A DNA stretch of 34,913 bases from Candidatus Aegiribacteria sp. (GTDB lineage Bacteria; Fermentibacterota; Fermentibacteria; Fermentibacterales; JCC-6). Each line of letters starts with the position of its first letter. The stretch's first letter is position 1. The DNA lies in NCBI GenBank assembly GCA_030600545.1, contig JAUVLV010000026.1, positions 1-34,913 of the forward strand. The letters run 5' to 3'. Both the position numbers and the translations under genes were made by a program. This document shows, piece after piece, positions 1-34,913 of the stretch. The notes under the pieces are model-generated. The model searched no databases and was not told where the DNA came from. It saw only the letters and a program-made list of their open reading frames with translations.

Positions 1-5
1 CTTTT

Positions 6-1901
6 TTGGTGAAATCAGCCGGGCTTTTCGGAAAGTCTGAACCATTAAGAAAAGCTCTTATTGAGACAATCAGGGATGAATATCTGATGTTTCAGCCCCT
101 TGAACATTTCCTGAAACTCAGCGGGTTCAAGAAGGAGAACGCTGACGTTTCATCATCATGGCGGCTGTTCACCTCTCTTATGAAGTACAGGAAAGACGGT
201 TATCTGTACCATAAAACCTTCGGAGTCGGACAAATCAAAAGGATAAGCCGCACACACGCAACCATTGATTTTCAGAAAGCTAAGAATCATGACATGAAAC
301 TGGACGTGGCTCTTGAAACAACAATATCTCTTGATCCCGATTCCCTGGCAGTTCTTTCATGGAGAAACGCTGATGAATTCTCCAGGCTCTTCAGGGAATC
401 TCCTTCTGAATTTCTTGAAAGACTCGCTAATGACCCGCCTGGAAATCAAGGGGAGATCTCAATTCAGGATCTGCCTCTTTTTTTCAACTCGTCGAAATTT
501 ACAAATAGCGAAGCCTGGAAAATCCTGAAGAAAATGGCCGCTTCCGCCGATGGTTTTGCAGTCCTTGATGATCGTATTGTACTTCTGGATCAGAACGTTG
601 ACTTCATTGAACAGATAAGAAACATAATCATCATGAAAAGAGAACCGGTATCAGATAAAGTAAAACAGGTTCAGGCTCTGCTGAAATCATGCTGCACAAG
701 ATTTCCTCACGAGCTGGCAGCTCTTCTGGCAAATGTGCGTGATCTCTCCAGCCCCGAAACAGGATCATTATTCGAACTATGCTGGATTCTTACCAATAGA
801 GGCACTGCGAACGAATTTATTGAAATCCGATCCGATTATCTTGAAACCACTGCAGCAAGAGGAGAGAGAGCCCTGGGGGAAATTCATTCACAGGCATGCA
901 GAAAAGCTTACTTGAATCTCTTTTTCTCAGGTAACACTAAAAAGGAAGAAATGATCAAACTGTTGTCCGGGCTCCGTCGTTCACTCTGGGAATACGCCGT
1001 TTCTATTCTGGAGAAATCCGCCCCGGAGCTTCTTTCGGATTGTATTGGCCATTATCTCTCTAAACCATCGGAAACAGACCGGTTTCTTTGGGCTCTTTCC
1101 TTTCTTGCTTCGAATGAAGAGAAGAGGGACAACGATTTGGGAGAAAATCAGATGAGTCTATTCCTTGATAATCTGATATTCTCCAGTGCCGATACGCAGA
1201 AAAAAGTAATTAATCTCCTCATGGGTCCTCTGAAGTTGAAGCTGACTAATTATCTTTCCTCTATTGATACTCGAATGCTTAATAATTACCTTGATAATTT
1301 CAATACCAGCGCAACTGCCCAGAACGAGGGTCTTTGCCTCCTTCTGACAAGAAACATATCACTCAGGAAAAATTCTGCAATGAGAAAGTCTGGAAAGAGG
1401 CATTTCTGGGAAACTGATGCTCTATTTTCAAGCAGGAAGGCCATCGAGCAAAGGAAAGCTGACGCTATTCGGCTGAAACAGGTGGAAATCCCTTCTGCAG
1501 CCGAAGAGATCGGTGAAGCCGCTTCTCATGGAGATCTCTCTGAAAATGCAGAATATGCTGCAGCGATAGAGAAAAGAGACCTTCTTCTGGACAGGCTTAA
1601 CAGGTGGATGGAAGAACTTCAGAGATACAGGCCGTACCCACCCGATGAGATCAGTTCCGATACTGTTTCTCCTGGAATCAGGGTACAGCTTCAGAAAACA
1701 GACGGGTCTGAAACCGTTAGAACTGTGGATGTGGTAGGCCCCCTTGATGCGAATCCTGAAAAGGGACGGATTAATTACCTGGCACCCCTTGGAAAAGCGG
1801 TTCTTGGAAAATCACTGGGAGACATAGTTGTACTTCAGTCAGATGACATCAAAGAGTGGAGAATTGCATCACTTGAAATATTGAGTCTGGAGAAACTGTG
1901 A
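6..1901 (+). CDS. Large GreA/GreB-family transcription elongation factor, possibly 5'-truncated by the window
   Basis: About 631 residues. The C-terminal ~160 residues form a GreA/GreB module: a coiled coil ending in the tip motif GDLSENAEYAAA near residues 509-520, followed by a C-terminal globular domain. The two acidic tip residues that hold the catalytic Mg2+ in GreA are kept (D510 and E513), so transcript cleavage in backtracked RNA polymerase is expected. Ordinary GreA is ~158 residues; here ~470 extra residues precede it. These include a small beta-rich segment near residues 68-110 (YHKTFGVGQI, then IDF) like the segment found in long GreA-like proteins such as those of Chlamydia, followed by a helical region. 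The first possible start is a TTG at base 6 with no visible ribosome site and the frame stays open to the window edge, so the true start may lie upstream. The stop overlaps the next gene as GTGA. Confidence 0.85.
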   Translation: MVKSAGLFGKSEPLRKALIETIRDEYLMFQPLEHFLKLSGFKKENADVSSSWRLFTSLMKYRKDGYLYHKTFGVGQIKRISRTHATIDFQKAKNHDMKLDVALETTISLDPDSLAVLSWRNADEFSRLFRESPSEFLERLANDPPGNQGEISIQDLPLFFNSSKFTNSEAWKILKKMAASADGFAVLDDRIVLLDQNVDFIEQIRNIIIMKREPVSDKVKQVQALLKSCCTRFPHELAALLANVRDLSSPETGSLFELCWILTNRGTANEFIEIRSDYLETTAARGERALGEIHSQACRKAYLNLFFSGNTKKEEMIKLLSGLRRSLWEYAVSILEKSAPELLSDCIGHYLSKPSETDRFLWALSFLASNEEKRDNDLGENQMSLFLDNLIFSSADTQKKVINLLMGPLKLKLTNYLSSIDTRMLNNYLDNFNTSATAQNEGLCLLLTRNISLRKNSAMRKSGKRHFWETDALFSSRKAIEQRKADAIRLKQVEIPSAAEEIGEAASHGDLSENAEYAAAIEKRDLLLDRLNRWMEELQRYRPYPPDEISSDTVSPGIRVQLQKTDGSETVRTVDVVGPLDANPEKGRINYLAPLGKAVLGKSLGDIVVLQSDDIKEWRIASLEILSLEKL

Positions 1902-2275
1902 CCGGAAGCATATTGAGGCAGTCGAAAGTAATCCAGACCAGCTATTCAGTTTTCATAGTTCTCAGAACCGGATATTACGATGAAGAAATCATTCAAGATT
2001 TTGGAGCGGTTACTGACAGGATCAATTCTAAATTCGATACCTGTTTCAGTTGCTTTATCCATTCTGAGGAGAATTGTGAAGAGGTCTTCAGGCGGATCGA
2101 AAAATGGAACGCTCATGTAAATGGAAATATTCATGAGCTGAGCATAGAAAGGCCATCTTCAGCCAGGAAGGAACTAAAACGGAAGCTGGCTTGTGAACTT
2201 GAGTCAGACAGGTATTCGCAGTTCCTGAAAAAAGCCTGCAGAGTCTACAGCTCTCTCTTTTCAGGTGATCTGTAA
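1898..2275 (+). CDS. Small protein of unknown function, translationally coupled to the GreA-like gene
   Basis: 125 residues starting at a GTG that overlaps the upstream TGA stop (GTGA, 4 bases), a layout that implies translational coupling. I do not recognise a family. The protein looks soluble: a short beta-like stretch near the N-terminus (SYSVFIVL), then mixed acidic and basic helix-like sequence, with no signal peptide or membrane segment. Two cysteines lie close together (FDTCFSCF) but without a complete metal-binding pattern. Its last 31 bases overlap the 3' end of the convergent sulfotransferase gene. Because it shares a transcript with a transcription elongation factor, a housekeeping accessory role is possible, but that is a guess. 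Confidence 0.65.
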   Translation: MTGSILRQSKVIQTSYSVFIVLRTGYYDEEIIQDFGAVTDRINSKFDTCFSCFIHSEENCEEVFRRIEKWNAHVNGNIHELSIERPSSARKELKRKLACELESDRYSQFLKKACRVYSSLFSGDL

Positions 2276-3081
2276 TCATACTTTTCAACTATCAGCGCGT
2301 CCCTCTCACGAACCAGATCCGCTGTTCGCTGATCATAATAGAAAGCAGTATCCTTCAGTCTGGAGGAGGGATTCGTCCGGTTCATTTCCATGATCTTCTT
2401 CCGGGTCTCTCTGTCTACATTAATTCCAGCTCTTTCCAGCAATTCCAGAATACCATCCGTCAGCTTTTCAGTTCGAAGCATGTGCTGGATGATATTTTGT
2501 TTTTTATCAATCCTGGAAAGATCCTTCTGATTATTAATACTTCCGTCGTAGAGATGTTCTACGATACGGTGGAACAGCCAGCAGTATCGGAAAGTATATA
2601 AACCGGCAAAACGGCAGAGCGTGGATCTGCCATAATTCTCTCCAATATCCCGACTCCTCTCCGGATCCAATAGAGCTGTGAGCCACCGCCTGAACAGAAC
2701 CGGTGAAGAGGAATCGGTATAGGTTTCCCGCCATAAGCGACGGGAGCGTCGGAGTTCGTGCAGAAAGTTCGATACTCCCGTTAGAAGCGACTTTCGGTAT
2801 CCGTGTCCCAGGAGCTTTCTTGACCCGGTGAGTCTATTGTAAACTACACCTTCCCCGTCACATCCGTACGCCCATACGGACACATACCAATCCCAGGGAT
2901 TTCTTACAGAACCAGCAACGATACGATCGCTGTGGAGAATGGGCTCCGGCAATCTTCCATGCATCTCCCCCTCCTGGCCGGGGCAAGTCATCTTCAGCGC
3001 TTTTAGAACATGGGAACTGCCTGTTTTCTGGAGCCTAAGATAGGCTATTCTGTCAGTAATGTAAATTTTTTCCTCCGTCAT
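2245..3081 (-). CDS. Sulfotransferase-like protein (P-loop, family 2 type)
   Basis: 278 residues. The N-terminus carries a 5'-phosphosulfate-binding loop-like motif, LRLQKTGSSH (K19-S23), and residues 56-70 hold AGSVRNPWDWYVSVW, matching the 3'-phosphate-binding Arg...Ser motif (R60, S68). The C-terminus (FYYDQRTADLVRERDALIVEKYDYR) follows the pattern of Golgi-type and bacterial sulfotransferases that end near an F/Y-G/D-Y motif. The expected reaction is sulfate transfer from PAPS to a sugar hydroxyl, in the cytoplasm. It lies 23 bases downstream of the glycosyltransferase at 3105-4142 on the same strand, so both probably share a transcript and act on one glycan. The ribosome site before the ATG is weak. 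Its 3' end overlaps the convergent gene at 1898-2275 by 31 bases. Confidence 0.72.
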   Translation of the reverse strand: MTEEKIYITDRIAYLRLQKTGSSHVLKALKMTCPGQEGEMHGRLPEPILHSDRIVAGSVRNPWDWYVSVWAYGCDGEGVVYNRLTGSRKLLGHGYRKSLLTGVSNFLHELRRSRRLWRETYTDSSSPVLFRRWLTALLDPERSRDIGENYGRSTLCRFAGLYTFRYCWLFHRIVEHLYDGSINNQKDLSRIDKKQNIIQHMLRTEKLTDGILELLERAGINVDRETRKKIMEMNRTNPSSRLKDTAFYYDQRTADLVRERDALIVEKYDYRSPEKREL

Positions 3082-3104
3082 CGTAGCATTGCAGTAATAT
3101 TCAG

Positions 3105-4142
3105 CTAATTATAATCACTGAATGTTTTTCTTAATATCTCTCTGAAACGTTTTCTGGGAATCTCAACTGAATAGTTCTCCAGTATCCACTCCCTTGCCCT
3201 GATCCGCCTGGGTTCAAGTTCTTTCCACCTCTCAGCAGTCTCATCAAGCCTGTCAGCAAGTTCGCGGGGAGAGGAAAATGTATCAACCAGTTCGGGAGCT
3301 TCCTTCGCTATATGGGTATAGGGTTTGACTATGGCATGCATCCCGCAGGCAAGGTACATGTTAACCTTCATCTGATACACAATCCTGTCACGCCTTATTA
3401 TGGTCGCTACACCCACCTGATATTTTCCTGAAAGCTGCCCTGTCTGCAGCCTTGCCACAGGATCCAGCAGGCGTACCCGCCCGACGGTACTGAGACAGAC
3501 TTTTTTGATTCTGTTTTTTGAGGGTCCCGTTCCAATAATATCTCCTTTCATGTTCTTCGAAAGACAGATTCCTTCTATGAAAAGGTCAGGTTCGTGCACT
3601 TCGTTTATACTGGTAAGAAGCAGAGCTCTTTCAGGTTTCGCGGCGGGAGAAAAGCTGAAACGTGACAGATCCTGGTTATGAGGAATCATTTCCACTCCCG
3701 GAACATCCGATCCCTTACAGGCGGTAGAAAAGAGAGCATCCCCTATAAGTTTCTCCAGAGGATCGCCTATTAAAGAAGGATTGATCTTAGTGTGAAATCT
3801 CAGCGCGTAAGGCAATCCGGTTTTCTGAACAGAAAACCCTATTGTTTCATCAAGGCACATGACGAAATCAGCCTTGAATTTCCTGTACGCCCACCTTACA
3901 GCGAATGGAGCAAGGGATTTTCTGAGCAGATTCGCAAGACGGTGAGGAAGCAGGGAACCTTTCCTATCTGTATGCCCAAGGCCCAGCCCCAGGTACTTTA
4001 CCCCTTCCATGCTGTGAAGACCGGGTTTCGTATCCGATATTACATACATGGACTCGTGGTCATCACCAAGCAAATCAAGGGTTGTTGTCCAGCCACCGGA
4101 ATATCCAGGGACAGTTCCAGTTGAAGCTATAAGGATTCTCAT
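3105..4142 (-). CDS. Glycosyltransferase, GT-B fold, distant GT4-like
   Basis: 345 residues. It starts MRILIASTGTVPGYSGGWTT, a typical GT-B N-terminal strand followed by a glycine-rich acceptor loop, and has a second Rossmann half from about residue 185. The usual E-x7-E donor motif is not clear; the region LACGMHAIVKPYTHIAKEAPE occupies the position of the CG-P-V block of GT4 enzymes. The family assignment is therefore looser than for the other GT4 genes here. The ATG follows an AAAGG ribosome site a few bases upstream. It is the first gene of a two-gene minus-strand unit with the sulfotransferase at 2245-3081 and is divergent from the GT4 gene at 4424. Confidence 0.65.
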   Translation of the reverse strand: MRILIASTGTVPGYSGGWTTTLDLLGDDHESMYVISDTKPGLHSMEGVKYLGLGLGHTDRKGSLLPHRLANLLRKSLAPFAVRWAYRKFKADFVMCLDETIGFSVQKTGLPYALRFHTKINPSLIGDPLEKLIGDALFSTACKGSDVPGVEMIPHNQDLSRFSFSPAAKPERALLLTSINEVHEPDLFIEGICLSKNMKGDIIGTGPSKNRIKKVCLSTVGRVRLLDPVARLQTGQLSGKYQVGVATIIRRDRIVYQMKVNMYLACGMHAIVKPYTHIAKEAPELVDTFSSPRELADRLDETAERWKELEPRRIRAREWILENYSVEIPRKRFREILRKTFSDYN

Positions 4143-4423
4143 TCAGAACCTTTCCTGATTACATCAATCATTATTCAATCTCTGTTATTAATAATAACCT
4201 GCATGTCTGCAATTCCCAGGACATAAAACGTTGACCTTATAACAATCGTCAGGAAAGCAGTCAATGCTCGATTGTATGGATTGCATCCGGTATATTTAGT
4301 ACTATTAATTATAATACTCTTCTCCGGGGATGATACTGTCTGGCAAATGTCTTGCTGGAATTTTGATTATCCCTGTATACAGGAGTGTCCGATTACCTGC
4401 TCCGCTGAGTTCTGGAGGTACTC
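4143..4423. promoter_or_regulatory. Divergent AT-rich intergenic region with candidate promoter and imperfect palindrome
   Basis: These 281 bases separate two divergent glycosyltransferase genes and hold no convincing gene. A perfect -10 hexamer TATAAT lies at 4310-4315 on the plus strand but no good -35 sits at 16-18 bases. The same spot forms an imperfect inverted repeat: AGTACTAT (4298-4305), TAATT, ATAATACT (4311-4318), with seven of eight positions pairing. A weak minus-strand promoter could use CTGCAA (4207-4212, read TTGCAG) as -35. The promoter role is inferred. Confidence 0.35.
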
Positions 4424-5542
4424 GTGAGAATTGGTATTGATGTATCACCGCTGTACATGAACGTGTCCGGTATATCGAACTATGTCAGGAACCTGCTGAG
4501 GGGTCTTGCCTCTGTTGGGGAGGAACACAGCTTTATCCTCTACACCAACAGGCCTGTGGTCGTTGATCCTCCGCTTCCTGGCAATTTCGCTGTAAGACTG
4601 GTACGGCTGCCATTCCCAAAATTTCAGGTCTGGTTTCAGCTTGGTCTTCCGTTCAGATTCCGTCGTGATGGAGTGGATCTTTTTCTTGGCCCCTTTCACA
4701 GACTCCCATTGATCTCAACGATCCCGTCGGTGCTCACCATCCATGACCTCTCCGGCCTGGTTCTGAAGGACTACCACCAGCGAAGCGTAGTGGCCCGCAA
4801 CAGACTGATCCCTTTGTTTATCAGAAAATCTCGTAGGATTCTGGCTGACTCGAATTTCACGAGAGATGAAATAGTCCTTTTCTTCCCCCGGACGAAGGAC
4901 AGAGTGGACGTAATCACACTGGCTCCAACCCCGGGGCTGTCCCGCGAAGAGGACAAAACCATACTGAAAAGTGTCAGACGGAATTTGAGGCTGCCTGACC
5001 GGTACATTCTGTTCCTGGGTACCCTTGAGCCCCGAAAGAATCTTTCCCGGTTACTGGAAGCCTACGCTTCCATCGCCCACCGGATACCGCAGGATCTGGT
5101 CCTGGCCGGGAGAATGGGGTGGATGTCCGGCCCCCTTCGAAAAATTCTCGAACGGGAGGATATCCGCAAGAGAGTCCATCTCACCGGCTTCATCGAGGAC
5201 GATCAGTTACCTGCGCTTCTGTCCATGGCCGACCTGATGGCTTATCCCTCCCTTTACGAAGGCTATGGTCTGCCGGTAGTAGAGGCAATGGCTTGCGGAA
5301 CATCTGTTCTGACATCTTCAGTCTCCTCGCTTCCAGAGGCTGCAGGAGGTGCAGCCCTGCTGGTAGATCCCTTCAGTGTGGAAGACATTGCTGAAAAGCT
5401 CCTCATGCTCGCTGATGACCCCGGGCTGAGAACTCAGCTGGCCGAGAAGGGCATTGTCAGGGTTTCGGAACTCTCCTGGGAACGGACTGCCCGGATGACG
5501 CTACAGACCTGCAGCCGGGTTCTCGACGAAAGCCAAAGATGA
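4424..5542 (+). CDS. Glycosyltransferase family 4 (mannosyl/rhamnosyl-transferase-like)
   Basis: 372 residues, starting at a GTG with GGAGG at 4414-4418, five bases upstream. The N-terminal half has the acceptor loop motif GIDVSPLYMNVSGISNYVRN and the TIHDLSG segment. The second half opens with LFLGTLEPRKNLSRLL, and the donor-binding E-x7-E motif is EGYGLPVVE (E279, E287), followed by AMACGTSV. This is the standard retaining GT4 layout of O-antigen mannosyl- and related transferases (RfaB/WbaZ type). Residues 80-120 resemble those of the gene at 14492-15583, its likely paralogue. It overlaps the next gene by ATGA, so the two are translationally coupled. The sugar and linkage cannot be read from sequence. 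Confidence 0.88.
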   Translation: MRIGIDVSPLYMNVSGISNYVRNLLRGLASVGEEHSFILYTNRPVVVDPPLPGNFAVRLVRLPFPKFQVWFQLGLPFRFRRDGVDLFLGPFHRLPLISTIPSVLTIHDLSGLVLKDYHQRSVVARNRLIPLFIRKSRRILADSNFTRDEIVLFFPRTKDRVDVITLAPTPGLSREEDKTILKSVRRNLRLPDRYILFLGTLEPRKNLSRLLEAYASIAHRIPQDLVLAGRMGWMSGPLRKILEREDIRKRVHLTGFIEDDQLPALLSMADLMAYPSLYEGYGLPVVEAMACGTSVLTSSVSSLPEAAGGAALLVDPFSVEDIAEKLLMLADDPGLRTQLAEKGIVRVSELSWERTARMTLQTCSRVLDESQR

Positions 5543-6738
5543 AAACTGCTTTCTATAGTTTCCTACCTTCTGGTGGTGCCGCCCGTGTTGCAGGTCATCA
5601 GCTTTACCACCTGAGGAATCGATTCAAATGGCGCGCCTACCTTCCGGAGGGTGGAGTACCACTTCTTCCAGAATCCGGTGTTTCTGTAGCTTCTTACAGC
5701 TTCCCTGCGGGACAGCCTCTCAGGGGTATTGCCCGGATCGCCGCCCCTTTGCTGCTCTGGAAAAAGGCTCTTGCTTACAGGAACCTCTGTGGAAGGATCG
5801 CAGGGGACGTTACTGCGGATGGAGCAGAAGTTCTGCTGGCCCACTCATCGTTGATAATCACCTCCCCGCCAATTCTATCTTTTCCCGGCCCACCTTCGGT
5901 TTACTATTGTCATGAATATCCGCGCTACATATATGAGAAGGGACTTCACAAGACCGGTTCAGCTATCACTGACCTGCTGATAGCCCCCCTTCTTGCCTGG
6001 GAAAAGAAGGTAGACAGGAAGGCAGCTCAATCGGCAAACATTCTTGCCACTAATTCCGAATTTATGGCGAAGAAGCTCAGGCGAGTCTACCGGAGGAAAG
6101 TCGTAGTTGTGCACCCGGGAGTGAATACCAATGTCTTTACTCCCTGTCGGGAAGTAAGAGGGAAGTTCGTTCTCACAGTAGGCGCATTATCGGAGTTCAA
6201 AAGACATCACATGGTGGTGGAAGCTCTTTCCCTGATTCCGGAGAAGCACCGTCCGCCTATGGTAACCGCAGCGGATCGAGGGGATGAAGGTTACGCCCGT
6301 TATCTGTCCTCGATGGCCTCAAAGCTGGGTGTAAGCCTTTCGGTGGAGAAGCAGGTTCCTGACAACAGGTTATTGGAACTCTACAGGGGCGCTCTGGCGG
6401 TAGTCTGCCCCCAACGCAACGAACCCTACGGGATGGTTCCATTGGAAGCCATGGCCTGCGGAACGCCGGTTGTGGCTGTGAACCAGGGAGGATTCAGGGA
6501 AAACGTAATAGATGGAGAGAACGGACTGCTGGTCCCGGCTGACGCGGAATCTATTGCCGAGGCAATCAAATATTTCTTCAGTAATCCTCGGCATGCTTCT
6601 GACATGGGAGCAACGGGCAGGGAGTTTGTTCTGTCGCACCGTTCAAGCCGTGTTGAAGCGGAAGCTGTAGCGGAGCTGATCGAGGAAGCATCCGGGTTTA
6701 ATGGAGCCCCTTCGGAAATCCACCCGTCCGGCCCATAA
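5539..6738 (+). CDS. Glycosyltransferase family 4
   Basis: 399 residues; the ATG overlaps the upstream TGA stop (ATGA). The N-terminus FYSFLPSGGAARVAGHQL is the acceptor glycine-rich loop, YYCHEYPRYIYE lies near residue 120, LTVGALSEFKRHHMVVEAL starts the donor half, and EPYGMVPLE (E295, E303) is the E-x7-E donor motif, followed by AMACGTPVVAV. It is clearly paralogous to the protein at 13200-14396, which has the same motifs in the same order (LPSGGGINVAG, CYEFPRHLYE, LSIGALWPFKGHN, EPYGLVLLE). A cytoplasmic role in building the lipid-linked glycan is expected. The last 41 bases overlap the convergent GT2 gene. Confidence 0.88.
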   Translation: MKTAFYSFLPSGGAARVAGHQLYHLRNRFKWRAYLPEGGVPLLPESGVSVASYSFPAGQPLRGIARIAAPLLLWKKALAYRNLCGRIAGDVTADGAEVLLAHSSLIITSPPILSFPGPPSVYYCHEYPRYIYEKGLHKTGSAITDLLIAPLLAWEKKVDRKAAQSANILATNSEFMAKKLRRVYRRKVVVVHPGVNTNVFTPCREVRGKFVLTVGALSEFKRHHMVVEALSLIPEKHRPPMVTAADRGDEGYARYLSSMASKLGVSLSVEKQVPDNRLLELYRGALAVVCPQRNEPYGMVPLEAMACGTPVVAVNQGGFRENVIDGENGLLVPADAESIAEAIKYFFSNPRHASDMGATGREFVLSHRSSRVEAEAVAELIEEASGFNGAPSEIHPSGP

Positions 6739-7600
6739 ACCCATCCAGAACCGCCTTCCATAACCACCGGACTAATCGTGCTTGATTTCTCGCGGGATAA
6801 GTGAATGTTTTTATTACAGATACTGCTAGATAGTATGAAGTGAAAATAGTCAATTCCACCTTTGAGAGTTCCTCCCTTGCCAACAGATATCGGTTTCGAT
6901 GGGTGAAGTAAATGGAAACCGGTGACATCCTTCCTCCAGCGGTAGCCGACACATTGTGGAGAACCTCGCCTCCGGGATGAAGGAGTATCCGTTTCCCCAT
7001 GCGAAAACAGTTAAGACTCATAAGGCTATCTTCACAGTAAAGGAAAAAATCCTCTCTGAACCCACCCAGCTGCCTGTAGAGAGATGAGCGCATCATCATT
7101 GCGCAACCACTGGCAAAACCGGTCTCCAACGGCTTAGCGGGAAGGCTGTTTCTGGTGGGATACATGTCCTGGCGGAAAACCATGCGCAATCTGCTTAGAT
7201 CACCTCCAGCGCTCCAGACAATATCGGGGCTGTCGGTGTAGAAGATAGGAGGAGTAACAATACCAGCGTCTGGCCGCTCCTGCAGCAGTTCCACAAGGAG
7301 CCGTACTGTATTGGGAGTCACGGTTGTGTCGTTATTAAGTACGAAAGTCCAGGGAATCTCATTATCATCGAAGAGGGAAAAAGCTCTGTTATTTCCTCCG
7401 GCGAATCCCAGGTTTTTCCCGGTCCTGTGAAAGATTATACTGGGTACTTCATTTACCCAGTCCGGTTCTTCCGATTCCGAGCCGTTGTCAACCAATATCG
7501 GTATCACCTGAACATCACGGGAGCGAAGAATTGAATCAATGCACTGCCTTGTGAGCTCCCACTGGTTCAGGTTTACCAGCAACACAGCTACTTTTTCCAA
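6698..7600 (-). CDS. Glycosyltransferase family 2 (rhamnosyltransferase-like)
   Basis: 300 residues starting at TTG (7600) with GGAGGG (plus-strand 7607-7612) six bases upstream. Visible GT2 features in order: VAVLLVNLNQWELTRQCIDS, VDNGSES, NLGFAGGNN, the NNDTT metal-binding triad, a WSAGG segment, the ED of FLYCEDSLMS as likely catalytic base region, and a C-terminal tail with a hydrophobic stretch and FMGRTGG. This pattern fits COG1216-type enzymes that add rhamnose or similar sugars to O-antigen. It is the paralogue of 12186-13091, including the rare WSAGG and GRTG signatures. It is convergent with, and overlaps by 41 bases, the GT4 gene upstream in the window. Confidence 0.87.
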   Translation of the reverse strand: MEKVAVLLVNLNQWELTRQCIDSILRSRDVQVIPILVDNGSESEEPDWVNEVPSIIFHRTGKNLGFAGGNNRAFSLFDDNEIPWTFVLNNDTTVTPNTVRLLVELLQERPDAGIVTPPIFYTDSPDIVWSAGGDLSRLRMVFRQDMYPTRNSLPAKPLETGFASGCAMMMRSSLYRQLGGFREDFFLYCEDSLMSLNCFRMGKRILLHPGGEVLHNVSATAGGRMSPVSIYFTHRNRYLLAREELSKVELTIFTSYYLAVSVIKTFTYPARNQARLVRWLWKAVLDGFMGRTGGFPKGLH

Positions 7601-7794
7601 ACCATTCCCTCCAAGTGGAAATATATTAACCTATATCTTCGCGGCAGAATTTTTCTCCAAATTCCTTTCATAATACACCGACAATACATATAATATCCTT
7701 ACTGTTTCAGGTAGAGTTAAGGTTTCCTGCAATTCACGGACAGTTTTTATTCGTCAGGGCTTACTATCATAATCGTATTTCTGAAAGGAATTTC
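7601..7794. promoter_or_regulatory. Divergent intergenic region with candidate plus-strand promoter
   Basis: This stretch separates the GT2 (-) and the flippase (+). A perfect TATAAT is at 7689-7694 with a poor -35 (TTTCAT, 7666-7671, spacing 17). No other structure stands out. The flippase ribosome site AAAGGA is at 7784-7789. Confidence 0.3.
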
Positions 7795-9393
7795 TTGAAA
7801 AGAGTTCTGAACTGGGTAGGGTCCGAAAAGGGCAAGGGAGCCGGGTTTTCATTTCTTTCCATTGGAAATCTTCTTATTGCGTTTATAACGTACCTCCGAT
7901 TTGCAGAAATAGCCCAGATTTTTGGTACTACCTGGCAGACAGATGCGGTTTCCATCGCAATGATTATTCCTCTTCTGCTTCAACAGCTCATCTCAACAGC
8001 ATTCGGAGCAGCATTCATGCCGATATACTCCAGAGTAAGGCATGACAGAGGTGACGATGCCGCCAACCGACTGGTTAGCAGGATAATAATCTGGATGTCA
8101 TGTCTGGGAGTATTTCTCATAGGGCTGGTTTTTGCATCAGGTTCCGCAGTCGTCCGTATTGTAGGCCCTGGAGTTGCTCCTGCGACCACAATCCTTGCTT
8201 CGAAAATACTCAGGATATTCCTTCCACTTGTTTTCCTGAATGCGATAGAGGGGATTCTTCACAACTTCCTTAATTATGGAAAAAGATACGGTCTGGTCAG
8301 TTTTGTCAGGGTACTTCAGATCTTTGTTTCCTATCTGGTTATTCTCGTGAGTTACAAAAATTTTGGAATCATGGTTATTCCGATATCTGGTCTTATAGGT
8401 GCTTTCGTATCTTTTTCCGTATCCGCTGTCATAGCCTTTTGCCTCCGCCTGAGACTGCTTCCTGTATTCAATCCGGGGGACAGCGATTTCAAGGAATTGG
8501 TTAAACTGGCCATTCCTGTCATGATAGGTATCGTTACAGGATTCCTTGGTCCTGTGGCTGATAAGGCTCTGGCTTCGTTCCTCAGAGCAAGTTCGGTGAC
8601 TGCAATAGACTATGCCTCAAGAATAAAGAACCTTATTCGAATGGTTCTGATTCAACCGATTATTGTTCTTTCTACGGTTTCATTTGCGAGAATTGCGGCG
8701 AAGAGAGATCTGCAGAAACTGAAGAGCGAAATATCAAACTCAATAAAGTTTGTTTCTTATTACACTGTACCGGTTTCGGGAATCCTTGTAGTCCTGTCAG
8801 TACCGCTTATATCCATCCTCTTCCAGAGAGGCAATTTCGGTCCCGAACAGTCGCAACATATTGGTTATGCTCTTGCATTCTACTCCCCATGGTTCGCCCA
8901 GCTGGGAGCAGGGCTGATCGTCAGAAGAGCTTTCTTTTCAATAAAAGAAACAATTATCCCTGTTGTACTGGGCATATGGGCTGTGCTTGCGAATATTCTA
9001 CTCAATATTATTCTCATTCAACCGATGGGAATCGCTGGACTCGCGCTGGCGACCACTCTGACATCAGCGGCCAAGACCCTTCTTCAGATGTATTTTCTAC
9101 GTAAGAAACTCGAAGGCATTAAAGGATCTGAATTTGTTCCTGAGTATTTGAAAATTCTTGCATCGACATTTGTTATGATAGGATTCCTTGTTCTTTCGGG
9201 CACACTGTTTCCTGTTGATCTGAACGCTGCTTTCTCAAGCAGGGTTTACAACCTGATGTTGCGCATTGTACCTGGAATCGTGCTTTACGTCGCAGTTACT
9301 GCCCTGCTTGGTTCAAAAACATACAGAATTTACATGAACGTTGTTAAGCGGAAGCTGTTCTCCGGGAGATCTGGTCTTCCCGGGGCATCATAA
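7795..9393 (+). CDS. MurJ/MviN-like lipid-linked glycan flippase (MOP/MATE superfamily)
   Basis: 532 residues, starting at TTG with AAAGGA five bases upstream. Roughly 14 hydrophobic segments run the length of the protein. Near residues 40-75, FGTTWQTDAVSIAMIIPLLL and STAFGAAFMPIYSR match the MurJ pattern in which a D-A-F/V-x-x-A-x-x-IP helix is followed by a FxPxYS/E loop. Families nearby include MurJ itself (lipid II) and the Wzx/MOP flippases of O-antigen repeats; the position inside a polysaccharide locus favours a dedicated glycolipid flippase, although a second MurJ copy elsewhere in the genome would be needed to settle it. The 3' end overlaps the convergent sulfotransferase by six bases. 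Confidence 0.85.
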   Translation: MKRVLNWVGSEKGKGAGFSFLSIGNLLIAFITYLRFAEIAQIFGTTWQTDAVSIAMIIPLLLQQLISTAFGAAFMPIYSRVRHDRGDDAANRLVSRIIIWMSCLGVFLIGLVFASGSAVVRIVGPGVAPATTILASKILRIFLPLVFLNAIEGILHNFLNYGKRYGLVSFVRVLQIFVSYLVILVSYKNFGIMVIPISGLIGAFVSFSVSAVIAFCLRLRLLPVFNPGDSDFKELVKLAIPVMIGIVTGFLGPVADKALASFLRASSVTAIDYASRIKNLIRMVLIQPIIVLSTVSFARIAAKRDLQKLKSEISNSIKFVSYYTVPVSGILVVLSVPLISILFQRGNFGPEQSQHIGYALAFYSPWFAQLGAGLIVRRAFFSIKETIIPVVLGIWAVLANILLNIILIQPMGIAGLALATTLTSAAKTLLQMYFLRKKLEGIKGSEFVPEYLKILASTFVMIGFLVLSGTLFPVDLNAAFSSRVYNLMLRIVPGIVLYVAVTALLGSKTYRIYMNVVKRKLFSGRSGLPGAS

Positions 9394-10227
9394 CCTTCTA
9401 TCCGTTCCAAACCCCCATTTGCCGGTATCGAACCCATACTCTTCACGCAACCTTATCATATCTCCTTCGAGAATACCGTAGACTATTTTTCTTTCATCGA
9501 AGGTCAACAGCCTCTTCGGAACGGGTTTTTTTCCTGATAGCAGCCTGCGGCAGGCTCTTTTCAATGGTTCAGGAATAATCCTGTTTATTCCAGTGGTTCT
9601 ATTAAGCTTTCTGTAGGCAATGTCCCACTTTGTTTTGGCGATAGTTTTATTTTTTATGTCGTAGGAATCATGAAAGAAACTTTCATCCAGTTTTAGAAAA
9701 CGATAGATTCTACGCAATACATTTCCTGGTGACGTTTCAAGCTCACTGAAATCCAGCAGAAGGATTCTGTCGCGGGGAAAATACTCCTTGAAACGCTGCA
9801 GCTGCATATAATAATTACTAACGCTGATCAAGTGTTCATCAAGAATTGAGTGCTTCCATTCGGGGTTGAAACGGCCTGCGTTGAAATGAGATTCAATTCT
9901 TTCAAAGGGATCTCTAAGTATATAAATGAACCAGGGCTTGATACCGTATTCACTGATTTTTGCGGGAATGTCCTTTTCAAGGGGATATTTGGTGTATCCC
10001 GTTGAGCTTTCAAGCACATACCTGTGAACGGTTTCATCGAAATTCCATAATTCCTCATACTTCTTCTCTTGAACTCCGTGACTCTGATGTTGCGTGAAAT
10101 ACTCCGGTTCCTTTATCCTGCATTCACATATCTCCGGATGCTGAGCAAGGTAAGAATAAAGGGATGTGGTTCCGCTCTTCATAGCTCCTATGATTATTAC
10201 ATGGGCTTCTTTTGGAATAAAGGACAT
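9388..10227 (-). CDS. Sulfotransferase, heparan-sulfate/Sulfotransfer_1 type
   Basis: 279 residues. The 5'-phosphosulfate loop is IIGAMKSGTTSLYSYL (K17-T21), the KEPEYF motif (residues 39-44) matches the KEP-x-F/Y-F signature of carbohydrate sulfotransferases, and the 3'-phosphate motif is RDPFERIESHF (R105, S113). All PAPS-binding elements are present. The expected reaction is transfer of sulfate from PAPS to a sugar hydroxyl or amine. It is clearly a different family from the sulfotransferase at 2245-3081. It lies 18 bases downstream of the polymerase/ligase gene on the same strand, so sulfation probably targets the same polymer. Confidence 0.9.
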   Translation of the reverse strand: MSFIPKEAHVIIIGAMKSGTTSLYSYLAQHPEICECRIKEPEYFTQHQSHGVQEKKYEELWNFDETVHRYVLESSTGYTKYPLEKDIPAKISEYGIKPWFIYILRDPFERIESHFNAGRFNPEWKHSILDEHLISVSNYYMQLQRFKEYFPRDRILLLDFSELETSPGNVLRRIYRFLKLDESFFHDSYDIKNKTIAKTKWDIAYRKLNRTTGINRIIPEPLKRACRRLLSGKKPVPKRLLTFDERKIVYGILEGDMIRLREEYGFDTGKWGFGTDRRL

Positions 10228-10245
10228 TTTTTTGCTTTCGTCTGT

Positions 10246-11721
10246 TCAGTTCTCATGCAATATTGGTTTTGGTGATTGCTGTAATTTTTTGCGATCTTTT
10301 CTATTCGGTTTACTGAAATTCGAAGAGGCAAGAACAAACAGAAGCCCCAAAACAAACCAGAACTGCGAATTAACAGTCGGGAATCTTATCTGGTTACCTA
10401 TTATCTGATGAATCATAAAGCTGAATATTCCTGCAATAATAGCGACCGCTACAATACCTCCACCTCTCCGGAATGCCCTGATAAAAGCGGCGTAAATTGC
10501 TCCGAACATCAGAAGAATTGGGATCAGGGCAATGATTCCCCCCTTCACCGCATGATTGAGGAAAAGGCTGTTAAGTCCTCCAAACGTTTTTATCATTTCC
10601 GTACTCTTGCAGTGCCTAACCTCCCAGAATGTGTATATCCGTGTCCGTCCCCAGAAGAACTCTCTGGCTCCCCATCCGACACCTGTTACTGGAGACTCTG
10701 CGAACTGATTGAAAAAACCACGGTATGAAACATATCTGTGAAGGATAGTCGGCTGGTTCAGGTGTGCCTTTGGATTCATAAAAAATGACATTTGTCTCTC
10801 GAAGGTTCCCGCATTGTGTATAAGGATGAATACGGTTAGAATTCCAAAAATTACGGGAATCCATACCTTTGTCCTGAAAATGTACAGAAGGGTTATTCCG
10901 CATCCGATGAAAGTACAGATCAACCCCCCCCTTGAGAAGGAATACAGAACGCCAAGTATACCAAGGGCAATTGCTACAGCTGCAGTGATCTTCCATCTGA
11001 TATCCTTCTCTCTGAAAAACAGAGCAATGGCAGGAGGGATACTCAATTCAAGGTAACCCGCAAATATGTTGGCATTCCCGAATAGACCTGCAACTCTTCC
11101 TTTATATATATATCCGAGGCTCATATCTACTCTTGAGAAACTCGTGATTGAGAAATACTGCATTACCCCGATAGCCGCGGCTACGAGAAGGGTTATTAGC
11201 ATAGCTCGCAGCAGCTGATTGAATTTTTTTTCGGTTCTGCAAATAACAGGAATGATTACCGCTAGAGGGAAGAACAAGAAAAGACTGCTCCCGTCTCTTA
11301 TGGCATTCAGTGAATGCTGTCCATGCAAATGTATAGATATGAATACAGAGCACGCTTGAACAAGTATCGCTATAAAAATGAAGAAAAGGTAGGGAGATGG
11401 TACAAACAGTGGTTTGTTCCAGAGTACTCTGTCGAAAACGTATAAAAGGGTGAACGCTATCATAACTATGGTCGCAATGGCGGGATTGAAAGTTCCCGTT
11501 GGCAGAGTTCCTCCGCCTGCCATGAAGAGAAGAGGTAACATAGGAAGCCAGAAACCGGGGCTGGACCTAAACTGGAAAACAGCAGTAACAGCTATCCCGG
11601 CAAAGAACAGGTAACACATTTTCTGGGGCACGTAAAAGTAGCAGGCGAAATATGCCGCAGTAAGCAGGAGAATTATAATCACACCACGAAAATCAAGTTT
11701 GCATTCCGTAATGCCATTCAT
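10246..11721 (-). CDS. O-antigen polymerase/ligase family membrane protein (Wzy/WaaL-like)
   Basis: 491 residues with about 11-12 predicted membrane helices. A large periplasmic loop in the second half contains HRYVSYRGFFNQFAESPVTG and VGWGAREFF, which is the typical O-antigen ligase-type (Wzy_C) pattern, and SRGG near residue 265 is the usual motif before it. Members either polymerise repeat units or ligate the polymer to lipid A core; sequence alone does not decide. It is 59 bases downstream of the Cys-rich gene and 18 upstream of the sulfotransferase, all on the minus strand. Confidence 0.85.
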   Translation of the reverse strand: MNGITECKLDFRGVIIILLLTAAYFACYFYVPQKMCYLFFAGIAVTAVFQFRSSPGFWLPMLPLLFMAGGGTLPTGTFNPAIATIVMIAFTLLYVFDRVLWNKPLFVPSPYLFFIFIAILVQACSVFISIHLHGQHSLNAIRDGSSLFLFFPLAVIIPVICRTEKKFNQLLRAMLITLLVAAAIGVMQYFSITSFSRVDMSLGYIYKGRVAGLFGNANIFAGYLELSIPPAIALFFREKDIRWKITAAVAIALGILGVLYSFSRGGLICTFIGCGITLLYIFRTKVWIPVIFGILTVFILIHNAGTFERQMSFFMNPKAHLNQPTILHRYVSYRGFFNQFAESPVTGVGWGAREFFWGRTRIYTFWEVRHCKSTEMIKTFGGLNSLFLNHAVKGGIIALIPILLMFGAIYAAFIRAFRRGGGIVAVAIIAGIFSFMIHQIIGNQIRFPTVNSQFWFVLGLLFVLASSNFSKPNRKDRKKLQQSPKPILHEN

Positions 11722-11780
11722 ATCAGGGGAAAAAAATCTCTTGTTTTTCCCTCCGGTTGAAAGCAGATCGATTGAGATGG

Positions 11781-12065
11781 TTACTCCCTGTCCGCCCCGA
11801 AAAGGGCTTTAAAATCGTAAGAGGATTTTTCTTTTACCGAATTCGTTCCGGGCTTAGAGTCTGTATTCTTGACAAACTCCTCGCAGTAGTTGCTACTTTT
11901 TCTATCACTGACAGCTTCAGTGGTTAGCGATCGGCACCTGTCCGCATTGGAATTGTAAAGAGCGCAGTTGAAGCACGAATGAAGATATTCATCGCAATTT
12001 TCACAGATGGTCTTAAACCCAACCGTTCTCCCATCGTACATATGCCCGCAGTGCTTACATATCAT
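11781..12065 (-). CDS. Small cysteine-rich (zinc-ribbon-like) protein of unknown function
   Basis: 94 residues with eight cysteines: C3-x2-C6, C21-x2-C24, C31-x2-C34, C44 and C61. The first two pairs form a probable zinc ribbon. The second half (HSCFNCALYNSNADRC, then VSD and NYCEEF) resembles a widespread small-protein pattern seen as C-x2-C-x2-Y...C...V-x-D...N-x-C-x-x-F in deltaproteobacteria and others, whose function I do not know. The ATG is preceded by AGGAG about ten bases upstream. It is the first gene of the unit leading to the O-antigen polymerase and sulfotransferase, though it may simply be a neighbour. Confidence 0.75.
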   Translation of the reverse strand: MICKHCGHMYDGRTVGFKTICENCDEYLHSCFNCALYNSNADRCRSLTTEAVSDRKSSNYCEEFVKNTDSKPGTNSVKEKSSYDFKALFGADRE

Positions 12066-12185
12066 GTTTGAAATTCTCCTGAATCTGTTTTCAGTTCTAC
12101 CGCTCCAATGAACCGGGACAGAAGGAAATGATAGTGGGTAAGATAATCAAAACGCATATTTTGGAAAGAGTTATACATATTTCTG

Positions 12186-13091
12186 TCAGATGAGCTTTCC
12201 GATTACACCTGAATAGCCGGTCCTCCCGCATAGGCCGTCGAAGAACCCACGCCATATGCATGGAACGAGTTCCGGGCCCTGCCAAAGGAGGAATTTCATG
12301 GACAGCACAAGTAGAACAGCACTCTTGTAGAAAAGGAAAACAGATCTCATCAATGGCGAGAGAAAATCGCGCGATAGAACGATCCGGTTCCTTTCGGAAA
12401 AATAAATTGCAATTTTGGAAAGCTCTCCACCACTTCCCGAAGCCACGCTATGAAGAACAGTCTCAGAAGGAAGCACATCAATAGAGTAACCCTGATCGGT
12501 AACCTTACGGCACAGGTCTGCATCCTCATAGTACATGAAGAAGTCCTCTCTGAAACCACCAATTTCCCTGAAAAGATCCGTCCTTATCATCATTGCACAT
12601 CCCGAAACAAAGTCCACATGCAATCCCTTATCGGGGTTGTACTCTTCTTTTGGAATGTCAACCTGCTCAAAACGCATTTTCCATTTGACTAATTTCCCGC
12701 CTGCGCTCCAGAGCTTATCCGGGGCCGATTTCCAGTATACGGCTGGAGATACAATACCAGCTTTATCATTCCTGCTCAGATATCCTGCCAGATTACGAAC
12801 TGTTTCCGGAAGAACTTCGGCATCATTGTTCAGAAAAAAGGTGAATTCTGCTTCATAATCCCCGGATATCATAAATCCCGCATTATTTCCTCCTGCAAAG
12901 CCTGTATTTTCTTCCATCCGCAAGAATCGGAGTCCGCTCCTGCTTGTTACCCAGGCTGGAACTGATCCGGGAGAACAGTTGTCCACCAGTGTTATTCTGA
13001 TATCAATGCCCTCGGAATGTTCGAGGGAATCAATGCTCTTTTTTGTAAGCTCCCATTTTCCGTAATTAACCAGAATGACTGATACGAGCAT
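12186..13091 (-). CDS. Glycosyltransferase family 2 (rhamnosyltransferase-like), paralogue of the 6698 gene
   Basis: 301 residues. I chose the ATG at 13091 because GGAGG lies nine bases upstream (plus-strand 13101-13105) and because the start then matches its 300-residue paralogue; an upstream in-frame start at 13145 would add 18 unconserved residues. Features: MLVSVILVNYGKWELTKKS, VDNCSPGS, NTGFAGGNN, NNDAE metal triad, WSAGGKL, YYEDADLCRKV (ED, catalytic base region), ending FDGLCGRTG. A cytoplasmic sugar transferase in lipid-linked glycan synthesis is expected. It is divergent from the GT4 gene at 13200. Confidence 0.88.
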   Translation of the reverse strand: MLVSVILVNYGKWELTKKSIDSLEHSEGIDIRITLVDNCSPGSVPAWVTSRSGLRFLRMEENTGFAGGNNAGFMISGDYEAEFTFFLNNDAEVLPETVRNLAGYLSRNDKAGIVSPAVYWKSAPDKLWSAGGKLVKWKMRFEQVDIPKEEYNPDKGLHVDFVSGCAMMIRTDLFREIGGFREDFFMYYEDADLCRKVTDQGYSIDVLPSETVLHSVASGSGGELSKIAIYFSERNRIVLSRDFLSPLMRSVFLFYKSAVLLVLSMKFLLWQGPELVPCIWRGFFDGLCGRTGYSGVIGKLI

Positions 13092-13199
13092 CGAGAGAAA
13101 CCTCCGGTTTCCTCGTAAATGGAATCTTGTTAGTTTACAGTACAATATATAATACTGAAACCCCGCAGGTGTCTGGGAACGATTACCGGAAGGAAGAGA
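13092..13199. promoter_or_regulatory. Divergent promoter region
   Basis: Between the GT2 (-) and GT4 (+) starts. On the plus strand, TTGTTA (13127-13132) and a perfect TATAAT (13148-13153) are spaced 15 bases, slightly short but plausible. GGAAGGAAG (13188-13196) is the ribosome site of the GT4 gene. Confidence 0.4.
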
Positions 13200-14396
13200 A
13201 TGGCGGACATTCCTGAATCATCCAGCAACAGTCTGAAACTGACGGTGTTTCACAACCTTCCCTCCGGAGGAGGCATTAACGTTGCGGGAATGATGATCAA
13301 GTGTCTTTCTAATCGTTTCTCAATCAACGTGCACTTTCTGGAAGGATCTTCGTCACTTCACATACCTGCTTCCATCCAGACCCGAGAATGGCTCTTCCCC
13401 TCCGCCAGGCAGATTTCAGGCATTAGAAGGTTTGCTGCTCCCTTTTTACTCCCTGCAAGGCTTAAATCTCTTGACCGACTGTGCCGGAAAGTTGCTGAAG
13501 AGATCAACAGGTCTTCCGATATTGTCCTGGTCCACAATTCGATGTATGTAGCCGCTCCCCCGCTGCTGAATTACCTGAAAGTGCCCTCTCTATACTTCTG
13601 CTATGAATTTCCCCGTCACCTGTACGAACCCGCTCTCGTAAAAAGAACCAGCAGCAGGATGCATCACTTTCTTCTGGGGCATCTGAGAAGACTTGAAAGA
13701 AAAATGGACATGGACGCCGCACTGAGCGCAGATGCTGTTGTAACTCTGTCAGGTTGGATGAAAAAGCGCCTGGATGATATCTACGGAATTGACTCATCGA
13801 TAGTAAGACCGGGTATTGACACAGAGTTCTTTCAGTCTGATGAGACCGTGGATAAGAAACAGCTGGTACTAAGCATAGGGGCCTTATGGCCGTTCAAGGG
13901 ACATAATATGGCAATTAAAACAATCTCAAAAATTAAGCCGGAGATCAGGCCCTCACTGATTATTATAGCAGACAGGGAATTCCCCGGTTACGGAGCTGAA
14001 CTTGAAAAATTAGCATCTGAGCTGGGAGTAGATCTTACATTACGAAGGAATATCTCTATTGAAGAACTCCGTCTTCTATACAACACAGGGAAAGCAGTAC
14101 TCTGCTGCCAGCACAATGAACCTTACGGCCTGGTACTTCTTGAGGCCATGTCCTGCGGTATACCTGTTGTTGCGGTAAAAGAAGGGGGTTTCGTCGATAA
14201 TATCCGGAGTGGAATAACCGGCATCCTTGTAAACAGGGATGCTGATGAAATGGCGGCAGCCTTGAACGAAATTCTGACTGACTGTCATCTTAGAAACAAT
14301 CTTATTGCAGGAGGCAGAGAGTTTGTAGCAAGAGAAAAGTCTGCGGCGGAAGCTGCAGATAGGTTAGGTGATATTCTGGCTGGCATGAGCTGTTGA
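13200..14396 (+). CDS. Glycosyltransferase family 4, paralogue of the 5539 gene
   Basis: 398 residues, ATG preceded by GGAAGGAAG. Motifs in order: FHNLPSGGGINVAG acceptor loop, FCYEFPRHLYE, the donor-half opening LSIGALWPFKGHNMAIK, and EPYGLVLLE (E307, E315) as the E-x7-E donor motif, then AMSCGIPVVAV. Length and motif order match the protein at 5539-6738, so the two arose from one ancestor but have diverged far enough to use different sugars. It is the first gene of a long plus-strand run that continues to seryl-tRNA synthetase. Confidence 0.88.
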   Translation: MADIPESSSNSLKLTVFHNLPSGGGINVAGMMIKCLSNRFSINVHFLEGSSSLHIPASIQTREWLFPSARQISGIRRFAAPFLLPARLKSLDRLCRKVAEEINRSSDIVLVHNSMYVAAPPLLNYLKVPSLYFCYEFPRHLYEPALVKRTSSRMHHFLLGHLRRLERKMDMDAALSADAVVTLSGWMKKRLDDIYGIDSSIVRPGIDTEFFQSDETVDKKQLVLSIGALWPFKGHNMAIKTISKIKPEIRPSLIIIADREFPGYGAELEKLASELGVDLTLRRNISIEELRLLYNTGKAVLCCQHNEPYGLVLLEAMSCGIPVVAVKEGGFVDNIRSGITGILVNRDADEMAAALNEILTDCHLRNNLIAGGREFVAREKSAAEAADRLGDILAGMSC

Positions 14397-14468
14397 CCCG
14401 GAATATCAGTAATCATGTATAATATAATGTTTGGGTTATTATCTTTACCGCAGCGGTAAAGGTAATCC
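14393..14468 (+). promoter_or_regulatory. Candidate promoter plus perfect palindrome upstream of the GT4 gene at 14492
   Basis: TTGACC (14393-14398) overlaps the stop of the preceding gene. Two overlapping TATAAT hexamers follow at 14418-14423 and 14423-14428, giving a spacing of 19 for the first. Just downstream is a perfect inverted repeat, CTTTACCG (14443-14450), CAG, CGGTAAAG (14454-14461). It lies before the ribosome site GGGAG (14481-14485), so it could be an operator or a 5'-leader hairpin. There is no immediate T-run, which argues against a terminator. Confidence 0.42.
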
Positions 14469-14491
14469 TGCTTTTTAACCGGGAGTAGTTC

Positions 14492-15583
14492 ATGCACATT
14501 CTTATGGATGCCAGGGCTTTGCAGATACACATTGACGGCATTGGCAGGTATTGTCTTGGCGTAATGGAATCCCTCTCCAGTCTGAAACCTGACTGGAAAC
14601 TCTCCGTCATCGTTAATCCGGAGGTAAAAAAACATGTTGAGGGTCTATCTGTTAACCCCGTTGAAAGCAGTGTTGCGAGGTTCCATATGGGAGAGAACAG
14701 ACGATTGGTTCCCCTGATTGAATCTTCGGGAGCGAACTGCTACCTGAACTTCTCAATGGCGGGGCCTGTTCCTTCCGTTCCAACGCTTCTGTCCGTTCAT
14801 GATCTAATGGTATTGAATGTCCCAGGTTATTTTGGAAGCAGTCTATTCAGAAATTTCCTTGCCAGACTCCTTTTCAGGAGAAAGTTGAAAAAATCGATAG
14901 CTCACGCCAATGCGATTTCAGTCCTTTCAGGATCATCTCTCAATGACCTGCAGAACTCTTTTCCAGGAGCCGAGAAAAAGGCTTTTGTTGCAGGGGCCGG
15001 GCAGGATCTTTTCTTAGATGATGAAATTCTAAGTCCGAAAAGGAAAGATTACCTTCTCTACGTTGGAAACGCGAGAGCTTACAAGAATGTTACAAGGCTT
15101 ATCGTGGCTTACTCAAGGTTGAAAGCCATCAATCCGAATTTTCCCGAAATGAAGATGGTCGTCCGCAGAGACAGGGCCTTCAAGGATTTCATGCGCGATG
15201 TTGAGGACTGTTCCGCAAGGGACAGTATTACTATTCTCTCCCGCGTATGCGATGACGAACTGAGGCTGCTGTACCGCCAATGCGCTGGTTTAGTAATGCC
15301 CTCTCTGAAGGAGGGCTTCGGTCTGCCCGCTCTTGAAGCCATGGCTGCGGGTTGCCCGGTCGTAGCCTCCGCGGGAACAGCCCTTGAGGAACTGGTCGGA
15401 GATGCGGGTATTCTTGTGAATCCTGAATCCGTTGAGGATATAATGCATGGAATGGCTCTGCTCACATCCCAGCCTGAACTTAGAAACAGGCTTTCCTCAA
15501 GAGCTTTTGAAAGAGCACAACACTATTCCTGGAAAAAAACCGCAGGAATAATCGCCGAAAGAATAGAGGTAATTACATCTTGA
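14492..15583 (+). CDS. Glycosyltransferase family 4
   Basis: 363 residues, ATG with GGGAG six bases upstream. MHILMDARALQIHIDGIGRYCLG is the acceptor-side start typical of mannosyltransferase-like GT4 enzymes, LLSVHDLMV the following segment, LLYVGNARAYKNVTRLI the donor-half opening, and EGFGLPALE (E274, E282) the E-x7-E motif. It resembles the gene at 4424-5542 in length and motif order. The stop overlaps the TTG start of the radical SAM gene (TTGA), so both are translationally coupled, which suggests that the radical SAM enzyme acts on the product or acceptor of this transferase. Confidence 0.88.
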   Translation: MHILMDARALQIHIDGIGRYCLGVMESLSSLKPDWKLSVIVNPEVKKHVEGLSVNPVESSVARFHMGENRRLVPLIESSGANCYLNFSMAGPVPSVPTLLSVHDLMVLNVPGYFGSSLFRNFLARLLFRRKLKKSIAHANAISVLSGSSLNDLQNSFPGAEKKAFVAGAGQDLFLDDEILSPKRKDYLLYVGNARAYKNVTRLIVAYSRLKAINPNFPEMKMVVRRDRAFKDFMRDVEDCSARDSITILSRVCDDELRLLYRQCAGLVMPSLKEGFGLPALEAMAAGCPVVASAGTALEELVGDAGILVNPESVEDIMHGMALLTSQPELRNRLSSRAFERAQHYSWKKTAGIIAERIEVITS

Positions 15584-17061
15584 AAACAGCTGTTGTTAAT
15601 GCCCCCTTCATGGATGGCAAGTTTTCCAGAACCTCCCGCTCCCCTGCCATCAATAAAAGCGGAACTCTGTACTGGCCTTTCTGGCTGGCTCACGGTACGG
15701 GAGCGCTTGAAAAGGCAGGTCATGAAGTTCTCTTCCTGGATTGCCCGGCGGAAGGAATTACTGAACATGACATGCTTCAGATGCTGCTTGAATTCAATCC
15801 GAAACTTACGGTAATTGATACTTCTACCCCCTCTATTTACAGTGATATCAGAATAGCCTCAATGATCAGCAGTTCTTTACCTGATTGCTTCATTCTGCTT
15901 GTTGGTACTCATGTCAGCGCTCTTCCTCACAAGTGTTTGCGCCTTGCTCCACGGGTCAACGCTGTCGCAATCGGTGAATACGATGACACCCTTGTTGATG
16001 TTGCGGAAAAACTCGACGGAGGCGGAGATCTTTCAAAGGTTCCTGGTCTCTGCCTGAATCTGAGGGGAGAACTCGTTGATACAGAGACAAGGGAAATGAT
16101 AGAGGATCTTGATTCATTGCCATTCCTTGCTGATGTATACAGAAAACATCTCAAACCGGAAAACTATTTCTTCGCTGCGGCAAGATTCCCAAACGTAATG
16201 ACAATCACAAGTCGAGGATGCCCGTATAAATGTTCCTTCTGTGTCTGGCCCCAGGTAATGCACAGGGAAAAGTACCGCGTACGCTCGGCGGAACATGTTG
16301 CGAAAGAGTTCCTGCTATTCCATGAATATTTTCCCCGGGTTCAGGAAATAGTTATCGAGGATGATACTTTTTCAATTGACAGCAAAAGAGTCGAAGAAAT
16401 CTCGGAAGTTCTCATTCGAGACCGCAATCGAGTTCCCTGGACCGCCAATGTCAGGGCTAATCTCTCCCTGGAAGCAATGCGTAAAATGAAAGCTGCGGGC
16501 TGCAGGCTAATTATAGTCGGTTACGAATCGGGCTCTCAGAACATTCTTAACGCTGTTTCGAAGGGAACCACTGTCAGCCAGAACATGGAATTCGCCGAGA
16601 GGGCAAAGAAAGCACGCCTTCTGGTTCACGGATGCTTCATGGCCGGCAACCCCGGAGAAACGGCTTATACCCTTGAGGAAACTTTCCAGATGTCCCTGAA
16701 ACTCGCTCCGGACACAGCTCAGTTCTTCCCTATTATGGCATATCCGGGAACCAGACTTTATAAACAGTACAGCAGAGAAGGAAGGCTGAGAACCCGGAAC
16801 TTCGACCGCTGGGTAACTGAAGATGGTCTTCACAACTGCGTTGTTGACCTTCCCGGCCTTTCGTCAGAAACACTTGTGGAATGGTGCAATGAAGCCAGAA
16901 AACGTTTTTATCTACGTCCAGAATATCTTCTGTACAAAATCGTCCAGACAGTGAGACACCCTTTCACGGAGGGGAGAAGAACTATGCGTGCTTTTAGAAC
17001 CTTCAGAAAGCACCTCTTCAAAAAAAATAAGACTGTTCATACAGAGGACAGCGGGAAATGA
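15580..17061 (+). CDS. B12-binding-domain radical SAM protein
   Basis: 493 residues, starting at TTG within the upstream stop; AGAGGT lies about nine bases before it. Residues 1-165 form a cobalamin-binding-like Rossmann domain with LLVGTHVSALP and AIGEYD, the usual class B pattern that lacks DxHxxG. The radical SAM core follows with SRGCPYKCSFC (C214, C218, C221 bind the 4Fe-4S cluster), IEDDTF, and NPGE. Family members include C-methyltransferases and ring-forming enzymes; the substrate is unknown. Being coupled to a GT4 gene, it may methylate or otherwise modify a sugar or its lipid carrier. Cytoplasmic and oxygen-sensitive by family knowledge. Confidence 0.87.
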   Translation: MKTAVVNAPFMDGKFSRTSRSPAINKSGTLYWPFWLAHGTGALEKAGHEVLFLDCPAEGITEHDMLQMLLEFNPKLTVIDTSTPSIYSDIRIASMISSSLPDCFILLVGTHVSALPHKCLRLAPRVNAVAIGEYDDTLVDVAEKLDGGGDLSKVPGLCLNLRGELVDTETREMIEDLDSLPFLADVYRKHLKPENYFFAAARFPNVMTITSRGCPYKCSFCVWPQVMHREKYRVRSAEHVAKEFLLFHEYFPRVQEIVIEDDTFSIDSKRVEEISEVLIRDRNRVPWTANVRANLSLEAMRKMKAAGCRLIIVGYESGSQNILNAVSKGTTVSQNMEFAERAKKARLLVHGCFMAGNPGETAYTLEETFQMSLKLAPDTAQFFPIMAYPGTRLYKQYSREGRLRTRNFDRWVTEDGLHNCVVDLPGLSSETLVEWCNEARKRFYLRPEYLLYKIVQTVRHPFTEGRRTMRAFRTFRKHLFKKNKTVHTEDSGK

Positions 17062-17256
17062 ATCATGCTCCTTTCCGGATAATCACAGGACTGTTCCTTT
17101 CTTCCTGGCTCATCTGTCAGCCGTTTTTCATGGACATCCCTGTTTTTTTCCCTATTACTTCCGGCTTATGAACATCGCCGCGTTAGATGGTATATTAAAG
17201 ACATTGTCCGGAAATCCCGTTGAAACCTGGAAAAAGAGGGCGAAAGGCAGAACGAA
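17062..17256 (+). other. Intergenic leader with nested mini-ORFs and an extended -10 promoter
   Basis: This gap between the radical SAM gene and the priming transferase contains two tiny frames linked by stop/start overlaps: 17058-17171 (37 residues, hydrophobic, ATGA overlap with the radical SAM stop) and 17168-17260 (30 residues, ATGA overlap with the first). Neither looks like a known protein and both may be chance. TGGTATATT at 17188-17196 is a good extended -10, so transcription may restart here. AAAGG at 17243-17247 is the likely ribosome site for the next gene. Confidence 0.35.
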
Positions 17257-18654
17257 CTGAAGAAGAAAAGGCTGTTCATTGGGCTTGCATTTGATGGAAT
17301 GGCAATATTTGTATCCATGACTCTTGCGGCATGGATAAAATTCGATTCGGGTGTTTTTCCCGATTCGGTTTCTATTTCAAACAGCATGATATTCTCTGGA
17401 GCCCTATTGTCCATTCCTTTCTGGTGGCTGATCTTCGCAGCCTCAGGCTCCTACAGGCTGCACTGGGATATGAGCTGGGCTGATGAGATGAAACTTGTTG
17501 TTAAGCCAGTTACTACCGGATTCATAATATTCTTCTTCGGTGCTTTTCTGATATCGCCTTCAGCCTCTATAGGCAGATGGATAATCGTTTTCTATTACGC
17601 AATGCTCCTTCTCTTCGTTTTTACTTCGCGTGGCTGCACACGTATTCTGGAAAGAAGGCTGGCGAAGAAGGGCATCCTCGTCCGTCGGGCAGCAATAGTC
17701 GGAACTGGAAAAGAAGCCTCAAAACTTGAAATCTATCTTTCCAGGAACACTGCGCTGGGATACGATATAGTGGGTTTTGTAGATCCTCAGAAAGATGGCT
17801 CAGTGCAAACCGTTCAGGAGGATAGAATCATAGGCACTGTAAAGGATCTTTCTGTGATCATTAAAAATTTCTCCATACAGGAACTGCTTGTTACAATTGC
17901 TTCGAATTTTCATAACGATATTCTTTCTCTTCTTCTTCCTGCCACCGGAGAGGGTATCAGGGTAAAAGTTGTTCCTGATCTTTTCGATGTTGTTACGGGA
18001 CATGTTCACAGTACCCAGATAATGGGGCAACCGTTCATGGAAATTTTGCCTGAACGACTGAGTTTCTGGCAGAAAGTTGTGAAGGTATGCATTGATTACA
18101 TCATCAGCTTTGTTGTCCTTCTTACAGGTCTTCCTTTATGGCTGGTTCTTGCCCTGTTGATCAAACTGGAATCAAAGGGTTCCATATTCTACCGTCAGGA
18201 AAGGCTTGGAAAAGGTGGTAAACCTTTCAAGGTATTCAAGTTCAGAAGCATGGTTCAAAACGCCGAAAGGAAAAGCGGACCGGTCTGGGCTGGTAAGAAT
18301 GACTCCAGAGTAACGCGCATGGGCAGATTCCTGAGAAAATCCCGCATCGATGAAATTCCTCAATTGATTAATGTCCTCATGGGAGAGATGTCCGTTGTTG
18401 GTCCAAGACCGGAGCGAGCTGTATTTGTAGATGAACTCAAGAAAATGTATCCCTTCTATCAGAAAAGGCTTACCATCAAACCGGGCCTTACGGGATGGGC
18501 TCAGGTCAAGCTCGAGTACGATACGGACATGGAAAGTGTGGCGAAAAAATTAAGATACGATTTTTTCTATATCGAAAATCAGTCAATTTTCCTGGACCTT
18601 GAAATTCTCGTACGAACACTGAATGTTGTTCTTACCGGAGCCGGAGCTCACTAG
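17257..18654 (+). CDS. Polyprenyl-phosphate sugar-1-phosphate transferase (WbaP/WcaJ-like priming enzyme)
   Basis: About 465 residues in three parts: N-terminal membrane helices, a central nucleotide-binding-like domain with AAIVGTGKEA, and a C-terminal Bac_transf domain with a re-entrant membrane segment, then YRQERLGKGGKPFKVFKFRS, KSRIDEIPQLINVL (catalytic Asp-Glu) and VGPRPE. It transfers a sugar phosphate from a nucleotide sugar to undecaprenyl phosphate, the first membrane step of glycan assembly. The first ATG (17299) cuts into the first membrane helix and has no ribosome site. The frame is open upstream and a CTG at 17257, nine bases after AAAGG, restores KKKRLFIGLAFDG with the conserved Asp. 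I therefore prefer CTG; an annotator limited to ATG, GTG and TTG would choose 17299. Confidence 0.88.
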   Translation: MKKKRLFIGLAFDGMAIFVSMTLAAWIKFDSGVFPDSVSISNSMIFSGALLSIPFWWLIFAASGSYRLHWDMSWADEMKLVVKPVTTGFIIFFFGAFLISPSASIGRWIIVFYYAMLLLFVFTSRGCTRILERRLAKKGILVRRAAIVGTGKEASKLEIYLSRNTALGYDIVGFVDPQKDGSVQTVQEDRIIGTVKDLSVIIKNFSIQELLVTIASNFHNDILSLLLPATGEGIRVKVVPDLFDVVTGHVHSTQIMGQPFMEILPERLSFWQKVVKVCIDYIISFVVLLTGLPLWLVLALLIKLESKGSIFYRQERLGKGGKPFKVFKFRSMVQNAERKSGPVWAGKNDSRVTRMGRFLRKSRIDEIPQLINVLMGEMSVVGPRPERAVFVDELKKMYPFYQKRLTIKPGLTGWAQVKLEYDTDMESVAKKLRYDFFYIENQSIFLDLEILVRTLNVVLTGAGAH

Positions 18655-18692
18655 TATTCTGTCAACATCAGACTATTTGAAAGGAAAGATAA

Positions 18693-19850
18693 ATGGCAGT
18701 ACCCCTTCTCGATATAAACAGGCAGCATCGACCAATAATTGAAGATCTCCGATCGGTTTTTAACAAAGCTCTTGAAACATCAAGATTCATAAAAGGGCCT
18801 GATATGGAGCAGCTCGAAAAAGAATTTGCTGAATACTGCAATACCGAAAAAGCGGTTGGATGTGCTTCAGGAACGGATGCTCTTATCCTGGCCCTCATGG
18901 CTGTCGCTGTCAGGCCGGGAGATATTGTCCTGACCACCCCCTTTACTTTCTTCGCTTCCGCGGGAGCTGTTGTAAGGGCAGGAGGTATCCCTGTGTTTCT
19001 GGATATTCTTCCCGATTCCTTTAACATCGATCCTGATCTCCTGTCCGGATGGTTGACGGATAACTGTGCTGTCACAAGCAGGGGAGTTGTTGATAAAAAT
19101 ACAGGTACACGCATCGGGGCAGTAATGCCTGTCCATCTCTTCGGACAAATGGTCGACATGGACAGCATAATGTCAATTTGCAAAGATTGGCGCATTCCCG
19201 TCGTTGAGGATGCCTGTCAGGCTGTTGGAGCAAAGTGGTCAAATAAAAAAGCCGGTTCCTGGGGTGATGCCGGCTGCTTCAGCTTCTTTCCTTCCAAGAA
19301 TCTTGGAGCCCTCGGTGATGGAGGCATGGTCACTACGAGCAATCCTGAAATTGCCGACAGAATAATCAGCCTCAGGGAACATGGCGGCAGGGGCTATATC
19401 CATGAAGAAGTGGGTTTCAATTCCCGTCTTGATGCTATTCAGGCGGGATTCCTCAGGGTCAAGCTGACACATCTTGAAAACTGGCATAAGGGAAGACGGA
19501 AGAATGCCCGTTTTTACCGCAGCGCCCTCAGGGAAGTTAAACAGGTTTCCACTCCTGTGATTAAAAAAGAAGCATGGTCCATTTACAACCAGTATACACT
19601 GAAGGTTTCTCAGCGAGATGATCTTCTTAATTTTCTCAGGGAACACGGAGTCGGATGCGCGGTCTACTACCCGGTGCCTCTTCACCTTCAGAAATGCTTT
19701 GAGTGTCTCGGTTACGAAGAAGGGGATCTTCCTGTCTCCGAGGCTGTTTCAAAGGAGGTTATTTCCATCCCGATCTTCGGGGAACTTACAGAAGATGAAC
19801 TTATTGAGGTTGTCGAAACTATCAAAGCTTTCTATGCAAAAAGGGAATAA
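18693..19850 (+). CDS. DegT/DnrJ/EryC1/StrS family PLP-dependent sugar aminotransferase
   Basis: 385 residues, ATG with AAAGGAAA upstream. It begins VPLLDINRQHRPI, contains GCASGTDALILAL (PLP phosphate binding), EDACQAVGA (Asp that holds the pyridine nitrogen) and FFPSKNLG with the Schiff-base lysine K202. It fits enzymes that convert nucleotide 3- or 4-keto sugars into amino sugars using glutamate. It is next to the priming transferase, so it probably makes an amino sugar for the first or an early position of the glycan. The matching ketosugar-forming dehydratase is not in this window. Confidence 0.92.
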   Translation: MAVPLLDINRQHRPIIEDLRSVFNKALETSRFIKGPDMEQLEKEFAEYCNTEKAVGCASGTDALILALMAVAVRPGDIVLTTPFTFFASAGAVVRAGGIPVFLDILPDSFNIDPDLLSGWLTDNCAVTSRGVVDKNTGTRIGAVMPVHLFGQMVDMDSIMSICKDWRIPVVEDACQAVGAKWSNKKAGSWGDAGCFSFFPSKNLGALGDGGMVTTSNPEIADRIISLREHGGRGYIHEEVGFNSRLDAIQAGFLRVKLTHLENWHKGRRKNARFYRSALREVKQVSTPVIKKEAWSIYNQYTLKVSQRDDLLNFLREHGVGCAVYYPVPLHLQKCFECLGYEEGDLPVSEAVSKEVISIPIFGELTEDELIEVVETIKAFYAKRE

Positions 19851-20571
19851 ACTGTTTCGTGGAAGTATTATTCCCCTGATGTTTATATTCCTGCAGTTTT
19901 CAGAAGTAACTGGCGATGACTTCATTCATTTCATGATGGAGGATATTCATAACATGTTCTCCAGTGAGCCTTTGCTGGTAATTGGTCTTGGTGGGGCCGC
20001 TACAGCAGGGGCTTTCATCCTTGAAGATCATGGGGGCAACGGTTGCTTCATGGGAGATGGATATCTGAGATCTTGCTCAGAGGTGTGCGATAAAGCATTC
20101 GACCTGCCTCTTCTCGGCGCATCCTCAATCACGTGGGGAATCGGGGCTCTTTCGTCTTCCCGCGATGTTGAAGAAACCGGACAGATGCTCACCGAAGGGC
20201 TTCTTCTGTCATTCGGTATAACCGGTGCGATGAAATTTGCGACGGGCAGAACAAGGCCCGATGGCAGCAATACGAGAAGCTTCCCTTCGGGACATTCCTC
20301 CGGTACAGCCTGCGCTGCAGTGATACTCTGGGACAGGTACGGTGCCGGGGCCGGTATTCCGGCAGCAGCAGTTGCTGCTTTTACAGCCCTTTCAAGGGTA
20401 ACCCTTGAAAAGCACTATCCCTCCGATGTAATTGCAGGAGCAGCCATTGGAATAGCTATGGGGCTTGCGGTCGCTGAGGCACATGAAGAAAGTCGGGCTT
20501 CCGGCCAGCAGATTCAGCCTGCATTGGGAATAACATGGAGCAGTGCCGGAGGATTTGGAGTATATTTCTGA
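19834..20571 (+). CDS. PAP2-family phosphatase, probable undecaprenyl-diphosphate or lipid phosphatase
   Basis: 245 residues from the ATG at 19834, which overlaps the aminotransferase end by 17 bases; the frame is open further upstream but that part is the shadow of the aminotransferase. The N-terminus (KLFRGSIIPLMFIFLQF) looks like a signal or membrane anchor. All three PAP2 motifs are present: KFATGRTRP (K134, R141, P142), PSGH (H154) and SRVTLEKHYPSD (R188, H194, D198). Since the catalytic histidines are complete it should be active. With the lipid kinase next door, recycling of the undecaprenyl carrier is the likely role; lipid A or phosphatidylglycerophosphate are alternatives. Confidence 0.85.
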   Translation: MQKGNKLFRGSIIPLMFIFLQFSEVTGDDFIHFMMEDIHNMFSSEPLLVIGLGGAATAGAFILEDHGGNGCFMGDGYLRSCSEVCDKAFDLPLLGASSITWGIGALSSSRDVEETGQMLTEGLLLSFGITGAMKFATGRTRPDGSNTRSFPSGHSSGTACAAVILWDRYGAGAGIPAAAVAAFTALSRVTLEKHYPSDVIAGAAIGIAMGLAVAEAHEESRASGQQIQPALGITWSSAGGFGVYF

Positions 20572-20572
20572 T

Positions 20573-20917
20573 ATGAAAAACAGATTCAGAAGTTTAAAGT
20601 ACGCTTTCAGGGGCATAGGAACACTTCTTGCAACTCAGATGAACGCAAGGATACATCTGTTTGCTCTTATTTTTGTTATTACAACCGGCTTCCTTGTGGA
20701 CCTTGATTCTGGGGAGTGGGCTCTTGTTACCCTTGCTGTTGCAATGGTTCTGTCCGCGGAAGCCATGAACAGCGCTCTCGAATTCCTCGCGAATCACACG
20801 GCACCCGAATGGCACGATTCAATCCAGAAGGCAAAGGATCTGGCAGCAGCCTCCGTACTGCTTGCGGCAGCAGGTGCTCTTGTCATAGGATTACTTGTAT
20901 TCATACCCCATTTCTGA
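20573..20917 (+). CDS. Diacylglycerol kinase/undecaprenol kinase family protein
   Basis: 114 residues, starting at an ATG one base after the PAP2 stop; GGAG lies about 12 bases upstream, within the previous gene. Three membrane helices are visible. MKNRFRSLKYAFRGIG, ATQMNARIHLFA, VLSAEAMNSALEFLAN and KAKDLAAASVLLAA match the small DgkA/UdpK family, including the conserved Glu and Lys-Asp. An ORF extension to a GTG at 20543 exists but only adds residues inside the PAP2 coding end. It would phosphorylate undecaprenol or diacylglycerol in the membrane. Pairing with PAP2 supports a lipid carrier role. Confidence 0.9.
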   Translation: MKNRFRSLKYAFRGIGTLLATQMNARIHLFALIFVITTGFLVDLDSGEWALVTLAVAMVLSAEAMNSALEFLANHTAPEWHDSIQKAKDLAAASVLLAAAGALVIGLLVFIPHF

Positions 20918-20948
20918 TAGAATCCAAAGCTGAACAAGGAGAGTTAAG

Positions 20949-22208
20949 ATGTTAGACAGGGTACTTCTTAGAAATGAGCCGGACAAGGTTCGAGAAGCGG
21001 CCGAGAACAAGGGTGAACCCTGCCCGATAGATGAATGGCTGGAGCTTGATGAAAAAAGACACCAGCTCCTTACTGAAACTGAAGATCTGAGAAAACGCAG
21101 AAATGAACTTTCAAAGGAAGTCTCATCCCTGAAAAGGGAGGGAATAAAGGCGGATGGCCAGATTATTGAAAGCAGGGATATCGGCAAAAGAATCGGTTCT
21201 ATTGAGAAGGACCTGAATGTGACATACACTCGGATGAGTGAACTTGAACTTTACTTTCCCAACATTCCGGACACTGATGTTCCCATCGGCCGGGATGAAA
21301 CCTCCAACCAAATTGTTAAGACAGTCGGGGAAAAACCTTCCTTCGATCATGCCCCCCTTCCCCACTGGGAGATCCTCGGAGGATTGCTGGACCAGGAAGC
21401 TTCCGGATCGATAGCAGGATCGAATTTTATTCTTCTCCGGGGCTGGGCTGCCTGGTTACAGAGAACTCTTATCAGCTGGATGATGGATTTCAACTTCCGG
21501 GCCGGAATGGAAGAGATATGGCTTCCTTTCATCGCTAACCGCGAAAGCATGACTTCCACCGGACAGATCCCGAAACTTGAATATGACATGTACCATATCG
21601 AGAAGGATGATCTCTTTCTTGTTCCCACGGGGGAGGTTCCCCTTACTAATATCTACCGTGATTCCATACTGCAGGAAAAAGACCTTCCCATCAAGATATT
21701 CGGTTACTCTCCGTGTTTCAGGCGGGAGGCGGGAAGTTACGGCAAAGACACCAGAGGGCTGAACAGGGTTCACCAGTTCGAAAAAGTCGAAATGGTCCGT
21801 ATGGTAAAGCCGGATAATTCCGAGGCGTCGCTTACGGAAATGACCTATCATGTGGGAAATATGCTGGAACTGCTTGGTCTTTCTTACAGGGTGTCCCTTC
21901 TCTCAACGGGCGACCTGAGCTTTGCTGCTGCTAAATGTTATGATTTTGAAGTATGGTCCGCCGGTCAGGAGAAATGGCTTGAAGTATCCTCGGTTTCAAA
22001 TTTTCGCGACTTTCAATCCAGAAGAGGCATGATTAGATACAAACCTTCTGGAGGAGGAAAACCCCGATATGTCCATACTCTCAATGGTTCGGGACTGGCG
22101 CTTCCAAGAATAATGGCAGCTCTTATAGAGAACGGTCAGACCGAATCCGGAAAGGTAGCATTACCAAAAATCCTTGCAGAAAGAACAGGAATTAAAGTTC
22201 TGGGTTAA
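20949..22208 (+). CDS. serS: Seryl-tRNA synthetase
   Basis: 419 residues, the normal length, ATG after AAGGAGA. The N-terminal coiled-coil arm (residues ~30-100) is followed by the class II core: motif 2 in SPCFRREAGSYGKDTRG and HQFEKVEMV, then EVSSVSNFRDFQSRR, and motif 3 in NGSGLALPRIMAALIE. It charges tRNA-Ser with serine. This housekeeping gene is 31 bases after the lipid kinase on the same strand, so the polysaccharide run ends in a core gene, which suggests the polysaccharide genes were inserted beside it or that the locus is anchored there. Confidence 0.97.
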   Translation: MLDRVLLRNEPDKVREAAENKGEPCPIDEWLELDEKRHQLLTETEDLRKRRNELSKEVSSLKREGIKADGQIIESRDIGKRIGSIEKDLNVTYTRMSELELYFPNIPDTDVPIGRDETSNQIVKTVGEKPSFDHAPLPHWEILGGLLDQEASGSIAGSNFILLRGWAAWLQRTLISWMMDFNFRAGMEEIWLPFIANRESMTSTGQIPKLEYDMYHIEKDDLFLVPTGEVPLTNIYRDSILQEKDLPIKIFGYSPCFRREAGSYGKDTRGLNRVHQFEKVEMVRMVKPDNSEASLTEMTYHVGNMLELLGLSYRVSLLSTGDLSFAAAKCYDFEVWSAGQEKWLEVSSVSNFRDFQSRRGMIRYKPSGGGKPRYVHTLNGSGLALPRIMAALIENGQTESGKVALPKILAERTGIKVLG

Positions 22209-22224
22209 ATTTTCCATATATGGC

Positions 22225-22248
22225 GGGACGGGCTTGAAAGCCCGTCCC
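22225..22248. repeat. Perfect inverted repeat between convergent genes
   Basis: GGGACGGGCTT (22225-22235), GA, AAGCCCGTCCC (22238-22248): 11 pairs with a two-base centre, or nine pairs around a TGAA-type loop. It sits between the end of serS and the end of the convergent lipoprotein gene. There is no T-run on either side, so it is either an unusual bidirectional terminator or a copy of a dispersed palindromic repeat. Confidence 0.6.
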
Positions 22249-22270
22249 TGGCACCAGCGGAATACAGGCG

Positions 22271-22543
22271 TCAGTGTGAACTCACCTGTATCTGCATCGC
22301 AGAACATTCCTCCATGAAAGCCCTGGCCACAAAACGACCTGCAAGGGCTTCTAAAGAGTGGGGATCTCTTCGGAGGGCACATTCATAGAGTGCAAACGCC
22401 GTAATGTAGTTCCCATCATCCATTGCCTCTCTGGCAATACTGACATAATTGTCAACATTGGCAGGGCAGGAGGATAGTGTTACACTGGCCAGTATTACCG
22501 ACGGCAGAAGCGCTACCAGTATGATTGGTATCAACCTCATCAT
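22271..22543 (-). CDS. Small predicted TPR lipoprotein under tandem c-di-GMP riboswitches
   Basis: 90 residues from the ATG at 22543, with GAGGGGG (minus strand, 22555-22549) five bases upstream; a GTG six bases further is less well placed. The N-terminus MMRLIPIILVALLPSVILAS is a signal peptide and LSSC (C26) a plausible lipobox, giving a mature lipoprotein of ~65 residues. This has one TPR-like helix pair (YVSIAREAMDDGNYITAFALYECALRRDPHSLEAL). It could serve as an adaptor for a larger envelope machine. It is the only gene directly downstream of the riboswitches. The family is not recognised; a partner-binding role is inferred from the TPR. Confidence 0.7.
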   Translation of the reverse strand: MMRLIPIILVALLPSVILASVTLSSCPANVDNYVSIAREAMDDGNYITAFALYECALRRDPHSLEALAGRFVARAFMEECSAMQIQVSSH

Positions 22544-22562
22544 GAGCACCCCCTCAATCTGG

Positions 22563-22578
22563 CCGGGGTTCCCCCCGG
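22563..22578 (-). promoter_or_regulatory. Hairpin between riboswitch and ribosome site, possible expression platform
   Basis: On the minus strand CCGGGG-GGAA-CCCCGG forms a six-pair hairpin with a GGAA loop. It sits between the second riboswitch and the ribosome site GAGGGGG. The CCCC arm could alternatively pair with GGGG of that site, so switching between the two pairings could control translation. There is no U-run, which argues against a transcription terminator. Confidence 0.4.
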
Positions 22579-22584
22579 ACAGAC

Positions 22585-22672
22585 GTCTGGTAACCCGGCT
22601 GTCCTTCCCTGTTTCCAGGGCTGGGATCCGTGGCTTTGCGTCCCGGAGTCTCCCCCGGTTTGCATTGAGTCA
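22585..22672 (-). ncRNA. GEMM-I c-di-GMP riboswitch, copy 2 (gene-proximal)
   Basis: On the minus strand the RNA reads GCAAACC, a stem closed by a GAGA tetraloop, GGGACGCAAAGCCAC, a variable stem, GGACAGCCGGGTTACC. This is the GEMM-I pattern. The G of GCAAACC (plus-strand position 22663), equivalent to G20 of the Vc2 riboswitch, is a G, which by family knowledge favours c-di-GMP over the 3',3'-cGAMP that A20 variants bind. The intercalating A of GCAAAGCC and the C of GGGTTACC that contacts the second guanine are present. It follows copy 1 after about ten bases. Boundaries are approximate because the outer stem is not resolved. Confidence 0.88.
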
Positions 22673-22673
22673 A

Positions 22674-22768
22674 ACGGTAACCCGGCTGTCCTTCCGCTTT
22701 CCCCTGAAGCGTCTGGGACCCGTGGCTTTGCGTCCCGGAGTCTCCCCCGGTTTGCATGACGGTGCTCT
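22674..22768 (-). ncRNA. GEMM-I c-di-GMP riboswitch, copy 1 (5'-most)
   Basis: The same elements as copy 2 are present on the minus strand: GCAAACC with G20 equivalent (plus-strand 22755), GGGGGAGACTCC stem-loop, GGGACGCAAAGCCAC, a longer variable stem (GACGCTTCAGGGG and following), then GGACAGCCGGGTTACC. The conserved core is nearly identical to copy 2 while the peripheral stem differs, as expected for functional tandem aptamers rather than a recent duplication. Tandem GEMM arrays are known from other bacteria and can sharpen or broaden the response. No strong promoter is visible in the 80 bases upstream; transcription could also come through from the radical SAM genes. Confidence 0.88.
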
Positions 22769-22854
22769 ACCGCCAGTTAATATTCTTGCGATTAATTTTA
22801 CTGATGTAAAGAGAGGTAGATATATATGCAGGGGATCGTAGCACTGATGATCCG

Positions 22855-24318
22855 TTATTTTCTGAAAAACCTGTCGTACAGATCCATGAAAATCCGCCTT
22901 GCTGTCATTTCGCTTTTCGTCGCAGCTTTTCCGGTCAGAACATTTCTCAGCTGCCGCAGAACCCTTAATGGATGAAAGAACAGTCTCGTTGTATAGAAAT
23001 TCAGATAAATTCCCAATCTGTACCTGTTCAACCGTTTATAATCCTTTCTCCACAAAGGGGAGAAACATAGTTCATCGTATTCACTGAACCCCTGCAGAGA
23101 TGGTTCGTTCATAGCTTCGGTTTCCGGGAATGGTGTTAGAATCGGCATTATTACCTCATCTACGCCTTTCCTTGCAAGATGGTTGATGTATCTTTTAGTC
23201 TGCTTCCTGTCCCCGTTGGTTTCACCGGGATACCCAGTTACAAAAAAAGTACATGTACTGGTTCCCATGGAAGCAGCCTTCTGAATGAGATCAGGCACCT
23301 TCTGGATGTTCGCGGTTTTACCCATAAGCTCCAGTACCTTCTCGGATCCTGTTTCCGGGGAAAGGGAAAAGTATCTGCAACCCGCCCTGATCATAAGGTC
23401 AAGCAGTTCGTCATCGATGGTTTCCATCTTGAGCCCGGAGGGAAAGCAGAATGTTATGCCGTAATCTCTTTCTATGAGACCCATGCATATTTCTTCAACT
23501 CTCTGCCTGCTTATGGCAAAATTCTCATCCTGAATATGAAAATCCCTTACATCGTATTTGTCAATATGATATCGGATTTCTTCCAATACTCTTTCGGCGG
23601 ATTTTGATATCCATCTTCCGTTACACATAGCTGGTGCCTGACAGAAGGAACAGGTGTAAGGACAACCTCTCGAAGTGAGTATGTTCATGTATCTGCCTGC
23701 GAACGGTCCATGGCTGTAACCAAGCTTCCAGTAATTTTCAAGTGGAAGCAGATCAACCGCGGCAAAGGGCTGCGCATCAAGATCTGTTGTGTAAATTTCC
23801 TTTCTCCTGTTGACCCTCTTCTTCGAAGCAAGTCCATCTATGGAATCCGTACTTTCTCCATTTTCAAGACAGTTCACCAGCTTCGGGAGTCTTTTTTCTC
23901 CTTCACCAAGAACAACATAATCCGCTCCTCCCTCAATGAATTCATCGGGAAGGAAAGTAGCGTGGTATCCTCCGACAATAACAGGTGTTCCTGGTGATTC
24001 CTTCTTTATAGCTCTGATTATGTGAAGGGCCATGGAATGCTCCGTGGCACAATGAACAGAAATTCCTGGGATGAAGCCTGATCTGGCAATGCGGGAAGCT
24101 ATCTCCGGAGGAGTCAGCCCCCTGGCCCTGTAGTTTTCCCTGAACGAATAAAACCTGTGCGGGGCAAGTCCATAGGCATCGAGAATATCCGTTTCTATAC
24201 CGGTCTGCCGCACCGATCCCGCAAGGTAAGCCAGCCCCGCGGGTATGCCTGGAATACTGCCGTAGAAATCTTTCTTAAGGTGTACCACCGGGGGTCGTAT
24301 CAGAATCAGTTTACTCAC
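22855..24318 (-). CDS. B12-binding-domain radical SAM protein
   Basis: 487 residues, GTG start overlapping the end of the upstream radical SAM gene by eight bases. The cobalamin-binding-like N-terminus contains IVGGYHATFLP and VLGEGE. The radical SAM core has SRGCPYTCSFC (C219, C223, C226), QDENF and GYPGE. The C-terminal ~100 residues are basic and rich in aromatics. It is less similar to the other three radical SAM proteins here. It shares an operon with 24311-25819, so the two probably act in sequence or on one substrate. Substrate unknown; the family includes methylases and rearrangement enzymes. Confidence 0.87.
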   Translation of the reverse strand: MSKLILIRPPVVHLKKDFYGSIPGIPAGLAYLAGSVRQTGIETDILDAYGLAPHRFYSFRENYRARGLTPPEIASRIARSGFIPGISVHCATEHSMALHIIRAIKKESPGTPVIVGGYHATFLPDEFIEGGADYVVLGEGEKRLPKLVNCLENGESTDSIDGLASKKRVNRRKEIYTTDLDAQPFAAVDLLPLENYWKLGYSHGPFAGRYMNILTSRGCPYTCSFCQAPAMCNGRWISKSAERVLEEIRYHIDKYDVRDFHIQDENFAISRQRVEEICMGLIERDYGITFCFPSGLKMETIDDELLDLMIRAGCRYFSLSPETGSEKVLELMGKTANIQKVPDLIQKAASMGTSTCTFFVTGYPGETNGDRKQTKRYINHLARKGVDEVIMPILTPFPETEAMNEPSLQGFSEYDELCFSPLWRKDYKRLNRYRLGIYLNFYTTRLFFHPLRVLRQLRNVLTGKAATKSEMTARRIFMDLYDRFFRK

Positions 24319-25819
24319 TTTTACTCAATTCCACCTTTTTATCAGCTGTTGCATGTGCTTCTTCCGGTTGTCTGCTGTACTTCGAAGTGGCGATGAGAAG
24401 GAATCCCCTTACGTATTTTGAAAGATCAAAAAAGCTGCTTATACTTCTTATCTTTTTCCATATGAGCTTCGGCCTCATGTAGAATTTCCGATGCCCCCTC
24501 TGGATGAGGTACTTTATCTGTTCTTCCGTCATGCCTTCGGGGACAAAGGAAACATTCTTGAAATTGAATCTGTTCTTCGTGAATTTGGCCGGAGTGATTT
24601 TACCTGCAAGAAGGTTTTCGTACACTTCCGTTCCGGGCAGGGGTGTAAGATTTACGAAAACAGCATAATCAAGGGGAATTGAACATGCGAACTCAATGGT
24701 CTGCAGACCCTCCTCATATGTCTCTCCGGGTATGCCGAACATGAAGGTCCCGTAAGCTTCTATTCCAACTTCTGCCGTAAGATTAACCGCTCTTTTTATC
24801 TGCTGAATTGTTGTCCCTTTCTTAAGTGTATCAAGATTTTTCTGCACGCCGGATTCAATACCGTAAAGTACTCTCCAGCAGCCGGCTTTCTTCATCTCCT
24901 CAAGCAGTTCTCTATCGATGCTGTCAACCCTGGCGTTAACCGCCCAGTCGATTCTTAGATCTCTTTCTATCATTTCCCGGCAGAATTCCATTGCCCTTTT
25001 TCTTGAAAGGGTGAAAGTGTCATCCCAGAAGGCTATATCAGTAACTTCATGTTCCCTGTAAAGTATCTCGATTTCGTCAGCGATATTCGATGCCGACCTC
25101 ATGCGAACATGCCTGTCTGTATGGCAGAATGTACACTGATACGGACATCCTCTTGCACCGATGATATTTGCATGTGGCAAACTCTTGTAGAAAGTAGGAG
25201 AGGGCTTGTAAGATGCTATATCAACAAGCTCATGGGACGGGAAAGGAAGGGAATTGATATCTTCCGTTATAGCTCTTGGTTCGGTAGTTACAAGGCACCC
25301 GTTCTTTTTGAACATGAGCCCTTTCACTTTTTCAGGAGATCCTTCTCTTTCGATGCAGGAGGCCAGCTCACGCATGGTGTATTCTCCCTCACCAATGGCA
25401 ATTATGTCTATTCCACTGCATTCTTCAAAACATTTTTCTTTCCAGAGAGTAGGGTGTATGCCTCCAGCTACTATCAGGATTTCGGGAAATCTTTTTTTCA
25501 GCTTATTCAGCATCCATCGTGAATTTTCCCAGTCTACACTGGTAAGAGTTACTCCTATTATTCCAGGTTTTATTTCGCTGATTTTTTCAATCGCCTCATC
25601 CAGAGAATAGAACAATCCTTCAAGGTAAGTAACTTCGTGACCGTCTTCTTTCATAAATGGAGCAAGATACAATAGAGAAGGTGATGGTACTACATTTACC
25701 AGAGGTTTTATTTTCAGCCATTTGAATGGAAAACGGCGGACATTCATAAAATCATGCTGGTCCTGCTCCCAGACAGCCGGCATGGTCATAAGTACTATTT
25801 TCAATTTAACGTCTTTCAT
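24311..25819 (-). CDS. B12-binding-domain radical SAM protein
   Basis: 502 residues from the ATG at 25819; a TTG eight codons further upstream is possible, but neither start has a clear ribosome site. N-terminal cobalamin-binding-like domain with VAGGIHPTLW and AIGEGE; radical SAM core with ARGCPYQCTFC (C225, C229, C232), WDDTF and FGIPGE; basic C-terminal region. Long shared stretches with the gene at 30538-31989 (KKAGCW, YGxESGVQK, LDTLKK, GIPGET, TIEFA) show that the two are close paralogues. It is divergent from the membrane GT2 at 26008 and translationally linked to 22855-24318. Confidence 0.88.
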   Translation of the reverse strand: MKDVKLKIVLMTMPAVWEQDQHDFMNVRRFPFKWLKIKPLVNVVPSPSLLYLAPFMKEDGHEVTYLEGLFYSLDEAIEKISEIKPGIIGVTLTSVDWENSRWMLNKLKKRFPEILIVAGGIHPTLWKEKCFEECSGIDIIAIGEGEYTMRELASCIEREGSPEKVKGLMFKKNGCLVTTEPRAITEDINSLPFPSHELVDIASYKPSPTFYKSLPHANIIGARGCPYQCTFCHTDRHVRMRSASNIADEIEILYREHEVTDIAFWDDTFTLSRKRAMEFCREMIERDLRIDWAVNARVDSIDRELLEEMKKAGCWRVLYGIESGVQKNLDTLKKGTTIQQIKRAVNLTAEVGIEAYGTFMFGIPGETYEEGLQTIEFACSIPLDYAVFVNLTPLPGTEVYENLLAGKITPAKFTKNRFNFKNVSFVPEGMTEEQIKYLIQRGHRKFYMRPKLIWKKIRSISSFFDLSKYVRGFLLIATSKYSRQPEEAHATADKKVELSKSE

Positions 25820-26007
25820 ATTATGAACAATATTCAGTGCCAAATTTCACAGCAGGAGCAAAATATACGTTATCAGGGCTCCTTTACAAATCCTTGAGAA
25901 ACATGCAGGCTGATACTTTCCTGTAAGCGTTCCCTTAGTTATCATCGGTATCTGAATAAGATGAAATTCACATCAAGAACATTTCCTCTTCGCTAAGGTG
26001 GGTTACA
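25820..26007. promoter_or_regulatory. Divergent intergenic region
   Basis: Separates the radical SAM pair (-) from the membrane GT2 (+). No clear -35/-10 pair stands out on either strand. AAGGTGGG at 25995-26002 is the likely ribosome site for a CTG start at 26008. Confidence 0.25.
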
Positions 26008-27051
26008 CTGAGAACTGCAGAAAAAATATCCGTGGTAATCCCCGCCTACAATGCGGAAGCTACCCTGGGCAGCTGCCTTGATTCTCTGAAGAAGCAGACA
26101 GTAAAGCCTTTTCAGATCCTTCTTGTGGATGACTGTTCATCTGACAGAACGGTTTCCATGGCATCCGATGCAAATATCGAGGTTTTATCTCTTCTCAGCC
26201 GCAGTGGCCCGGCTATGGCAAGAAATGCCGGCGCGGAAAAAGTTGAAGGAAACATAATACTCTTTCTTGATGCGGATGTAACGATTCCTGCTGATCTCAT
26301 CGAAAGAATATACTGCTATTTTCGCACTGACAGCAGTGCTGTTGCCGTTCAGACACTCTACTCTCCCTATTGCCCTGCTGAAGATCTGGTTTCAAAGTAT
26401 CAGAATTTCTACTATTTCCATGGTCTTGCCAGGAGAAAGGAACCTTACACCGCTACTTTCGCTACCTGGTGCGCGGCTATCAGGAAGAAGACCTTCTTTG
26501 AAACCGGCGGTTTCAATACAAGCATTCCAGAACCAACCGTTGAGGACGAGGAGCTGGGTTACGAAATAGCTGATCGAGGACAGAATATCGTACTCGCAAA
26601 GGATATTCAGGTAACCCATCTTGCATCGTATACTGTGTCTCAGTTTGCAAGGCGCAGACTTCGGATGGCTAAAGCTCAGGCGAAAAGCGGCTGGAGATCT
26701 ATCCGGGACAGGATGATTAAACGGTACGTCAATTTCAGAGAGACCGGAACCCATCATAGCAGATGGGTGGTACTGAGTATACTGCTTGTACTGTCTGCAG
26801 GTTTTACTTTGCTTACTTTCCTTGCTGGATTGGCTCTTGGGATACCCGTTCCTTCCTGGCTTCCGGTTGCTGCCATTGCCGCCATTGTTCTTTCTTTCCT
26901 GTGCCACTTGAAATTCTTTTGGTATGCTGTTTCTTTTTTCGGATTGAAGATTCTGCCCGGTTTCTTACTTCTGTGCTTTCTGGATATGACTATTCTCGGG
27001 TGGGGAGTGATACTGGGAACGGTTCAGTTCCTGTCAGGAAAACACTACTGA
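26008..27051 (+). CDS. Membrane-anchored glycosyltransferase family 2
   Basis: About 347 residues. The GT2 domain has KISVVIPAYNAE, DDCSSDRT, FLDADV (DxD-type metal site) and VEDEELGYEIADRG (ED), then an RRRLRMAKAQ motif and three to four C-terminal membrane helices. If translation began at the first standard start (GTG at 26032) the first beta strand would be trimmed and no ribosome site would be present; a CTG at 26008, five bases after AAGGTGGG, restores LRTAEKISVVIP. I chose CTG. Its paralogue at 29558-30568 has the same motif order and tail. It is convergent with the DPM1-like gene with only one base between stops. Confidence 0.82.
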   Translation: MRTAEKISVVIPAYNAEATLGSCLDSLKKQTVKPFQILLVDDCSSDRTVSMASDANIEVLSLLSRSGPAMARNAGAEKVEGNIILFLDADVTIPADLIERIYCYFRTDSSAVAVQTLYSPYCPAEDLVSKYQNFYYFHGLARRKEPYTATFATWCAAIRKKTFFETGGFNTSIPEPTVEDEELGYEIADRGQNIVLAKDIQVTHLASYTVSQFARRRLRMAKAQAKSGWRSIRDRMIKRYVNFRETGTHHSRWVVLSILLVLSAGFTLLTFLAGLALGIPVPSWLPVAAIAAIVLSFLCHLKFFWYAVSFFGLKILPGFLLLCFLDMTILGWGVILGTVQFLSGKHY

Positions 27052-27052
27052 C

Positions 27053-27787
27053 TCATATCCTTCCAAAAATATATTTGATCACTGTGTGTAGAACCGAAAT
27101 CCCGTATGGAACAGGTTTAAGGCTTGAAAAACCCTCTCCGTGAATTGTAGGAATAGGGATTTCTTTTATACTCAGCCCCTTTCTTATCGCTCCCACAAGC
27201 ATCTCCGAATCGAAATTAAATGTATTTGAATAGCTTCTGTACGGTATTTCTTCAAGGGCTTTCCTGCTGTAAGCCTTGTAACCGCTGTGATAGGAAGTAA
27301 GTTTCCGTTTGAAAACAAAATTTTCAAGGGCATTCAGCCATACGGTTCCGTAATACCTTGTCATGGACATCCCGCCCCTTCGCATATCTCCATAAAGAAT
27401 TCTGCTGCCCCCTACAACATCGATATTTTTTTCAAATGGTGTAAGCATCGGCATCAGGTATTCGGGAGGATATTGTCCATCCGAATGAAGCATCACCGCG
27501 ATATCGCCATCGTTTTTCAGTATCCAGTCAAAAGCGGTTTTCTGAACCCCTCCGTAACCGCGGTTTTCCCTGTGCTGAATGAGAAAAATCTTAGGGAATT
27601 CCTTCTTCAGACTGAGTGTAAGATCAGCAGTACCGTCAGATGAACCATCATCTATAACAAGTATTGCATTCAGGATTTCCATCACCCCGGATGGAATATC
27701 TCTGATCACATCCTCCATAAGCTGTTCTGCATTGTATGCGGGCATGTAGCATACGATTTTTGATTTTTCCAGAATACAATCCTTCAC
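27053..27787 (-). CDS. Polyprenyl-phosphate sugar synthase, DPM1-like GT2
   Basis: 244 residues, ATG overlapping the upstream stop (ATGA). The N-terminal GT2 signature is MPAYNA, then VIDDGSSDGT (D46, D47), ENRGYGGVQK, LHSDGQYPPE (metal site around D103), GSR, and a hydrophobic tail but no long membrane domain. This is the dolichyl-phosphate mannose synthase-like pattern: it would move a sugar from a nucleotide donor to polyprenyl phosphate in the cytoplasm. Its neighbour 27784-29556 is a GT39-like enzyme that uses such donors, so the two form a natural pair. The sugar is not known. Confidence 0.88.
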   Translation of the reverse strand: MKDCILEKSKIVCYMPAYNAEQLMEDVIRDIPSGVMEILNAILVIDDGSSDGTADLTLSLKKEFPKIFLIQHRENRGYGGVQKTAFDWILKNDGDIAVMLHSDGQYPPEYLMPMLTPFEKNIDVVGGSRILYGDMRRGGMSMTRYYGTVWLNALENFVFKRKLTSYHSGYKAYSRKALEEIPYRSYSNTFNFDSEMLVGAIRKGLSIKEIPIPTIHGEGFSSLKPVPYGISVLHTVIKYIFGRI

Positions 27788-29556
27788 TGATGAACTTCTG
27801 CCGAATCAGACATATACAAATATGCATAGTATTTCATGTTCCTGGTAGGCTCGATGGTTTCCGATCGATCCTGTGTCCATGGCTCTATATGAAAGCTATG
27901 TCCATCGAACCAGTACAGGTACGGATTTCTTCCGGGATAGGCCTGCATGAACTGAAGGTCCTCTTCGGGTGTCTGATGAGCACAGTAGATTATTTCTTCG
28001 TCAAGAAAAGGGGAATTGTAGTTCATGCCACTGCAAAAGTTGGGGTAACCAAGCTGTCCGGCCTGCATGAATACTGTTGCGGGAGTTTCAACGGAACCGC
28101 AAGCCATTATTTCAGCCTGTCTGTCAATCGTATGCAATGGTCCAGATCTGAGTTCTATTCCCTCCGGGATATAAATGAAAAGCGTGATCATAAACAGAAA
28201 CAGAACAGCAACAGCCACAGCGTTGCTGCCTTCTATCCCTTTTCTCTCTCTGGCATACCTTACAGCTTCCCTCAAACCCAATGCGGAAAGAAGCATAATA
28301 ATCGGCAGGAATGTGAAGTAATGTCTTGGCCCATAATCAATTGCGGGGTAGTAATGGAGTAACATCAGAAACATGATCAGTATTAGAGGTAAATAAAGCC
28401 AGAGCACGCGCCTTTCAATTCGCGAATAACCAAGGGCAAGAAGCATCGGAAACAGGGACAGGAATGGCCAGCCGAACATTATCGTGCTTCCGTTTCCCAT
28501 CTGTCTTACTACGTTGAGCAGCCCTCTTAAGGGTGTGTGGGCGTAATCTCCGTATTCGGGGAACCAGGCCTTGTCCGGGCCAAAACCTATCAGTTTCCCC
28601 CCCCTCACCAGGTCGTACCCGGCATGAAGGGGGTTTCCGGTATAGTAGCTGTTCGACAGCAGAAAAAGAGAGAAGGGTACTGCGGCGGCGGCAGCCACCG
28701 GGGCAAGAATCCGCAGCCACCTGCCCCTGCACCCGACTACAACCGCAAGTGGTATGAAGAACAGCCAGACAAGTACAGGATAGGGCTTCGTGGTGAACGC
28801 AAGTCCCAAAAGAAAACCGCCTGCAAGCCCATACGAGACCGATCCTCCCTTTACCCTTCTGGAAATCATGTAAAGCGACCATGTAATCAGCAGCAGGTTC
28901 GTATTGTGAGCCATGAAGGTAGTTGTCATGAAAAGGAAAAAAGGAGACAGTAGAAGCAGAATAGAACTGATCCTGGCTATCATCTCCCCGGCCCAGAGCC
29001 TTACAAGCAGGAAGATCCCGATAAGAGACAATAACCCTTCAATGGGGCCAAGCAGAGGAGCTGCGCCGGCGGCTGTGAATGGTGCCATCAACAGGGAATG
29101 GAAGGGGGTATAGACTATGAACCAGAGATTATCCCTGAATACAAAATGACGGAATGGAAAATATGTCATTGGGTTATCTACGTCAGGCGCGGGAGCTGCC
29201 AGGTATCCGGAAGCGTATATTTTTGACTGGAAAAAGTATGCGGCTTCATCCACTCCCTTCGGAATCCCTTCCAGGGGCCCATAAACCATCCAGACGGAAA
29301 AGATCGATAGAATTATCAGCAGAAGCCCAAGAAACCTGACAGAAGACAATTTGCCTATTTTACACATTATCAATTTAACGAGGTCGTGGTCAGTACTTCC
29401 GGCAATACAGAAAGCGAAACAGACAATTGCAGGAATCAGCAAAAAGAACTGAATAACCTTATCCAGCGGTCCTCTCGGGATAACTTCAATATATCTATAA
29501 ATAAAAAAGAGAATTGTTAGAATCAGACCTGTCAGCATAAAGAATCTGGACTTCAA
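27784..29556 (-). CDS. Polytopic GT39/ArnT-like glycosyltransferase
   Basis: 590 residues with about 12 membrane helices, TTG start one base after the stop of the GT2 gene upstream. The first large extracytoplasmic loop holds GVDEAAYFFQSKIYASGYL with the Asp-Glu pair (D103, E104) that is the catalytic signature of GT39-type and ArnT-type enzymes. Such enzymes take a sugar from polyprenyl phosphate and attach it outside the membrane. A soluble C-terminal domain follows the last helix. The adjacent DPM1-like enzyme would supply the donor. The acceptor could be the polysaccharide, lipid A or a protein. Confidence 0.82.
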   Translation of the reverse strand: MKSRFFMLTGLILTILFFIYRYIEVIPRGPLDKVIQFFLLIPAIVCFAFCIAGSTDHDLVKLIMCKIGKLSSVRFLGLLLIILSIFSVWMVYGPLEGIPKGVDEAAYFFQSKIYASGYLAAPAPDVDNPMTYFPFRHFVFRDNLWFIVYTPFHSLLMAPFTAAGAAPLLGPIEGLLSLIGIFLLVRLWAGEMIARISSILLLLSPFFLFMTTTFMAHNTNLLLITWSLYMISRRVKGGSVSYGLAGGFLLGLAFTTKPYPVLVWLFFIPLAVVVGCRGRWLRILAPVAAAAAVPFSLFLLSNSYYTGNPLHAGYDLVRGGKLIGFGPDKAWFPEYGDYAHTPLRGLLNVVRQMGNGSTIMFGWPFLSLFPMLLALGYSRIERRVLWLYLPLILIMFLMLLHYYPAIDYGPRHYFTFLPIIMLLSALGLREAVRYARERKGIEGSNAVAVAVLFLFMITLFIYIPEGIELRSGPLHTIDRQAEIMACGSVETPATVFMQAGQLGYPNFCSGMNYNSPFLDEEIIYCAHQTPEEDLQFMQAYPGRNPYLYWFDGHSFHIEPWTQDRSETIEPTRNMKYYAYLYMSDSAEVHQ

Positions 29557-29557
29557 A

Positions 29558-30568
29558 TCAGTATTTCCTACCGGCCAGATACATTACAACTCCGCTCAAT
29601 ACGGCAGGCAGTATAAGCATGAGATCCGGCAGAGTCATGAGTGATGCAAGGAAACCTCTCATACCTCCCTTACTGACAGATGCGAACCAGAATCCGGCAT
29701 GGCCAGCGGCCAGGATTGAAAAACCTGCAGCAGCAAGCCAGATTCCAGCTGCCCAACCGGCGATGAATGCGGCAAGTCCCGCGATCATTATCCAGATTCC
29801 AACTGCCCCGGAAAGAACAGGCAGCATTTCAAGAGGTGTTGCCATCGAAACGGAGGGGGCCGCATGGGTTGAATCTCTTCTGAGGAAATAGAGAACCTTC
29901 GATTTCATCATATTCAATTCGTACCCCATCAATTCTCCAAAAGTATATTCCCTCATATGGTAAACCTCTATTTCGGGAGCCATGAGAATCCTGCTCCCCG
30001 CACCAACAAGCCTTGCCGCAAAATCAGCGTCCTCTACGGTAGCTCCGGGAATTTTGTCGTCAAATCCTTCCATTTCCTGAAAAAAGGATCTTTTCACGGC
30101 AAAGAAGAACGTTCCGCATCCCGTAATGTATCTGTTCCTCATTCTCCTGGTAAAAGTATAGTAGTAGTAAAAATTCTTGTAGAATGTGGCCGCGTGGCTG
30201 CCCGCCGCTATCGGACTGTATGTGGCCTGAACAGCCTGGGAATCCTGATCGATGCGCTTCTGAAGCTTATCCCTCCATCCAGCAGGAGCAACGGCGTCAC
30301 TGTCTATGAACAATACCCATTCTCCCGAAGCAGCAAAAGCTCCCGTATTTCTTGCCCCTGCAGCGCCGGGATTACCGGAACTGGCAATTACCTTCGCGCC
30401 GAGGCGGGAGGAAATTTCCTTTGAACTATCCCCGGATCTGTCATCTACGACTATCAGTTCGTCCCCACTTCGTAATTCCTTAATCAGCGGTTCCAGAACC
30501 ACTTCTATGGTTTTCTCGCTGTCATGAACGGGAATTATTATTGAGATCGATGTACTGTTTTTTTCCAT
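29558..30568 (-). CDS. Membrane-anchored glycosyltransferase family 2, paralogue of the 26008 gene
   Basis: 336 residues, ATG within the 3' end of the radical SAM gene (31-base overlap). ISIIIPVHDSE, DDRSGDSS, FIDSDAVAP (DxD), VEDADFAARLVGAG (ED), then a basic segment and three hydrophobic C-terminal helices. Shared motifs and the partner radical SAM gene make it the counterpart of the gene at 26008-27051. It is the second gene of the four-gene minus operon. Confidence 0.88.
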   Translation of the reverse strand: MEKNSTSISIIIPVHDSEKTIEVVLEPLIKELRSGDELIVVDDRSGDSSKEISSRLGAKVIASSGNPGAAGARNTGAFAASGEWVLFIDSDAVAPAGWRDKLQKRIDQDSQAVQATYSPIAAGSHAATFYKNFYYYYTFTRRMRNRYITGCGTFFFAVKRSFFQEMEGFDDKIPGATVEDADFAARLVGAGSRILMAPEIEVYHMREYTFGELMGYELNMMKSKVLYFLRRDSTHAAPSVSMATPLEMLPVLSGAVGIWIMIAGLAAFIAGWAAGIWLAAAGFSILAAGHAGFWFASVSKGGMRGFLASLMTLPDLMLILPAVLSGVVMYLAGRKY

Positions 30569-31989
30569 AGGGCAGAAATCTGCTCTCCAACCATCTGAAG
30601 TAGACTGAAAGCTCCGTGAAACATCGCCCTTACCTGGAAGGGTGACATGATATTCATCAACCTGTAAATAAGGAATTTCGGCCTGAAAAAGTACCTGATG
30701 TAAGCCAGTCTCCTGAGCTCCATGATTTCGTCGGCAGTCATGGAAAACGGAACAAAACAGGGACGGTCAAGCAACATTCCCTGGTCCGCGAGTCTTTCCG
30801 ACATCGTCCCGAAAAAACCCTTCTTAACCCCTTTGTAAAGGGGCGTTCCGGGAAATGGAGTAATGGGAAAGAATTCCACGGTAAAGGAACCAAGTTCCTT
30901 TGCAAATTCTATTGTTTTAAGACCATCTTCAAAGGTCTCTCCGGGAATCCCGAAAATGTAGGTTGTGTGTGTCTTGATTCCAACGCTGTGTGTAAGTCTT
31001 ATTGCGTTTCTGATCTGATCAATTGTCTCGTGTTTTTTCAAAGTATCCAGATGCTTCTGCACACCGCTTTCAACTCCGTAGTTTATGCACCAGCATCCTG
31101 CTTTCTTCATTGCTTTGAGAAGAGGTTTGTCTACGGAGTCCGCCCTGCAGGAAACCCACCATCGTATTTTCATCCCTCTTCTTACTATTTCCTCACAGAT
31201 CCCGTAAACATGAGGGTGATCAAAGGTAAAATGCTCGTCCCAGAATTTGATTTCCCGGGTTCCGTAATTGTTGATGTAGTACTCAATCTCATCAACTACA
31301 CGTACAGGATCACGAAGGCGGATTCTGTCTCCGTACATCTTGTAGCAGTAAAGGCAGCTTCCATTGCAGCCTCTGCTTGCAAGCATCTGCATTGCCGGAA
31401 CAGTTGAAACCTGTTCAAAACTCGGGTAGTAGCGGTCCATTTCGCAAAGGTCAACCGCAGGAAATGGTAATTCATCGAGATTATCAATAATCTTCCTCGG
31501 AGGAGTTCTATAAAGCTTTCCTTCGTCCTTTATCAGCAGACCTTTTACTTCCTTCAGGTTCCCCCCGGATTCCACTGTTTCCATCAATTCTCTGGATGTC
31601 ATTTCTCCCTCACCGATGACGATGGCATCCAGCGCTTCCGTACTTTCCATGAGAGCTTCCGGCATGGCAGTTGCGCCATGCCCGCCAATAAATGTAAAGA
31701 TATATGGAATGGATCCCCTTACTTCCTCAATGAAAGGTTTCGCCTTGTCCCAGAGAAGGCTTATAACGTACACACCTAAAGCTTCGGCTTTGAATTCAAC
31801 GGTTTTCTTCACCATCTCTTCGTTCGTGTAGAAAAAACCTTCCAGAAAAAGTATTTCATGACTCGCATCGCGCAGAACTGCTGCTATGTACTGCAGTCCC
31901 GGGGTTGGCCAGCATCCGGAGATCCCGCGCGTATCCTTTGCTCGTATGTCATCAGGACCCCACGGAGGAACAACAAGAGCTATTCGCAA
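30538..31989 (-). CDS. B12-binding-domain radical SAM protein
   Basis: 483 residues, TTG start after AAGGAAGGAA. Cobalamin-binding-like N-terminus with FIGGHGATAMP and VIGEGE; radical SAM core with SRGCNGSCLYC (C208, C212, C215), FWDEHFTF and FGIPGETFEDGL; basic C-terminus. Long identical stretches with 24311-25819 mark it as the paralogue. It is the first gene of an operon continuing through a GT2, a GT39-like and a DPM1-like gene, so its product probably modifies the same glycan or lipid. A promoter is seen upstream. Confidence 0.88.
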   Translation of the reverse strand: MRIALVVPPWGPDDIRAKDTRGISGCWPTPGLQYIAAVLRDASHEILFLEGFFYTNEEMVKKTVEFKAEALGVYVISLLWDKAKPFIEEVRGSIPYIFTFIGGHGATAMPEALMESTEALDAIVIGEGEMTSRELMETVESGGNLKEVKGLLIKDEGKLYRTPPRKIIDNLDELPFPAVDLCEMDRYYPSFEQVSTVPAMQMLASRGCNGSCLYCYKMYGDRIRLRDPVRVVDEIEYYINNYGTREIKFWDEHFTFDHPHVYGICEEIVRRGMKIRWWVSCRADSVDKPLLKAMKKAGCWCINYGVESGVQKHLDTLKKHETIDQIRNAIRLTHSVGIKTHTTYIFGIPGETFEDGLKTIEFAKELGSFTVEFFPITPFPGTPLYKGVKKGFFGTMSERLADQGMLLDRPCFVPFSMTADEIMELRRLAYIRYFFRPKFLIYRLMNIMSPFQVRAMFHGAFSLLQMVGEQISALWKKTVHRSQ

Positions 31990-32068
31990 AACAATTCCTT
32001 CCTTTACATGGAGGTTTCTATCACAGGGGGTATATCATACAAAACTAACAGCAACCGGCCAGAAATGT

Positions 32069-32098
32069 ATAATAGCAATATGTCAAGCTAAATAGCAA
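32069..32098 (-). promoter_or_regulatory. Candidate promoter for the radical SAM/GT operon with direct repeat
   Basis: Read on the minus strand: TTGCTA (plus 32093-32098), 18 bases, TATTAT (plus 32069-32074). Both boxes lie inside copies of the direct repeat AATAGCAATA (32071-32080 and 32091-32100), exactly 20 bases apart, two helical turns. A repressor or activator binding site is possible. Confidence 0.5.
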
Positions 32099-32125
32099 TA
32101 CAGTATGAATTCCCTTAAAGGTTAA

Positions 32126-32154
32126 TTGATAACTCGTTATCTATTTACTATAAT
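32126..32154 (+). promoter_or_regulatory. Strong sigma70-type promoter with overlapping palindrome, driving the epimerase
   Basis: TTGATA (32126-32131), 17 bases, TATAAT (32149-32154): an almost consensus promoter, the best in the window. A perfect inverted repeat GATAAC-TC-GTTATC (32128-32141) overlaps the -35 and spacer and could be an operator. The expected transcript start is near 32161, leaving a leader of about 85 bases. Confidence 0.7.
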
Positions 32155-32247
32155 TCACTGTAAGAATACGAAAATATTATTCAGCATACTGTTTCCGAAG
32201 GCATCTTATTACTGAACCGTTTTTTACCTTGATTGGATCATAGAAGT

Positions 32248-33369
32248 ATGAAAGTTCTTATTACTGGCGGAGCGGGATTTATAGGCTCCCATCTTGCGGA
32301 CCTGCTCATTGAAAATGGATACACCGTAAGAGCCCTGGACAACCTTGACCCTCAGGTACACGGTGAAAAAGCGGGCAGACCTGATTATCTCCATCCGGAA
32401 GTTGAACTTCTCGTTGGTGATGTAAGGAACCACAGCGATGTCAAAAGAGCTCTTGAAGGATGCGGAATGCTTGTCCATTTTGCAGCGGCTGTAGGCGTCG
32501 GTCAATCGATGTACATGATGGAGCATTACACTTCTGTAAATTCTCTCGGTGCTGCTGTAGTTCTTGAGGAAGCTGTAAAAAAACGAAAGACACTGAAGAA
32601 AATGCTCGTTGCCAGTTCCATGTCCATCTATGGAGAGGGTTTTTACAAATGCCCCGATTGCGGTCCCTTTGCTCCTGTTCTCAGACCGGATAAGCAGCTT
32701 GTCCAACGCCAGTGGGAATTGAAATGCCCGAATTGCGGGAAACCTGCAGAACCAATTCCCGTTCCCGAAACAAAACCCCTCTATCCCACTTCGATCTACG
32801 CGATAAACAAAAGGAGCCAGGAGGAGATGTTTCTTGCTGCGGGCCAGGCGTACGGGATTCCGTCCGTTGCAATGCGTTTTTTCAATGTCTACGGGACCCG
32901 TCAGGCTCTTTCAAACCCCTATACGGGCGTAGGAGCCATCTTCGCCTCAAGGCTCCTGAACGATAACCCTCCTGTCATTTTTGAGGATGGCCTGCAAAGC
33001 CGAGATTTCATTCACGTTAAAGATCTGGTCAGAGCCTGCCTGATGGCGCTTGAAAGCCCGTCTTCAAGTTATCAGACTCTGAACATCGGCACAGGAAAAC
33101 CAACTACCATTCTGGAGATAGGAAGTGCTATTGCCAGAGAGCTCGGAAAGCCCTCCGATGATTTCATTGTAAAGAACCAGTTCAGGGCAGGGGACATAAG
33201 ACACTGCTTTGCGGACACATCGCGCACAGAAAAGATTCTTGGTTTCAGCGCGGAGATAGAATTCGGTCAGGGTGTCAGGGATCTCTGCAACTGGGTTAAG
33301 ACTTGTACTTCTTCAGATATGGTGGATATAGCTACCGATGAACTTGAGAAACACGGTCTAACCAAATAG
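32248..33369 (+). CDS. NAD-dependent epimerase, dTDP-L-rhamnose 4-epimerase-like (WbiB type)
   Basis: 373 residues. I chose the ATG at 32248 because MKVLITGGAGFIGSH then starts directly at the first strand; a TTG five codons upstream is possible. The Rossmann motif is GGAGFIG (residues 7-13) and the catalytic pair Y184-x3-K188 is present. Between the catalytic strands lies an insert with two CxxC pairs, CPDC (C135, C138) and CPNC (C160, C163), a zinc-ribbon-like element. The insert plus the following KPLYPTSIYAINKR, FFNVYGTRQALSNPYTG and FEDGLQSRDF match the WbiB-type extended SDR group that makes dTDP-6-deoxy-L-talose from dTDP-L-rhamnose. No rmlABCD genes are in this window, so the substrate is made elsewhere. 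Confidence 0.85.
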   Translation: MKVLITGGAGFIGSHLADLLIENGYTVRALDNLDPQVHGEKAGRPDYLHPEVELLVGDVRNHSDVKRALEGCGMLVHFAAAVGVGQSMYMMEHYTSVNSLGAAVVLEEAVKKRKTLKKMLVASSMSIYGEGFYKCPDCGPFAPVLRPDKQLVQRQWELKCPNCGKPAEPIPVPETKPLYPTSIYAINKRSQEEMFLAAGQAYGIPSVAMRFFNVYGTRQALSNPYTGVGAIFASRLLNDNPPVIFEDGLQSRDFIHVKDLVRACLMALESPSSSYQTLNIGTGKPTTILEIGSAIARELGKPSDDFIVKNQFRAGDIRHCFADTSRTEKILGFSAEIEFGQGVRDLCNWVKTCTSSDMVDIATDELEKHGLTK

Positions 33370-33448
33370 CTATTCCTTCTGTCAGGTGAGCTGAAATACT
33401 TCCGGGTTCAGATGAACGTGCATATCATTAAGAAGGTTCAATTTGTAC

Positions 33449-34120
33449 TTAATAGGTTACCGCAAGCCCGGCGAGTATCATACTTCTTGAAATATCAAGG
33501 GGGATTGAGAACTGAAAAAGTATGGATTCGGGAATGTATGTTCTACTCTCGTTCGGGCTTCCCGGAGACTTCAATTCGTACTTGCAGCCAATTCGAATAC
33601 ATGAAAAGCATGTGTTACCCACCAGATCCCAGTCGTGCGAGCCATCCTGAGATTCGGGAATATTGGCAAGATCGGGACCATACCCGATATCGCTTCCTAC
33701 AAAAACCTCAAGGTTCCGATCGAACCTGCGGCCGGCGCACAAAGACAATCTGGGAAGCATTACCTGAACGGGAATCACGTAGTTCATATTTACCATGGCG
33801 GATACCGCTGTTGCGCCCGTCGGGTCCATGAAGTTGTATTTCACCATTGGGCCTACTCCGTAACCGAAGGATGAAATCCCCAGATCGATTCTTTCGGTTG
33901 CTCCGATAGCAAAATCTGCGGTGGGATAGGTTTCAAGATAATCAACTCTACTGTCTTCGGCCTCGCGTTTTGATTCAGCCGAGAAATATGCGTGTAGGGT
34001 AACCCCACCGGTCATAGTGATATGATCTTTCCCAAGCGTGTGAGCTCCTTGCATTACTCCATAGTAACATGATGAAAACAGAAGCACAAAAAACATGAAT
34101 GTTAAAATCATTTTGAGCAT
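33449..34120 (-). CDS. Predicted outer-membrane protein or lipoprotein, beta-barrel-like
   Basis: 223 residues; ATG after AAAAGGAG. The N-terminus MLKMILTFMFFVLLFSSC is a signal peptide ending in an imperfect lipobox (C18). The mature part has alternating hydrophobic strands (DFAIGATERIDLGISSFGYG, VSAMVNMNYVIPVQVML, NLEVFVGSDIGYG, ILFQFSIPLDISRSMILAGLAVTY), and the C-terminus ends with an aromatic residue, as in outer-membrane barrels. Family not recognised. It is divergent from elbB. Confidence 0.65.
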   Translation of the reverse strand: MLKMILTFMFFVLLFSSCYYGVMQGAHTLGKDHITMTGGVTLHAYFSAESKREAEDSRVDYLETYPTADFAIGATERIDLGISSFGYGVGPMVKYNFMDPTGATAVSAMVNMNYVIPVQVMLPRLSLCAGRRFDRNLEVFVGSDIGYGPDLANIPESQDGSHDWDLVGNTCFSCIRIGCKYELKSPGSPNESRTYIPESILFQFSIPLDISRSMILAGLAVTY

Positions 34121-34253
34121 TTCAACTCCTTTTGTAAGTTACGTAGAAGATACATTACCAATTCTAATAGGCAAAGTCTAAAAGAAACTGGACTGAAGTG
34201 GTTAAATATAGTATCTGTTGAATCGCAAGAAATTAACTTACAGGGAGGATAGC
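34121..34253. promoter_or_regulatory. Divergent intergenic region before elbB
   Basis: This region holds the ribosome sites of both neighbours (AAAAGGAG, minus strand; GGGAGGA before the elbB ATG at 34254). TATAGT at 34207-34212 is a weak -10 on the plus strand. Nothing else is clear. Confidence 0.25.
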
Positions 34254-34904
34254 ATGGGAAAGAGAATTGCATTTGTACTCAGTGGCTGCGGGGTTAAGGA
34301 CGGTTCTGAAATACATGAAGCCGTTGCCGCTCTTATCGCCCTGGACAGGGCGGGTTACGAAGTCATCTTCACCGCGCCGGATATTCTGCAAACTGCCACG
34401 GTTGACCATAGCTCAGAGAAACCTGAAACGGAGGCCAGAAACGCGCTGACGGAGGCCGCCAGAATTGCAAGAGGCAACATCAAACCTCTCTCGGATCTTG
34501 ATCCTTGGGATTACGATGCCGTGCTGTTCCCCGGGGGGTTCGGGGCAGCCCTTACGCTGTGCTCTTTCGCGTCTGACGGCCCTGAATGTTCCGTAAATCC
34601 GGAAGTGGAAAATCTTATAAAAGATGCCCGTCAATCCGGAAAACCAATTGCGGCAATGTGTATAGCTCCCGTAATACTTGCAAGGACCATCCCGGGGGCA
34701 AGGCTGACCATCGGAAACGATCCGGGAACAGCCAATGCCATTAACGCCATGGGCGCCGTCCATGTGGATTGCCGCGTGAACCAATCCGTTGTTGATATCG
34801 AAAGAAGACTGGTAACAACACCGGCTTATATGCTCGCGAGCGGTCCGGCGGAGGTTTTTGAGGGTGCGGTAAGCATGGTTGAGAAGCTGGGGGAGCTTTT
34901 CTGA
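34254..34904 (+). CDS. elbB: ElbB-like class I glutamine amidotransferase-fold protein (DJ-1/PfpI superfamily)
   Basis: 216 residues from the ATG at 34254, preceded by GGGAGGA; an in-frame upstream start at 34218 would add 12 residues. KRIAFVLSGCGVKDGSEIHE is the ElbB signature, followed by VIFTAPD, ARIARGNIKPL, ALFPGGFGAA-type FPGGFGAALTL and MCIAPVIL with C136 at the nucleophile position of the superfamily. E. coli ElbB has been linked to isoprenoid synthesis and shows weak glyoxalase activity; its true role is not settled. A link to the polysaccharide genes is not evident. Confidence 0.9.
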   Translation: MGKRIAFVLSGCGVKDGSEIHEAVAALIALDRAGYEVIFTAPDILQTATVDHSSEKPETEARNALTEAARIARGNIKPLSDLDPWDYDAVLFPGGFGAALTLCSFASDGPECSVNPEVENLIKDARQSGKPIAAMCIAPVILARTIPGARLTIGNDPGTANAINAMGAVHVDCRVNQSVVDIERRLVTTPAYMLASGPAEVFEGAVSMVEKLGELF

Positions 34905-34913
34905 CTCCTCGCG

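Follow-up and report, generated by a model that had tools for sequence, protein, structure and literature searches.

A tandem GEMM-I leader with a changed position 20 upstream of a small TPR-like protein gene in Candidatus Fermentibacteria

The closest described relatives of the RNA analysed here are the c-di-GMP-I aptamers. According to the accessible part of PMC4744006, the substitution G20U abolished c-di-GMP sequestration by the aptamer Vc2 and reduced, without abolishing, that by Vc1; a 30,000-fold loss for a Vc2 G20 mutation is also cited there. A second relative, the cGAMP-binding GEMM-Ib aptamer Gs1761 of Geobacter, is likewise altered at position 20, which by our own reading of the equivalence corresponds to its A14 (PMC6274999, in the portion available). 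Leaders with two or more c-di-GMP-I aptamers have been catalogued, the available text of PMC9481103 reporting 347 doublets and 12 triplets. A two-domain arrangement is also found in the NAD+-I riboswitch, in which two homologous domains bind one cofactor and the RBS lies inside a P1-like stem (PMC10702441, as far as accessible).

The leader described here was found in a stretch of 34,913 nucleotides (hereafter the window) that falls in Candidatus Fermentibacteria; those of its relatives that bear a name belong to Candidatus Aegiribacteria, to Candidatus Sabulitectum or to further Fermentibacteria or Fermentibacteraceae MAGs. Like Vc2 (PDB 3IRW), it scores above the RF01051 cut-off and has P2, P3, A47 and C92, but both of its copies carry U at position 20, and aptamer 1 has neither A18 nor a clear local P1. 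The base that is A in Gs1761 is U or C in the leaders studied here. As in the published doublets, two c-di-GMP-I aptamers share one leader; here the aptamers abut, no terminator-like site was found on the coding strand, and the RBS can pair with a strand ahead of aptamer 1. Two homologous domains and an RBS inside a putative P1-like stem are shared with the NAD+-I riboswitch, whose aptamer fold and ligand are unrelated to those of this leader. The leader is a GEMM-I variant with a changed pocket, while tandem GEMM-I RNA as such is already common. An earlier, sequence-only note on this DNA had called tandem aptamers that control a single tiny lipoprotein in a polysaccharide locus unusual; the published doublets and triplets show that the tandem arrangement in itself is not.

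Two abutting aptamers and their distribution

An Rfam scan of the window returned two RF01051 (c-di-GMP-I) matches on the minus strand, with scores of 58.6 bits for aptamer 1 and 63.2 bits for aptamer 2 (Table 1). Both are full-length (model positions 1-87) and above the gathering score of 35, and they are the sole Rfam matches at the gathering threshold in the 34.9 kb. This is the outcome that the earlier note had set as its check, and the three motifs that it quoted, GCAAACC included, were found in both copies. The variable stems do differ, as it had stated, the P3 arms being unlike between the copies. The stretch of 281 nt that was folded is more stable than its shuffled versions (z of -5.64, with 0 of 200 shuffles as good). 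No further RF01051 match was found in the assembly that contains the window (2.29 Mb, 73% complete) at E values up to 0.001.

The small protein encoded downstream was identified, at E values of 4e-9 or better, in 31 of 42 genomes of the order (G000-G041), and RF01051 was matched under stricter filters in 30 of these 31. In the remaining protein-bearing genome, G034, the gene lies at a contig edge and the contig ends there. Neither RNA nor protein was detected in 11 genomes (G001, G005, G007, G009, G020, G023, G036 and G038-G041), and a renewed search of these 11 with our own covariance model gave no match. The RNA-protein unit is clade-wide in Candidatus Fermentibacteria, and the layout is tandem in 29 of the 30 RNA-bearing genomes. 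Together with the Rfam matches and the helix covariation described below, this conservation supports the proposal that a tandem GEMM-I RNA ahead of one small protein is maintained by selection.

The thirtieth genome, G011, has a single chimeric aptamer (L058:370-518) that appears to join the 5' part of aptamer 1 to the 3' part of aptamer 2, with strands a, b and f (see below) retained; it may reflect a real deletion or the collapse of a repeat during assembly. One additional RF01051 locus was found in the order, in G017 (L082:3821-3898), where a single aptamer with G20 lies upstream of another gene. A search for c-di-GMP-II RNA, which gave no positive-control signal, matched none of 41 genomes, 31 of them of this order. 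G008 has a second small-protein gene (L083, G008:C60), for which the end of the leader is on the contig and the aptamers would lie beyond the contig start. A contig filed under a Syntrophaceae MAG (L099) also bears the locus; it looks Fermentibacterial, and a binning error is possible.

The base at position 20

At position 11 of the RF01051 model, just ahead of GCAAACC with its paired GC, G is conserved, but both copies have U. We take this position to be G20 of Vc2, in a register set by the model alignment and the Vc2 numbering, because the next G, G21, pairs with C46, which adjoins A47. Residues G21, C46 and A47 are so named in the available text of PMC9049102, in agreement with the chosen register. 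Neither the G that marks the c-di-GMP subclass nor the A that marks GEMM-Ib (cGAMP) is present in either copy. The earlier note had read G at this position in both aptamers and had deduced c-di-GMP sensing from it; since the base is U, the reading was mistaken and the ligand argument built on it fails. By analogy with the Vc2 and Vc1 mutants in the accessible part of PMC4744006, U20 argues against tight c-di-GMP binding. With U in place of G20, and A47 and C92 retained, the most likely ligand is c-di-GMP, bound at weakened affinity.

Position 20 was compared with that of aptamers from outside the phylum. The background, which is part of all RF01051 matches and is unweighted for relatedness, consisted of 67 matches in 55 loci, 64 of them distinct; L082, which belongs to this phylum (G017), was removed, leaving 63 aptamers from 54 loci, 5 of which are among the 27 sequences used to build the model. 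Covariance-model alignment of these 63 gave G in 55 and A in 8 (before the removal, G in 56 and A in 8 of 64), superseding an earlier regular-expression count of 27 matches, some of them duplicated (G in 26, A in 1). Among 59 aptamers of the clade, a pyrimidine was found in 39 (21 U, 18 C), G in 17 and A in 3. The corresponding Fisher p of 2e-17 ignores the relatedness of the sequences and should not be taken as a probability. The other pocket residues are kept: A47 is present in 59 of 59 clade aptamers (by pattern) and C92 in 59 of 59, the pattern for C92 having also served to cut the aptamers out, with no end missed; the background values are 64 of 64 and 63 of 64, respectively. In 95 genomes of another phylum, which includes G126, a genome also in the background set, a purine-20 pattern matched 77 times (74 G and 3 A, as counted from the listed rows) and a pyrimidine-20 pattern once. 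That sole pyrimidine match, L181 (G166:C14:12694-12724), is a GEMM-I-like core with C at position 20.

The two copies differ in their preferences within the clade. In the window's genus (g1, which we take to be Aegiribacteria; 14 tandems), position 20 of aptamer 1 is U in 6, C in 7 and A in 1, and position 20 of aptamer 2 is U in all 14. In genus g5, which we take to be Sabulitectum (12 tandems), aptamer 1 has G in 11 and A in 1, and aptamer 2 has C in 10, A in 1 and G in 1. G019 combines G in aptamer 1 with C in aptamer 2, whereas both copies have G in G021 and G037, which are more distant relatives. Position 18, where A is usual (55 of 64 in the background), is A in aptamer 2 and C in aptamer 1 of the window; A is found in 29 of 29 tandems for aptamer 2, and C in 26 of 29 for aptamer 1, which makes ligand binding by aptamer 1 doubtful. 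A residue that we take as the equivalent of A18, A12 of the cGAMP aptamer, touches the ligand in simulations (PMC6274999, accessible part). In 25 of 29 tandems, neither aptamer combines A18 with a purine at position 20, whereas 54 of 63 background aptamers have both.

Among the matches listed in the open-access literature that we searched, mostly at the level of abstracts, no natural pyrimidine at GEMM-I position 20 was found; the same literature yielded no paper that treats Fermentibacteria and a riboswitch together. The novelty claimed here is limited to that searched literature.

Pairing helices and a putative ribosome-site switch

The elements of the leader are listed in Table 1. The consensus scan found three promoter-like sites in the region, with 0.8 expected. 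In 28 of 30 leaders, a -35-like element, TTTAC or TTGAC, starts 35-36 nt ahead of strand a; in the other two, G024 and G035, the script gave a later match, and TTTAC is seen by eye at about the same distance. Control by an intrinsic terminator was also considered; the only terminator-like site between 22100 and 23000 is on the plus strand, with 0.8 expected by chance.

Table 1. Elements of the leader and of the small-protein gene, in 5' to 3' order of the minus strand (coordinates are those of the window)
Feature	Position	Strand	Evidence or remarks
Promoter-like site TTTACA - 17 - AAGAAT	22782..22810	(-)	consensus scan
Strand a, GGCGGU; 5' hairpin start near the expected transcript start	22769..22774	(-)	a:b' covariation, per-sequence pairing
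Strand b, GAGCACC; putative anti-RBS, partner of f	22761..22767	(-)	99.5% of cells paired, 29 leaders
Strand b', ACCGUC; partner of a, overlaps b	22758..22763	(-)	pairing analysis
Aptamer 1 (RF01051)	22673..22766	(-)	position 20 = U at 22756, A47 at 22729, C92 at 22677; position 18 = C
Strand d, CGUUUG; 5' strand of aptamer 2 P1	22671..22676	(-)	starts one base after aptamer 1 C92
Aptamer 2 (RF01051)	22586..22672	(-)	position 20 = U at 22664, A47 at 22637, C92 at 22590; A18 kept
Strand e, CAGACG; 3' strand of aptamer 2 P1	22584..22589	(-)	pairing analysis
Variable stem-loop between aptamer 2 and Shine-Dalgarno	22556..22583	(-)	MFE fold; sequence varies widely in alignment
Shine-Dalgarno-like GAGG	22552..22555	(-)	sequence
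Strand f, GGUGCUC; between Shine-Dalgarno and start codon, partner of b	22544..22550	(-)	in all 30 leaders
Gene of the small, probably exported protein (89-90 aa) with a single TPR-like motif, stop included	22271..22543	(-)	start 22543 or 22540; homologues in 31/42 genomes
GC-rich hairpin after the gene, before convergent serS, without U tract	22225..22248	(-)	sequence, by eye

Because b and b' share bases, the helices a:b' and b:f are mutually exclusive; b:f encloses both aptamers. When a:b', d:e and both P2 stems were considered together in 29 leaders, 97.0% of cells were paired, and 10 pairs were changed on both sides, against a shuffled mean of 6.0 (0 of 500 shuffles as high). Versions of the same helices slid out of register reached at most 43.8% of paired cells and 3 two-sided changes. 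Further pair types in this set showed no excess, 55 of 500 shuffles being as high. Taken singly, a:b' has 97.7% of its cells paired and two-sided changes in 2 pairs; d:e has 91.4% of its cells paired, its outermost counted pair failing in 10 of 29 leaders. In the b:f helix 99.5% of cells are paired (slid controls at most 59.6%); in the 29 leaders it has no compensatory change, its variation being one-sided to G-U, plus one unpaired cell. Since f never varies, shuffling cannot test b:f (500 of 500 shuffles as high), and its constancy may be due in part to shared ancestry and to selection acting on the ribosome site. The leaders were located partly through the motif GGTGCTC, but all 30 RF01051-positive genomes were caught, so the constancy of f was not produced by motif-based choice. 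On the minus strand of the window, where the other genes were compared by motif count, GGUGCUC occurs once.

The two aptamers appear to differ in how P1 is closed. Aptamer 2 closes it through d:e. In aptamer 1, strand b has its partner in f, past aptamer 2. A local P1 (a:c), between strand a and the strand around C92, was also considered; most leaders can form it, usually with two G-U pairs, but it would consume C92 itself and competes with d:e. Strand b ends 5 bases ahead of aptamer 1 position 21. P1 of Gs1761 comprises G1-G8 and its J1/2 A9-A14 (PMC6274999, accessible part), and by this comparison b would sit about where P1 runs in Gs1761.

The relative stability of the two folds was estimated by secondary-structure calculations, which leave out ligand and tertiary contacts. 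Over 30 leaders, forcing b:f instead of a:b' shifted the ensemble energy by -1.7 ± 1.0 kcal/mol, with a range from -3.7 (the window) to +1.2 (G031) and a negative value in 29 of 30; for G037, four b:f pairs alone were forced. Without ligand, the probability of b:f exceeds 0.5 in 28 of 30 leaders, so the OFF state may be the default; of the two exceptions, G031 favours a:b' over b:f, and in G037 b:f pairs partly. In transcripts cut before f, a:b' forms with a mean probability of 0.91 (0.51-0.99). To imitate bound ligand, J1/2 of aptamer 1 was kept single-stranded; the RBS stretch was then unpaired with a mean probability of 0.19, compared with 0.43 when a:b' was held, and with J1/2 open the probability of b:f was 0.10 in G031, 0.09 in G037, 0.45 in G021 and 0.65 in G018.

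From the order of these elements, we infer the following sequence of events. Transcription would start near GGCGGU, and strand a would fold first into the a:b' hairpin, hiding the anti-RBS b. Aptamer 2 would make its own P1, the 5' strand of which would occupy the expected site of the 3' P1 strand of aptamer 1. Once f has been made, b could quit the hairpin and pair with it, closing a helix round both aptamers at the expected P1 of aptamer 1 and blocking the ribosome. Because b:f is read as P1 of aptamer 1, with aptamer 2 nested inside, ligand on aptamer 1 would favour closure of the RBS, the bound state being OFF and the unbound state, with a:b', ON. The ligand would be c-di-GMP, bound at weakened affinity, or a related molecule, and the output a protein that is small, probably exported and equipped with a single TPR-like motif, its gene lying near sugar-polymer genes in several species. 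We give about even credence to the whole of this account, in which the leader is a translational riboswitch, probably OFF when bound, with weakly bound c-di-GMP as the most likely ligand. It draws on the RF01051 matches, on the two-sided changes in a:b', d:e and the P2 stems, on the pairing of b:f, on the small energy difference between the two folds, on the co-occurrence of RNA and protein over 42 genomes, and on the c-di-GMP enzymes encoded in the window's own genome.

Output, c-di-GMP enzymes and alternative readings

The encoded protein, of about 90 residues, has an N-terminal helix that resembles a signal sequence and a single TPR-like helix pair. Judged by eye, a Sec signal with cleavage after LLA or ILA is likely. 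TPR_19 was matched in 23 of 26 members at E values up to 1 (best 6.6e-5); the window member, at E 0.017, is below the curated cut-off and, searched alone, matched no Pfam family at E 0.001. In the structure model, which like the second family scan used 89 of the 90 residues, the helix pair has a pLDDT above 90, and the PDB matches include TPR chains, none at E 0.001 or better. The earlier note had called the product a TPR lipoprotein. One TPR-like motif is indeed indicated by TPR_19 and the model, but a lipobox-like Cys, which the window protein has, is present in 10 of the 32 homologous sequences, so that a lipoprotein was discarded as a family-wide trait. Values of dN/dS were 0.11-0.39 in 10 of 11 pairs and 1.7 in the very close pair G002/G015.

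The placement of the gene inside a polysaccharide locus, also proposed in that note, holds in part. Radical-SAM/B12 and glycosyltransferase genes lie upstream in the window, and sugar-polymer genes lie downstream in three relatives scanned, but the small-protein gene has a promoter-like site of its own and converges on serS downstream. The next genes on the same strand in G022 encode a Wzy_C-like protein, which scores slightly below the Pfam cut-off, and a GT2 protein; the downstream genes encode GT2 and Bac_transf proteins in G018, a GT2 protein in G021 and a histidine kinase in G017, and a T2SSE ATPase with an MshEN domain is encoded farther downstream in G037. Other g5 loci have ORFs of similar lengths. 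Judged by eye, many of the 30 sequences have, downstream of the gene, a GC-rich hairpin that is similar to that in Table 1 and lacks a clear U tract.

The window's own genome has 14 GGDEF matches, 13 of them over the cut-off, and 10 HD_5 matches (HD_5 was searched in this genome alone). GGDEF was found in all 19 genomes of the genus (G000-G018), while EAL was found in none of these 19, the window's own included; G020 and G021, which belong to the same family, do have EAL. With EAL absent and HD_5 present, HD-GYP-type proteins would be the ones to degrade c-di-GMP in the window's genome. The GGDEF base-contact site could be read by pattern in 10 of the 14 matches, with Asp in nine and Asn in one (L168); one of these ten, L172, has an internal stop codon. 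L168 (G000:C21:20049-20531), the 807-aa GGDEF protein with Asn at this site, has GGDEF frames of similar length in many relatives.

It is unlikely, in our estimate, that the tandem binds a different ligand, such as another cyclic or linear dinucleotide, with the pyrimidine at position 20 (U-fixed in aptamer 2 of Aegiribacteria) reading the second base and marking a changed specificity, as A20 does for cGAMP. The uniformity of aptamer 2 (U in 14 of 14 tandems of the window's genus, C in 10 of 12 of g5), the retention of A47 and C92, and the rarity of such a pyrimidine elsewhere (0 of 63 background aptamers, 1 of 78 pattern matches in another phylum) are what this reading would predict, but the occurrence of U, C, A and G within one family is ill-suited to a single new specificity, and the distant relatives G021 and G037 carry G in both copies. 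Enzymes of the Hypr type that make cGAMP have Ser or Thr at the GGDEF base-contact site, and none of the ten readable sites in the window's genome has either residue. G20 and C92 are rated as less conserved than A47 in the available text of PMC9049102, which also cautions against reading too much into U20. A more elaborate version, in which a genus-fixed pyrimidine-20 variant of GEMM-I has two incomplete aptamers sharing one function, with aptamer 2 nested in the RBS-made P1 of aptamer 1, and senses a changed dinucleotide, or c-di-GMP through a composite pocket, we regard as rather unlikely. Most improbable is that the aptamers no longer bind anything and that the leader is a constitutive structure serving RNA stability or slow translation: U20 in both copies would fit, but the cores are conserved across two families of the order (A47 in 59 of 59), and the two folds are close in energy.

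Two further readings are possible, although each seems to us to fall well short of an even chance. One aptamer alone, or a composite of both, might bind the ligand, the other acting as a folding scaffold, by analogy with the NAD+-I riboswitch. The scarcity of tandems with any aptamer that has both A18 and a purine at position 20 points this way, as does the lack, in aptamer 1, of a local P1 partner that would leave C92 and d:e free. The single chimeric aptamer of G011, which keeps a, b and f, would also be expected, except that it may be a repeat collapsed in assembly; moreover, both cores appear by eye about equally conserved in the alignment. The sense of the switch could also be reversed, ligand-bound aptamers holding the 5' region so that b cannot reach f and the bound state is ON. 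The a:b' hairpin does dominate before f is made, and c-di-GMP-I switches of both senses are known according to the accessible part of PMC4744006, but b lies where the 5' strand of aptamer 1 P1 should be, and a:b' takes bases of J1/2. We retain as our preferred reading a translational switch that is probably OFF when bound and most likely responds to c-di-GMP at weakened affinity.

The leader is, under the stricter filters, almost the sole class-I c-di-GMP-type RNA in the 42 genomes, the G017 locus being the one other; because of this, if the preferred reading is true, the signal would act at the RNA level mainly through the small TPR-like protein. The nested layout would then let two aptamers control a single ribosome site by simple means. 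If the position-20 variation has the meaning proposed here, position 20 of GEMM-I would occur naturally in a third form, in addition to G (c-di-GMP) and A (cGAMP), which selection maintains with the pocket otherwise unchanged, and the tuning of ligand specificity or affinity would be testable directly on natural sequences.
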